DNA of 50,126 bases from Deltaproteobacteria bacterium (GTDB taxonomy: Bacteria > Desulfobacterota > Desulfobulbia > Desulfobulbales > Desulfurivibrionaceae). The DNA lies in the NCBI GenBank assembly GCA_021802645.1, contig JAJZRO010000018.1, positions 1-50,126 of the forward strand, given 5' to 3'. Both the position numbers and the translations under genes were made by a program. Below are positions 1 to 50,126 of this stretch, in pieces; positions within the stretch are counted from its first letter, which is position 1, and each line of letters opens with the position of its first letter. Below the pieces are notes generated by a model, which was not told the DNA's origin, did no database searches, and saw only the letters and a program-made list of their open reading frames with translations.

Positions 1-417
1 CCGGCAGGTGTCTATGCCGTGGAAACCAAGGGCCGCGCCAAGCCGGACAGGGGCCGTGGGGCAGAAGATGTGCGAGTGGTCTATGATGGCAAGAGTCTGC
101 AATTCCCCGAGCGGACTGAAACAAAGCCCATTGCCCAGGCGAAGCGCCAAGCACAGTGGCTGGCTGATTGGCTGAAGAGCGCAGTGGGCGAGCCAGTTCT
201 GGTGCAACCTGCGTTGGCCTTGCCGGGCTGGTATATCGATCGCAAGGGCCGGGACATGGTGGTGTTTAACTCCAAGAATCCCGATTTCCTCGCCAAGCCA
301 CGGGGGGAACGAGTGTTGTCGGACGCAATGATCCAGCGGGTGGCGCATCAGGTGGAACAGCGGTGCCGCACTGTTGAGCCGCTTTCGTACTGCAAGAAGA
401 AGGAAATGGGAAAATAA
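1..417 (+). CDS. NERD-domain (nuclease-related) protein, 5' end missing
   Basis: The reading frame is open from the first base, so the true start lies left of the window and only the last 138 residues are seen. The visible part opens with a beta strand ending in V-E-T-K, the E-x-K half of a nuclease-like active site. It continues with a pattern seen in NERD domains: QAKRQAQWLADWL, then a hydrophobic strand (EPVLVQPALALPGWYI) and DMVVFNSKN. NERD domains are a divergent branch of the PD-(D/E)XK nuclease fold and are often found alone or fused to helicases. The gene stands 43 bases before the MazG-like gene on the same strand, so one operon is likely. Family assignment is good; activity is inference. 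The last residues (CKKKEMGK) are basic. Confidence 0.7.
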   Translation, partial: PAGVYAVETKGRAKPDRGRGAEDVRVVYDGKSLQFPERTETKPIAQAKRQAQWLADWLKSAVGEPVLVQPALALPGWYIDRKGRDMVVFNSKNPDFLAKPRGERVLSDAMIQRVAHQVEQRCRTVEPLSYCKKKEMGK

Positions 418-460
418 ATCTGGCTTGGTTTGGATTAATGTCAAGCCGGGGGGATTAACT

Positions 461-811
461 ATGAAACATTTGGAAGATATTAAGCAAAGATTGCGAGATT
501 TTGCAGCCACTCGTGAGTGGGACCAGTTTCATTCTCCCAAGAATCTATCCATGGCTCTAATCGCCGAAGCCGCTGAACTGGTTGAGCATTTTCAGTGGCT
601 TACCGAAGAGCAGAGCGCCAATTTGCCACCGGACAAGCATACTGAAGTAGAAGAAGAACTGGCAGATATTTTGATTTATCTCATTAGAACTGCAGACAAA
701 CTCGATGTTGATCTCCTTCTGGCGGCCCAACGGAAGATAGAAAAGAATGAAAGAAAATATCCTATCGATAAAGTAAAGGGAAGCTCCAAGAAATACACGG
801 AACTTGATTGA
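461..811 (+). CDS. MazG-like nucleotide pyrophosphohydrolase
   Basis: A 116-residue protein resembling small MazG / dCTP pyrophosphatase (DCTPP1-like) all-alpha NTP pyrophosphatases. The family signature is visible: RDFAATREWDQFHSPKNL, then EAAELVEHFQW (the first metal-binding ExxE helix), then EVEEELADILIYL (the second acidic helix). Such enzymes cut (d)NTPs to (d)NMP and pyrophosphate. The ATG at 461 was chosen over an upstream in-frame ATG at 374 because it follows a purine-rich stretch (ccggggggatt) and begins at the family's usual N-terminus. Its TGA stop overlaps the ATG of the next gene by one base (TGATG), implying translational coupling to the nuclease-helicase protein. A housekeeping role is possible, but the setting suggests a nucleotide-depleting effector or regulator. 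Confidence 0.85.
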   Translation: MKHLEDIKQRLRDFAATREWDQFHSPKNLSMALIAEAAELVEHFQWLTEEQSANLPPDKHTEVEEELADILIYLIRTADKLDVDLLLAAQRKIEKNERKYPIDKVKGSSKKYTELD

Positions 812-3270
812 TGATTGTCTATGCCGCGACAAAATCAGAATTTGTCTTAGATGTCCGTCACAATCGGATCGAAGAGGCAATCTACGCTGCCTACAGGCGG
901 AATCTTGGCCGCACCACTAGCAAAAGTGAAATTGATTCATGGCGAAATTCCATGATGTATATGTGCAATATTTTGCTCGATCAAGATATTCCGAATGATG
1001 CTGGTGTCGCAATCGAATACAAGATTCCCCAGACATCTAAACGGATAGATTTCATTCTGACCGGGAAGGACCAGCAGAACCGGAACACCGTTATAATCAT
1101 TGAGCTGAAACAATGGGCTGAAGCTGGCTTGACAGCAAAAGACGCCATGGTCACAACCTTCCTTGGCAATGTTGAGCGAGAAGTGCTTCATCCTTCCTAT
1201 CAGGCCTGGACCTATGCCGCTTTGCTCGAAGATTTCAATGAGGCTGTGCAAGAACAAGATATTATAATTCAGCCTTGTGCCTACCTACATAACATGGCCT
1301 CTGATCGGGTCATCAAGAACACTTTTTACGCAGACCATCTTAACAAGGCTCCAGTCTTTATAAAATCTGATACGCAGAAGCTAGCTGAGTTTATTAAGCA
1401 GTTCGTGAAGTGCGGCGATGCGGGCAAAATCATGTATGAGATAGATCATGGTAAGATAAAGCCCTCTAAAAATCTCGCCGACAAACTCCTCTCGTTGTTG
1501 CAGGGGAACCAAGAATTTTTGATGGTCGACGACCAAAAGTTTGTCTTTGAGACCGCATTGGACTTGGCCAAAAAATCTACCGTCAAAGATAAGCACGTTT
1601 TTATCGTCGAAGGAGGTCCAGGTACCGGCAAGTCGGTGGTCGCTGTCAACTTGTTGGTACAGTTCACCAATATGAGGTTGGTTGCTAGGTATGTAACCAA
1701 GAACGCTGCGCCGCGCGCAGTATATGAGAGTAAACTCACTGGCTCCTATACCAAAAGCCAAATTGCAAACTTGTTTGGTGGCTCAGGGGCATTTACTGAC
1801 TGTGAAAGAAATATTTTTGATGCGTTGATAGTGGATGAAGCCCATCGGTTAAACGAAAAGTCGGGCATGTTTCAAAATATGGGTGAGAACCAGATTAAGG
1901 AAATTATTCACGCCTCGAAGTTTAGTCTCTTTTTTATTGATGATGATCAGCAGGTGACTTTCAGAGATATTGGTGAAAAGCGAGAAATCGAACGGTGGGC
2001 AAAGGAACTCGGCGCAACCGTACACTCCTCGGAGTTGCCGTCACAGTTTCGCTGCAACGGTTCTGACGGTTATTTGGCATGGATTGATAATGTCTTGGGG
2101 ATCAAAGAGACCGCCAATGATGCCCTGGAAAACCTTGACTATGACTTTCGGGTCTTTGATTCTCCAACAGAATTGCGGGAGGCAATTTTTAAAAAGAATC
2201 GGATTAACAACAAAGCGCGTCTCGTTGCCGGGTATTGTTGGGACTGGGTCAGCAAAAAGGGAAGTAGTTCGTCAGCAATGGATATCGTCATTAGCGAGCA
2301 TGATTTTGCCATGAAATGGAACCTCGCCAGTGATGGTAATCTGTGGATACTGCGACCTGAAGCTGTCTCTGAGGTGGGGTGTATTCATACCTGTCAGGGG
2401 TTGGAAGTGGATTATGTCGGGGTCATTATCGGCCCAGACTTGGTTGTGAGGGGTGGGGAGATGCTCACCAACGCAGAGGCTCGTGCTAAGACAGATCAGT
2501 CGCTTAAGGGATACAAAAAACTTTTAAAAGTTAATGATGCTGTTGCTAAGAAAAAGGCACAAACAATAATAAAAAATACCTACCGTACCCTCATGACTAG
2601 GGGAGTAAAGAGTTGCTATGTTTTTTGTACAGACCATGAGACAAACGAGTATTTTAAGGGGTTGGCTGTAACGGCATTTAAGCCCAGAGTCCAGGAGTCG
2701 CAACTTTATCCGCCAAGGCCTATTGCGGAAAAGTCGCGTTATGCGGGACTGAATTTGAGGATACTCCCTGATGAAGAGGTTGAACCGTTTGTAAATGCGG
2801 TTCCCGTGTATGACCTGAAAGCTGTCGCCGGTCGCTTTAGTGAAGAACAAGTAGTCGTAGAAGTTTCCTGTCCGAAATCCATCAATCCTTTGGGATGCGA
2901 CTGGGTGGAATTGCCAGATGTTTTTATGCCTCATCCCAGCTTGTTTGTTGCTCAAGTGATTGGTGAATCCATGAATCGTCGTATCCCGAACGGCTCTTGG
3001 TGTCTTTTCAGGCTTAATCCCCTTGGCACCAGAAGCGGTAAGGTGGTGCTTGTGCAACATCGTGATATCCAAGACCCCGACACGGGCGCCCAGTATACGG
3101 TAAAGGTTTATAGCAGTGAAAAGGTCGCATGTGATGACGGATGTTGGGAACATCGTCTCATCAGGCTAAACCCTGACTCAACAAGGCAAGGCTATGAGCC
3201 TCTGGTTTTCCAAGGGGATGGAGGAGGGGAGCTGAAAGTTATTGCTGAACTGGTCGCTGTTTTGGGTTGA
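811..3270 (+). CDS. PD-(D/E)XK-like nuclease + DUF2075 helicase + S24 peptidase fusion protein
   Basis: An 819-residue multidomain protein (ATG at 811; a TTG one codon earlier is also possible). Residues about 1-200 contain RIDFIL (D80) and IIELKQW (E98-x-K100), a PD-(D/E)XK-type nuclease core. Residues about 255-650 are a DUF2075 (COG3410) P-loop helicase/ATPase: Walker A GGPGTGKS (268-275, K274), Walker B LIVDEAH (D342, E343), a later FFIDDDQQV and the motif HTCQGLEVDYVG typical of SF1 helicases. Residues about 660-819 are a LexA/UmuD-like S24 domain: candidate cleavage pair A673-G674 in KAVAGRF, catalytic Ser in GESM (S720) and catalytic Lys in YTVKVY (K765). Bases here are clearly AT-richer than the core genes (16 G/C of 60 at 2521-2580 against 40 of 60 at 5041-5100), which suggests transfer. 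Domain calls are strong; function in defence or damage response is inference. Confidence 0.82.
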   Translation: MIVYAATKSEFVLDVRHNRIEEAIYAAYRRNLGRTTSKSEIDSWRNSMMYMCNILLDQDIPNDAGVAIEYKIPQTSKRIDFILTGKDQQNRNTVIIIELKQWAEAGLTAKDAMVTTFLGNVEREVLHPSYQAWTYAALLEDFNEAVQEQDIIIQPCAYLHNMASDRVIKNTFYADHLNKAPVFIKSDTQKLAEFIKQFVKCGDAGKIMYEIDHGKIKPSKNLADKLLSLLQGNQEFLMVDDQKFVFETALDLAKKSTVKDKHVFIVEGGPGTGKSVVAVNLLVQFTNMRLVARYVTKNAAPRAVYESKLTGSYTKSQIANLFGGSGAFTDCERNIFDALIVDEAHRLNEKSGMFQNMGENQIKEIIHASKFSLFFIDDDQQVTFRDIGEKREIERWAKELGATVHSSELPSQFRCNGSDGYLAWIDNVLGIKETANDALENLDYDFRVFDSPTELREAIFKKNRINNKARLVAGYCWDWVSKKGSSSSAMDIVISEHDFAMKWNLASDGNLWILRPEAVSEVGCIHTCQGLEVDYVGVIIGPDLVVRGGEMLTNAEARAKTDQSLKGYKKLLKVNDAVAKKKAQTIIKNTYRTLMTRGVKSCYVFCTDHETNEYFKGLAVTAFKPRVQESQLYPPRPIAEKSRYAGLNLRILPDEEVEPFVNAVPVYDLKAVAGRFSEEQVVVEVSCPKSINPLGCDWVELPDVFMPHPSLFVAQVIGESMNRRIPNGSWCLFRLNPLGTRSGKVVLVQHRDIQDPDTGAQYTVKVYSSEKVACDDGCWEHRLIRLNPDSTRQGYEPLVFQGDGGGELKVIAELVAVLG

Positions 3271-3328
3271 GGAAAGGGAATCTTATTCGGGACAGAACTA
3301 TTTTTTGAACCCTGCCTTGTACTGATCA

Positions 3329-3526
3329 ATGACTGACCGATTCCCTTACCCGTATAAGCTAGAATGGCTTTCTTCTGAAAAAGGTGGCGGCTTTCTCGTC
3401 ATCTTTCCCGATCTTTCGGGCTGTATGGCAGACGGCGAAACAGAGGCCGAGGCCTTGGCCAATGCCGCAGATGCATTGCGCTCTTATCTCGCAACGGCCC
3501 AGGAATTTGGAGACCCGTTTCCTTAG
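3329..3526 (+). CDS. Lone HicB-like protein (possibly truncated antitoxin)
   Basis: A 65-residue protein with the HicB fold signature: a short strand YKLEW, then GGGFLVIFPDLSGCMADGET, then EAEALANAADALRSYL. It stops right after FGDPFP, where longer HicB antitoxins continue into a DNA-binding tail. No HicA toxin (short dsRBD-like protein with a catalytic His) is seen on either side, and the ATG has no clear ribosome binding site. It may be a solitary HicB_like domain protein or the remnant of a hicAB locus. It sits between the AT-rich operon and the tRNA-Arg gene. Confidence 0.6.
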   Translation: MTDRFPYPYKLEWLSSEKGGGFLVIFPDLSGCMADGETEAEALANAADALRSYLATAQEFGDPFP

Positions 3527-3606
3527 TACGCAGTACGAGAAGACCCTTCTGGGAAAACCATTTTGGCCTGGGATGCGGGATGGCCGGGAATGGCAAGGAG
3601 TGGGCA

Positions 3607-3641
3607 ACAAAAAGGGGTTAGCGAGTAATCGCTAACCCCTT
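3607..3641 (-). terminator. Rho-independent terminator of tRNA-Arg
   Basis: A perfect 13-bp inverted repeat (3612-3624 with 3629-3641, four-base loop) lies just after the tRNA 3' end and, read on the minus strand, runs into five T (complement of A at 3609-3613). This is a classic intrinsic terminator for the minus-strand tRNA transcript. Confidence 0.85.
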
Positions 3642-3649
3642 GGTATTTC

Positions 3650-3726
3650 TGGCGCGCCCGGTAGGATTCGAACCTACGACCTACGGATTCGTAGTCCGGC
3701 ACTCTATCCAGCTGAGCTACGGGCGC
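3650..3726 (-). tRNA. tRNA-Arg (anticodon ACG)
   Basis: The minus strand folds as a complete 77-nt tRNA. The acceptor stem GCGCCCG pairs with CGGGCGC, the D-arm is GCTC...GAGT, the anticodon loop CTACGAA carries ACG, the T-arm is GTAGG TTCGAAT CCTAC, the discriminator is G and the CCA end is encoded. The 27-43 pair at the top of the anticodon stem is a C-T mismatch; the rest pairs. A34 is expected to be edited to inosine to read CGU/CGC/CGA. Its 3' end faces the AT-rich accessory block, the usual orientation for an integration target. Confidence 0.95.
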
Positions 3727-3741
3727 GTGAATGAGCTTGAC

Positions 3742-3770
3742 TTTATACCGCAAAAGGTGGGGGAGGGCAA
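3742..3770 (-). promoter_or_regulatory. Sigma70-type promoter of tRNA-Arg
   Basis: On the minus strand TTGCCC (3770-3765) and TATAAA (3747-3742) are separated by exactly 17 bases. The -10 ends 15 bases before the tRNA 5' end, a good position for a tRNA promoter. Confidence 0.55.
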
Positions 3771-3876
3771 TAGGAAATCACATTCCGCGGGTCCCGCGCG
3801 CCGGTCGAGCAACTCAGGCCGGATTAGCGGAAGGTTGGTGCCGATGTCGCCAAGGGAAGGGCGCGGCGGCGCGCCG

Positions 3877-5997
3877 TTAGTGTTCGAGGACGAACTCGTA
3901 GGTCAGGCCGGATTTGGCGAAGTGGGCGAGGACGTGCTTGAGATTCTGCAGGGTCTCGACGGTGAAGTGAATCTGCCAGGAGGAGGTGCGGTCGGCGAGC
4001 GGCGACAGGCGTTCGATGTCGGCGATCCGCATGTCGTCCGGCGCCACGCTGAGCATCATCAGGGTGCGGTTACGGGACGGTGCCTCCAGGATCACCAGGG
4101 CCTGCGGTTTGCGCACCCGGGTTTCCTTGAGGCGCCAGCGCACCTCCACCACATCCTCGCGTTGCACCTTGAGCGCCTGCATGGTGCGGCATTCCTTCTT
4201 ATGAATGGAGAGGCCCCGCTCGCTTAAGAGCCCGTAGAGCCTTTTTTCGGTGGGGATCGGATTGCAGCAGCGGGAGAACTTGACCCGGGCCGGATCCAGG
4301 GTGGCGAGGTCGATGCGGTTTAGGGTGCCGGTGGGCGGGGCCAGGGTCTCCTTGCCGGCATAGAGCCCCTGGATGATCTCGTAGATCAGCTCCTTGAGGC
4401 GCAACCGGCCTTCGCCCACCGCGAGGAAGAGGTCGCTGTTGCTCGGTTGGCCGAAATATTCGCGGATGCCCTCCATGCCGGGCTTGTGGAGCAGGTCGAA
4501 GGGCAGGCCATAGCGCTTGAATTCCTGGCGCAGGATCGACTGGCCGATGTGGCTGGCCAGCTCCTCGCGGCGGAGGCGGAAGAGTTTGGAGAGCTCGGAG
4601 CGGGCCTTGGCGGTCTGGCAGAGCTTCTGGATATCGGGGTCGAAGCGCACCGGCTCTTTCTGGGTAAGGATTTCGACCCGGTCGCCATCCCGCAGCACAT
4701 GGTCGATCGTCACCTCGCGATGGCCGACCCGGGCGCCGACCGCGCGTTTACCCACCTCGGTGTGGACCTTGAAGGCAAAGTCGAGGGCGATGGACTGGCG
4801 CGGCAGGGCGATGGTGTCGCCCTTGGGGGTGTAGGTGTAGATCTCCTTCTTGCCGCTCGCCGCCAGCATGTCGCGGTAGGAGATGCCCTCGTCGCCGCCG
4901 AGGATGTCGAGCATCTCGCGGACCTCGCGTTCCAGCATCCCGGCATTGCGCTGGTCGGCGATGGACCAGTCCTTGAGCAGCCCGGCCTTGGAGGAGGTGA
5001 GCATGGCCGGGGTGCGGATCTTGAAGAGCACGTGCTGGCCGCGGATGTTGGCGCGGACGTGCAGGCTCTGGTAGCCGGTGGCCTTGGGGTTGGCGATGAA
5101 GTCGCGGATGGTGCGGGGGATGGGCGGGAAGTTCTGGTCCACCACCCCGAGCACCCGGTAGCAGGTCGGAATGTCCGGGGCGATGATCTGGATCTCCAGC
5201 GGGTTGTCGATCTCCTTGTACAGCACCTCGTTGGCCGGGTCGAAGTAGGCCCACAGGCCCTTGGGACTGATACGGATCTCGGCGGTGATGCCGGCGGCCG
5301 CGAACTGTTCGGCCAGCTGTTGCTTGATGGCGACGACCGATGGGCTTTCGGCCAGCTTGTGGATGGTGGCCAGCACCTTCTGGCTCTGGCGCGGGAACTT
5401 GTACATGAGCGCCAGATTGTAAAGCTCCCGCTTGATGCCGTACAGACCCATGACCTTGGCCAGCGGCGCATAGATGTCGAGGGTTTCCTCGGCGATCTTC
5501 TGGCGCTTGTGCTTGGGCAGGGAGTTCAGGGTGCGCAGGTTGTGGAGGCGGTCGGCCAGCTTGATCAGCATGACTTCCAGGCGGGAGGCGGCGCCGGAGA
5601 AGAGCTTGCGGTGCACCAGCTTGTAGAAGTTCTGGCGGTCGCCGCTGTAGTGGGCGATCTTGGTGCAGGCATCCACCATGAACTCGACGTTTTTGCCGAA
5701 GAGTTCGCCGAGTTCGGTGGTAGTGATCTCCGGCACATCCTCGATGGTGTCGTGCAGCACCGCCGCGGCCAGCACCTCGGGGTCGGTGACGCCGAGATCC
5801 TCGACCAGGATCTCGGCGACCAGCAGCGGATGGCTGATGTACGCCTCGCCCGATTTGCGGCGCTGGTCCTGATGGGCGGTCACCGCAAAGGAGAGTGCCT
5901 TCCAGAAGAGGGCGGCCGGCCCTTCCTGGTTGCCGAGCTGCCCTTCCATGCGGGCGCAGTAGGCGGCGATGTCGAAGACGTTCTTTTTCGGTGGCAT
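3877..5997 (-). CDS. spoT: RelA/SpoT-family (p)ppGpp hydrolase, synthetase site degenerate
   Basis: A full-length RSH protein of 706 residues: HD hydrolase (about 30-180), synthetase-like region (about 220-345), TGS (about 395-455, starting IYTYTPKGD), a conserved-Cys region (CCNPIPTEKRLYG ... IHKKEC) and a C-terminal ACT-like domain. The hydrolase site is intact: H56 in YISHP, H82-D83 and E86-D87 in LHDTIED, D149 in KLADRLHNL. The synthetase region keeps GYQSLH and CYRVLG, but residues aligned with the catalytic set are changed: R-x-K reads S244-P-K, the Asp of the D-x-x-A-x-R strand is N265, and the Glu of EVQIRT is L324. The protein is therefore likely a (p)ppGpp pyrophosphohydrolase only. 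The ATG at 5997 has GGAG ten bases upstream. The gene is divergent from rnr. Confidence 0.9.
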   Translation of the reverse strand: MPPKKNVFDIAAYCARMEGQLGNQEGPAALFWKALSFAVTAHQDQRRKSGEAYISHPLLVAEILVEDLGVTDPEVLAAAVLHDTIEDVPEITTTELGELFGKNVEFMVDACTKIAHYSGDRQNFYKLVHRKLFSGAASRLEVMLIKLADRLHNLRTLNSLPKHKRQKIAEETLDIYAPLAKVMGLYGIKRELYNLALMYKFPRQSQKVLATIHKLAESPSVVAIKQQLAEQFAAAGITAEIRISPKGLWAYFDPANEVLYKEIDNPLEIQIIAPDIPTCYRVLGVVDQNFPPIPRTIRDFIANPKATGYQSLHVRANIRGQHVLFKIRTPAMLTSSKAGLLKDWSIADQRNAGMLEREVREMLDILGGDEGISYRDMLAASGKKEIYTYTPKGDTIALPRQSIALDFAFKVHTEVGKRAVGARVGHREVTIDHVLRDGDRVEILTQKEPVRFDPDIQKLCQTAKARSELSKLFRLRREELASHIGQSILRQEFKRYGLPFDLLHKPGMEGIREYFGQPSNSDLFLAVGEGRLRLKELIYEIIQGLYAGKETLAPPTGTLNRIDLATLDPARVKFSRCCNPIPTEKRLYGLLSERGLSIHKKECRTMQALKVQREDVVEVRWRLKETRVRKPQALVILEAPSRNRTLMMLSVAPDDMRIADIERLSPLADRTSSWQIHFTVETLQNLKHVLAHFAKSGLTYEFVLEH

Positions 5998-6212
5998 AAG
6001 TCGCGGATCTCCGGCCGCGGCGGCCGGAAAAATTCCATCGTGCTCCTGTCATTAAATCGCAAATGGGGGTATGATGTGCCGGTGGACACAGTAGCGTCCG
6101 GCCCCTGAGCTGGTTTTATGTTATAACTCCCGTGTTTTCAATAAAAAAGAGGGCGCGTTGTCCTGACTGGGCCGCTGGCTGCGCGATTCCTCCCTCCTTA
6201 TAGGATATCCCT

Positions 6213-8447
6213 TTGGCACGACGGCAGCAGCGCGGAAGAAAGAAAGAGATGGGCAGTCGGCGGCGCCCGAGCCATAAAGCAGCGCAAGCGTTCCGGCCGG
6301 AGCCGCGTCGCCGCCGGTCGCCGGGGTTGGCGGAAGACGCGGTGCTCGGTCTCCTGCTGGCGAGTCCTCAGCCGTTGCCGCTGGAGGCGGTGGTCGAGGG
6401 GTTGGGGCTGGCGAGTTCCCAGCGCAAGATCCTGCGGCCCCTGCTCGACAGCCTCTGCCGCCAGGGACGGGTAGTATGCCAGCCCGGCAACCTGTATGCC
6501 GCCGGCACGATACCCGATGTCTTCGAGGCGACCCTGGCCGTGCACCCGCGCGGGTTCGGCTTTGCCGCGGTGATCGGCACCCCGCCCAAGGAGGCGGGCG
6601 GCAAGGATATCTTCATCCCGCCGGGCTCGCTGGGTCATGCCCTGCACGGCGACCGGGTGCTGGTGCGGATGACCGCCCACGGGCGCGACCGCGCCGAGGG
6701 TATCGTGCTGCGGGTCCTTGCCCGCAAGCTGAGCCGGCTGGTCGGCCTCTTTGTCGCCGCCAAGCGGGGCGGCATGGTGGTGCCGGAGGACGAGCGCTAT
6801 CCCTTTCATGTTGTGGTGCCGCCCGCGGAAACCCAAGGCGCCGCTGGCGGCCAGGTGGTGGTGGCGGAGATCGTCACCTTTGTCGAGGGGGGCAACCCCG
6901 AGGGCCGGGTCGTCGAGGTGCTGGGCGACCCCAATGACCTGAAGGTGCAGACCGAGATCGTCATCCGCAAGTTCGAGCTGCCCCACCTCTTCGATGAGGC
7001 GGTGGCGGCGCAGGTGGCCGCCTTCGACAGCGCGGTGGCCATCGGCAGCGACCGCCTCGACCTGCGCGACATCCCCCACGTGACCATCGACGGCGAGGAT
7101 GCCCGCGACTTCGACGACGCGGTGGCCGTGGTCAGAAACGGCAGCGGCTATCGCCTCTACGTCTCCATCGCCGACGTGAGTCACTACGTCACCCCCGGTT
7201 CGCCGGTGGACGAAGAGGCGTACCGGCGCGGCACCAGCGTCTATTTTCCGACCATGGTGGTGCCCATGCTGCCGGAGCGGCTCTCCAACGACCTCTGCAG
7301 TCTGGTGCCGCATCAGGACCGCTACACCTTTTCCGCCATCCTGGAGTTCGATGCGGACGGCCGCCGGACCGGCGCCTCCTTTGCCCGGAGTATCATCCAG
7401 AGCCGCCACCGCTTGACCTACACCAAGGTCAAGGCCATGCTGGTGGACCAGGACCAGGCCCTGCGGCAGGAATACCAGGACGTGGTGGAGGATCTCGCCG
7501 TCATGGGCGAGCTGGCCGCCCGGCTCGAACAGCGGCGCATGGCGCGGGGCAGCATCGGTTTTGAGATTCCCGAGGCCAAGATCATCGTGGGCGAGAACAA
7601 TACCGTGCGCGGGATTGTGCGGCTGGAGCGGAACATGGCCCACAAGCTCATCGAGGAGTTCATGCTGGCGGCCAACGAGGCGGTGGCCGAGACCATCGCC
7701 ACCAAACAGCTCGACGGCCTCTACCGCATCCACGAGGAGCCGGACCCGCTCAAGGTGGCGGAGTTCAGCGAATTCGCGCTGAGCATGGGGCTCATGCTGC
7801 CGCCCAACGGCGGGGCGCCGCAGTGGTTCGGCCAGGTGCTCGCCCTGGTGGCCGGCACCCCCAAGGAATACATCGTGAGCAACCTGTTGCTGCGGGCGAT
7901 GAAGCAGGCGCGCTACTCGGCCAAGAACGTCGGCCACTTTGGCCTGGCGGCCCGCTTCTACACCCACTTCACCTCGCCGATTCGGCGCTACCCGGACCTC
8001 ATGGTGCACCGGACCCTGGCGGCCTTCCTGACCGGCAAAAAAAATGTCGGCGGCCGGCCCGGCACCGCCACCGAGGTGGCGGGCGACTTTCTCTCCCAGC
8101 GGGAGCGGGTGTCGGTGGATGCCGAGCGCGAGGTGGTGGAACGGTTGTCGGTCCACTACATGGCCGATAAGGTGGGCGAGGAGTTCGAGGCGGTGGTCTC
8201 CGGGGTTTCCTCCTACGGCCTCTACGTCGATCTGCTCACGGTCTTTGTCTCCGGCGCGGTGTCGCTGGCCGATCTCGGCAGCGACGGCTACGAGGTGGAT
8301 GAGAAGCAGCACCGCCTCTTCGGCCAGTACAGTGGGCTGGCCATCCAGATGGGCGATCTGGTGCGGGTGAAATTGCTGGCGGCCGACCGCCAGCGTCGCC
8401 GCCTCAACTTCGGCCTGGTGGCGCTGCATCCGGAGTCGCGGCAGTGA
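6213..8447 (+). CDS. rnr: Ribonuclease R
   Basis: A 3'-5' exoribonuclease of the RNB family that degrades structured RNA. The order is a winged-helix N-terminus, cold-shock OB folds (HPRGFGFAAVIG and DIFIPPGSLGHALHGDRVLV), the RNB catalytic domain with TIDGEDARDFDDAV (acidic residues D296, D299, D301, D302), HFTSPIRRYPDLMVHR, and a C-terminal S1 domain (GEEFEAVVSGVSSYGLYVDL). The basic C-terminal tail of the E. coli enzyme is absent. The start is uncertain: TTG at 6213 has AGGA seven bases upstream, while an in-frame ATG at 6249 follows GGAAGAAAGAAAG. The stop overlaps the next start by four bases (GTGA), so the trmJ-like gene is translationally coupled. Confidence 0.93.
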   Translation: MARRQQRGRKKEMGSRRRPSHKAAQAFRPEPRRRRSPGLAEDAVLGLLLASPQPLPLEAVVEGLGLASSQRKILRPLLDSLCRQGRVVCQPGNLYAAGTIPDVFEATLAVHPRGFGFAAVIGTPPKEAGGKDIFIPPGSLGHALHGDRVLVRMTAHGRDRAEGIVLRVLARKLSRLVGLFVAAKRGGMVVPEDERYPFHVVVPPAETQGAAGGQVVVAEIVTFVEGGNPEGRVVEVLGDPNDLKVQTEIVIRKFELPHLFDEAVAAQVAAFDSAVAIGSDRLDLRDIPHVTIDGEDARDFDDAVAVVRNGSGYRLYVSIADVSHYVTPGSPVDEEAYRRGTSVYFPTMVVPMLPERLSNDLCSLVPHQDRYTFSAILEFDADGRRTGASFARSIIQSRHRLTYTKVKAMLVDQDQALRQEYQDVVEDLAVMGELAARLEQRRMARGSIGFEIPEAKIIVGENNTVRGIVRLERNMAHKLIEEFMLAANEAVAETIATKQLDGLYRIHEEPDPLKVAEFSEFALSMGLMLPPNGGAPQWFGQVLALVAGTPKEYIVSNLLLRAMKQARYSAKNVGHFGLAARFYTHFTSPIRRYPDLMVHRTLAAFLTGKKNVGGRPGTATEVAGDFLSQRERVSVDAEREVVERLSVHYMADKVGEEFEAVVSGVSSYGLYVDLLTVFVSGAVSLADLGSDGYEVDEKQHRLFGQYSGLAIQMGDLVRVKLLAADRQRRRLNFGLVALHPESRQ

Positions 8448-9223
8448 CCACCGCCAAGGGTGGCGGGCGTAAGGAGGCCGCCGCCGCGGCCCTGCTCGCC
8501 AACGTCGCCATCGTGCTCAACGAGCCGAAGTATCCGGAGAACATCGGGGCCGCCGCCCGGGTGGCCGCCAACATGGGGATCTCGCAACTCATCGTGGTGG
8601 GCCGCGAACGGCCGGCGGCAGAGCCGATGCGCAAGCTCGCCACCCACCACGCCGTCCATCTTGTCGAGGCCTTGGCGTGGTATGAGTCGCTGGCCGAGGC
8701 CCTGGCCCCCTTTGCCTGGGTGGTGGGGACCACCGCGCGCCAGGGGCGCCAACGCCGCAATTTCAGCTCGCCCCGGGAGATGGCGCCGGAGATGGTGCCG
8801 CTGCTCAAGAAGAACAAGGTGGCCTTGCTCTTTGGCCCGGAAGACCGGGGGCTGACCAACGAGGACCTCGCCTTCTGCAACATGCTCACCACCATCCCGA
8901 CCGCGGCCTTTTCCTCGCTGAATCTGGCCCAGGCCGTGGCCATCCACTGCTACGAGGTGTACGACGCGGTCCTTGCCGCGGTGGGCGAGGGGCGGAAGCA
9001 GTATCGGCCGAAGCTCGCGGAAAATCACGAGTTGGAGGCGATGTATGGTCACGTGGAGGAGGTGTTGCGGACCATCGGTTTCCTTAAGGAGACCGATTAC
9101 GAGTACTGGATGCGGAGCGTGCGGGATTTTCTCGGCCGGCTGGGGTTGCGCGCCGGCGAGGCCCGGACCATTCGCGGTTTTTGTCGTCAGTTCCTCTGGT
9201 ACGACCGCAAGCGTGGCGCGTGA
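8444..9223 (+). CDS. trmJ: TrmJ-like SPOUT RNA 2'-O-methyltransferase
   Basis: A 259-residue TrmH/TrmJ-family methyltransferase. Its N-terminal SPOUT core shows the family motifs in order: VAIVLNEPKYPENIGAAARV with N-I-G and the motif-1 Arg, then VALLFGPEDRGLTNEDL, then SLNLAQAVAIHCYEV forming the knotted AdoMet site. The C-terminal roughly 90 residues match the TrmJ-type helical tail. TrmJ methylates the ribose at position 32 of some tRNAs; which tRNA is modified here cannot be told. A GTG start overlaps the rnr stop, so both are expressed together. Confidence 0.85.
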   Translation: MTTAKGGGRKEAAAAALLANVAIVLNEPKYPENIGAAARVAANMGISQLIVVGRERPAAEPMRKLATHHAVHLVEALAWYESLAEALAPFAWVVGTTARQGRQRRNFSSPREMAPEMVPLLKKNKVALLFGPEDRGLTNEDLAFCNMLTTIPTAAFSSLNLAQAVAIHCYEVYDAVLAAVGEGRKQYRPKLAENHELEAMYGHVEEVLRTIGFLKETDYEYWMRSVRDFLGRLGLRAGEARTIRGFCRQFLWYDRKRGA

Positions 9224-9465
9224 AGCGGCCTGTTTCGCGGTGGACCTGGGCCGCAAACGGCAAGGAGGGCAACGCGATGGCGCTGCCCTCCTGTGGTGCA
9301 AAAAAAATGCTGAGCAGAACGAGGGGTTGAGACGGGAGGCCTTCCGTTCTGTGCGTTGCCGGGCGGATATACGCCTTGCCGGCGACGCTCCCTGCTCTGC
9401 TCAACCCGCCAAAGTGTGGTACTCCTGTCGCCGTCTGGCGGCGCGTGCCTCCCGTTCGGTGTTCG
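9224..9465. other. Intergenic region with inverted repeats
   Basis: 242 bases between convergent genes. An inverted repeat (9263-9271 with 9284-9292, nine bases, twelve-base loop) follows trmJ but lacks a T-run on either strand. A second GC-rich imperfect stem surrounds GGCGGATATACGCC near 9361-9374, and the octamer GGGTTGAG near 9325 is matched by CTCAACCC near 9403. The region probably holds the 3' ends of both flanking transcripts. No gene is seen. Confidence 0.4.
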
Positions 9466-9681
9466 TCAGACCCCGGTCACCGCGCTGAGCCAGTACCGGA
9501 ACAGCGAGATCGGGCCACCGGCCTGAATGACCGCCGCAACCATGCAGCTCAACGCCCAGGCGCCGATGACGCCGACCGCCAGGGCGCCGGATGCCACTGC
9601 ACCGCCTTTCAGGATGTCATTGCCGATGCCATCCGTCACCAGAACACTTCCCAACCGTTCCTTTGCTCTTGTCCGTTCCAT
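9466..9681 (-). CDS. Small membrane protein of unknown function
   Basis: A 71-residue protein that I do not recognise. It has a charged N-terminus (MERTRAKERLGS), a glycine/alanine-rich hydrophobic stretch (about residues 27-53, ALAVGVIGAWALSCMVAAV inside it) and a C-terminal aromatic segment (ISLFRYWLSAVTG), so one or two membrane helices are likely. That it is a real gene is supported by a strong Shine-Dalgarno (GGGAGG) before the ATG and a near-consensus promoter at the right distance. It stands alone, convergent to trmJ. A small bacteriocin-like or stress peptide would fit its size and glycine-rich helix, but nothing shows this. Confidence 0.65.
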   Translation of the reverse strand: MERTRAKERLGSVLVTDGIGNDILKGGAVASGALAVGVIGAWALSCMVAAVIQAGGPISLFRYWLSAVTGV

Positions 9682-9721
9682 AAACGTGCCTCCCTTCGTG
9701 TATGGTGGATTCTTTACTTTT

Positions 9722-9750
9722 ACTATAAGGAAGCTTTGGGTGTTTGTAAA
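9722..9750 (-). promoter_or_regulatory. Strong sigma70-type promoter of the 71-residue membrane protein
   Basis: On the minus strand TTTACA (9750-9745) and TATAGT (9727-9722) are spaced by exactly 17 bases, about 40 bases before the start codon at 9681. The surrounding stretch is strikingly AT-rich for this genome. Confidence 0.7.
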
Positions 9751-9898
9751 GGCAAAAAATAAGTAAATTCAAATAGTTAGTTGACAATCAACAATGGCAG
9801 CATTGCGGGAGGAACAGGGGCGAACATTCTCGGTAACGACTGTGGCCGTTTTGCTGACACCAATTTCTGGCAGGTGGAGCGGAGTGGGGACTCTGCGG

Positions 9899-10537
9899 TC
9901 AGAACCCCTTGAGGGGGCAGGCGTCGCAACGCGGATCGCTCTTGCGGCAGAACTCCTTGGCGGTGCGGACGATGAGGGCGTGGTACTCGTTGAACAGGGC
10001 TGCGTCGGCGGGCAGGTGGTCCATGAACAGGGCCTGGAGCTCGTGGTAATCGCTCTCGTCGGCCGCCAGACCGTGGCGATTGAGGATACGGTGGGTGTAG
10101 GCGTCCACCACGAAGGTCGGCTTGTTGCCGGCATAGAGCAGGATGGAGTCGGCGGTTTCGGGGCCGATTCCCTTGATGGCGAGCAATTCCTCCCGCAGGG
10201 CGGCGGTGCCCCGGCCATCGAAATAGGACTCCACCGAGGAGGCCGCTTCCGCGATATGGCGTAACAGGTTGTGCAGCCGGACCGCCTTGAGGTTGTAGTA
10301 GCCGGATGGGCGGATTTTTTCGGCCAGGGCCGGGGTCGGCAGGTGGACCAGGGCGTCGAGGTCGAGCAGTTGGTCGCGCCTGAGGTTGTCGATGGCCTTG
10401 CTGACGTTGCTCCAGTTGGTGTTCTGGGTCAGCACCGCGCCGACCAGGATCTCCAGCGGCGTCTCCCCTGGCCACCAGTGCTGCGGCCCGAAATACGCAA
10501 AGAGGGCCTGGTAGATGTCCAGCAGACGGTGACGCAC
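9899..10537 (-). CDS. Endonuclease III-related DNA glycosylase (COG2231-like)
   Basis: A 212-residue HhH-GPD superfamily protein. The helix-hairpin-helix reads LLAIKGIGPETAD (catalytic Lys at the K of KGIGP), and the catalytic Asp lies in FVVDAYTHR. The C-terminal iron-sulfur motif begins C-x6-C-x2-C (CRKSDPRCDAC), but the fourth Cys, expected after five more residues (PLKGF), is replaced by the TGA stop. It likely removes damaged bases or acts on alkylated DNA, as relatives do. The start is GTG at 10537. It lies 9 bases after the membrane-protein gene, with thiC further upstream on the same strand, so the three may be cotranscribed. Confidence 0.8.
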   Translation of the reverse strand: MRHRLLDIYQALFAYFGPQHWWPGETPLEILVGAVLTQNTNWSNVSKAIDNLRRDQLLDLDALVHLPTPALAEKIRPSGYYNLKAVRLHNLLRHIAEAASSVESYFDGRGTAALREELLAIKGIGPETADSILLYAGNKPTFVVDAYTHRILNRHGLAADESDYHELQALFMDHLPADAALFNEYHALIVRTAKEFCRKSDPRCDACPLKGF

Positions 10538-10546
10538 GTCGGGTTA

Positions 10547-10873
10547 TTAGGAACGCATGAAGAGGAAGTAGACGAGGACCGCGATGGCCCCCACGCCGAC
10601 GCCGGCAATGGGGAGGATCTTGCCGATCTGGACGTTCCCGTCCACGATGAGGTCCTTGGTCATCGGGCTGCCGGAGAAGAGCCACAGGCCGATGACCACC
10701 GCCGTGACGACCAGGGTGTTGATGGACTGCCGGTAGAGGTGGTAGCCGATAAAAAGGACAAAGGGCACCAGGAACCAGGGGTTGGTGAAGAGGCCGACCG
10801 CATCCACCCGGCTGATCTGGTCCGGGATGTTCGTGTTGGTGAAAAAATTCGCGATGGTGGTGAGTATTTCCAT
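10547..10873 (-). CDS. Hypothetical three-helix membrane protein
   Basis: 108 residues, starting at the ATG at 10873 (MEILTTIANFF) rather than at longer upstream options, because GGAGG lies before it and the earlier residues look non-coding. Three hydrophobic segments are clear: PWFLVPFVLFIGYHLY, INTLVVTAVVIGLWLFSG and LPIAGVGVGAIAVLVYFLFM. I do not recognise the family. It sits 38 bases after thiC and 9 before the endonuclease III relative, all on the minus strand. Confidence 0.65.
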   Translation of the reverse strand: MEILTTIANFFTNTNIPDQISRVDAVGLFTNPWFLVPFVLFIGYHLYRQSINTLVVTAVVIGLWLFSGSPMTKDLIVDGNVQIGKILPIAGVGVGAIAVLVYFLFMRS

Positions 10874-10911
10874 ACTGGTCGCTGGCCTCCCCCCGTGGTG
10901 GTTTGCCGGTT

Positions 10912-12210
10912 TTATTCCTGCCGCTTGGGCGACATCGCCTGTTTGTAGACCTTTATAGCACAATAGGAACCGCACATGCTACAGGCATCGCCCTTGTAGC
11001 TGTTGCCTTCATCCCGATAGCGCCGCGCCTTTTCCGGATCGACGGAAAGCGCGATCTGCCCCTTCCAGTCCAGATTGTTGCGGCATTTGGCCATGGCGAT
11101 GTCCTGGTCGAAGGCCCCGGGTACGCCCTTGACGATGTCCGCGGCATGGGCGGCGATCTTGGAGGCGATCACCCCCTCGTGCACGTCTTCCGGGGTGGGC
11201 AGCTTGAGGTGCTCGGCCGGGGTGACGTAGCAGAGGAAGTCGGCGCCGGCCGCGGCGGCGATCGCCCCGCCGATGGCGCCGGTGATGTGGTCGTAGCCAG
11301 GGGCGATGTCGGTAACCAGCGGCCCCAGCACGTAGAAGGGTGCGCCGTGGCAGAGGCGCTTCTGCAGGAGGATGTTCGCCTCGATCTGGTTCATCGGCAT
11401 ATGGCCCGGCCCTTCGATCATGACCTGCACCCCGGCCTCCCAGGCACGCTGGGTCAGCTCGCCCAGGTGGATCAGCTCCTGGACCTGGCCGCGGTCGGTG
11501 GCGTCGGCGAGGCAGCCGGGGCGGATGCCGTCGCCCAGGCTCAAGGTGACCTCATGCTCCTTCAAAATGGCGAGCAGGTCGTCGAACCGCTCGTACATGG
11601 GGTTTTCCTTCTTGTTGTAACTCATCCACTCGATGGTAAAGGAGCCGCCGCGGCTGACCACGCCCATGAGCCGCGGGTGGTTGCGGATGCGGTCGAGGGT
11701 GTTTTTGGTGATGCCGCAGTGGATGGTCATGAAGTCCACGCCGTCCTGGGCCTGCTCCTCGATGGTCTTGAAGATCTGGTCCACCGTGACCTCGCCGATC
11801 TTCTTGCCCTGCGCCTCGACCACCTCGGAGATGGACTGGTAGATCGGCACGGTGCCCAGCGGAATCGGGCAGTTCTTCAGGATCTCGCGGCGGATCTCGT
11901 TGAGGTTGCTGCCCATGGAGAGGTCCATCACCGCATCCGCCCCGGCCTTCAAACAGACGCAGAGCTTTTGCAACTCCTGGCCGATCTCGGGCATGTCCTT
12001 GGAGGCGCCGATATTGGCGTTGACCTTGGTCTTGAGCCCCTTGCCGATGGCCATCACCCTTTCAAAGTCATGGTTCTTGTTCTTGGGCAGGCAGATGGTG
12101 CCCTCGGCGATCCCGGCGATCAGGGCCTCGACGCTGATGCCCTCGCGGGCGGCGCATTCTTTGAAAAGCGGGGTAACGGTGCCCTTCCGGGCGTCTTCAC
12201 GGATGCTCAT
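10912..12210 (-). CDS. thiC: Phosphomethylpyrimidine synthase ThiC
   Basis: A 432-residue radical-SAM enzyme converting aminoimidazole ribotide to hydroxymethylpyrimidine phosphate for thiamin. Hallmarks are NANIGASKD, GADAVMDLSMG, VIEGPGHMP-type (VMIEGPGHMPMNQI) and the C-terminal cluster motif CSMCGSYCAIK (C-x2-C-x4-C), which binds a 4Fe-4S cluster. The ATG at 12210 was chosen because GGGAG precedes it and MSIREDARKG is the usual beginning; an upstream in-frame start at 12243 lacks such support. No TPP riboswitch core could be recognised in the roughly 200 bases upstream. Confidence 0.95.
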   Translation of the reverse strand: MSIREDARKGTVTPLFKECAAREGISVEALIAGIAEGTICLPKNKNHDFERVMAIGKGLKTKVNANIGASKDMPEIGQELQKLCVCLKAGADAVMDLSMGSNLNEIRREILKNCPIPLGTVPIYQSISEVVEAQGKKIGEVTVDQIFKTIEEQAQDGVDFMTIHCGITKNTLDRIRNHPRLMGVVSRGGSFTIEWMSYNKKENPMYERFDDLLAILKEHEVTLSLGDGIRPGCLADATDRGQVQELIHLGELTQRAWEAGVQVMIEGPGHMPMNQIEANILLQKRLCHGAPFYVLGPLVTDIAPGYDHITGAIGGAIAAAAGADFLCYVTPAEHLKLPTPEDVHEGVIASKIAAHAADIVKGVPGAFDQDIAMAKCRNNLDWKGQIALSVDPEKARRYRDEGNSYKGDACSMCGSYCAIKVYKQAMSPKRQE

Positions 12211-12348
12211 GGTAACTCCCACGCCCCGTTGCCTGATTCCCAAGCCGGTGCGGTTGCGGCAAAAATTGATCTTTGTTCCCGAAGAGCGGCAGTCTACCAG
12301 CGCCTGCCGGCTCCGTCAATGCAAAAGAGGGAAGAGGGCTGGAGGGGG

Positions 12349-12429
12349 CAGGATGAGGCGTTGTGCGTCAGGCTTTGGGAGGAGTAGGGGAAGGGCGTTT
12401 GGCGAGAATGAGAATTGGCATTGCGTCAC
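12349..12429. repeat. Direct repeat copy A flanking a toxin-antitoxin pair
   Basis: About 81 bases beginning caggatgagg and ending gcgtcac, roughly 80 percent identical by eye to 13202-13285 in the same orientation. The two copies bracket the antitoxin and toxin genes at 12436-13046. It is a possible mobile or intergenic repeat family. Confidence 0.7.
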
Positions 12430-12435
12430 CGGCAT

Positions 12436-12744
12436 TCAGGAAGCCGTGGTGGCGGTGAGCTTGAGTCCCAAGGCCTTGAAGACCCGCTGGATGGTTTCCA
12501 GCCGTGGCTGGGTGTTGGGCCGCAACGCCTTATAGAGCGCCTCGCGTTTGATGCCGCTGGCCTTGGCAATTTCGGTCATGCCCCGTGCCTTGGCAATGTG
12601 GCCCAGAGCGGCGGCCAGTTCTCCTGGCTCCCCCTCTTCCAGCACCTGGCGCAGATATTCCGCCACATCCGCATCGCCTTCAAGATATTGCGCCATGTCG
12701 AATTCTGGCAGGTCGCTGACCTTCGTTTTCACTTTCTTGCTCAT
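12436..12744 (-). CDS. Antitoxin of a RelE-type addiction module (HTH protein)
   Basis: 102 residues. The N-terminal part (SDLPEFDMAQYLEGDADVAEYLRQVLEEG) and the C-terminal helix-turn-helix (MTEIAKASGIKREALYKALRPNTQPRLETIQRVFKALG) match the probable addiction-module antidote proteins (COG3636-like). These neutralise a RelE/HigB-type toxin and repress their own operon. The ATG at 12744 has GGAG upstream and follows the toxin stop by five bases, so the order is toxin first, as in higBA loci. Confidence 0.88.
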   Translation of the reverse strand: MSKKVKTKVSDLPEFDMAQYLEGDADVAEYLRQVLEEGEPGELAAALGHIAKARGMTEIAKASGIKREALYKALRPNTQPRLETIQRVFKALGLKLTATTAS

Positions 12745-12749
12745 GATTT

Positions 12750-13046
12750 TCACTCCGCTAAAGAGGCTGCCAACACCCTGGCTGCGGCAATGTCGGCCTT
12801 CTGGCTGCTTTTGTCGCCACCGCCGAGCATCACGATCAGCATGTCGCCTTGCTGGACGTAATACATGCGCCAACCGGGACCAAAGAATTCCCGCATTTCA
12901 AAAACACCGTCGCCCACCGGAGCCACATCACCCAGCAGCCCCCGCTGAGCCTTTTCCAGGCGCCGCAACAACCGGAACCGTGTTGGACGGTCGCGCAAGC
13001 TTTCAAACCAGGCATCGAATTCCGGCATGCGCCTGATGGTGAGCAT
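12750..13046 (-). CDS. RelE/HigB-type addiction-module toxin
   Basis: A 98-residue protein of the addiction-module killer family (COG3657-like, RelE fold): MLTIRRMPEFDAWFESLRDR, then LGDVAPVGDGVFEMREFFGPGWRMYYVQQG and the characteristic LGGGDKSSQKADIAAA. It probably cleaves mRNA at the ribosome when its partner is lost. It is the first gene of the pair. A TACAAT -10-like element lies only five bases before the ATG, so the message may be leaderless as for the second module. The copy looks complete. Confidence 0.88.
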   Translation of the reverse strand: MLTIRRMPEFDAWFESLRDRPTRFRLLRRLEKAQRGLLGDVAPVGDGVFEMREFFGPGWRMYYVQQGDMLIVMLGGGDKSSQKADIAAARVLAASLAE

Positions 13047-13201
13047 GACCTATTGTAATCGATCGAGGACGAATTGGCCAGCCTTGATTTTCAACTCAAT
13101 ATCTTCGCGCAGAAAAAACCGTTTGCCAGGGCGGCGAATCGGCGGCCCCTTGCTCAATCGCTGTGGACAGCGTGCCTTCCGGCAGCGGTTCAGAGAGCGG
13201 G
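13047..13201 (-). pseudogene. Possible degraded ORF upstream of the toxin
   Basis: On the minus strand one frame ends ...GKRFFLREDIELKIKAGQF... and stops with TAG just before the toxin, while the adjacent frame upstream reads ...LPEGTLSTAIEQG.... Together they look like one short gene broken by a frameshift, possibly a small DNA-binding or antitoxin protein. No start codon or family could be fixed, so this is tentative. Confidence 0.25.
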
Positions 13202-13285
13202 TAGGATGAGGCTTTGTGCTTCAGGCTTTGGGGGGGGGGAGTGAGGGAGAGCGGTTGGCGGGAATGGGTATCGGTATCGCGTCAC
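13202..13285. repeat. Direct repeat copy B flanking a toxin-antitoxin pair
   Basis: About 84 bases from taggatgagg to gcgtcac, same orientation as copy A at 12349-12429. It contains a run of ten G (13230-13239) where copy A has a shorter, interrupted run. Confidence 0.7.
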
Positions 13286-13324
13286 GAATTCCCGAGTTGA
13301 AACGCGTTGTATGCCTCATCTGCC

Positions 13325-14083
13325 TTAAAGTCCCAACGAGGCCCGCCAGGAGGGCAGCGGCAGCGCGTCCCAAGTCCGCCCCTGGAGCAGGCGGCCATTC
13401 TGTTTTTTCGCCCGCTTCTTGCCGTCAACACCCCAGCCGCCCCATTGCTTGAAGAAAAAGGCGGCCTGTTGTTCCTCGCATTGGCGCTTGATATTGAGCA
13501 CCCATTCCTGTCGCATGGGCCGGGCCTTGGGGCCGGATTCGCCACCGACGATCACCCAATGGATGCCGTCGAGATTCACCATGCCCAGGTCTTCCAGCAA
13601 GGGTTCCACGGAGAGGAAACGAATTTGTGCCGGCACTTGGCGAAGCAAGTCGATCCGAGGAACCCCGAATTTCCGATCCTCCACCGTGACCCCGAGCCAG
13701 GCGTTGCGCGGTGGCCTATAATCCTGGAAAAATCTGGCCATGCGCTCGGCCCGTTTGGTCAGAACTTGAAAGGTGTGTTGCGGCGCTCGCCGGATCACCT
13801 CGAAAACCTGCCGGATGTAGTCATCAGGAATCTCTTCGTGAAAAATGTCGCTCATGGAGTTGACGAAGTAGATGGTCGGCTTGGCCCGCTGCAACGGCTC
13901 TTCCAGCCGATTGGGCAGCAGGGTCAGGGCAAAGCCATTTTCATAACCCTTGACGCCCATAGCCTGCAACCGCTTGGCCATGACCTCGGCATAACAATGG
14001 GCGCAACCGGGAGAGGCCTTGCTGCACCCCACGGTGGGGTTCCAGGTCCGCTCGGTCCATTCGATTGATGTTTGCGTACTCAT
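13325..14083 (-). CDS. Phage Gp37/Gp68-family (DUF5131) three-Cys-motif protein
   Basis: 252 residues of the Gp37_Gp68 family. The hallmark is IEWTERTWNPTVGCSKASPGCAHCYA, where C20, C27 and C30 form the C-x6-C-x2-C motif, radical-SAM-like in layout and probably metal- or cluster-binding. It continues with FVNSMSDIFHE, FQVLTKRAERM, WLGVTVED, RFLSVEPLLEDLG, WVIVGGESGPKARPM and FFFKQWGGW, all characteristic of the family. The molecular function is not known to me. Its ATG overlaps the TGA of the upstream tcmP gene (ATGA at 14080-14083), which strongly implies coupled synthesis and a joint job. Confidence 0.9.
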   Translation of the reverse strand: MSTQTSIEWTERTWNPTVGCSKASPGCAHCYAEVMAKRLQAMGVKGYENGFALTLLPNRLEEPLQRAKPTIYFVNSMSDIFHEEIPDDYIRQVFEVIRRAPQHTFQVLTKRAERMARFFQDYRPPRNAWLGVTVEDRKFGVPRIDLLRQVPAQIRFLSVEPLLEDLGMVNLDGIHWVIVGGESGPKARPMRQEWVLNIKRQCEEQQAAFFFKQWGGWGVDGKKRAKKQNGRLLQGRTWDALPLPSWRASLGL

Positions 14084-15237
14084 GGTGTCACCTTTACCAA
14101 CTGTTCGCCATCCTTGAAATATACAAATTTGCTCCGCCGTTTCGGAGTTCCATCGAGATTCTGCACCAAGCCCTTTCGGGCCAGCTCACCGAAAGCTTTT
14201 TGAAAATCACTCTCGAACCAGCCGGTTTCTTCCAGCATATCCGCTAATTCCTCCATCCCGTAGCGTTCCGGGGTAAATTTCAGTCTGCTCAGCCAATATT
14301 CTTCAACACCAGCGAGATCCCGGTCCTCTCTTTCTGGCCTAACCTGATCGGCAGCGGGAAACATTTCCATCTGCTTGCTGCGTTGCACCCGCGCGTCCTG
14401 CTTCGCCGCTGCCCGCGCCTTTTTCTGAACCCAATCCAGATGCTCCGATGCCTCCATGAACTTGACAATCCCCAGGTGGTGCCTGGTCAGGTAGACGAGA
14501 TGGTAAAGGGTGCGATCCTTAATAGGATTTAGGACTTTCACGGATGCAGTGCGCGGCTTCCGCCCATCAACCGGCAACACCTGTTTGAGGTTGTTGCGGT
14601 AAAGCGAAAGGAGAAATGTCTCCCGTTGGTCGGGTGTCATATCCCGAACATCCGGGACTATGCCAAAAATACGACGCATGTCTTCCTGTAATTTTGCGTC
14701 GGATACAAACCGGGAAAGGAAACCGTACATGAAATTAATGAGGAACTCGGAATTGGGCCGCCTGAGGAGCGGGGTCAAGGTCGGGCGTTCCACATCATTC
14801 TTCCAACCTTTAGGGTCAACAAAAAAGAAAACGAAATCTCTTGGGGCGCACCAGTCAAGGATCTCCGGGATTAGCTCATGGAATGACCCGTTGAGCGCCT
14901 TGGTCTCGGTTCCTTCATGTTTCCTGCCGGACAGGTAGTCTTCAAGTTTCTGAAACGACTTGCTGTTCTGTTCAATAAACAGTGCCCGGAACCGCACATT
15001 TTTGCCCATCCGCGACAAGCCGCTCCGGCATTTTTTAATGATGTCCAGGGACTTGGCGATTGATGTGTCGCCAAGATCCTCCCCCTGCTCTTCCCAAGGC
15101 CCGGCGAAACAATCCACATAGCAGATGCTGGGCGCGTGCTGACCGACAATCATAAACAATCGCTCAAGGTAAGCTTCCAACAGGCGATGCTTGAAATAGG
15201 TCTGCTCACGGCCTTTGTAGTGTTCGAAATTTTCCAC
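14080..15237 (-). CDS. tcmP: Three-Cys-motif partner protein TcmP
   Basis: 385 residues matching the partner family (TIGR04474) that accompanies Gp37/Gp68 proteins: KHRLLEAYLERLFMIVG near the N-terminus, then SICYVDCFAGPWEEQG (about 38-53), LFIEQNSKSFQKLE, and DFVFFFVDPKGW (about 135-146), a layout that recalls an AdoMet-methyltransferase-like Rossmann fold. The last 60 residues (YGMEELADMLEETGWFESDFQKAFGELARKGLVQN in part) look like a winged helix. The start is GTG at 15237, backed by a very strong AAGGAGGT four bases upstream. Base composition is lower in GC than the core genes. Function unknown; nucleic-acid modification or phage defence is inference. Confidence 0.88.
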   Translation of the reverse strand: MENFEHYKGREQTYFKHRLLEAYLERLFMIVGQHAPSICYVDCFAGPWEEQGEDLGDTSIAKSLDIIKKCRSGLSRMGKNVRFRALFIEQNSKSFQKLEDYLSGRKHEGTETKALNGSFHELIPEILDWCAPRDFVFFFVDPKGWKNDVERPTLTPLLRRPNSEFLINFMYGFLSRFVSDAKLQEDMRRIFGIVPDVRDMTPDQRETFLLSLYRNNLKQVLPVDGRKPRTASVKVLNPIKDRTLYHLVYLTRHHLGIVKFMEASEHLDWVQKKARAAAKQDARVQRSKQMEMFPAADQVRPEREDRDLAGVEEYWLSRLKFTPERYGMEELADMLEETGWFESDFQKAFGELARKGLVQNLDGTPKRRSKFVYFKDGEQLVKVTP

Positions 15238-15475
15238 GCCACCTCCTTGCCAAGCTCCCTATAAGGGCCGGAACCCAGAGAGCAACAAGTCACCGGATTC
15301 CGGGGACGCAATACTCATTTCCCATCAACCGCTGTTTTCCCGTTCGCTCAAGATTTGGTAACCGCAAGCGCCGCAGCGTTTTTCACCCTGCCATCCACCA
15401 TGCCACAGAGCCAGGGACAATCGGTGTGTCCCAGGTTCTTTTCTCCTCTTCGGCAGAAAGGGTCACTGTCTCCCT
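15238..15475. other. Intergenic region between tcmP and higA
   Basis: 238 bases with the tcmP Shine-Dalgarno and a possible TATAGG -10 (minus strand) within the first 30 bases. No gene, repeat or clear terminator is seen in the rest. Confidence 0.4.
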
Positions 15476-15775
15476 TCATGCTGCATGTTTGCGGACGTGC
15501 GGCTCGATCTCGGGCCAGGTGGTGCGTTGCGCGAGACGCAGGTCGTAGTCGCTCTGCAGGTCCAGCCAGAGTTCCGGCGAGACCGAGAAATACTTGCCCA
15601 GGCGAAGGGCGGTGTCCGCCGTGATCGACCGCTTGCCATTCACGATCTCGCTGATCCGGTTGGGCGGTACGCTGATCGCCCGCGACAGGGCATTGATGCT
15701 GATTTTCAGCGGATTCATGAACTCTTCAAGCAGAATCTCGCCAGGGGGAATGGGATCAAGTTGTTTGGTCGCCAT
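15476..15775 (-). CDS. higA: HigA-family antitoxin (XRE/VapI type)
   Basis: 99 residues, beginning MATKQLDPIPPGEILLEEFMNPLKISINALSRAISVPPNRISEIVNGKRSIT in sequence order, the standard HigA/VapI helix-turn-helix; the C-terminal part SPELWLDLQSDYDL is also typical. It binds HigB and represses the operon. The ATG at 15775 was preferred to the long upstream extension (to 15853), which overlaps higB. It follows higB by 11 bases. Confidence 0.92.
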   Translation of the reverse strand: MATKQLDPIPPGEILLEEFMNPLKISINALSRAISVPPNRISEIVNGKRSITADTALRLGKYFSVSPELWLDLQSDYDLRLAQRTTWPEIEPHVRKHAA

Positions 15776-15786
15776 GGTTCTCGCTC

Positions 15787-16065
15787 CTAATGGTAATCCA
15801 CTATTTCGACGCCATGCACCTCGCCGTTTTTCCACGTGAAGCAGATGCGCCACTGGTCATTGATGCGGATGCTGTATTGCCCCTTGCGGTCGCCCCGAAG
15901 CGCTTCGAGCCGGTTGCCGGGCGGTTGCCGTAAATCGTCCAACGTCCGCGCCCGGTTGAGATAAAGCAGCTTGCGCCGTGCCGGTCGCTCAATGGAACGA
16001 AATCGCGACACCAATATGTCGTGGAACAGCTTTTCCGTGTCTGCGCATTGGAACGACCTGATCAT
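15787..16065 (-). CDS. higB: HigB-family toxin
   Basis: A 92-residue RelE-superfamily mRNA interferase: MIRSFQCADTEKLFHD, then RKLLYLNRARTLDDLRQPPGNRLEALRGDRKGQ and SIRINDQWRICFTW, ending VEIVDYH. All match HigB proteins that cut mRNA on the ribosome. It is first in the higBA operon. The start ATG lies only five bases past the -10 hexamer of a near-perfect promoter, so the transcript probably starts at the AUG itself and has no leader. Confidence 0.92.
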   Translation of the reverse strand: MIRSFQCADTEKLFHDILVSRFRSIERPARRKLLYLNRARTLDDLRQPPGNRLEALRGDRKGQYSIRINDQWRICFTWKNGEVHGVEIVDYH

Positions 16066-16070
16066 GAAAC

Positions 16071-16099
16071 ATGATATTACGTGATGCGTAATATGTCAA
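16071..16099 (-). promoter_or_regulatory. higBA promoter with palindromic operator in the spacer
   Basis: On the minus strand TTGACA (16099-16094) and TATCAT (16076-16071) stand 17 bases apart. A perfect 8-bp inverted repeat (ATATTACG and CGTAATAT, five-base centre, 16074-16094) fills the spacer and touches both hexamers. It is a natural HigA operator: bound antitoxin would block polymerase. Confidence 0.75.
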
Positions 16100-16143
16100 T
16101 CGTAATGGAAGAGGAAGAAGGCGCAGGGCGGAAGGAGGCCGTG

Positions 16144-16713
16144 TCAGAACACCCCGTGGTCGAGGAGGATTTTCGTGCCGATGGCGATGAGCACCAGCCC
16201 GCCTGCCACCTCGGCCCGCTGGCCGAGTTTCGAGGCGGCGCCGACGAAACAGCCCAGGCGCAGGCCGACCGCGGTGAGGAGCGCAGCAACGATGCCGATG
16301 ATGAACGCCGGCAGCCAGACGGGGATGCGGAGCACGGCAAAGCTGAGGCCCACCGCGAGGGCATCGATGCTGGTGGCCACCGAGAGGATGATGAGCCGCC
16401 GGCCGCGGGTCGGGTCCCGCTCGCTCCGCTCCTCATCGTGGTCGAAAAGCGCTTCGTAGATCATGTGGCCGCCCACCAGGGCAAGCAGCCCAAAGGCGAC
16501 CCAGTGGTCGAAGCGTTCGATGAGGGGGCGCACGGTGAGCCCACCGGCCCAGCCGAGGATGTTCATCCCCGCCTGGAAGAAGCCGAAATGCCAGGCGAGG
16601 CGGAAGGTCTGGCGGAAGCTGACGTTGCAGAGCGAGACCCCGGCCGCGATGGCCACCGCAAAGGCATCCACCGCCAGGGCCAGGGCGATGGCGAGGATGG
16701 CGAGCAGGTCCAT
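16144..16713 (-). CDS. mntP: Manganese efflux pump MntP
   Basis: A 189-residue six-helix inner-membrane protein of the MntP (YebN, DUF204) family. The two internal-repeat signatures are present: ALAVDAFAVAIAAG (residues about 12-25) and ATSIDALAVGLSFA (about 112-125), with the membrane Asp residues that bind Mn2+. LVLIAIGTKILLDHGVF is the usual C-terminus. It exports Mn2+ to prevent poisoning. The gene lies directly after the Crp/Fnr-type regulator gene on the same strand (23 bases), so that regulator may control it. Confidence 0.93.
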   Translation of the reverse strand: MDLLAILAIALALAVDAFAVAIAAGVSLCNVSFRQTFRLAWHFGFFQAGMNILGWAGGLTVRPLIERFDHWVAFGLLALVGGHMIYEALFDHDEERSERDPTRGRRLIILSVATSIDALAVGLSFAVLRIPVWLPAFIIGIVAALLTAVGLRLGCFVGAASKLGQRAEVAGGLVLIAIGTKILLDHGVF

Positions 16714-16736
16714 GGATTTTCCCTGGTGGGACGCGG

Positions 16737-17417
16737 TTAGAGTTTCTCGCCGGCCGCCAGGTCTTCGAGGCGGTCGCGTTGGAGGATGGTGATCTGCGGG
16801 CCGTTGATGGTGAGATACCCCTGTTTCGCCAGTTTGGCGAGCATCCGCGACAGGGTCTCGGGAATGGTGCCCAAGAGGCTGGCGAGCTGGGTCTTGCTCA
16901 CCGGCAGGGCCACGGTATCGCTGTCGCCCTGCTGTTCGCTCAAGAAGAGGAGATGGGCGGCGAGGCGGCCCGGCACCTCCTTGAGCGAGAGGTTCTCGAT
17001 CAGATGGGCGAATTTCTTGAGGTGCATGGAGAGCGCGGCCAGCATGTTCATGGCGAGATCGGGATTGGCGCGGATCAGTTCGATGAAGGCCTGGCGGGGA
17101 AAGAAAAAGATCCGGCTCTCCTCCAGGGCCATGGCATGGGCCGGAAAGGAGGAGCCGGTGAAGACGGCGGCCTCGGCAAAGGGGTCGCCCGGCCCGAAGA
17201 GGTGGAGGATCTGTTCCTTGCCGTCGAGGGAAAGCTTGTAGATTTTGACCAGCCCGCTCGCCACCACGTAGAAACCGTTGCCGGGATCGCCCTCGGTAAA
17301 GATGGGTTGGCCCTTGCGGACGGTCTGGTCGGTGGCGATCATCGCCAGTTCATCGTATTGGGCCGGGGTAAGGCCGTCGAACAGGGGCACGGTGGCGAGG
17401 AATTTGGTGATTTCCAT
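16737..17417 (-). CDS. Crp/Fnr-family transcriptional regulator
   Basis: 226 residues: a cyclic-nucleotide-binding-like beta roll (about 8-120; GQPIFTEGDPGNGFYVVASGLVKIYKL), a dimerisation helix (about 125-150) and a C-terminal winged helix with the recognition element SKTQLASLLGTIPETLSRMLAKLAKQG. It has no N-terminal Cys set like Fnr, so it is not an Fnr-type oxygen sensor by cluster; the ligand is unknown. The ATG at 17417 was chosen over a TTG two codons earlier. It forms a probable pair with mntP downstream. Confidence 0.88.
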   Translation of the reverse strand: MEITKFLATVPLFDGLTPAQYDELAMIATDQTVRKGQPIFTEGDPGNGFYVVASGLVKIYKLSLDGKEQILHLFGPGDPFAEAAVFTGSSFPAHAMALEESRIFFFPRQAFIELIRANPDLAMNMLAALSMHLKKFAHLIENLSLKEVPGRLAAHLLFLSEQQGDSDTVALPVSKTQLASLLGTIPETLSRMLAKLAKQGYLTINGPQITILQRDRLEDLAAGEKL

Positions 17418-17479
17418 GGTCAATCCGCGTTAACTTTGTCGCCTTCGCATTTTCATCGCGGTTGAAGCGACAGGAATGG

Positions 17480-18259
17480 CTAGGACACGAACAGGGCCGT
17501 GGCGGCCAGGGCAAAGTCATTCATGATGGCGGCCACCACCCGCAGGGGGTGGATCGCATTGTGGCATATTTTGTCGGTGGAGAAAAGCAAAAGATGGGTG
17601 CTGCCCACCGGTCGTGTTTCGGTGAGCACCACATCCTGGAAGGCGGGCAGCGGGGTCACGGGCACCATTTTGCGGATGGCCTCTTTGGCCGCCCACAGCA
17701 TCGTCAACCGCAGGAGTTCCGCGTGCTGCCGGCCGAGCGCCTCGGTCAGCACCGCCTCTTCCGCCGGGGTGGCGAAACGTTCCTTGACCCGGAGCACCGT
17801 GGGGATGCCGGCCTGCAGATCGATACCGCAGGGGTGCAGGCTGGCCAGGGCTGCGGCGCGGCCGTGGCTGTGGGAGATGGAGAGATACACCGGCTGCGCA
17901 AGTCCCGGCAGTTCGAGGTGGGGTTTCCCGGCCGGATCGTTGGCGATCACCAGCTCGGGGGCAGCGGGTTCTCTGCCGGCGTCGTCGGCGGTGAGCAGGG
18001 CGGCCACCGCGGCCTTGGCGGCCAGCCGGCCGCCCAGCCATTCCTGCCGGCGTTTGGGGTAGCGGAAGGCCTGGTAGCGCGCCTGTTCCGCCTGGCTGAG
18101 CATGGTGGCCAGTTGCGAAGGGGAGAGGGGGCCGGCCAACGGCGCCAGGTCGAGCAGGGCAATGGGGAAGGGCGGCTCCACCCCGAGTGCCGCGGCCCAG
18201 GAGGTGGACGGCAGCAGGGAGAGGTCTGTGCCCAAGGGGTGTCCGTCGAGAAGGGGCAT
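17480..18259 (-). CDS. 4'-phosphopantetheinyl transferase (Sfp type)
   Basis: 259 residues transferring phosphopantetheine from CoA to a carrier-protein serine. The family's motifs appear in order: GKPHLELPG followed by YLSISHSHGRAAAL (P-loop-like substrate motif), the metal-binding CGIDLQAG (Asp of the D-x-E site, with Q in the place of the usual Glu), and the catalytic WAAKEAIRK. It begins at the ATG at 18259 (AAAGGA upstream). A long in-frame extension to 18505 is antisense to cvpA and rejected. The Glu-to-Gln in D-L-Q occurs in some Sfp-type enzymes but is worth noting. Confidence 0.85.
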   Translation of the reverse strand: MPLLDGHPLGTDLSLLPSTSWAAALGVEPPFPIALLDLAPLAGPLSPSQLATMLSQAEQARYQAFRYPKRRQEWLGGRLAAKAAVAALLTADDAGREPAAPELVIANDPAGKPHLELPGLAQPVYLSISHSHGRAAALASLHPCGIDLQAGIPTVLRVKERFATPAEEAVLTEALGRQHAELLRLTMLWAAKEAIRKMVPVTPLPAFQDVVLTETRPVGSTHLLLFSTDKICHNAIHPLRVVAAIMNDFALAATALFVS

Positions 18260-18376
18260 CGTGTCCTTTCGCTGTCGCGTGATTGACAAAGGGCCGCCGC
18301 TGCAACCTCGCAGCCGGCCCGCCAAATTTCTTGCTATTTTATGCGAAACACGCTTTTTTGGTAAGAGGCAAGCACC

Positions 18377-18976
18377 ATGAACTCGCTCGACATCGGCGTT
18401 CTCGTCATTCTCGTTATTTTTCTGGGCCGTGGCATCTGGATCGGCCTGGTGCGACAGCTGGCCTCGCTGTTCGCCCTGGTTCTCGGCTTTGTCGCGGCGG
18501 GCCATTACTACCGGCAGCTCGGCGCGGCGCTGGAGGCCTATCTCCCGTCGCGGTTCAGTTTTCTCATCACCTACGCCCTGCTCTTCCTCTTCGTCTACCT
18601 GGCGATCATCGCCGTGGGCTTTGGCCTCCGCAAGGTGATGAGCGTCTCGCTGCTGGGCTGGTTCGACCGCCTCATGGGCGGGGTGTTCGGGCTCGGCAAG
18701 GCGGTGCTCCTGCTGGCGGTCCTGTTCATGGTCTTTACCGGCGCTGTCGCCACGAGTCCGACGCTGCGGCAGTCTCTGACCGCTCCGTACCTTGCCGCCA
18801 CCTCCCGCCGGCTGCTGGTCTTTGTCCAGGACGAAAAACTTCAGGGCCAGTTTTTGCCCAGGCCGCCGGCCATTTCATCCGCGGTTGCCGCGGAGATACC
18901 AACGGGCAAGGCGGTCGGGGGCAACCCCCAGCAGAAATCCCCAAAGCATAAGCTGGTTCCGCCAGGTCGTCCGTAG
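18377..18976 (+). CDS. cvpA: CvpA-family membrane protein
   Basis: 199 residues, starting NSLDIGVLVILVIFLGRGIWIGLVRQ and continuing through four hydrophobic helices with LLGWFDRLMGGVFGLGKAVLLL, the CvpA (colicin V production) signature. Relatives are inner-membrane proteins of uncertain role in envelope maintenance. AGAGG precedes the ATG. The last roughly 35 residues (proline/lysine rich) overlap the convergent glycosyltransferase gene by 102 bases and may be a recent read-through extension. Confidence 0.88.
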   Translation: MNSLDIGVLVILVIFLGRGIWIGLVRQLASLFALVLGFVAAGHYYRQLGAALEAYLPSRFSFLITYALLFLFVYLAIIAVGFGLRKVMSVSLLGWFDRLMGGVFGLGKAVLLLAVLFMVFTGAVATSPTLRQSLTAPYLAATSRRLLVFVQDEKLQGQFLPRPPAISSAVAAEIPTGKAVGGNPQQKSPKHKLVPPGRP

Positions 18977-19579
18977 TCTTCCCCAACGCTGCCAGCGGCG
19001 GGCCGACGTCTGCACCGCGCTGGCCGCCAGCCGGATGTTCCCCCGCTGCCGCAGGCGGCTGACCATTTCCAGATCCTCCAGCAGCGGCAGGTCGGCAAAG
19101 CCGCCCATGGCGCGAAAGTCCGTGGCCCTGAGGAAGAGGGCCTGGTCGCCGTAAGGAAGCTGGCCGAGTCGAGCCCGCAGGTTGGTCCCCAACTCGATGA
19201 GCCGGTAGCCGGGCCGGCGGTCGGCGATCGCGAGGCGGAAGGCGCCGGCGCTCACCGCCGGGTCGGCGAGGATGCGGCGGACCTCGGCGGCAAAGGCCGG
19301 GGGCAGGAGGGTGTCGGCATGGAGAAAAAGGAGAATGTCGCCGCTGGCGGCTGCGGCCCCGGCGTTCAGTTGGCGGCCGCGACCGGCCGGGCTGCCGACC
19401 ACCGTGGCACCGTGCTGGCGGGCGATGGCCGCGGTGGCGTCGCGGCTCTCGCCGTCGGCCACGATCACCTCGTGCACCTCCGCGTCCGCGAGGGCGGCGA
19501 GGGTAGCCGGCAGCGCCGCTGCCTCATTGCGCGCCGGGATGATGACCGAGATGCGCGAGGTCTTGGGGGCGGTCGACAT
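18875..19579 (-). CDS. TIGR04283-type glycosyltransferase (arsenosugar-linked family)
   Basis: 234 residues of a GT2-fold transferase: ISVIIPARNEAAALPATL at the start, VIVADGESRDAT, then GRGRQLNAGAAAASGDILLFLHADT with the DxD-like HAD, and YGDQALFLRATDFRAMGGF with LLEDLEM. This is the TIGR04283 group, named for arsenosugar biosynthesis. It partners the TIGR04282 gene, which it overlaps by 56 bases from the ATG at 19579 (MSTAPKTS). Its 3' end overlaps convergent cvpA. Confidence 0.87.
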   Translation of the reverse strand: MSTAPKTSRISVIIPARNEAAALPATLAALADAEVHEVIVADGESRDATAAIARQHGATVVGSPAGRGRQLNAGAAAASGDILLFLHADTLLPPAFAAEVRRILADPAVSAGAFRLAIADRRPGYRLIELGTNLRARLGQLPYGDQALFLRATDFRAMGGFADLPLLEDLEMVSRLRQRGNIRLAASAVQTSARRWQRWGRLRTTWRNQLMLWGFLLGVAPDRLARWYLRGNRG

Positions 19580-20159
19580 CGGCGAGGGGTTCCAGTAACA
19601 GGTGAGTAAGGCCAAGGGTGGCGGCCCTGGCGAGGGTTTCCCGGAGCAGGCGGGCCGTGCCCCAGGGCATGGCGGTAAAGAGTTCCGGCTGCGGCCGGTT
19701 GCAGCCGATGAGATAGTAGCCGCCGTCCGTGGCCGGGCCCAGGACCAGATCGTGGCCAGGCAGGGCGCGCAAGGCCGTCGTCAGGTGCGTCGGCCGCAGG
19801 GCCGGGCAATCGGCCCCCACCACCGTCACCGGTCCCGGGTGGCGGGCAAAGGCCTCGGTGATGGCCCGGTCGAGTCTCGCCCCCAGGTCGCCGGCGCCCT
19901 GGTCGGCGTAATGGTCGGCGCCGGGCAGCCATTGGCGCACCGCGGTATCGCTCGCGCCGCTGACGCGAACCTCCAGGCTGCTCCCGGTGGCGAGGCAACA
20001 GGCCCTGAGGGCGGCAAAGGTCGTTTCGCTCATCCGGCGTTGCAGATGCGCGGCCCCTTCGGCGCCGAGGGCCGGAATGAGCCGGGTCTTGGTGGCGCCG
20101 GCCTGCGGCCAGCGGGTAAAGAGGATGAGATGGCCGGCATCGTTTTTCTGACGTTGCAT
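19524..20159 (-). CDS. TIGR04282-type glycosyltransferase (arsenosugar-linked family)
   Basis: 211 residues, with LILFTRWPQAGATKTRL at the N-terminus (DUF2064-type nucleotidyl/glycosyl-transferase motif with the Arg-Leu of the nucleotide loop), VTVVGADCPALRPTHL and DLVLGPATDGGYYLIG. These define the TIGR04282 group that travels with TIGR04283. GGAGG lies before the ATG at 20159. The pair probably moves a sugar in making a glycosylated (possibly arsenosugar) compound; the substrate is not shown by the sequence. Confidence 0.87.
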   Translation of the reverse strand: MQRQKNDAGHLILFTRWPQAGATKTRLIPALGAEGAAHLQRRMSETTFAALRACCLATGSSLEVRVSGASDTAVRQWLPGADHYADQGAGDLGARLDRAITEAFARHPGPVTVVGADCPALRPTHLTTALRALPGHDLVLGPATDGGYYLIGCNRPQPELFTAMPWGTARLLRETLARAATLGLTHLLLEPLADVDRPQDLAHLGHHPGAQ

Positions 20160-20215
20160 CGCTGCCTCCGAGCAGGTACCTTGCAGAGGTTGTCACCACC
20201 ATACCAGACCCGTCC

Positions 20216-20992
20216 ATGGCCGCCAAACGCAAAAAAACGCCGAAGCCCGCCCCTGCCTCCTACCGGCAGCGGGATTACCGCAACCTGGTCAGCGCCGGCA
20301 AGCTTGCCGCCTTTCACGTGCAGGTGCGGGAGACCGACCTGCACATCCTGGCCACTCGCGACCTGACCGTCGAGGCCGAGGCAGCGGTACTGCGGTATCG
20401 CGCTCAGCTTGAAGGCTATCTCGCCGACCATCCCACCTTTCTGCCGGCCCTGGTGCCGTTGCCGCTGGACCCCCTGGCCCCGCCCCTCGTCAAAGAGATG
20501 CTGTGGGCCGGGATAGCGGCGGAAGTTGGCCCCATGGCCGCGGTGGCCGGCGCCATGGCCGAGTTCGTGGGCCGCGACCTGCTCGCGCTTGCCGGGGTGC
20601 AGGAGGTCAGCATCGAGAACGGCGGCGATATCTTCCTGGCCCGGCAGGAGGCGTGCGTGGTGGCGATCTTTGCCGGCACCTCGCCGCTCAGCAACCGGGT
20701 GGGTTTGCGGCTGCCGTCGGCGCGGATGCCGCTCGGCGTCTGCACCTCCTCCGGCACCGTCGGCCATTCCTTGAGTTTCGGCACCGCCGACGCAGTGACG
20801 GTGCTGGCTGCCTCCACCAGCCTGGCCGACGCCGCCGCTACGAGGATCGGCAACGTGGTGCACAGCGGGCGCGACCTCGATCAGGCCCTGGCCGTGGCCC
20901 AGGCCATCGACGGCGTCCAGGGGGTGGTGGTCATCAAGGACGAGCAGCTCGGCGCCTGGGGCGAGGTGGAGCTGGTGCGGCTCGACGCCTGA
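20216..20992 (+). CDS. UPF0280 family protein
   Basis: 258 residues of the UPF0280 family, distantly related in fold to the flavin transferase ApbE. The markers are YRNLVSAGKLAAFHVQVRETDLHI, GPMAAVAGAMAEFVGRDLL, VSIENGGDIFLA and GVCTSSGTVGHSLSFGTADAV. Its reaction is unknown to me; it recurs in anaerobes. It is divergently placed with the glycosyltransferase pair, 56 bases apart. Confidence 0.88.
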   Translation: MAAKRKKTPKPAPASYRQRDYRNLVSAGKLAAFHVQVRETDLHILATRDLTVEAEAAVLRYRAQLEGYLADHPTFLPALVPLPLDPLAPPLVKEMLWAGIAAEVGPMAAVAGAMAEFVGRDLLALAGVQEVSIENGGDIFLARQEACVVAIFAGTSPLSNRVGLRLPSARMPLGVCTSSGTVGHSLSFGTADAVTVLAASTSLADAAATRIGNVVHSGRDLDQALAVAQAIDGVQGVVVIKDEQLGAWGEVELVRLDA

Positions 20993-21081
20993 CCGTTTGC
21001 CGCAAACACCTCGCCACCGGGCGGTCTTCCGCCTCCCCTTGCGGGGGCTCTTCAGACAGCCGGGAAAAGAAAACCGGATGG

Positions 21082-22719
21082 TCAGATCGGGCAGATCAAC
21101 GCCCGCAGTTCTTCGGTGAGCCGCCGGTTTTCCCGATAATCCACCGGGCAGTCGATGAGGGTCACCATGGGCTGGGCCAGGGCCTCGCGCAGCACCGGTT
21201 GCAGTTCTTCCGGCTGGCCGATGCGGTAGCCCTTGGCGCCGAAGGCCGCGGCCAGTTGCACGAAATCCGGATTGGTGAAGCGCACGTGGCTGCTGTGGCC
21301 AAAGGCGTTCTCCTGCTTCCACTCGATGAGGCCATAGCCGCCGTCGTTCCAGATCAGTACCACCAAGGCCAGCCCCAGCCGCCGGGCGGTCTCCAGTTCC
21401 TGCACGTTCATCAGAAACCCGCCATCGCCGGTCACCGCCACCACCGCGCGCTGCGGCCGCACGAGCTTGGCCGCGATGGCGCCGGGCAGGGCGATGCCCA
21501 TGCTGGCGAAGCCGTTGGAGATGAGGCAGGTGTTGGGCAGCTCGCAGGGGAACATGCGCGCCATCCACAGCTTGTGGGCGCCGACGTCGCAGATCACCAG
21601 ATCGTCCGGGGCCAAGGCTTTGCGCAGTTCGTGGACAAGCCGCTGGGGCTTGACCGGAAAGGACGGGTCGGCGGCGTGGGCCGCCATGGCGTCGAGCAGG
21701 GCCTCGCGCAACGGTCGCATGAACTGACCGGGATGCGGCGTGACAAGTCCGGCGAGGCGGTCGAGGCTCACGGCGATGTCGCCCATCAGCGCCGCGGCCA
21801 CGGGGTAATGGCTGTCGGTTTCGGGCGGGGTGGAATCGATGTCGATGATGACCCGGTCACCGCTGGGGTGCCAGAGATAGGGGTGATATTCCACCAGGTC
21901 GTAGCCGACGCAGATGATGCAGTCTGCCTGGCCGAAGCCGCAGTTGACGTAGTCCCTGGCCTGGAGTCCGGCGCTGCCCAAGGCAAGCGGGTGGCGAAAC
22001 GGGATCACCCCCTTGGCCATGAAGGTATTGGCCACCGGGATGTTGCACTGTTCGGCAAAGCGGCGCAGGGCCTGGCAGGCCTCATCGCGGATGGCGCCGT
22101 TGCCGGCCAGGATCATGGGATGGCGGGCCTGGCTGATGAGGGCCGCCGCCTTTTCGAGCTGGTTGGTCTGCGGTTCGGGCAGTACCGGGTTGTGAACCGG
22201 CAGGGGCTCGCCATCCACCGGGTGCTGGGCGATGTCCTCCGGCAGTTCGAGGAAGCACGCCCCCTTTTTTTCCGTTTGCGCGAGGCGGAAGGCCTTGCGG
22301 GTGACCTCGGCGATCACCGCCGGCGTGACGATGCGGGCGCTGTACTTGGTGATCGGCGCGAAAAGGGCGGCCAGATCGAGCACCTGGTGCGATTCCTTGT
22401 GCAGCTGGCTGGTGGCGGCCTGGCCGGCAATGGCGATGAGCGGCGCGTGGTCGAGGTTGGCGTCGGCCACGCCGGTCACCAGGTTGGTGGCGCCGGGGCC
22501 CAGGGTGGCGAGGCAGACCCCGGGCCGACCGGTGAGGCGGCCGTACACGTCGGCCATGAAGGCGGCGCCCTGTTCGTGGCGGCAGGTGACGAAGGTGATG
22601 GGGCTGCCGCGCAGGGCCTCGATCAGGTGGAGATTCTCCTCGCCCGGCAGGCCGAAGATATATTCCACGCCTTCGCTCAGCAGGCAACGGATGAAGAGTT
22701 CAGCGCCGTTCATCGCCAT
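21082..22719 (-). CDS. Thiamin-diphosphate enzyme, acetolactate synthase-like
   Basis: 545 residues, starting NGAELFIRCLLSEGVEYIFGLPGEENLHL. The catalytic Glu lies in RHEQGAAFMADVYGRLTG, the central domain is PMILAGNGAI, and the ThDP-binding motif runs from GDGGFLMNVQELETARR to WNDGGYGL. It resembles catabolic acetolactate synthase (AlsS) more than the FAD-type anabolic enzyme with its small subunit, since no ilvN neighbour exists. It could be another ThDP decarboxylase of this family. Its start overlaps the end of the upstream kinase gene by 20 bases, so both share a transcript. Confidence 0.82.
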   Translation of the reverse strand: MAMNGAELFIRCLLSEGVEYIFGLPGEENLHLIEALRGSPITFVTCRHEQGAAFMADVYGRLTGRPGVCLATLGPGATNLVTGVADANLDHAPLIAIAGQAATSQLHKESHQVLDLAALFAPITKYSARIVTPAVIAEVTRKAFRLAQTEKKGACFLELPEDIAQHPVDGEPLPVHNPVLPEPQTNQLEKAAALISQARHPMILAGNGAIRDEACQALRRFAEQCNIPVANTFMAKGVIPFRHPLALGSAGLQARDYVNCGFGQADCIICVGYDLVEYHPYLWHPSGDRVIIDIDSTPPETDSHYPVAAALMGDIAVSLDRLAGLVTPHPGQFMRPLREALLDAMAAHAADPSFPVKPQRLVHELRKALAPDDLVICDVGAHKLWMARMFPCELPNTCLISNGFASMGIALPGAIAAKLVRPQRAVVAVTGDGGFLMNVQELETARRLGLALVVLIWNDGGYGLIEWKQENAFGHSSHVRFTNPDFVQLAAAFGAKGYRIGQPEELQPVLREALAQPMVTLIDCPVDYRENRRLTEELRALICPI

Positions 22720-23893
22720 GGCCGGTGAGGCTGATGGGGGTATGTCGCGTGGCGGCCTTTGCCTCCGGGCCGCATGGCTCGGCGGTCGGCAGCCAGAAGG
22801 TGAAGGCGGAGCCTTTGCCCTCCTCCGAGGTTACCGTGATCTCGCCGTTGTGATTTCGGGCGATGGTCTGGCACAGGCTCAATCCCAGGCCGACGCCGGG
22901 CAGCGCTGCCTGCGGTGAGCCGACCGGAGCCTGGGGGCCCTTGGTGGTGTAAAAAGGATCGAAGATACGGCCCAGATATTTGGCAGGGATGCCGCAGCCG
23001 TTGTCAACGACCCGGACAAAAACGCGCCCGCCGTCGCTGCCGCTTTCGATCCGTATCGTTCGCTCCGGCCGGCCTTCCGTGGCATGGAGGGCATTGGTGA
23101 TGAAATTGGCGAGCAGTTGCTTGACGAGGCCGCCATTGACCTCCACCGGCGGGGTTGACCGCAGTTCGCGGTGCAGGTGGACCCCGGCCTCGGCCAGGGA
23201 TTTTCCGAAGCGGTCGAGCACCTCCCCGGTCAGGCGGGTGAGGTCGGCCCGGGCGAAACCCCACAGTTGGCTCTGGTCGCTGAAGGCCGAGAGATCCTTG
23301 ACGATTTCGGAGGCGCGTTTGGCAAAAACCTGGACGTGTTCGAGGTGATCGCGCGTTTCCGGCGTCAGTTGCGGATCGGCCAGGGCCATCTGGGTATAGC
23401 CCATGATGCCGACGTTGATATTGTTGAACTGGTGCGCGATGCCGGTGACGAGATGGCCGAGCGCCGCCAGACGTTCGGCCCGCGCCAGCTGTTCCTCGGC
23501 ATGATGCCTGGCGGCCCGGGCCTCGAAGAGTTCGATGGCGTTGTGCACCGCCATCACCAGCTCGCGGCTGTCCTGCCAGGGTTTGGCGATATAGCGCCAG
23601 ACCGCGTCGTCGGAGACCGCCTGCATGACGCTGTCGAGATCCAGATAGGCGGTAAAAATCATGCCGATAAAATGCGGATCGAGCTGTCGGGCGTGGTGGA
23701 GCAAGGTGAGCCCATCCATGCCTTCCATGCGCAAATCGCTGACAATGACATGGGGATGATGGCTCTGCACCAGAGCCAGCGCCGCCTCGCCGCCGGTAGC
23801 GGTCAGCAATGGGTGGGGCTCGTTGGCGAAGGCCACCTCGATGGTCTTCAGGATCACCGGGTTGTCATCGACGAAAAGGATTGGATGGTCCAT
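22700..23893 (-). CDS. Hybrid receiver-histidine kinase
   Basis: 397 residues: an N-terminal receiver (phospho-acceptor D53 in VSDLRMEG; K104 in YIAKPW), a coiled-coil linker (about 115-145), then HisKA-type dimerisation with GIAHQFNNI (H154) and a HATPase_c domain (NFITNALHA, VDNGCGIPAKYL, GVGLGLSLC). A receiver placed before the kinase suggests that it is itself the target of another kinase. No transmembrane segment is seen, so it is cytoplasmic. Its neighbours are other signalling genes. Confidence 0.9.
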   Translation of the reverse strand: MDHPILFVDDNPVILKTIEVAFANEPHPLLTATGGEAALALVQSHHPHVIVSDLRMEGMDGLTLLHHARQLDPHFIGMIFTAYLDLDSVMQAVSDDAVWRYIAKPWQDSRELVMAVHNAIELFEARAARHHAEEQLARAERLAALGHLVTGIAHQFNNINVGIMGYTQMALADPQLTPETRDHLEHVQVFAKRASEIVKDLSAFSDQSQLWGFARADLTRLTGEVLDRFGKSLAEAGVHLHRELRSTPPVEVNGGLVKQLLANFITNALHATEGRPERTIRIESGSDGGRVFVRVVDNGCGIPAKYLGRIFDPFYTTKGPQAPVGSPQAALPGVGLGLSLCQTIARNHNGEITVTSEEGKGSAFTFWLPTAEPCGPEAKAATRHTPISLTGHGDERR

Positions 23894-24145
23894 GTCGTTC
23901 GTAGTGGGGGTGGGGGCGACATCCTTCTAGTTACGGGATAGCGCGGGCCGTTTCCTCTTGTCAAGAGTCCCTTGCGGTTTTTGCTCTTGCGCGACCGGGA
24001 AAAGGCAAATGTGAGTTGCCCTGCCGTTAAGGCTTGACTTGGGTTTTCCCCGCCGGTATCCAATAATAACGCGGGCGTTCGATTCAGGTTGGCTGGTCGG
24101 CCGCGGCGGATCATAAAAAATAGGCAACAGGAGGGGGGGCCTTTT

Positions 24146-25210
24146 ATGTTGCTGCATGGTGGAGCCTCGTCTAGCGAGGCCAGGGAGTATTGCGGCAGAA
24201 TTTTGCAGCAGGAGTGTACCGCCGAGCTCAAGGAGCAGGTGGTCGCTTGGATCGACGCCTTCCGCGGGCTGGAGCAGACCGGGGCGCCAACGATGCTTTA
24301 CATCGCCGCCTGGCGCGAAACGGAACAGGTGATCTGGTATGAATTCGCCAGCGAGCGCCTTTGTGAATTGCTGGCTTGCCGCAGCAACGAGGTGGCGGAG
24401 GTTTTGCGGCAATCGGTGATCGACCGGCGGGAATACCGCTATGCCGACCTCGACGCCGAGGTGCAGGAGGCGGTCACCACCCGGCGGGAGCTGGAGGTGT
24501 TCCGCCAGGGGTTGCGCGAAGCGGTCTGCCGGCAGGGTGGGGTGGAGGCGGTGTACAAGGTGGTGGTTGCCGGTCGCAAAGCCTTGTGGCTCAAGGACCA
24601 GGCGGTCACCAGAAGCTTCGCTCCCGACGGCATCCTGGTTTCCTTGGGCATGCTCACCGACGTGACCAAGGAGATGGAGCAGAAGGACCTGCTCCAGAGA
24701 ATCGGCTACTTCGACGAACTGACCCGGCTGCCCAAGCGCCATATCATGCAGACCCTGCTTGAGATGAGCTTCGGTCAGATGAAGAAGCAGCTCATCGATA
24801 ATTTTTCCTTTCTCATGCTGGCGGTTGACGATTTTGCCGAAATCCGTGCGCGAATCGGGCAGGAGGAGGCGGATCGCGTCTTGGCGGCGGTGGCGGAGCT
24901 GCTTACCGCCAGCAAGCGGCGGGAGGACGAGATCGGCCGCTATGGCGGCGAAGAGTTTTATGCCCTGTCACACGGCGGGCTGGCGAGCGGTCGCGAATTG
25001 GCTGAACGACTCCGCCGGCTCGTGGCGCAGGCCGGCTTTCGGGTGGCGGAGACCGCCATCACGCTGACCCTTTCGGCGGGGGTGGTCGAGGCGACGGAAT
25101 TGACGAACCCCGGCATCGATGCCCTGGTCATGCGGGCGGATCGGCGGTTGCGGCAGGCGCGGCGGCAGGGCGGCAACCGGGTGGTCGGCAGCGACGAACC
25201 CGGGCCTTAA
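24146..25210 (+). CDS. Divergent GGDEF-domain protein with PAS-like sensor region
   Basis: 354 residues, starting at the ATG at 24146 after a very strong AGGAGGGGGG. Residues about 40-190 look PAS-like (the stretch ends LVSLGMLTDVTKEMEQKDLLQRIG, then YFDELTRLPKRHI). The GGDEF part has GGEEF (267-271) and an inhibitory-site RxxD (RRED) just before it. The substrate-binding segment is altered: the usual I-N-D-x-x-G-H reads I-R-A-R-I-G-Q, so the guanine-contact Asn is lost. It may be an inactive c-di-GMP binding protein rather than a cyclase. It is divergent from the hybrid kinase. Confidence 0.8.
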   Translation: MLLHGGASSSEAREYCGRILQQECTAELKEQVVAWIDAFRGLEQTGAPTMLYIAAWRETEQVIWYEFASERLCELLACRSNEVAEVLRQSVIDRREYRYADLDAEVQEAVTTRRELEVFRQGLREAVCRQGGVEAVYKVVVAGRKALWLKDQAVTRSFAPDGILVSLGMLTDVTKEMEQKDLLQRIGYFDELTRLPKRHIMQTLLEMSFGQMKKQLIDNFSFLMLAVDDFAEIRARIGQEEADRVLAAVAELLTASKRREDEIGRYGGEEFYALSHGGLASGRELAERLRRLVAQAGFRVAETAITLTLSAGVVEATELTNPGIDALVMRADRRLRQARRQGGNRVVGSDEPGP

Positions 25211-25214
25211 GCGC

Positions 25215-27317
25215 TCAGTCGTTCATGATGGCCCAGAGCGTTTGGGCCACCGCCAGGAGCGGAGCGATGAGCAAGGTGACGAGCTGAATCATCTGCTTCT
25301 GGAACCAGGAGTCGCGCAGCAGGGCGGTAAAGCCGGTGCCGGACTGGTTGTCGAGCGCCAGCATCGCCGCGGCCAGCATGAGGATACTGAGGACCAGCAG
25401 GCCGCATTCGGCGATGAGAAGTTTGCGGCCAAAGAGCTTGAGGCCGTCGAGCAGGGCGCAGGTCCATGTCATCCTGGTGGCCAGTTGCTTGAGGGTCTCG
25501 AACTGCGTTTCGGCCTTATCCAGTTTCTCGACAATCTCCCGATAGAGCGTGCCGTGCATCTTTTTCGCCGTGCTTTCCCGCGCCTCGGCCAGGGTGGTCT
25601 TGATCGCCGTGAGCGTGGCCGGAAATTCCCCAAAGAGCGAGGGATAGGTGTAGCTATCCCAGAAGGCCCGATGTTCCATCCACCGCTGCATGGCCTTTTC
25701 GTTGCGCTGCTTTAGGGCGTCGAGCTTCATTTCCTGGACGCGGTAGCATCTTTGCAGGAGCAGCCGTGCCTTGACGGCTATATCGATCAGATCGTAATAG
25801 CTCTGTTGCGCGTATTGCTCTTCGATGCCGGCGAGATCGGCGAGCAGGTGCTTCATCTCGGGGGCGTCCGCGGTCAGCCAGTCTTCAAGCTCTGTCACCA
25901 TGGCGCGGGCCTTGCCGGCCGGTTCCTCCGCCTCCTGCCGCTGGGTCTCCAGCCGCGTGGCCAGCAATTCTTCCACCTGCCGCTCGATGGGGATGAGTTC
26001 CGGATCCATGAGGGCATGGATGAACAGCTCTTTCTGGCCGATGATCAGCGCCCGGAGCTGGTTTAAGGCGCGGTTGCCGAAGCCGTTCTTGACGGCGGAC
26101 TGGATCTGTGCATAAAGCGCCTCCGGGCAGTCGCGGTCGATGGAGAGGACGTTGTCGAGGGCGTGCTCCGCCTTCCAGTTGTTGTCGAGCAGGCTGTAAT
26201 GGCGGGAGAGCAGCAGCGAGACATAAATACGGTCCTTGTCGGTGGTGGCCATCCGCAGCGCGCTTTCCAGGTAATGCCCCATGTCGTGTTCACGGTCGAG
26301 CTCGAGGGAGAGGAAGGCGCGGGCAATGGTGGCGTGGAACTGTTTGCCTTTGAGGCGGCGGGATTCATCGATAAAAAGGTCTTCGGCCTGGGCATATTGG
26401 CCGACCCGCAGGCAATCGAGGCCGAGATAGAGGCCGTGGCTGTCGACGGTGATCGTTTCGGGTTTGCCAAGATCCTGCCAGCGGGAATGGGCGGAGAAGG
26501 CGATGTTCCAGAGGAAGCGGGGCTGGTAGATTTTGCAGAGATCGAAGAAGGCGACGTAGGTCTGGAGTACCGGATCGTGCCGCAATTGCGAGGTGGAAAT
26601 CCCGGGGGTGAGAAAAGGCAGCAATTGTTCCTGGTGGGTGAAGGCCTCCTGGAACAACTCGCCGAGGCGCGGCAGCGGCAGATACCCCACCAGCGAGAGC
26701 CCCTGCGTTTGCATGGTAAGTTGTTTGCTGGGGCAATTGGTCGGCGTGTGGTTGGTCATGCCGCAGTAGAAGCATTTTTTCCCTGCGGTCGCCCGTACCA
26801 GGTGGCGGTAAGGAAAAATCGGCTCGTGGGTCTCGAAGGTCCGGGACGGAAAAACAAGCGGGGAGAGGCCCAGTTCCTCGTCGCCGATCTGGTGGGCGGC
26901 CAGTTCCCCGCCCTGGATGAGGGTTGCCCATTGTTCCCGCAGGGGTTTGGTGATGTAAATGATTTCGTGGTGCAGCAGAGTCCAGACCTTGGAGGCGGGA
27001 TCGCGCAACGGCTGCGGCAGATTCTCCGCCCGGCCGCCATGAAGAATGATTTGGATCGGCGTCGGGCCGACGCCGCTATCCCATTGATATTCCTGCTTGG
27101 TCTGGTCGAGACGGGTGAAGAATGAATTGATCGCGGTGGCGAGTTGGTGATGCTGGAAGAGCAGCAACTCGTCGTTGCCTTCGAGTTCGGCAATGGCATC
27201 CTGCTGGAGCGCGTTGCGGAGGGTGTAGAAGAAACTGAGCCAACGGTCGCCGATCAGCTGTTGTCCGCGCTGGGTGTCGGAGTGGATGGTAATGAGAATG
27301 GAATCGAAATCGGCCAT
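25215..27317 (-). CDS. Large zinc-knuckle, TPR-like membrane protein, unknown function
   Basis: 700 residues, not recognised as a family. It contains an intact CCHC zinc knuckle, CFYCGMTNHTPTNC (C182, C185, H190, C195; C-x2-C-x4-H-x4-C). A helical-repeat stretch resembling TPRs (about 280-430; LGLDCLRVGQYAQAEDLF, YVSLLLSRHYSLLDNNWKAEHAL) is followed by a long helical, coiled-coil-like region (about 455-620). Two C-terminal membrane helices follow (LLVLSILMLAAAMLAL and IQLVTLLIAPLLAVAQTL). The bulk should face the cytoplasm. The gene is on the same strand and just after the receiver-TPR gene, so it is probably part of the same signalling unit. Confidence 0.78.
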   Translation of the reverse strand: MADFDSILITIHSDTQRGQQLIGDRWLSFFYTLRNALQQDAIAELEGNDELLLFQHHQLATAINSFFTRLDQTKQEYQWDSGVGPTPIQIILHGGRAENLPQPLRDPASKVWTLLHHEIIYITKPLREQWATLIQGGELAAHQIGDEELGLSPLVFPSRTFETHEPIFPYRHLVRATAGKKCFYCGMTNHTPTNCPSKQLTMQTQGLSLVGYLPLPRLGELFQEAFTHQEQLLPFLTPGISTSQLRHDPVLQTYVAFFDLCKIYQPRFLWNIAFSAHSRWQDLGKPETITVDSHGLYLGLDCLRVGQYAQAEDLFIDESRRLKGKQFHATIARAFLSLELDREHDMGHYLESALRMATTDKDRIYVSLLLSRHYSLLDNNWKAEHALDNVLSIDRDCPEALYAQIQSAVKNGFGNRALNQLRALIIGQKELFIHALMDPELIPIERQVEELLATRLETQRQEAEEPAGKARAMVTELEDWLTADAPEMKHLLADLAGIEEQYAQQSYYDLIDIAVKARLLLQRCYRVQEMKLDALKQRNEKAMQRWMEHRAFWDSYTYPSLFGEFPATLTAIKTTLAEARESTAKKMHGTLYREIVEKLDKAETQFETLKQLATRMTWTCALLDGLKLFGRKLLIAECGLLVLSILMLAAAMLALDNQSGTGFTALLRDSWFQKQMIQLVTLLIAPLLAVAQTLWAIMND

Positions 27318-27338
27318 TGCCTCAGGGTCTCACGTCGG

Positions 27339-28502
27339 TCAGATGCAGTTACGGGTAATCTCCCTGGCCTCCTCGTGCTTCGGATCGATGCGAAGCAGTT
27401 TGCCGGCCCACCAGTCGGCGCGGGCGAGCATGCGCATCTCGAAATAGGTCTTGGCCAGGGTCAGCATCACGTCGAGGTCCTCAGAAAATTTTTCGGCAAC
27501 TTTTTCGAGAATCTTGAGCGCTTCGTTTTTTTCGCCTGCCTTGAGCAGGGTCATCCCGATTTTTTTGCTCAGGTAGAAGCGCTCCGGGTCGTCCTTGAGC
27601 ACATCCTGGTAGATCTTCACCGCCAGTTCGCAGAGGTTGTGCTGGGCGCAGGTATCCCCCACCTCCTCGCGGAGATCGATGTCGTGCGCCTTGCTCTTGA
27701 TGACCATCTTGAGGATCTTTTCCGCCTCTGCGTTCCGGTTTTTCTTGAGCAGCAGCTTGGCGAAGTTGAGCGCCCGGTCCGAATGGCGGGGACTGATCTC
27801 CATGGCCCGGGAAAAGAACTGCATGGCCTTTTCCACCTGATTGAGCCGAAAGTAGATCTGGCCCAGGGCGTGATAGGAGGAGACATCGAGCCGGTTGAGT
27901 TCGATGGCCTTTTCGAAGCAGAGCTGGCCTTTCTTGAGATCGCCCTTCTTGACCAGCAGGCGCCCCAGTTCGCGGTAGGGGCGGGAGGAGCGGGCGTTGA
28001 GGGCGGTGGCCCTGGTCGCTTCCTGAATGGCGCCGTCCAGGTTGCCCTGCTCGTCGAGTTCGCGGGCATTGAGCAGGTGGCGGGTCATCTGGTCGGGGTT
28101 GTTCTGGTGGTCGAGGAGTTCGTTGACCTTCTGTTCCAGAGTCGCGGTGACGAAGGGCTTGGTCATGTACGCATCGACGTCGTGCTCCGCCGCCTCGGCG
28201 ACAATGTCCATGTTGGCCTCGGCGGTGATCATCAGAAAGGGGATGTCGCGGGTCTTCCGGTTGGCCCGCACCAGATTGAGCAGCCCGGTGCCGGAGAGGT
28301 GCGGCATGTAGTAATCGGAGATGATGAAGTCGAAGGTCAGTTCCTTTTCCTGCAGGAGTTTCCAGGCGTCGCGGCCGTTTGAGGCCTCGTGATATTCGTG
28401 GCCGTAGTTCAACAGCTTCAACATCGCCTTGATGGAGCGGCGCATGTTGTCCACGTCGTCCACAATGAGAAAGACCATATCTTTGGGCGGTTTGGGCGGC
28501 AT
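27339..28502 (-). CDS. Receiver-TPR response regulator
   Basis: 387 residues: an N-terminal receiver (FLIVDDVDNMR; phospho-Asp D63 in IISDYYMPH; K of YMTKPF), then a chain of about six TPR units (for instance ALGQIYFRLNQVEKAMQFFSR and RALNFAKLLLKKNRNAEAEK). It has no DNA-binding output, so it should act by protein contacts. The ATG at 28502 has GAGGA upstream. It follows the GAF kinase gene by 19 bases and precedes the zinc-knuckle gene by 21 bases, so the three read as one operon. The kinase is its likely phosphate donor. Confidence 0.9.
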   Translation of the reverse strand: MPPKPPKDMVFLIVDDVDNMRRSIKAMLKLLNYGHEYHEASNGRDAWKLLQEKELTFDFIISDYYMPHLSGTGLLNLVRANRKTRDIPFLMITAEANMDIVAEAAEHDVDAYMTKPFVTATLEQKVNELLDHQNNPDQMTRHLLNARELDEQGNLDGAIQEATRATALNARSSRPYRELGRLLVKKGDLKKGQLCFEKAIELNRLDVSSYHALGQIYFRLNQVEKAMQFFSRAMEISPRHSDRALNFAKLLLKKNRNAEAEKILKMVIKSKAHDIDLREEVGDTCAQHNLCELAVKIYQDVLKDDPERFYLSKKIGMTLLKAGEKNEALKILEKVAEKFSEDLDVMLTLAKTYFEMRMLARADWWAGKLLRIDPKHEEAREITRNCI

Positions 28503-28521
28503 GGGATCCTCGGTTGCGTCG

Positions 28522-29796
28522 TTACAGCGGCAGGATGAAAAAGAAGCGGCTGCCCCCGGCGGGGGAGTCTTCGACCCCGATCCGGCCGCGGTGGAGTTCC
28601 ACCGCCAGGCGGCAGAAATAGAGGCCAAGGCCGGTACCGACCAGGGCATCCTGCTTGTCGGAGATGCGGGCATATTTCTCGAAGATGGCGGTCCGCTTTT
28701 CCGGCGGGATGCCGCCCCCCTGATCCTCGACAAAGAATTCCAGGTGGCGGCTGTCGGCCACCCGGCAGCCGAAGGTGATCTCGGTACCGGCCGGGCTGTA
28801 ACCCAGGGCATTGGTCAGCAGGTTCTGCATGACCCGCAGGATCAGGATGCGGTCGAGTTCGATCCGCGGCAGTTCCTCGTCCGGGATGGAGAGCGCGATG
28901 TTGATGTTCTTGATCCGCGCCAGTCCCCGCATGCTGCTCAGCGATTCCTTAAGGATCACCTCGGGATCGACGGTTTCGCGAATGAGGTTGAGCTGGCCGT
29001 CCTCGATCTTGTCGATGGTGCCGAGGTTGGCGACCATGCGCACCGCCCGGTTGCAGCCGATCTGCGCCGCCTCCAGGAATTCCCGCTGCTCATCGTGGAT
29101 GGAGTAGGAAAGGATGTCGAGATTGGCCACCACCTCGGAAAGCGGCCCCTTGAGGTCGTGGATCAGGAGCTTCGACAGTTCGGCCCGCAAGGCCTGTTGC
29201 CGCTGGAGTTCCTGATTGCGCCGGCGCAGGGTGTCGCGTTGTTTTTTGATCTCTTCCTGCAACGACTGCTGCACCAGGAGCGAGAGCACGATGCCGGTGA
29301 AGTCCAGCAGCCGGGTAAGATCTTCCTTGAGCAGATTTTCTTCGCCGGCCTTGTCGGTGACGTTGATGATGCCGAGGAGTTTGTTCTTGTGGAGGATCGG
29401 CACCGACAGCAGGGCGTTCTTTTTATAGTGCTGGCGACATTGCCCTTGAAAGCGCGTATCCTTGGCGATGTCCGGAATAAAGAGCGGTTCACGGTGATGC
29501 GCCACCCAACCGGCGATCGAGCCGATGTCCAATCGTTGGGTATGGCCGATCAATTCGGTGCGGGTGGCGGCGCGGACGACCAACTCTTTCTTCTTCCCCG
29601 CGATGACCATGATGGAGCCCTGTTCCACCCCGAGGTAGTCGAGGATGCATCGGAGAATGCGGCTGAGGCGTTGGTCGTCGCTGAGGTGGGGGGTGTGGAG
29701 GATGGCGGCGATCCGGCCGAAGCTGTCCAGCAGCCGGCTGGCGAGGTTCTGGTCAGGCGGTTGCATGGGTGTGGCGGTCTTCTTTTTTGGCATCAT
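28522..29796 (-). CDS. GAF-domain sensor histidine kinase
   Basis: 424 residues: a GAF domain (about 25-175; VEQGSIMVIAGKKKELVVRA, GWVAHHREPLFIPD, SVPILHKNKLLGIINV), a coiled coil (about 175-205), HisKA with LIHDLKGPL (H213) and an ATPase domain (NLLTNALGYSP, VEDQGGGIPPEK, GTGLGLYFC). It has no membrane helix, so it senses an intracellular signal. It lies directly upstream of the receiver-TPR gene, the expected cognate partner. Confidence 0.92.
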   Translation of the reverse strand: MMPKKKTATPMQPPDQNLASRLLDSFGRIAAILHTPHLSDDQRLSRILRCILDYLGVEQGSIMVIAGKKKELVVRAATRTELIGHTQRLDIGSIAGWVAHHREPLFIPDIAKDTRFQGQCRQHYKKNALLSVPILHKNKLLGIINVTDKAGEENLLKEDLTRLLDFTGIVLSLLVQQSLQEEIKKQRDTLRRRNQELQRQQALRAELSKLLIHDLKGPLSEVVANLDILSYSIHDEQREFLEAAQIGCNRAVRMVANLGTIDKIEDGQLNLIRETVDPEVILKESLSSMRGLARIKNINIALSIPDEELPRIELDRILILRVMQNLLTNALGYSPAGTEITFGCRVADSRHLEFFVEDQGGGIPPEKRTAIFEKYARISDKQDALVGTGLGLYFCRLAVELHRGRIGVEDSPAGGSRFFFILPL

Positions 29797-29953
29797 GTGT
29801 CCCCGGTGGGAGGCGGTTTACGGACGACGGCCCCCAATCGGTTCAATCATAGCGGAAAAAGAAGCGGCTGACAAATACTGATACGGCCGCGGGAAAAGGC
29901 GACACGAAACCTGCCGCCCCCGGCGGTGCCTGCCAGGGCGCTGCGTTCCAGCG

Positions 29954-31525
29954 CTATTCCCACTCGATGGTGCCGGGCGGCTTGCCGGTGATGTCGTAGA
30001 CCACGCGCGAGAGGCCGCGCACCTCGTTGCAGATGCGGCGGGTGACGTGGTCGAGGAACTCGTAGGGCAGATGGGCCCAGCGGGCGGTCATGAAGTCGAC
30101 GGTCTCCACCGCCCGCAACGCCACCACGTGGGCGTACTGGCGGTTGTCGCCCACCACGCCCACCGAACGCACCGGCAGGAAGACGGTGAAGGCCTGGGAG
30201 ACTTTGTCGTAGAGGTCGTGCTTCCGGAGCTCCTCGATGAAAATGTCGTCGGCCAGGCGCAGGGTGTCGGCGTAGTCCTTCCGCACCTCGCCCAGGATGC
30301 GGACTCCGAGGCCCGGGCCGGGGAAGGGGTGGCGAAAGACCATCTCGGAAGGCAGCCCCAGCTCGACGCCGATCTTGCGCACCTCGTCCTTGAAGAGTTC
30401 CCGCAACGGCTCCACCAGGCCGAGTTTCATGTGTTCCGGCAGCCCGCCCACGTTGTGGTGGCTCTTGATGACCTTGGCCTTGCCGGTCTTGGCGCCGGCC
30501 GACTCGATGACATCGGGGTAGATGGTGCCCTGGGCCAGCCATTTCACGTTGGTGAGCCTGGCTGCCTCCTCCTCGAAGACCTCGATGAAGGTGGTGCCGA
30601 TGATCTTGCGCTTCTGCTCCGGGTCTTCGACGCCCTTGAGCTTGCCGAGGAACCGCTCTTCGGCGTTGACCCGGATCACCTTGACCCCCATGTGTCTGGC
30701 AAAGGTGGTCATCACCTGGTCGCCCTCGTTGAGGCGCAGGAGGCCGTTGTCCACGAAGACGCAGGTGAGCTGGTCGCCGATCGCCTTATGGAGCAGGGCC
30801 GCCACCACCGAGGAATCCACCCCGCCGGAAAGGCCGAGCAAGACCTCGTCGGTGCCGACCTTGGCGCGGAGCTGGGCGATGGAGTCGGTGATGATGTTGT
30901 CCGGGGTCCACAGGCGGCCGCAGCCGCAGATGTCGTGGACAAAGCGTTCGATGATCCGCCGCCCCTGGCGGGTGTGGGTCACTTCGGGGTGGAACTGCAA
31001 CCCATAGAAACGGCGGGCCTCGTCGGCCATGCCGGCCAAGGGCGCGCTGGCGGTCTCGCAGATGGCGACGAAGCCTTGCGGCAATCTGGTGACCCGGTCG
31101 CCGTGGCTCATCCAGACGTCGAGCAGCCCATAGCCCTCGGGGCTGGCATGGTCCTCGATATCGGCCAGCAGCTTGGAGTGGCCGCGGGCCCGCACCTGGG
31201 CGTAGCCGTATTCTCGGTGGCTGGCCGGCTCCACCTCGCCGCCCAGCTGGGCGGCCATGGTCTGCTGGCCGTAGCAGATGCCGAGCACCGGCACGTCGAG
31301 CGAGAAGACGATCTCGTTGGCGCGCGGGGTCTCGGCCTCATGCACCGACTGCGGCCCGCCGGAGAGGATGATGCCGTTGGGGTTAAAGGCGCGGATGGCC
31401 GGGCCATCCATCTCCCAGGGGTGGATTTCGCAGTAGACGCCGGCCTCCCGCACCCGGCGGGCGATGAGCTGGGTGTACTGGGAGCCGAAGTCGAGGATCA
31501 GGATACGTTCGCTGTGGATGTTCAT
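29954..31525 (-). CDS. guaA: GMP synthase (glutamine-hydrolysing)
   Basis: 523 residues making GMP from XMP, ATP and glutamine. The class I glutamine amidotransferase part carries the catalytic Cys in GICYGQQ and His-Glu in FHPEV. The ATP pyrophosphatase part has the P-loop [12 protein letters not shown], and the C-terminus ends PPGTIEWE as usual. The ATG at 31525 ([14 protein letters not shown]) was chosen with AAGG upstream. It follows guaB after 49 bases, giving the common guaB-guaA operon. Confidence 0.97.
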
Positions 31526-31574
31526 GGGGAACCTTGTTTGCCGCAAAGAGGGGGCGAGGTGCTGCGGTGTGAGC

Positions 31575-33038
31575 CTACTCGCCCAGCCGGTAATTGGGCG
31601 CCTCCTTGGTGATGATCACGTCGTGGACGTGGCTCTCCTTGAGGCCGGCCGCGGTGATCCGCACGAATTTTGCCTTGGTCCGCATCTCGGGGATGGTCTG
31701 GGCGCCGATGTAGCCCATGCCGGAGCGCAGGCCGCCCATGAGCTGGTAGATCATGGTGGAGAGCGAGCCGCGGTAGGGGACCTTGCCTTCGATGCCCTCG
31801 GGTACCAGCTTGGCCTGGCTCTCGATGCCTTCCTGGAAATAGCGGTCGCGGCTGCCTTGCTGCATGGCGCCCAAGGAGCCCATGCCGCGGTAGCCCTTGT
31901 AGGTGCGGCCCTGGTAGAGGAAGGTCTCGCCGGGGGATTCGTCGGTGCCGGCAAAGAGGCTGCCGATCATCACCACGCTGGCGCCGATGCCGATCGCCTT
32001 GGTGATGTCGCCGGAGAACTTGATGCCGCCGTCGGCGATCACCGGCACGTTGTACTTGTCCGCCATCCTGGTGCAATTGTGGATGGCGGTCAGCTGCGGC
32101 ACGCCGACGCCGGCGACGATGCGGGTGGTGCAGATGGAGCCGGGGCCCACCCCGACCTTGACGCAGTCGGCGCCCGCCTTGATGAGCGCCTCAGCGCCCT
32201 CGGCGGTGGCGATGTTGCCGGCGATTACCTGGAGCTGTGGGAAGGCATCCTTGACCCGCCGCACCGCGTCGATGATGTTCCTCGAATGGCCGTGGGCCGA
32301 GTCGAGCACCACGATATCCACCCCGACCTTGACCAGTTTCTCCACGTGGTCGAGCGGGGTGTTGACGCCGATGGCCGCCCCGGCCAGCAGACGGCCGCGC
32401 TCGTCCTTGGCGGCATTGGGATATTTGCGGATCTTCTCGATGTCCTTGATGGTGATGAGGCCCTGGAGGTTGTAGTCGTCGTCCACCACCAGCAGCTTTT
32501 CGATGCGGTGCTCGTGCATGAGCGCCTTGGATTGCTCCAGGGTGATGCCGGGCTTGGCGGTGACTAGGTTCTTGCCGGTCATCACGTCCTTCACCTTGAG
32601 CCCCTCGTCGGTGACGAACCTGAGATCGCGGTTGGTGACGATCCCCACCAGTTTTCTGCCGCGCAGCACCGGCACGCCGGAGATGCGGTAGTCGCCCATG
32701 ATCTTGTTGACCTCGCGGACGGTCTGCTCCTCCACCACGGTGATCGGATCGACGATCATGCCCGATTCCGATTTCTTCACCCGCTGCACCTCGCGGACCT
32801 GCTCGTCGATGGTCATGTTCTTGTGGATGATGCCGATGCCGCCCTCCCGCGCCATGGTGATGGCGGTGCGGTGTTCGGTGACCGTGTCCATGGCGGCGCT
32901 CATCAGCGGCATGTGCAGGGTGATGGACTGGGTGAGTCGGGTGGAGAGGTCCACCTCCGAAGGCAGTACTTCGGACGCGCCGGGGATGAGGAGCAGGTCG
33001 TCGAAGGTAAAGGCGGGTTCAATGTTGAGCAGCGTCAT
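31575..33038 (-). CDS. guaB: IMP dehydrogenase
   Basis: A 487-residue NAD-dependent IMP dehydrogenase, the first committed step to GMP. The catalytic Cys lies in the loop [12 protein letters not shown], and two CBS motifs (about 95-205) are inserted in the barrel. Other marks are [31 protein letters not shown] and [12 protein letters not shown]. The first gene of guaBA. Confidence 0.97.
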
Positions 33039-33214
33039 GCACTCTCTCCTTGTCGATGCGCCGGCTGGGAGGCAGACAGCCTCGCCAGGCGTTACGGCCG
33101 CGATAAAACCCCCATGCTACCCCATTCGAGTGGTTGCGTAAAGAGTAAACGAGTTGGCCGCTTCCGGTCAATGGGGATTATCGGCCAGGGTGCGGAACCG
33201 AGGACAACGGCGGG

Positions 33215-34189
33215 TCAATCGGCGGTCAGGAGGTTGACGATCAGCCGGATCAGCAACTCCTTGCCGGCTGGCGCACTCTCGGCAATAAGCAGGGCCAGGG
33301 CGGTGAGCGCCGCCTGGTTCATGCCCATGGTCATGCCCTCCTGCTGGAGATAGAGCAGGAAGAGGAAGGAGCCGATGCGCTTGTTGCCATCGGCAAAGGG
33401 ATGGTCCTTGATGACGAAGTAGAGCAGGTGGGCGGCCCGCTCCTCGCGGCTTTTGTAGAGCGGCTCGCTGAACATGGTCTGCTCGAGGTTGCCGAGGATG
33501 GCCGCCAGGGCGTCGCCCCGCTCCGTGCCGAAAAGGGTCGTGGCCTCGCCACGGCCGCTCAGGTTCGTTTTGAGTTGGCCAATGGCAGCTTGGGCCGTGC
33601 CATAGGCCAAAACCCCACGGGCGGGCTGGCACCCCGGCGGCAACAGCAGGGCATCCTCGTCATATTGCAAGAGCAGCCGCCAGGTCTTGGCATAGCCGGC
33701 AATCAGGTTAACCACCGCCTGGCCGGTCTCGTCCGCCAGGGCGTTGGCCTGCAAGGTGCGGGCAAGCAGTTCCAATGCCTGCTGGGCCTCGTCGAGGCCG
33801 CGTTCCGCCAGCCGTTGCCGGTTGAGGGTGTAGCCGTCAAAAAGATGTTGGCGCAAAACCCCGGTGGCCCATTGACGGAAACGGACCCCGCGTTTGGAGT
33901 TGACCCGGTAACCCACCGAGATGATGGCGTCCAGATTGTAATGTTTGAGCTGGCGGGAAACTCGCCGTTTGCCTTCGAGTTGAACTGCTAAGAAATCCTT
34001 GGCAGTTGCCGCCTCGGTCAACTCTCCGTCGGCAAAGATGCGTTTGAGGTGCATCCCCACGTTTTCTGGCGTGCTCTGGAACAACTCCGCCATCTGTCGT
34101 TGGGTGAGCCAGACGGTTTCGCCCGCCAGCTTGACCTGTACTGGGCTGGATACGTTGGGGTCTTCGTAGATGAGGATTTGGTCTGTCAT
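33215..34189 (-). CDS. RhuM-family protein with Fic/Doc C-terminal domain
   Basis: 324 residues. The N-terminal half matches RhuM (virulence-associated) proteins: VWLTQRQMAELFQSTPENVGMHLKRIF, LEGKRRVSRQLKHYNLDAIISVGYRVNSKRGVRFRQWA in sequence order. The C-terminal half holds a Fic/Doc motif HPFADGNKRIG (H263-D267-G268-N269-K270-R271); the Lys resembles Doc toxins, which phosphorylate EF-Tu, more than AMPylating Fic. The fusion suggests a DNA- or partner-recognising toxin. No separate antitoxin gene is seen next to it. The ATG at 34189 was chosen as the usual RhuM beginning. It sits between guaB and the ppx-like gene, a likely insertion. Confidence 0.85.
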   Translation of the reverse strand: MTDQILIYEDPNVSSPVQVKLAGETVWLTQRQMAELFQSTPENVGMHLKRIFADGELTEAATAKDFLAVQLEGKRRVSRQLKHYNLDAIISVGYRVNSKRGVRFRQWATGVLRQHLFDGYTLNRQRLAERGLDEAQQALELLARTLQANALADETGQAVVNLIAGYAKTWRLLLQYDEDALLLPPGCQPARGVLAYGTAQAAIGQLKTNLSGRGEATTLFGTERGDALAAILGNLEQTMFSEPLYKSREERAAHLLYFVIKDHPFADGNKRIGSFLFLLYLQQEGMTMGMNQAALTALALLIAESAPAGKELLIRLIVNLLTAD

Positions 34190-34266
34190 CAGACAGCTTC
34201 CGAAAGTTTTTTTACACACCATATCGCAGAAGTCGTAGACCATGCAAAAAAAACGCACCGGGATGG

Positions 34267-35178
34267 TCAGGCGCAGGTGCTCCAGAGAATGCCTTCCAGC
34301 AGGCCGGTGTCGCTCACGGTGAGGGCAGGGGCGGCCAGCCGGGTCAGCAGCGTTTCGTAGATGAGCCCGCCGGCCAGCAGGATCTCGCCGCGGCCCTGGT
34401 CGAGGCCGGGGAGCGCGTTGCGGCCGGCAGCGTCGAGACGGGCCAGGCGGTCGAGCAGTGCCTGCAGCCGCGCCAGCGGCAGCAGGTGGCCTTGGACCCT
34501 GGAGGCGTCGTAGGTGGTGAGCCCCAAATCCAGGGCGGCCAGGGCGGTGGCGGTGCCGCCGCTGCCGACCAGGAGGCCGGCCGGCGGCAGGGTGGGGAGC
34601 GCGATTCCCTCGGTGGCTTCGGCAATGGCTGCCCGCACTTGGGCCAGGGCCGCCTCGGCGGGGAGGCACCCCGACGGCAGGAACCGTTCGGTGAGGTTCA
34701 CCGCCCCGATGGGCAGGCTGGTGACGCCGCCTTCCCAGATCAGTTCGGAACTGCCGCCGCCGACATCGGCCACCAGCAGTGGGGCGTCTCCGCCCATCGC
34801 CTGGCGCACCCCGGCCAGGGCCAGGGTTGCTTCGGTATGGCCGTCGATCACTTCCACCGCCTGGCCCAGCAGGTGCTCGGCCTCGCTGAGGAAGGCGGCG
34901 CGGTTGGTCGCCCTCCGCAGGGCATGGGTGGCGCAGACCCGCATTCGGTGGGGCCGGTATGCGGCGAGGTGTTCGGCGAAACGGCTCAGGGCGTCAAGGC
35001 CGCGGCTTATGGCCGCCGGGCTCAACTGGCCGGTGGCGTGGAGGTTTTGCCCGAGACGGACGGTGCGCAACTCCTTGGCCAGCGGCTCCAGCGTGCCGTC
35101 AGGGCGGATGGCCGCGATGAGCAGGCGGAAGCTGTTGGTGCCCAGGTCGATGGCCGCGTGGATTGAGGGCTTTGTCAT
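34267..35178 (-). CDS. Ppx/GppA family phosphatase
   Basis: 303 residues of the actin-like Ppx/GppA fold: AAIDLGTNSFRLLIA (phosphate loop 1), VCATHALRRATNR, the substrate loop VADVGGGSSELIW, and LLVGSGGTATALAALDL. It hydrolyses either inorganic polyphosphate or the 5'-phosphate of pppGpp; sequence alone does not decide. The C-terminal HD-like extension of long exopolyphosphatases is absent. It is divergent from the TsaC/Sua5 gene. Confidence 0.9.
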   Translation of the reverse strand: MTKPSIHAAIDLGTNSFRLLIAAIRPDGTLEPLAKELRTVRLGQNLHATGQLSPAAISRGLDALSRFAEHLAAYRPHRMRVCATHALRRATNRAAFLSEAEHLLGQAVEVIDGHTEATLALAGVRQAMGGDAPLLVADVGGGSSELIWEGGVTSLPIGAVNLTERFLPSGCLPAEAALAQVRAAIAEATEGIALPTLPPAGLLVGSGGTATALAALDLGLTTYDASRVQGHLLPLARLQALLDRLARLDAAGRNALPGLDQGRGEILLAGGLIYETLLTRLAAPALTVSDTGLLEGILWSTCA

Positions 35179-35251
35179 TGCCTCACCTGTTGCGATCCGC
35201 TATGATGACCCCACCAGCCCCGGCGGGGCATGGAAACATGGGGGAGGGGGA

Positions 35252-35875
35252 GTGGCAGCCATCGTCTCGATCAATCCGCAGAATCCGCAGGCCCGCCTTA
35301 TCGGACAGGTGGTGGACGCCCTGCGCCATGGCGCGGTGGTCTGTTATCCCACCGACACCGTCTATGGCATCGGTTGCGACATCTTCAACCAGAAGGCGGT
35401 GAAGCGGATCTACCAGATCAAGCAGCGGCCGCTGTCCGGCCGGCCCTTCAGCTTCATGTGCCCCAGCCTCAAGGAGCTGAGCACCTATGCCCACATCTCC
35501 AATGCCGGCTACCGCATCATGAAGAAGGGGTTGCCCGGCCCTTTCACCTTTGTCCTGCCGGCGGCGAAGATCGTGCCCAAGATCATGACCACCAAACAGA
35601 AGACCGTGGGCATCCGGGTGCCGGACCATGCGGTCTGCCGGGCCATGCTGGAAACCTTGGGCAATCCCATGCTCACTACCAGCGCGGCCCTCGAGCCGGA
35701 GGCACCGCTGTTCATGGAGGCGTACGAGGTGGAAGAGCATTTCGGCCGGCAGGTCGACCTGATCATCGACAGCGGCCCGCTCCTCTATGCGGCGCCCTCC
35801 ACCATCATCTCGCTGGTCGGCGACCAGCCGGAGATCCTGCGGCAGGGTAAGGGCGACGCCAGTACCTTGCTCTAA
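35252..35875 (+). CDS. tsaC: Threonylcarbamoyl-AMP synthase (YrdC/Sua5 family)
   Basis: 207 residues of the YrdC fold: VVCYPTDTVYGIGCDIF, KRIYQIKQRPLSGRPFSFMC, LPGPFTFVLPA and TVGIRVPDHAVC with LTTSAAL. It makes threonylcarbamoyl-AMP for the t6A37 tRNA modification. The GTG at 35252 follows GGGGGAGGGGGA, while an earlier ATG is out of frame. The name tsaC/ywlC is by family; the extra Sua5 domain is lacking. Confidence 0.9.
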   Translation: MAAIVSINPQNPQARLIGQVVDALRHGAVVCYPTDTVYGIGCDIFNQKAVKRIYQIKQRPLSGRPFSFMCPSLKELSTYAHISNAGYRIMKKGLPGPFTFVLPAAKIVPKIMTTKQKTVGIRVPDHAVCRAMLETLGNPMLTTSAALEPEAPLFMEAYEVEEHFGRQVDLIIDSGPLLYAAPSTIISLVGDQPEILRQGKGDASTLL

Positions 35876-35880
35876 TCCCT

Positions 35881-36165
35881 TTATTTCCCGGCGATCAGGG
35901 CGTCCTTCAGGGATTTGCTCATGGTGAAGTGGATGTTCTGGCGGGCAGGGATGTGCATCACCTTGCCGGTACGGGGGTTCTTGGTGGAGCGGGCCTTGCG
36001 GCGGCGCACAGCGAAGCTGCCGAAGCCGCGGATTTCGACCCGGCGGTTTTCCGCCAGGGCGTGGACAATGGCGTCGAGCATGATGTCGAGCGCCTGATCG
36101 AGGTCCTTCTTCAGGAAATCAGGCAGTTCCTGGGCAACGGCGTTCACGAGGTCACGCTTCAGCAT
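35881..36165 (-). CDS. ihfB: Integration host factor subunit, IhfB-like
   Basis: 94 residues of the HU/IHF family: a helical dimerisation N-terminus, then VEIRGFGSFAVRRRKARSTKNPRTGKVMHIPARQ, where the beta-arm Pro and the conserved RNPRTG-type motif (here K-N-P-R-T-G) bend DNA. The position after rpsA and sppA fits ihfB, which follows rpsA in many proteobacteria. A partner subunit would be elsewhere. Confidence 0.88.
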   Translation of the reverse strand: MLKRDLVNAVAQELPDFLKKDLDQALDIMLDAIVHALAENRRVEIRGFGSFAVRRRKARSTKNPRTGKVMHIPARQNIHFTMSKSLKDALIAGK

Positions 36166-36177
36166 GGTATTCCTTCC

Positions 36178-37104
36178 TTACAAAGGCGACACGACCCATT
36201 CGTAGGCGAGGTGCGGTGTCTGCCAGTGGGTTTTGTTGAGCAGGCTCTGGCCGGATTCGCCGGCCAGTAACGACAAAAGCGAAAAGTCGTGTTTCTCCGG
36301 ATAGATCAGTTTGGGCATGGTCTTGGTGTCGAGCCCGGCCAAGCGGGCGGCCAGCAGCACCGCGTCGTTCAGGTTGCCGAATTGATCGATGAGCTTCAGT
36401 TCCTTGGCCTGGGCGCCGGAGAAGACGCGGCCGTCGGCGATGGCGCGCACCGTCGCCTCCGGCAGTTTACGGCTCTCCGCCACCGCCTTGATGAACTGGT
36501 CGTGCACGTTGTCGATCATCGCCTGGAGCATCGCGCGTTCTTCTTCGGTGAGCGGCCGCGAGGGCGAACCGATGTCCTTGAGCCGGCCGCTCTTCACCAC
36601 CTCGCTCTTGTAGCCGATCTTGTCGAACAGCCCTTCGAGGTTGGCGAATTTGAGGATGACGCCCATGCTGCCGGTGAGGGTGCCGGGGTTGGCCACGATC
36701 TTGCCGGCGCCCAAGGCGGCATACAAGCCGCCCGAGGCCGCCACCGAGCCCATGGAGGCCACCACCGGCTTGACCGCATTGGTGCGCTTGACCTCCTCGT
36801 AGATCTCCTGGGAGGCACCGACCGCCCCGCCGGGGCTGTCGATGCGCAGCACGATGGCCTTGATCCCTTTCTGCTCGCGGAAGTCGGTGAGTTGGGCGAT
36901 GATGTCGTCGGCACTGACGATGACGCCGGTCAGTTCGACGACCCCGATGCCCTCCTCATGGAGCAGGGAGGAACCCTTGGCCGGCCGGAAAAGGGAGCCA
37001 ACAAAAAAGGTTATCCCGCCCCAGAACGCCACCATGAGGAGCCCCAACAGCAGGCAGCCGGTCAGGATGGGATGTTCTTGGCGGAATAACCTTTTCGTCG
37101 TCAT
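36178..37104 (-). CDS. sppA: Signal peptide peptidase SppA (short form)
   Basis: 308 residues: an N-terminal anchor (ILTGCLLLGLLMVAFWGGITFFVG, about 13-36) then a periplasmic ClpP-like serine/lysine protease. The catalytic Ser is S124 in VAASGG, and the general base is probably K176 in KSGRLKDIG. IDSPGGAVGAS and NPGTLTGSMGVI are typical. It degrades cleaved signal peptides. It lies between rpsA and ihfB. Confidence 0.92.
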   Translation of the reverse strand: MTTKRLFRQEHPILTGCLLLGLLMVAFWGGITFFVGSLFRPAKGSSLLHEEGIGVVELTGVIVSADDIIAQLTDFREQKGIKAIVLRIDSPGGAVGASQEIYEEVKRTNAVKPVVASMGSVAASGGLYAALGAGKIVANPGTLTGSMGVILKFANLEGLFDKIGYKSEVVKSGRLKDIGSPSRPLTEEERAMLQAMIDNVHDQFIKAVAESRKLPEATVRAIADGRVFSGAQAKELKLIDQFGNLNDAVLLAARLAGLDTKTMPKLIYPEKHDFSLLSLLAGESGQSLLNKTHWQTPHLAYEWVVSPL

Positions 37105-37125
37105 GGGAGCAGCCCGTAAGCTGGA

Positions 37126-38832
37126 TTACTCGTCAGCGTCCTTGTTCTTCATGCCTTCTTTCATCAGGTCGCCCAAGGTGGACGGCCCGCTCTTGGTCTG
37201 CTTCTGCTTGTACTCGGCGTAGGCCGCGCCCTCGGGCTCCTCGGTCAGGGCCTTGATGGAAAGGCCGATCTTGCGGTCCTTGGCCGAGACGTTGATCACC
37301 CGCGCGGAGAGGGCATCCCCCACGGTGTACATGCCCACCGGGGTCTCCACCTTCTCCTTGCTGATCTCGGAGACATGGACCAGACCCTCGATGCCCTCCT
37401 CCAGCTCGACAAAGACGCCGAATTCGGTGACGTTGGTGATCTTGCCGGTCACCGTGGTGCCGATGGCGTACTTCTTGACCGCCTCTTCCCACGGATCCGG
37501 CTCCAGCTGCTTGACGCCCAGGGAGAAGCGCTCGTTCTCCTTGTCGATCTTCAAGACGACGGCCTGGATGGTCTCGCCCTTGTTGTACTTCTCGCCCGGA
37601 TGCTTGATGCGCTCGGTCCAGGAGAGGTCGGAGACATGGATCAGGCCGTCGATGCCCTCTTCGATGCCGATGAAGATGCCGAAATCGGTGATGTTCTTGA
37701 TCTTGCCCTCGATGATGGAGCCGACTGGGTAGTTCTCGGCCACCATGTCCCACGGATTGGGCTGCAACTGCTTCATGCCGAGCGAGATCCGCTTGGCTTC
37801 GGCATCGATGCTTAAGATCACCACCTCGACCTGCTCGCCAGGGGTGACCATCTTCGAGGGGTGGCGGGCCTTCTTGGACCAGGACATCTCGGAGACATGG
37901 ACCAGGCCCTCAACGCCTTCCTCCAGCTCGACAAAGACGCCATAGTCGGTGATGCTGACCACGCGGCCGGTGGCCTTGGAGCTGACCGGGTAGCGATCTT
38001 GAATGGTCGCCCACGGGTCTTCCTTCAACTGTTTGACGCCCAGCGATACCTTGTCGGTCTCACGGTCGTACTTGAGTACCTTGACCTTGATCTCCTCGCC
38101 CACCTTGAACATTTTGGAGGGGTGGGAGACCCGGCCCCAGGAGAGGTCGGTGATGTGGCAGAGGCCGTCCATGCCGCCCAGGTCGATGAAGATGCCGTAG
38201 TCGGTGATGTTGGTGATGGTGCCGGTGAGGGTCTGACCCTCTTCGAGGCTGGAACGCATCTCCTCGCGCAGCTTCTGGCGGTCCGCTTCGAGGATGGCCC
38301 GGCGGGAGATGACCACGTTGTTGCGGCGACGGTTGTATTTGAGGACCTTGAAGTCGAAGGTCTTGCCGATCAGGCTATCGAGATCCTTGACCGGCCGAAG
38401 ATCGATCTGGGAATAGGGCAGGAAGGCGGGAACGCCGATATCGACCGAGAGGCCGCCCTTGACGCGGGTGTCGATCCGGCCCTGGATGGTGCCGTCCGCT
38501 TCCTGAATGCGGGCAATTTCCTCCCAGACCTTGATGCCGATGGCCCGTTCGCGGGAGAGCTTGAGGCCGCCCTCCGGCTCCCGTTTCTCGACAAAGACCT
38601 CGAAGGTGTCGCCGACCTTGATGTCGATCTCGCCGGCTTCGTTCCTGAATTCGGCAATGGCGATCTCGCTTTCCGATTTGTCGCCGATGTCGATCAGGGC
38701 ATAGTCGTTGCGGATGGCCACGACCTTGCCCATCGTTACTTCGCCGACATCGATGACTTTGCTGCTCTGCTCGAACAGTTCGGCAAAGCTCTGGCCACTG
38801 CCAGCTGGTGTTGTGGTTGTGCTTTTACCCAT
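37126..38832 (-). CDS. rpsA: 30S ribosomal protein S1
   Basis: 568 residues with six S1 (OB-fold) repeats. The first two (about 30-190) are ribosome-binding, and the last four carry the repeated form TDYGIFIDLGGMDGLCH or VELEEGVEGLVHVSE with SWSKK/SWTER. It unfolds and presents mRNA on the small subunit. A strong AGGAGGAG precedes the ATG, suiting a highly expressed gene. First of rpsA-sppA-ihfB. Confidence 0.96.
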   Translation of the reverse strand: MGKSTTTTPAGSGQSFAELFEQSSKVIDVGEVTMGKVVAIRNDYALIDIGDKSESEIAIAEFRNEAGEIDIKVGDTFEVFVEKREPEGGLKLSRERAIGIKVWEEIARIQEADGTIQGRIDTRVKGGLSVDIGVPAFLPYSQIDLRPVKDLDSLIGKTFDFKVLKYNRRRNNVVISRRAILEADRQKLREEMRSSLEEGQTLTGTITNITDYGIFIDLGGMDGLCHITDLSWGRVSHPSKMFKVGEEIKVKVLKYDRETDKVSLGVKQLKEDPWATIQDRYPVSSKATGRVVSITDYGVFVELEEGVEGLVHVSEMSWSKKARHPSKMVTPGEQVEVVILSIDAEAKRISLGMKQLQPNPWDMVAENYPVGSIIEGKIKNITDFGIFIGIEEGIDGLIHVSDLSWTERIKHPGEKYNKGETIQAVVLKIDKENERFSLGVKQLEPDPWEEAVKKYAIGTTVTGKITNVTEFGVFVELEEGIEGLVHVSEISKEKVETPVGMYTVGDALSARVINVSAKDRKIGLSIKALTEEPEGAAYAEYKQKQTKSGPSTLGDLMKEGMKNKDADE

Positions 38833-38869
38833 GGGACACTCCTCCTGTTTGATGAAAAAAGAAAGGGCT

Positions 38870-38898
38870 TATATACCAGAGAGTAGGCGCAAATACAA
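38870..38898 (-). promoter_or_regulatory. Probable rpsA promoter
   Basis: On the minus strand TTGTAT (38898-38893) and TATATA (38875-38870) are 17 bases apart, about 37 bases before the rpsA start codon. The local AT-richness supports it; the -35 is only a partial match. Confidence 0.5.
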
Positions 38899-38963
38899 CT
38901 CTTTCTTCGGGGTGGCGCCGAGGCGGTCGGCGGGCGGCGGTGGCGTGAAAAAGGAGGGGCGGA

Positions 38964-39884
38964 TCAGCCGGCGGTTGGGTCGGAGGGGGCGCAGACGACC
39001 TGGTTGCCGTGTTTCTTCTTGCTCTCGTAGAGCGCCCGGTCGGCGCGGCGGATGAGGTCCTCGATGTCCTCATCCCAGCTCCGTTCGGGGTGGCGGACGA
39101 ACTGGGCCAGGCCGATGGAAAGGCCGGTGTCCGGAGGGTGGTGGTCGCGGTGATGCTGGAGGATGCGCTCGGCGATGCGCATCACCTGGTCAAGGGAGGC
39201 ATAGGGGACGATGACGGCGAACTCGTCGCCACCGTAGCGGAAACTCCGGTCCACGTTTTCGCGGGTGCAGCGGATCAGGCTGTGACCGATGGCCTGGAGC
39301 ATGCGGTCGCCGGCTTGGTGGCCGTACTTGTCGTTGTAAGCCTTGAAGCCGTCGACGTCGATCAGGGCCAGAAAAATCGGATACCCCTGCCGGTGGGCGC
39401 GGGGCACCTCCTCGTGAAGCTTGATGTCGAAGCAGCGGCGGTTGTAAAGGTCGGTGAGCACGTCGCACATGGAGAGATGTTCCAGTTGGCGGATCAGCTT
39501 CTGCTCGCGGGCCACCCGGCAGATTTTGGCCTCCAGTTCGTCGATGTTGAAGGGCTTGGAGATGAAGTCGCTGGCCCCGGCCCTGATCACCTCGGTGTAG
39601 CTGAAGGTTTCGGTGTAGCCGGTGACGACGATGACATCGATGCGCGGGTAGTGCTCTTTGACGTGTTTGAGGAGCGCCATGCCGTCCAGGCGCGGCATGG
39701 TCATGTCGGTGATGACGATGGCAAAATCATCCCGCGCCAGCGCTTCGATCGCCTCCTGACCGTCGCGCGCGGTGGTGCACCGATAACCGAAGGCCTCGAT
39801 CGAGGTCTCAAGCAGGCCCAGCATCAGGGGATCGTCGTCCGCGATCAGGATGCGGCTGCGGAAGTCGAGGGGTTGTTCCGGCAT
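38964..39884 (-). CDS. Receiver-GGDEF diguanylate cyclase (PleD-like)
   Basis: 306 residues: a receiver ([11 protein letters not shown]; phospho-Asp D60 in [13 protein letters not shown]110 in FISKPF) joined to a GGDEF domain with an intact active site (RYGGDEF, 218-222; [19 protein letters not shown]). The inhibitory RxxD is not kept: the position reads E-N-V-D, so product feedback may be weak. It makes c-di-GMP upon phosphorylation. It overlaps the upstream Nudix gene by 40 bases. Confidence 0.92.
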
Positions 39885-40309
39885 GCGAGATAGTCCTGGA
39901 TGATGGTTGCATGATCAAAGGCCAGGGGCGGCAACTGATCGGGGCGAAAAATCCTGGCCTGGCGGGCGTCGTCCCCGGCCCGCGGGGTGCCGCTGGCGGT
40001 GGCGAGGAAGACGGTCGAGATCGTGTGCTGCCGGGGGTCGCGCTCCGGGGCGGAATAGGTGTGGAGTTGCCGGACCAGGGTGACCTGCAACCCGGTCTCT
40101 TCGCGGGCCTCCCGCACGGCGGCCGCCTCCAGGGTTTCGCCGTAGTCGACGAAGCCGCCGGGCAGCGCCCAGCCGGGCGGCGGGTTGCGGCGTTCGATGA
40201 GGACGATGCCGCCGCCGGCCTCGATGATGAGGTCCACCGTGGGCACCGGGTTGCGGTAACGCGGCACCGGCAGGCCGCAACAGGCGCAGGATAAGGGGTG
40301 GGCACTCAT
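39845..40309 (-). CDS. Nudix hydrolase
   Basis: 154 residues with a complete Nudix box starting [23 protein letters not shown] (G-x5-E-x7-REUXEEXGU). A short N-terminal Cys set ([11 protein letters not shown]) recalls the zinc-ribbon-like start of NADH-pyrophosphatase relatives, but the length fits a small ADP-ribose or nucleotide-sugar type. The substrate is unknown. Its 3' end overlaps the diguanylate cyclase start, and its start overlaps the HAD gene stop by four bases (ATGA), so the three are coupled. Confidence 0.9.
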
Positions 40310-40923
40310 GGTGTTTCCGCCTCCCGAAGGTCGTCGTGAGGCAGGCAGAGGGCGCGGATGGCGAGCCAGTTTTCCACGGTGGGCAGGTGATGGCGGCCCC
40401 GGTTCCAGGGCTGGCTGAAGACGATGGGGGAAAGCCCCGCCTCTTCGAGCATCAGGCAGGTCTGCGCCCGGTCATCGACAAAGTAGCGGATACCCATTTC
40501 CTTGATGTGGCGGGTCTTGTCGTCGTGCTCGCCGGTGGCGATCAGCCGCATCTGCTGATGGATTTCCTCGCCGAGCATGGCCCGGAGCCATTCGGCAATG
40601 GGGGCGGCCAGGGGGCGGGCGGTGACGAAGGTGAGTGGGGCATGCCCGGCGAACTCCCGCAGCACCCTGCCGGCATAAGGCATGAGCTGGAGGCCGGCGC
40701 CCAACGGGTCCTCCAGCAGGCGCTGGAAGATCTCCGCCACCACCGCCGGGTCCATGTCGAGGCAGTCCTCCACCTGGAAGGCGGTGATCTGCTCCGGGTG
40801 CACGGTCACCCCATGCTCCTCGCGGGCGATGCGGATAAAGGCCTCCATGGTGTCGGCTACCACGCCGTCGATATCAAAGCCGATCTGGCCGGGGTGGATG
40901 GACGGGGGCGTGGTGCGGGTCAT
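40306..40923 (-). CDS. HAD-family nucleotidase-like phosphatase
   Basis: 205 residues with the HAD motif [11 protein letters not shown] (D17 nucleophile, D19), motif [10 protein letters not shown], motif [14 protein letters not shown] and motif [12 protein letters not shown]. The layout resembles the 5'(3')-deoxyribonucleotidase (NT5C-type) group. The ATG at 40923 ([10 protein letters not shown]) was chosen; the upstream in-frame start at 41022 adds residues without family support. Substrate unknown. Confidence 0.8.
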
Positions 40924-41230
40924 GGTCGGTATTTGTCTCCAGGACAGCGTCTCGGCGGGACGGCAAGACGAACAGCCTGCTACGCCTGGGCTGCCTGCGA
41001 TCATGATGTTTTTTGTTGCCATTTTCGTCGTGATCGTCTATGCAACCACTCCGCTGGTGCATCGCCAACGCCTTGGTTAGCTTCATCATAAAATATAACC
41101 AGGGCGTGGTACAGCCGAAAAAAGTTTTTTGCGGCAGTTCGAGGCGACGGAGGCGGCTTTGCTTGACAAAAAGAGGCAAACACAGCATAGTGCGCTGTGC
41201 ATTTTTCCGGACAGGAGTCTTATTGATACG
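40924..41230. other. Divergent intergenic region
   Basis: 307 bases between the HAD gene (minus) and the flavin oxidoreductase gene (plus). Apart from the plus-strand promoter at 41163-41191 and a short A6/T6 hairpin near 41118-41133, nothing coding is recognisable. Confidence 0.5.
41163..41191 (+). promoter_or_regulatory. Sigma70-type promoter of the flavin oxidoreductase gene
   Basis: A perfect TTGACA (41163-41168) and CATAGT (41186-41191) are separated by 17 bases, 39 bases before the ATG at 41231. Confidence 0.65.
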
Positions 41231-42208
41231 ATGAAATTGCCGCCGCTTACCATTGGCCGTTTTACGGCTCGGGTTCCCCTCGTGCAGGGAGGGATGTCGA
41301 TCCGCGTTTCCACCGCTGCCCTGGCCGCCCCGGTCGCCGAATGCGGCGGCATCGGCACCATCGGCGGCTCCGCCATCCCGGTCGAGGAGCTCCAGGCCGA
41401 CATCCGCAAGGCCAAGGCCGCCACCAACGGCGTCATCGCGGTGAACATCATGTTCGCGATGAAGAACTTCTACAACCTGGTGATGGGCGCCATCGACGCC
41501 GGGGTGGACATGATCGTCACCGGCGCCGGTTTTTCCCGCGACATCTTCAAGATTGGCGAGGAGACCAACACCCCCATCGTGTCCATCGTTTCCTCCCCCG
41601 CCTTCGCCAAGCTGGCGGAAAAGCTGGGCGCCGCCGCCATTATCGTCGAAGCCAAGGAAGCGGGCGGCCACCTCGGCACCGATGTCGCCCTGCGCGATCT
41701 CTTCCCCGAGGTACGCAAGGTGGTGAAGAAGGTGCCGCTCATCGCGGCCGGCGGCATCACCAACGGCTTCGAGATGGCGGAGATGATGGACAAATACGGC
41801 GCCGACGGCGTGCAGGTCGCCACCCGCTTCGTGCTCACCAAGGAATGCCCGGTGGCCGACGCCTTCAAGCAGGCGATGCTCGATGCCAGCCAGGAGGATG
41901 TGGTGCTGGTCAAGTCGCCGGTGGGCATGCCCGGCCGGGCGCTGCGCACGCCTTTCGTCGAGAAGATGGCGCAGCAGATCAGCGTCAAGGCCAAGGAGTG
42001 CAAGTACCAGTGCCTCAAGAAGTGCGACTACTTTTACTGCATCAGCGAGCGGTTGCGGCAGGCCCGCGACGGCAACGTCGAGGAAGGCCTCTTCTTCACC
42101 GGCGAGAATGTCTGGAAGATGAAGGAGATTCTCACCGTGCGCGAGGTCTTTGACCAGTTCATCAGCCAGGCCGAGTCGGTCTACAAGGAGCCTGCCGCCG
42201 TCTGTTGA
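41231..42208 (+). CDS. Nitronate monooxygenase-like flavin oxidoreductase with Cys cluster
   Basis: 325 residues of the 2-nitropropane-dioxygenase / FabK-like TIM-barrel family: VPLVQGGMSIRVSTAALAAPVAECGGIGTIGG, then IVEAKEAGGHLGTD, PLIAAGGITNGFEM and GADGVQVATRF, which form the FMN site. Near the C-terminus C-x3-C-x3-C-x4-C (CKYQCLKKCDYFYC, about 258-271) could hold an Fe-S cluster. Such clustered enzymes are seen in anaerobes and may be ene-reductases rather than nitronate oxidases. AGGAG lies 14 bases before the ATG, further than usual. Confidence 0.85.
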   Translation: MKLPPLTIGRFTARVPLVQGGMSIRVSTAALAAPVAECGGIGTIGGSAIPVEELQADIRKAKAATNGVIAVNIMFAMKNFYNLVMGAIDAGVDMIVTGAGFSRDIFKIGEETNTPIVSIVSSPAFAKLAEKLGAAAIIVEAKEAGGHLGTDVALRDLFPEVRKVVKKVPLIAAGGITNGFEMAEMMDKYGADGVQVATRFVLTKECPVADAFKQAMLDASQEDVVLVKSPVGMPGRALRTPFVEKMAQQISVKAKECKYQCLKKCDYFYCISERLRQARDGNVEEGLFFTGENVWKMKEILTVREVFDQFISQAESVYKEPAAVC

Positions 42209-42260
42209 TCGGTTCCTTGCTTTCCCCTTTGGCGCGGCGGCGCTATCTTAGCGCAGGAGC

Positions 42261-43604
42261 ATGACACCTCCAACCCTACCAGAACCCCGGATCATCCCCC
42301 GGTCCGCACATCCCATCTCCCGCGCCAACATCGACCGCGAGGCACTCAAGGTCATGTACCGGCTGCGCGATGCCGGCTATCGCGCCTATCTGGTCGGCGG
42401 CGGCGTCCGTGATCTGATGCTCGGCCGCACGCCGAAGGATTTCGACATCAGCACCGACGCCCACCCCGGCGAACTCCGCAAACTTTTCCGCAACAGCCGC
42501 ATCATCGGCAAACGCTTCCGGCTGGTGCAGGTCTTTTACCACGGCGGCAAGATCATCGAGGTCTCCACCTTCCGCTGCCGCAGCGAGTTCGAGGAAGACG
42601 GCGACGAGGCGGCGGTGCTGGCCCAGAACAACACCTTCGGCACCCCGGCCGAGGATGCCTTTCGCCGCGATCTCACCATCAACGCCCTCTTTTACGAGAT
42701 CGAGCACTTCACGGTCATCGACTACACCGGCGGGGTGCAGGACCTCGAAAACCGGATCGTCCGCATGGTGGGCGAGCCGGAACGCCGCATCATCCACGAT
42801 CCGGTCCGTATGCTGCGGGCCATCCGCCACGCCGCCCGCCAGGGCTTCACGGTGGAACCCGAGACCTGGGCGGCGATCCGCGCCAATGCGGACAAACTCG
42901 CGCTCTGCCCGGTCTCCCGCATCCGCGACGAATTCATGAAGGATCTGAAGAGCGGCGCCATGCGGGAATGGGCCAAGCTGGCGCTGGCCTCCACCCTCTT
43001 TTTCAGGATTTTCCCCTGCTACGAGCAGCAGGTGCCCGGCGGCGAGGACCCGACCTTCTACGACGCGGTGGAAACCCAAGGCAACGAGACCCTCACCCTC
43101 CTGTCCCACGTGCTGGACCTCATCGACCGATACTGCCGGGAAGGACAGGCGCTGACCGACGAGCTCCTCTTCGCCTTGCTGCTGCTGCCCTGGGCCATGG
43201 CGGAATTCGATCTGCTCAAGCGGCGCCATGAAAAAGGCGGCGAGGGCCACCGTTTCACCCGGCGGCTGCGCGAGGCGGTCGACGCCAATCTGGAGCATCT
43301 TGGCGTCAAACGGGCCAGCAAGGAGGAGATCGCCCTGCTGCTGGCCAATCTCTCCCTCTTTGCCCAGCATCAACAGGGCGAGGAATGGCCGCGCTGGTTC
43401 GCCAAGAAGAGTTATTTCCAGCGGGGCTTGACCTTCTTTACCCTCTATCAGGCCGTGGCCACCGGCGCCCCACCTCCCGCGCTCGAGGCGCCCCCGCCGT
43501 CCCCACCGCGTCCCAAGCGGCGACGCGGGGGCGGTCCCCATCGTGGCGTCCGCACTGCGGCCTTTGCCGCCACCAAGGGCGGTATCTTCGGTCTGAAAAA
43601 ATAG
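42261..43604 (+). CDS. pcnB: Poly(A) polymerase I
   Basis: 447 residues of the class II CCA-adding/poly(A) polymerase family. The nucleotidyl-transferase core carries VGGGVRDLMLGRTPKDFDI (the D-x-D metal pair), RRDLTINALFY, and the neck FDPVRMLRAIRHAA (here HDPVRMLR). The C-terminal tail is basic (PRPKRRRGGGPHRG), typical of PcnB rather than CCA enzymes. It adds poly(A) tails that promote RNA decay, in keeping with rnr. bioB follows after three bases. Confidence 0.9.
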   Translation: MTPPTLPEPRIIPRSAHPISRANIDREALKVMYRLRDAGYRAYLVGGGVRDLMLGRTPKDFDISTDAHPGELRKLFRNSRIIGKRFRLVQVFYHGGKIIEVSTFRCRSEFEEDGDEAAVLAQNNTFGTPAEDAFRRDLTINALFYEIEHFTVIDYTGGVQDLENRIVRMVGEPERRIIHDPVRMLRAIRHAARQGFTVEPETWAAIRANADKLALCPVSRIRDEFMKDLKSGAMREWAKLALASTLFFRIFPCYEQQVPGGEDPTFYDAVETQGNETLTLLSHVLDLIDRYCREGQALTDELLFALLLLPWAMAEFDLLKRRHEKGGEGHRFTRRLREAVDANLEHLGVKRASKEEIALLLANLSLFAQHQQGEEWPRWFAKKSYFQRGLTFFTLYQAVATGAPPPALEAPPPSPPRPKRRRGGGPHRGVRTAAFAATKGGIFGLKK

Positions 43605-43607
43605 GGG

Positions 43608-44534
43608 ATGGCAATGACCTGGCCGCCCGAGATCGCCACCTGGCAAGCACTGCCGCTTTCCGAGTTGATGCAGCAGGCGCTGGCGGTAAAGCTCGCCCGC
43701 CGCGGCGCTACCGTCTCGCTCTGCACCATTGCCAACGCCAAATCCGGCCAATGCAGCGAGGATTGCCGCTTCTGCGTGCAGTCCGCCCATTATGCCACCG
43801 CGGCCCCGGTCTACCCGCTGCAAGATTGCCGGGAGATGGTGGCGGCGGCGGCCGAGGCCAAGCGCATCGGCGCCAGCCACTTCTCGCTGGTCACCAGCGG
43901 CCGCGGCCTGCCGGCCCAGGAGATTCCCCAGGTGGCGACCATGGTTCGCGCCATCCGCGAGGAGGTCGGCATCAACGTCTGCGCCTCCCTCGGCATCCTC
44001 GATGAGTGTGCCCTGGCCGAACTGAAGGCGGCGGGCCTTTCCCGCTACCACCACAATCTCGAATCCTCGCGGGAGTTTTTCCGAGAGGTCTGCACCACCC
44101 ACACCTTCGAGGAACGCCTCGCCACCATCGCCGCGGCCAAGGCGGTGGGGCTGGAGGTCTGCGCCGGCGGCATCTTCGGCCTTGGCGAGTCCGAGGACGA
44201 CCGTATCTCCATGGCCCTGAGCCTCAAGGAGTGCGGGGTCGATTCGGTTCCCATCAACCTCCTCATCCCGCTGCCCGGCACCCCCATGGCCGGCCGGGCG
44301 CCGCTGGCCGTGGCCGAGGTGCTGCGGGCCATCGCCCTTTACCGCCTGATCCTGCCCACGGTGCCGATTCGCCTCGCGGCCGGCCGCGAGAGCGTGCTGG
44401 CTGATTTCCTCGGTGCCGCCTTTCTGGCCGGGGCCGACGGCATGATGATCGGCGGCTACCTCACCCAGCGGGGGCGGCTGCCGGCGGAGGATCACCGTTT
44501 CATCAACGAGTTGGCCCAGTTATGGTCGAGATAG
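43608..44534 (+). CDS. bioB: Biotin synthase
   Basis: 308 residues of the radical-SAM biotin synthase: C-x3-C-x2-C in CSEDCRFC (C49, C53, C56) for the 4Fe-4S cluster, YHHNLESSREFF, GGIFGLGESEDDRI and the C-terminal GADGMMIGGYLT. It inserts sulfur into dethiobiotin. The ATG at 43608 is used here, but a second ATG at 43614 has better spacing to GGGG. It overlaps bioF by 13 bases. Confidence 0.95.
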   Translation: MAMTWPPEIATWQALPLSELMQQALAVKLARRGATVSLCTIANAKSGQCSEDCRFCVQSAHYATAAPVYPLQDCREMVAAAAEAKRIGASHFSLVTSGRGLPAQEIPQVATMVRAIREEVGINVCASLGILDECALAELKAAGLSRYHHNLESSREFFREVCTTHTFEERLATIAAAKAVGLEVCAGGIFGLGESEDDRISMALSLKECGVDSVPINLLIPLPGTPMAGRAPLAVAEVLRAIALYRLILPTVPIRLAAGRESVLADFLGAAFLAGADGMMIGGYLTQRGRLPAEDHRFINELAQLWSR

Positions 44535-45685
44535 GCGACTGGCTGCGGGCGCGACAGGCAGAGGGCACCCTGCGGGCGCTGGTGGGGTTGGATCACTTGG
44601 GTCACGGCCGGGTGCGGCTCACCGGCAGCGCGGGGCCGGCACTGCTTGATTTTTCCTCCAACGACTATCTCGCCCTGAGCGAGCACCCCGCCTTGATCGC
44701 GGCGGCCAGCGAGGCGCTGCACCGCTACGGCACCGGTGCCGGCGCCGCCCGCCTGATGAGCGGCAACTTTCCGGTGCATCAGGAACTGGAACAGGCGGTG
44801 GCGGCCTTGAAGGGGCAGGAGGCGGCGCTGCTCTTCGGCAGCGGCTATGGCGCCAATGTCGGGATCATCGCGGCGCTCATGGGGCGCGACGACATCATCT
44901 TCACCGATCGCCTGAACCACGCCAGCATCTACGACGGCTGTCGACTCGCCGGGGCGAAGCTCGCCCGCTTCCGCCACAACGATCTCGACCACCTCACGGA
45001 ATTGCTCGCCAGTCGGCGCGGCAAGGGCGGGGCGCTCATCGTGGTGGAGTCGGTCTACAGCATGGACGGCGATTGCGCGCCGCTGCGCGAACTGGTGCGG
45101 CTCAAGGAACGCTACGACTGCCTGCTCATGGTGGACGAGGCCCATGCCACCGGCGTCTTCGGCGCGCATGGCGGCGGCATGATCGAGGAAGCGGGAGTGG
45201 CCGGCGGGGTCGATCTCGCCATGGGCACCTTCGGCAAGGCCCTGGGCAGCTACGGCGCCTATGTGGCCGCCTCGCGACAGATGATCGATTTTCTTGTTAA
45301 CCGGGCGCGCAGCTTCGTCTTTTCCACCGCCCTGCCGCCGGCGGTGGCGGCCGCGTCGCTGGCGGCGGTCCGACTCATCCGGCAGGAACCGGGGTTGCGG
45401 CAGGAACTGCACAGCCGGGTCGCCTTGTTCAAGGAATGCCTGCGCCAGGGCGGCATCAGTGCCGACCTCGGCCCCTCCCAGATCATCCCCCTCCAGCTCG
45501 GGGCCAGCGCCAAGGCAATGGCCATGGCCGAGCGACTGCGGACGCAGGGTCTTTTCGTGCCCGCGGTGCGGCCGCCCACGGTGCCGGAAGGCACTGCCCG
45601 CCTGCGCTTCTCCATCACCCGCCACCTTGGCGAGGTGGATCTTGCCGCGGCCGCTGCGGCCCTGTGTGCCTGCTGCCCGCGGTAA
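44522..45685 (+). CDS. bioF: 8-amino-7-oxononanoate synthase
   Basis: 387 residues, a PLP-dependent alpha-oxoamine synthase joining pimeloyl thioester with alanine. The landmarks are DFSSNDYLALSEHP, GTGAGAARLMSGNF, SVYSMDGDCAPL, VDEAHATGVFGAHG and the PLP Lys in GTFGKALGSYGAYV. Overlap with bioB shows a biotin operon; bioA/bioD and bioC/H are not in the window. Confidence 0.95.
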   Translation: MVEIGDWLRARQAEGTLRALVGLDHLGHGRVRLTGSAGPALLDFSSNDYLALSEHPALIAAASEALHRYGTGAGAARLMSGNFPVHQELEQAVAALKGQEAALLFGSGYGANVGIIAALMGRDDIIFTDRLNHASIYDGCRLAGAKLARFRHNDLDHLTELLASRRGKGGALIVVESVYSMDGDCAPLRELVRLKERYDCLLMVDEAHATGVFGAHGGGMIEEAGVAGGVDLAMGTFGKALGSYGAYVAASRQMIDFLVNRARSFVFSTALPPAVAAASLAAVRLIRQEPGLRQELHSRVALFKECLRQGGISADLGPSQIIPLQLGASAKAMAMAERLRTQGLFVPAVRPPTVPEGTARLRFSITRHLGEVDLAAAAAALCACCPR

Positions 45686-45700
45686 CCCGGCAGCGTCAGG

Positions 45701-45721
45701 GCAACGGGGTATTCCCGTTGC
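45701..45721. terminator. Hairpin between convergent bioF and HD-GYP genes
   Basis: An 8-bp perfect inverted repeat (GCAACGGG and CCCGTTGC, five-base loop) lies between two convergent stop codons. No T-run follows on either strand, so terminator activity is only suggested by position. Confidence 0.35.
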
Positions 45722-45724
45722 GTC

Positions 45725-47005
45725 TCATCGAGGGCCAAGCGCGGCCCAATCCGCCAGAAACGTCCGGTGTTCCGCCAGAGCGGCGTGCTGGGCATCCGCC
45801 CGCAACGCATCGACCTCGTCGGCATGATCATGGAGCAGGCCGTAAAGGGAACTGTCCAGTTTCCCCGCCCTGACCATGCCCTCCATGGCCTGGAGAGTGC
45901 CGCGGCTGCTCATGGATGCGCGGTAGGGCCGGGTCTCGGTGAGCGCGGTAAAGGTGTCGGCCACAGCCAGGAGCCGGGCGCCCATCGGGAGGTGGGCGTC
46001 GTCCAGGTGGAATGGGTAGCCGGTGCCGTCCAGCCGCTCATGGTGGAAGGCGGCCCACTGGCTGATTTCCTCAAGGTCGGCGACCTGGCTCAAGATCCGG
46101 TGCGAAAAATAGGGGTGTTTGCGGATGATGTAGAAATCCTCCGCGGAAAGGGGATCGCTCTTTTCGAGAAGTTCCTGGGGCACCACGAGTTTGCCGATGT
46201 CGTGGAGCAGGCCGGCGATCTGCGTACGTTCGCACGCTGCCGGGGAGAAACCGGCCTTGTCCGCGATCCAGGGCGCTACCGCGGCCACCCCCTTGGAGTG
46301 GGTGGCGGTGAAATGGCTCCGGAAGTCGATGATCTGGCGGAACATCTGCGCCAGGTCGTTCAGGTCTGCCGAGTCTGCCGCGATGCCGGAGAGTTGAGCG
46401 CCGATGACGGTTTCGCATACCGAGGGGGCAGCGAGGTCGAACCAGAAGGCCTCGCGGCTCGCCACCTCTCGCAAGGCCTCCACTGCTGCCGGCATGAATT
46501 TGCTGCCGCTGCGGGCCTCGATTCTTTCGAGAACCGTCGCGGTCTGGCCGAGGATTTCCGTATCCGGCCGCAGCAGAATCGCGACGCGGTCGGCGAGATG
46601 GAGCAGATGCGCGGCGCGGGGCACCGGTTCGCCATTGTATTCGGCGCCGGCGCCATCGTGCCAGGGCAGATGGTGGAAGCGCGTCAGGGTGGCGATGGCG
46701 GCAAAGGGCGGGAATTTTTTGAGCAGCAGGTAACCGGGGAGGGTATGGCGCTCCGGGGTGGCCAGGTCGAAATCAAGCACATCGAGGCGGCTGGCCAGCG
46801 ACAGCCCGCCGATGTCGTGCAGCGCGGCGGCCAGCGTGAGCTCCGTCAGTTCCTGACTCGTCACCCCTGCGGCCTTGCCGAGGTGGAAGGCGACGTAGGA
46901 AACCTGTCGGTGGTGATTGACCAGCGGCCGGCTCACCAGGTCCAGGGCCTCGGAAACCGAGAGGAGCAAGCGGTAGAGATCGAGCCGGATGGTGGCGGAG
47001 GACAT
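45725..47005 (-). CDS. Tandem HD / HD-GYP domain protein
   Basis: 426 residues. The N-terminal HD domain has AAALHDIGGL (about 61-70), and the C-terminal HD-GYP has GLLHDIGKLVVP, HPYFSHRIL, then HHERLDGTGYP and VADTFTALTETRPYR. HD-GYP domains hydrolyse c-di-GMP (or cGAMP) with a metal centre whose ligands are present. Two HD domains in tandem suggest one regulatory or differently acting site. It is preceded by mutM on the same strand after 138 bases. Confidence 0.9.
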   Translation of the reverse strand: MSSATIRLDLYRLLLSVSEALDLVSRPLVNHHRQVSYVAFHLGKAAGVTSQELTELTLAAALHDIGGLSLASRLDVLDFDLATPERHTLPGYLLLKKFPPFAAIATLTRFHHLPWHDGAGAEYNGEPVPRAAHLLHLADRVAILLRPDTEILGQTATVLERIEARSGSKFMPAAVEALREVASREAFWFDLAAPSVCETVIGAQLSGIAADSADLNDLAQMFRQIIDFRSHFTATHSKGVAAVAPWIADKAGFSPAACERTQIAGLLHDIGKLVVPQELLEKSDPLSAEDFYIIRKHPYFSHRILSQVADLEEISQWAAFHHERLDGTGYPFHLDDAHLPMGARLLAVADTFTALTETRPYRASMSSRGTLQAMEGMVRAGKLDSSLYGLLHDHADEVDALRADAQHAALAEHRTFLADWAALGPR

Positions 47006-47143
47006 GGGTGCTCCTTTGGTGGGGGTGGCGGAACTCCCCGGCGATGAACGTGGTGCTGCCGGCTACCTCAAATATAGCGCATCAACGGTGATTTGAAAAC
47101 CTCGTGCCGGCGTCGGAGGAAGTCGGCCGCAGCGGGTACGGAA

Positions 47144-47968
47144 TCAGCGTTGGCAGCGGGGGCAGAAGAAGGTGGAACGCCCCCCAAGCACGATCTTGCG
47201 AATGGTTGCCCCGCAGACGCGGCAGGGCTGGCCAGCCCGGTCGTAGACCATGAGCTGCAACTGGAAATAGCCGGCTTCGCCGCTGGCGTTGGCAAAGTCG
47301 CTGATGGTGGTGCCGCCTGCCGCAATCGCCTGGCCGAGCACCTGGCGGCTATTGGCGACGATCCGCTGGCAGGCGGCCAGGCTCAACGTGCCGGCCGGTT
47401 TGGTTGGCAACACCCGCGCCGCAAAGAGGGATTCGCTGGCGTAGATGTTGCCGATTCCCACCACCACCCGGTTGTCCATCAGCAGGTTTTTGATCGGCGT
47501 CTTCTTCCCTTGGGCCTTCGCGTGCAGAAAGGCGGCGGTGAACTCCGGACCGAGCGGCTCCGGCCCCAAGTCGCGCAGCCATTTCGGGTTCCCGGCCTCT
47601 CCGGGCGGCAGCAGGTCGAAGAGGCCGAAGCGGCGCGCGTCGTTGAAGCGGAGTTCCAGGCCGGCATCGAGCCGGAGGCGGACATGATCGTGGGAGCGCA
47701 GCGGCTCCCCGGGGTTGGTGACGCAAAGGCGGCCGCTCATGCCGAGATGGACGACGATGAGGCCGCCGTTGTCCAGCGAGAGGAGCAGATACTTGGCCCG
47801 TCGCGCCACCGCGACCACAGTGGCGCCGATTCCCCAGCGCGCGATTGCCGCCCGCGGGAAGGGGCTGCGCAGCTTCTTGCCGGAATGGGTGATGGCGACG
47901 ATTTTTCGGCCAAGGAGATGGGGGGCGAGCCCCAGCCGCACCACCTCCACTTCGGGTAATTCAGGCAT
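47144..47968 (-). CDS. mutM: Formamidopyrimidine-DNA glycosylase
   Basis: 274 residues: N-terminal PELPEVEVV with the catalytic Pro2 and Glu3, HLGMSGRL, the hinge ARRFG, GIGNIYASESLFAA, a helix-two-turn-helix, and the C-terminal zinc finger CRVCGATIRKIVLGGRSTFFCPRC (four Cys). It removes 8-oxoguanine and nicks the DNA. The length is typical. Confidence 0.96.
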   Translation of the reverse strand: MPELPEVEVVRLGLAPHLLGRKIVAITHSGKKLRSPFPRAAIARWGIGATVVAVARRAKYLLLSLDNGGLIVVHLGMSGRLCVTNPGEPLRSHDHVRLRLDAGLELRFNDARRFGLFDLLPPGEAGNPKWLRDLGPEPLGPEFTAAFLHAKAQGKKTPIKNLLMDNRVVVGIGNIYASESLFAARVLPTKPAGTLSLAACQRIVANSRQVLGQAIAAGGTTISDFANASGEAGYFQLQLMVYDRAGQPCRVCGATIRKIVLGGRSTFFCPRCQR

Positions 47969-48030
47969 ATTCCCTCGTCAATGGGCTTCGCCCATCCACT
48001 TTTGCGTTCCCTTTCGATTTGGCCAGGGAA

Positions 48031-48717
48031 TCATCGGCCACTCACGGCGTTGGGCTGAAATTTTCGCACGACCTTGGGAATAAAGAAGGAGGCGACAAAG
48101 AGGGCAACGGAGAGCACGGTCTGCCAGTTCAGTAGTTGGTGCCAGTCGCCTGATTTCCATACCGCGGCCAGGGTGGCGAAGAAGAAGGTGAGGACGAAGC
48201 CGCCGGCCAGGGTGCCGAAGAAGGTGCCGAAGAAATAGTCGCGGAAGGTGACCCTGGTGAGCCCCATACCGAAGTTGAGCGCGGTGAAAGGAAAGAAGAG
48301 CAGCCGCAGGTAGAGGGTGGTGCGAAAGCCGTTGGCGGCGATGCGGTCGTCGTACAGCCGGAGCCGGCTGCCGATGAGCGAGGCGGCGAAATCGCGCCCC
48401 AGGTAGCGGCCGATGTAGAAGGCCATGGCGGCGCCGGTGAGCGAGCCGACCTCGTTGTAGAGAAAGCCGTAGAAGGTGCCGAAGAGCACCGCGCCGATGC
48501 CGGTGAACAGGGTGGCCGGCAGGAAGAGGCAGATGCCGAAGGCATAGGCCAGGATGAAGATCAGCGGCCCCCAGGGGCCGCTCTCCCGTACCAAGGCCTC
48601 GATCCGGGCGGGCACCAGCCATTCCCGGAGATCGGTGGCGCGGAAAAGCCAGATGGCGCCGGCCAGGAAGAGGAGGAAGAATACGGCCTTGGCCGCGCCT
48701 CGGTGGGAAGTGCTCAT
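48031..48717 (-). CDS. TVP38/TMEM64 (DedA-like) membrane protein
   Basis: 228 residues with several membrane helices and the SNARE-associated core: GPLIFILAYAFGICLFLPATLFTGIGAVLFG, then AAMAFYIGRYLGRDF and LRLLFFPFTALNFGMGLTRVTFRDYFFGTFFG in sequence order. Relatives are lipid or small-molecule transporters of uncertain substrate. The ATG at 48717 overlaps the upstream ArsM-DUF5714 stop (ATGA at 48714-48717), so both are coupled. A longer in-frame reading to 49407 is antisense noise. Confidence 0.88.
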   Translation of the reverse strand: MSTSHRGAAKAVFFLLFLAGAIWLFRATDLREWLVPARIEALVRESGPWGPLIFILAYAFGICLFLPATLFTGIGAVLFGTFYGFLYNEVGSLTGAAMAFYIGRYLGRDFAASLIGSRLRLYDDRIAANGFRTTLYLRLLFFPFTALNFGMGLTRVTFRDYFFGTFFGTLAGGFVLTFFFATLAAVWKSGDWHQLLNWQTVLSVALFVASFFIPKVVRKFQPNAVSGR

Positions 48718-50126
48718 GGCTGGCTCCGCAGTTTCTGCTGGCCTGCCCCCAGAGGGCAGCGGTGGTGGAGGCATTCCTTGTTCTTCCCCTGTTGCCGACA
48801 CTGGAAGGGAAAGTCGGCCAGAAGGGGAACAGGCAGCAGCTCGCGCGAGAGCAGCGCCGCTTCCTTGAGTGCAATGACACTCTCCCGCTGGCAGCAGCGG
48901 CTGGCCTCGGTTTCGCCGATGCGGGCGAGCACCCGGGCGGTGGCTTGCTGCGCCAGTTGCCGGGCCCTGGGGGTGAGCGGGGTGGCTGCCAGCAGGACGC
49001 TCATGCCGATGCCCACCCCGGCCGCCGCCCCGCAGGCGCCCCAGAAGCCGCAGACCCCGCCGGGCACCTTGCTGCCGCGCTCGATGGCGGTGAGGATCGC
49101 CTCGCGGCCGATGGCGCCGCCCCGGTTGCGGTAGGTGGCGACCATGATGCCCGGCACCAGGGCGTGGTGCTCCGGGCCGTGCAGCGGGAAGGCGGGATGC
49201 TGCCGGACCTCCTGGAGCAGGGCGAGCATGTCGGTCTTCTCCGATTCGGTGCAGCGCAGCCGGATGATCGAGAGGGCGTCGCGCTGGTGGCAGTCGTCGC
49301 AGATGAAGTGACCCTGGGTGCAGACGCTGTGGGTGACGTTGGTGCCGCCGCAGTAGAAGCAGGCGGCGGGGCTGGGATGGGCCAGGTAGGTCAGTTCGCT
49401 GCCGCACACCATGCAGCCGGCAACGTGGCGGGGCGAGGCGGCGGCAGTCGGCAGTGCCACGATCTTGGGCGAGGGTGCATGCTCCGGCCCGTTCCCGCAG
49501 CAGCCGGCTGGTGCCGGAGTGGCGGGGCCGGAGGCGGAGCAGCAGGAAGAGGGCATGGCGAGGTTGGTCACCGCGCCGTTTTCGTCGAGGAGCAGCACCG
49601 AGTCGTCGAGCTCTTTGGCATCGGTAAGCGGGATCACGGTGCGGCGGCCTTTGAACAGCGGGATGCCGCTCTCGGTCATTACCGCGGCAAAGGGGCCGCG
49701 ATAAATTGCCGCCGTTGTCGCGGCTGGGCCGGGTTTAAAGGCGCAGTAGGTGAGGGAGTAGAACGGGACGCCCGTCACCTCCCGATAGGGAAAGCGCTTC
49801 AGCAGCCGGGTTTGCGCAAAGCCCGCGGCCCGCAGCATGGCCATCAATTCCTCCTGCTGCATGGCGCCGCCCAAACATTCGCCGCGGAAGCGGGCGTTGT
49901 TCTTGATCGCCACCGGGATCAGCCCGTCGGTGACGATGTCGGAGATCACCAGGCGGCCGCCGGGCTTCAAGACCCGGAAGATCTCGTGGAAGGTGCGGCG
50001 CTTGTCCGGGCTGAGGTTCACCACGCAGTTGGAGATCACCACGTCGGCCGCGGCATCCGCCAGCGGCAGCGCCTCCAGATACCCCTTTTTGAATTCGAGG
50101 TTGTCGTAGCCGAGCCGCTGGCGCAC
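48714..50126 (-). CDS. arsM: ArsM-like methyltransferase fused to DUF5714, 5' end missing
   Basis: 470 residues are seen; the frame is open at the right edge, so the start is outside. The first part is the back half of an arsenite-methyltransferase-type AdoMet enzyme: LPLADAAADVVISNCVVNLSPDKRR, FRVLKPGGRLVISDIV and GECLGGAMQQEEL with a Cys in the ArsM arsenite-binding place. A linker (about 190-235) leads to a zinc-ribbon segment (CMVCGSELTYL, CFYCGG, CDDCH) and a DUF5714 domain (GPEHHALVPGIMVATYRN, GVCGFWGACGAAAGVGIGMSVL, GKNKECLHHRCPL). The role of DUF5714 is unknown; it is Cys-rich. It may methylate arsenite or a related metalloid. TVP38 is coupled downstream. Confidence 0.85.
   Translation of the reverse strand: MRQRLGYDNLEFKKGYLEALPLADAAADVVISNCVVNLSPDKRRTFHEIFRVLKPGGRLVISDIVTDGLIPVAIKNNARFRGECLGGAMQQEELMAMLRAAGFAQTRLLKRFPYREVTGVPFYSLTYCAFKPGPAATTAAIYRGPFAAVMTESGIPLFKGRRTVIPLTDAKELDDSVLLLDENGAVTNLAMPSSCCSASGPATPAPAGCCGNGPEHAPSPKIVALPTAAASPRHVAGCMVCGSELTYLAHPSPAACFYCGGTNVTHSVCTQGHFICDDCHQRDALSIIRLRCTESEKTDMLALLQEVRQHPAFPLHGPEHHALVPGIMVATYRNRGGAIGREAILTAIERGSKVPGGVCGFWGACGAAAGVGIGMSVLLAATPLTPRARQLAQQATARVLARIGETEASRCCQRESVIALKEAALLSRELLPVPLLADFPFQCRQQGKNKECLHHRCPLGAGQQKLRSQP

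Follow-up and report, generated by a model that had tools for sequence, protein, structure and literature searches.

A mobile gene pair of a predicted SPL-like radical-SAM enzyme and a variable RlmJ-like partner, possibly acting on nucleic-acid bases

The DUF5131 gene and tcmP form an overlapping pair in the 50,126-nucleotide stretch of deltaproteobacterial DNA analyzed here (the window). We favor, at a probability of roughly 0.4, a reading in which the pair is a mobile module of two AdoMet-using enzymes that jointly target a base of a nucleic acid, DNA being the likeliest, and serve genome defense in this way. Judged from what they resemble and from where relatives carry them (on phages and plasmids, and in restriction or damage-response operons), the two proteins probably alter DNA bases for either defense or repair. 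Defense-linked modification is favored because TcmP evolves fast, because restriction-modification (R-M) operons contain the pair, and because temperate elements carry it near lysogeny genes. Both families had already been named; new here are the anatomy of the pair, the homologies to RlmJ and SPL, the pairing pattern, and the genetic contexts. With this anatomy, a family whose name refers solely to cysteines becomes an enzyme pair that can be tested directly, since its catalytic residues are predicted. R-M is usually thought to depend on simple methylation. If our reading is true, a radical-SAM enzyme working with swappable methyltransferase-like partners in R-M operons would represent unknown base chemistry in bacterial defense or repair, and such chemistry would travel on plasmids, transposons and prophages.

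The window comes from a genome of 2.55 Mb in 38 contigs. The ORF listing and the sequence agree with the preliminary description of two minus-strand reading frames joined by an ATGA start/stop overlap (4 nt at 14080..14083, minus strand), the first of them with a strong Shine-Dalgarno sequence (AAGGAGG, 15242..15248, minus strand, 4 nt before the GTG start of tcmP). The same 4-nt overlap occurs at 20 of the 48 loci in which TcmP lies upstream of DUF5131. The features of the locus are as follows, with residue counts from an alignment of 177 TcmPs given where the position was aligned.

12211..16145, no strand: accessory insert between thiC and mntP, about 3.9 kb with approximate boundaries, holding TA1, the DUF5131/TcmP pair and HigBA
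12436..13046, minus strand: TA1 module, RelE/ParE-type toxin (12750-13046) and HI1420-type antitoxin (12436-12873); TIGR02683 and TIGR02684 over cut-off
13325..14083, minus strand: DUF5131 gene (phage Gp37/Gp68 family), 252 aa, ATG start; predicted SPL-like radical-SAM enzyme
13994..14026, minus strand: C20-x6-C27-x2-C30 motif of DUF5131 (residues 20-30), presumed [4Fe-4S] ligands
14080..15237, minus strand: tcmP, 385 aa, GTG start at 15237; RlmJ-like methyltransferase-fold partner, class A
14152..14334, minus strand: C-terminal winged-helix region of TcmP (residues 302-362); PF22560 at E 1.2e-5, just under cut-off; helices in the AlphaFold2 model
14806..14817, minus strand: TcmP motif IV, D141-P-K-G (DPPY in RlmJ); D141 in 176/176, position 142 P or Q; Asp in register with the motif IV Asp of RlmJ (hhalign)
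15100..15114, minus strand: TcmP motif I, D42-C-F-A-G46, of AdoMet-site type; D42 in 176/176, G46 in 175/176
15190..15192, minus strand: TcmP Lys16, K in 175/175; counterpart of RlmJ motif X Lys18 by position only
15476..16065, minus strand: HigBA module, HigB toxin (15787-16065, PF05015) and HigA antitoxin (15476-15853, TIGR02607 over cut-off)

Profile matches identify the toxin-antitoxin genes described on either side of the pair as HI1419/HI1420-type and HigBA. Because thiC and mntP are only about 150 bp apart in two relatives that lack the insert (150 bp in G003 and 144 bp in G022), the space between them is an accessory site in the window. GC content is 0.564 in the insert vs 0.628 in the window, and is lowest in tcmP (0.517). 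By eye, no R-M gene, including Mod, Res and IIG, was seen among the ORFs at 9-20 kb, and no S24 gene was seen adjoining the pair. A same-genus genome, G001, holds two copies of the thiC region (contigs C23 and C32, with 86% and 88% identity to the window), reflecting either duplication or a mixed assembly. The short intergenic stretches 12342-12438 and 13179-13291, which flank TA1, recur several times near thiC in C23 and may be a repeat family marking an insertion hot spot.

Of 58 related genomes, 9 have DUF5131 and 8 have TcmP, in most cases both; G001 has neither. In the phylum sample they occurred in 59 and 52 of 297 genomes, respectively. Of 72,556 plasmid records, 405 contained DUF5131, as did 161 of 50,697 phage records. 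On the Pseudomonas plasmids pF046 and pCAR1, Tn3-type elements carry the pair as cargo (the pCAR1 copy lying near IS elements), and it is also carried by an ICE-like plasmid, by Streptomyces, Sinorhizobium, Hymenobacter and Comamonas plasmids, and by phages. This patchy distribution, the empty thiC-mntP site, and the occurrence as cargo of transposons, ICEs, plasmids and prophages support the earlier proposal of a mobile accessory pair. A housekeeping role, which that proposal had named as its refutation, is rejected by the first two of these observations. In pF046 (L200) and pCAR1 (L203), DUF5131-tcmP adjoins genes for a site-specific integrase and a DNA-binding protein, with Tn3-family genes nearby in pF046. 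No DNA match to a Pseudomonas DUF5131 gene was found in E. coli genomes.

The window DUF5131 belongs to PF07505 (360.8 bits; cut-off 28.9). The C-x6-C-x2-C motif noted in the preliminary description is exact, and a single Ser at C30 is the one departure from its three Cys among 192 non-redundant relatives. As in radical-SAM enzymes, these cluster-type Cys lie near the N-terminal end of a partial TIM barrel, according to the alignment and the AlphaFold2 model (pTM 0.90). The canonical radical-SAM spacing, CX3CX2C, is absent from the window protein. The suggested radical-SAM relationship is strengthened by the best PDB structural match of the model, SPL (4rh0; Z 13.8, 197 residues, 3.0 Å), followed by viperin (Z 11.4) and RlmN (Z 11.0). 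In addition, residues 15-213 match the NCBIfam radical-SAM model TIGR04471 (radical SAM mobile pair protein A) at E 6e-27, although the score of 94.5 bits is far under the 355-bit cut-off and therefore indicates a related but distinct family. Sequence-profile searches of the PDB failed to reach SPL or RlmJ, which were reached by structure comparison alone.

SPL (SplB, PF20903) is a radical-SAM DNA-repair enzyme that reverses a base lesion. Its likeness to DUF5131 extends to a Tyr right after the third Cys (Y31, in 187 of the 192 sequences), which in B. subtilis SPL is Y99. In contrast to SPL, DUF5131 has the C-x6-C-x2-C spacing, no direct match to PF20903 (none at E 1 for the window protein), and no invariant fourth Cys among the 192 sequences, in which C202 is found in 155 and S76 in 187. 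The H-atom donor of B. subtilis SPL is C141, the fourth conserved Cys (PMC3742179). Asp79, Thr-Lys-Arg 109-111, Glu160-Pro161 and Gly-Gly-Glu 180-182 are almost invariant across the same DUF5131 set.

TcmP belongs to TIGR04474 (124.6 bits; cut-off 53). The earlier description of a Rossmann-like protein ending in a winged helix is borne out by the AlphaFold2 model (pTM 0.85) and the near-threshold PF22560 match. The "GMT" in the name of PF22560 was traced to GMT mobile elements (cited only), and the match of TcmP to this family is weak and of wHTH type. TcmP is a homologue of the rRNA adenine methyltransferase RlmJ, which is both its best structural match (Z 15.6, rmsd 3.1, 205 residues, AlphaFold2 model) and a profile match across motifs I to IV (hhalign, E 2e-7). 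RlmJ (PF04378) is the 23S rRNA A2030 N6-methyltransferase and acts on RNA. Beside the residues listed above, position 89 of TcmP (motif II) is acidic in 175 of 176 sequences. The catalytic pair of RlmJ is K18 and D164, with K18 being essential (PMC3814359), and since K16 and D141 are invariant, TcmP appears to retain this pair, without DPPY. The DPP(Y/F) form of motif IV is absent from the TcmPs, which have DPKG in the window and DP-x-G or DQYG elsewhere; TcmP may therefore not methylate, and methylation by it is not certain. From these sequence features we infer an active AdoMet-site protein that would handle a flipped base. TcmP also differs from RlmJ in lacking the N-terminal H-A-G-N motif X tail, in the extra winged helix of class A, and in being tied to a radical-SAM partner at most loci examined. 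The idea that TcmP is simply a misnamed RlmJ orthologue was rejected, given the missing DPPY and an RlmJ profile that matches nothing in the window genome at E 0.001. At two loci, L063 (3394-4089) and L064 (5243-5995), some 1.1 kb of additional DNA, which may be an intron or an insertion element, interrupts the TcmP frame that is intact in L062 (4850-5995).

TcmP is paired with a protein of the three-Cys-motif type both in the window, where the DUF5131 gene overlaps it, and in relatives, as gene pairs or fusions. Across 172 non-redundant DUF5131 loci, TcmP was placed upstream in tandem, downstream in tandem, downstream and convergent, on both sides, or twice downstream; at 60 of the 172 no TcmP was found within the stretch covered. 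Along the DUF5131 tree, a quick one, the arrangement changes at least 24 times. DUF5131 proteins 69-75% identical to that of the window often have TcmPs only about 20-25% identical to the window TcmP, the exception being class A, the class of the window protein, at about 38-60%. Some loci combine one DUF5131 with two TcmP classes (e.g., L112, L121, L134, L139). By these sequence comparisons, DUF5131 is the fixed half of the pair and TcmP the varying half, as would be expected for a targeting or recognition subunit.

The partner of TcmP is an SPL-type enzyme generally, rather than DUF5131 as such. Several TcmPs without DUF5131 adjoin another radical-SAM protein with CX3CX2C, the genes overlapping in L225, L227, L228, L233 and L234. 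Natural fusions of TcmP to SPL-type radical-SAM domains occur in L222, L223 and L224, and the domain in L224 scores over the Pfam SPL cut-off (54.8 vs 27 bits). Compared by hhalign, DUF5131 and these TcmP-linked SPL-like proteins give a non-significant E of 0.083, with their Cys, Asp and TK motifs in register.

The genetic contexts of the pair in relatives include two kinds of neighbors, R-M genes and S24 genes, whose signals come from different samples (the phylum sample and the close DUF5131 relatives, respectively). Both were obtained with custom profiles, a small control and mechanically called ORFs, and many of the loci are from MAGs. In the phylum sample, R-M genes lie within 5 kb at 11 of 42 loci, compared to 1 of 20 random 20-kb stretches of the same genomes. 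The pair is built into type III operons in the order Res-TcmP-DUF5131-Mod (L262, L246) or TcmP-DUF5131-Mod-Res (L238, L240), and type IIG-like enzymes adjoin TcmP-SPL units (L222, L224, L227, L233, L234). This likeness to type III and IIG systems has its limits: R-M genes are rare among close DUF5131 relatives (5 of 78 loci), most pairs elsewhere have none nearby, the window pair has no neighboring Mod, Res or IIG gene by eye, and neither protein is a known R-M subunit.

Conversely, S24 (LexA/UmuD-type) genes lie within 1.5 kb at 35 of 78 loci of close DUF5131 relatives, nearly always upstream, mostly immediately so, and on the same strand; in the phylum sample they show no enrichment (3 of 42). 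Peptidase_S24 accounts for 30 of 107 upstream neighbors, the next commonest family for 5. The S24 proteins inspected by eye retain the Ala-Gly site, Ser and Lys. At six convergent prophage loci, TcmP is preceded on its own strand by an S24 repressor; in Gordonia phage ThankyouJordi the immunity repressor takes that place. Several Burkholderiales loci (L144, L155, L164 and similar) have a LexA-like S24 gene in the middle of the cassette, with TcmP and DUF5131 on either side; at some of them it shares 4 nt with DUF5131. A TGACA-N5-TGTCA motif was noted at about seven loci, mostly 35-78 bp upstream of tcmP. As an operator it was discarded, its overall counts differing little from chance except at the best scores. 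A TGACAT-nnn-CTGTCAT-like motif, possibly a promoter with operator, lies mostly 35-48 bp upstream of class-A tcmP (L104, L106, L112, L113, L114, L188, L108). The window has neither motif.

In the mechanism that we propose, TcmP, through its RlmJ-like fold, would dock on DNA, flip and present the target base, and perhaps methylate it first. The SPL-like DUF5131 would then carry out 5'-deoxyadenosyl radical chemistry on the presented base. TcmP would be the fast-changing targeting partner, DUF5131 the conserved one, and the pair would leave a new mark on the DNA of host or invader, used beside classical R-M and in places under self-cleaving repressors. What we observe, all of it in sequences or predicted structures, is the families, folds, conserved residues, partner variability, gene contexts and mobility; catalysis by both proteins, DNA as the target, and this order of steps are inferred, and the same function would extend to the window locus by analogy with relatives. 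A more general formulation is offered tentatively: a new class of DNA-modification systems in which a conserved SPL-type radical-SAM protein, together with exchangeable RlmJ-like subunits for targeting, introduces or removes a non-canonical DNA base, and which has been built into type III/IIG operons and SOS-controlled mobile cassettes. Counting against the defense reading are the lack of DPPY in TcmP, the departure of DUF5131 from CX3CX2C, the action on RNA of RlmJ as nearest structural kin, and the lack of an R-M gene by the window pair and most others; moreover, S24 repressors fit repair equally well.

The strongest alternative is damage-inducible DNA repair, given that SPL itself repairs DNA, that splB is under SOS control in alpha- and beta-proteobacteria (PMC3323433; see also PMC3765255), and that many loci have an S24 repressor of their own. 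DUF5131 would then reverse a specific base lesion by SPL-type chemistry after delivery to DNA by TcmP, a dedicated LexA/UmuD-like repressor releasing the module upon damage. The S24 frequencies among close relatives, an S24-rSAM-TcmP operon in L228, UmuD/UmuC upstream in L139, and IMS polymerases near other loci are all consistent with this. The SOS-type repressors at relatives' loci thus make a damage response a serious competitor to defense, and of the preliminary proposal of a mobile modification or defense system it is the setting that stands, through the R-M operons of relatives and the listing of both families as PADLOC candidates (PDC-M30/M41). We regard repair as unlikely. Repair of one fixed lesion gives no reason for TcmPs to diverge quickly and be exchanged, and type III and IIG operons would be odd homes for a repair enzyme. 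Likewise, S24 genes are neither enriched in the phylum sample nor seen by the window pair, and DUF5131 lacks an invariant fourth Cys like the H-donor of SPL.

An RNA target has to be considered since RlmJ acts on RNA. rRNA methylases are known as cargo of mobile elements, and a mobile RlmJ/RlmN-like system modifying rRNA or tRNA could make host translation resistant to phages, toxins or antibiotics. The nearest fold and profile homologue of TcmP is RlmJ, and RlmN ranks high for DUF5131, yet the pair is linked to genes of DNA R-M and to SOS-type repressors, and the extreme TcmP variability is difficult to reconcile with an invariant rRNA target; we consider this improbable. It is more improbable still that the pair removes or changes the hypermodified bases in the DNA of infecting phages, opening it to neighboring restriction enzymes: positions inside type III and beside type IIG operons, variable TcmPs to suit variable phage modifications, and the reversal of a base lesion by SPL would fit, but phages themselves carry DUF5131, often with no TcmP found. 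Very improbable, finally, is a toxin-antitoxin-like module in which TcmP either serves as a scaffold without catalytic activity or is itself a protein substrate that DUF5131 matures, and the pair is not a nucleic-acid enzyme. Flanking toxin-antitoxin genes in the window, a TcmP far more variable than DUF5131, and the missing DPPY speak for it. However, K16, D42, D141 and the acidic residue of motif II hardly vary across the 177 TcmPs, unlike in a dead scaffold, and natural fusions of TcmP to SPL-type domains also argue against it.

With regard to existing catalogues, the defense-linked reading meets a precedent in PADLOC, where PDC-M30A corresponds to TcmP and PDC-M30B/M41B to DUF5131. In the window both PDC-M30 components are found in adjacent, overlapping genes (A at E 4e-18, B at E 3e-112). 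PDC-M30 and PDC-M41 are listed there as candidates without description or mechanism, and the constant/variable pairing, the R-M operons and the S24 link are not in these entries. Our search of the non-preprint literature found no function study of the TcmP-DUF5131 pair, and a PADLOC scan of its upstream neighbors gave no recurring defense family. In L224 (2523-7001), a TcmP-SPL fusion lies by an IIG/DrmMI-like methylase; the genes that come next encode a nucleotidyltransferase-like protein, DarT and a macro-domain (DarG-like) protein. In L237, a DNA-methylase-like gene (743 aa, with a DPFMGGGTP motif) lies downstream of DUF5131, and a shorter relative occupies this position in L239.
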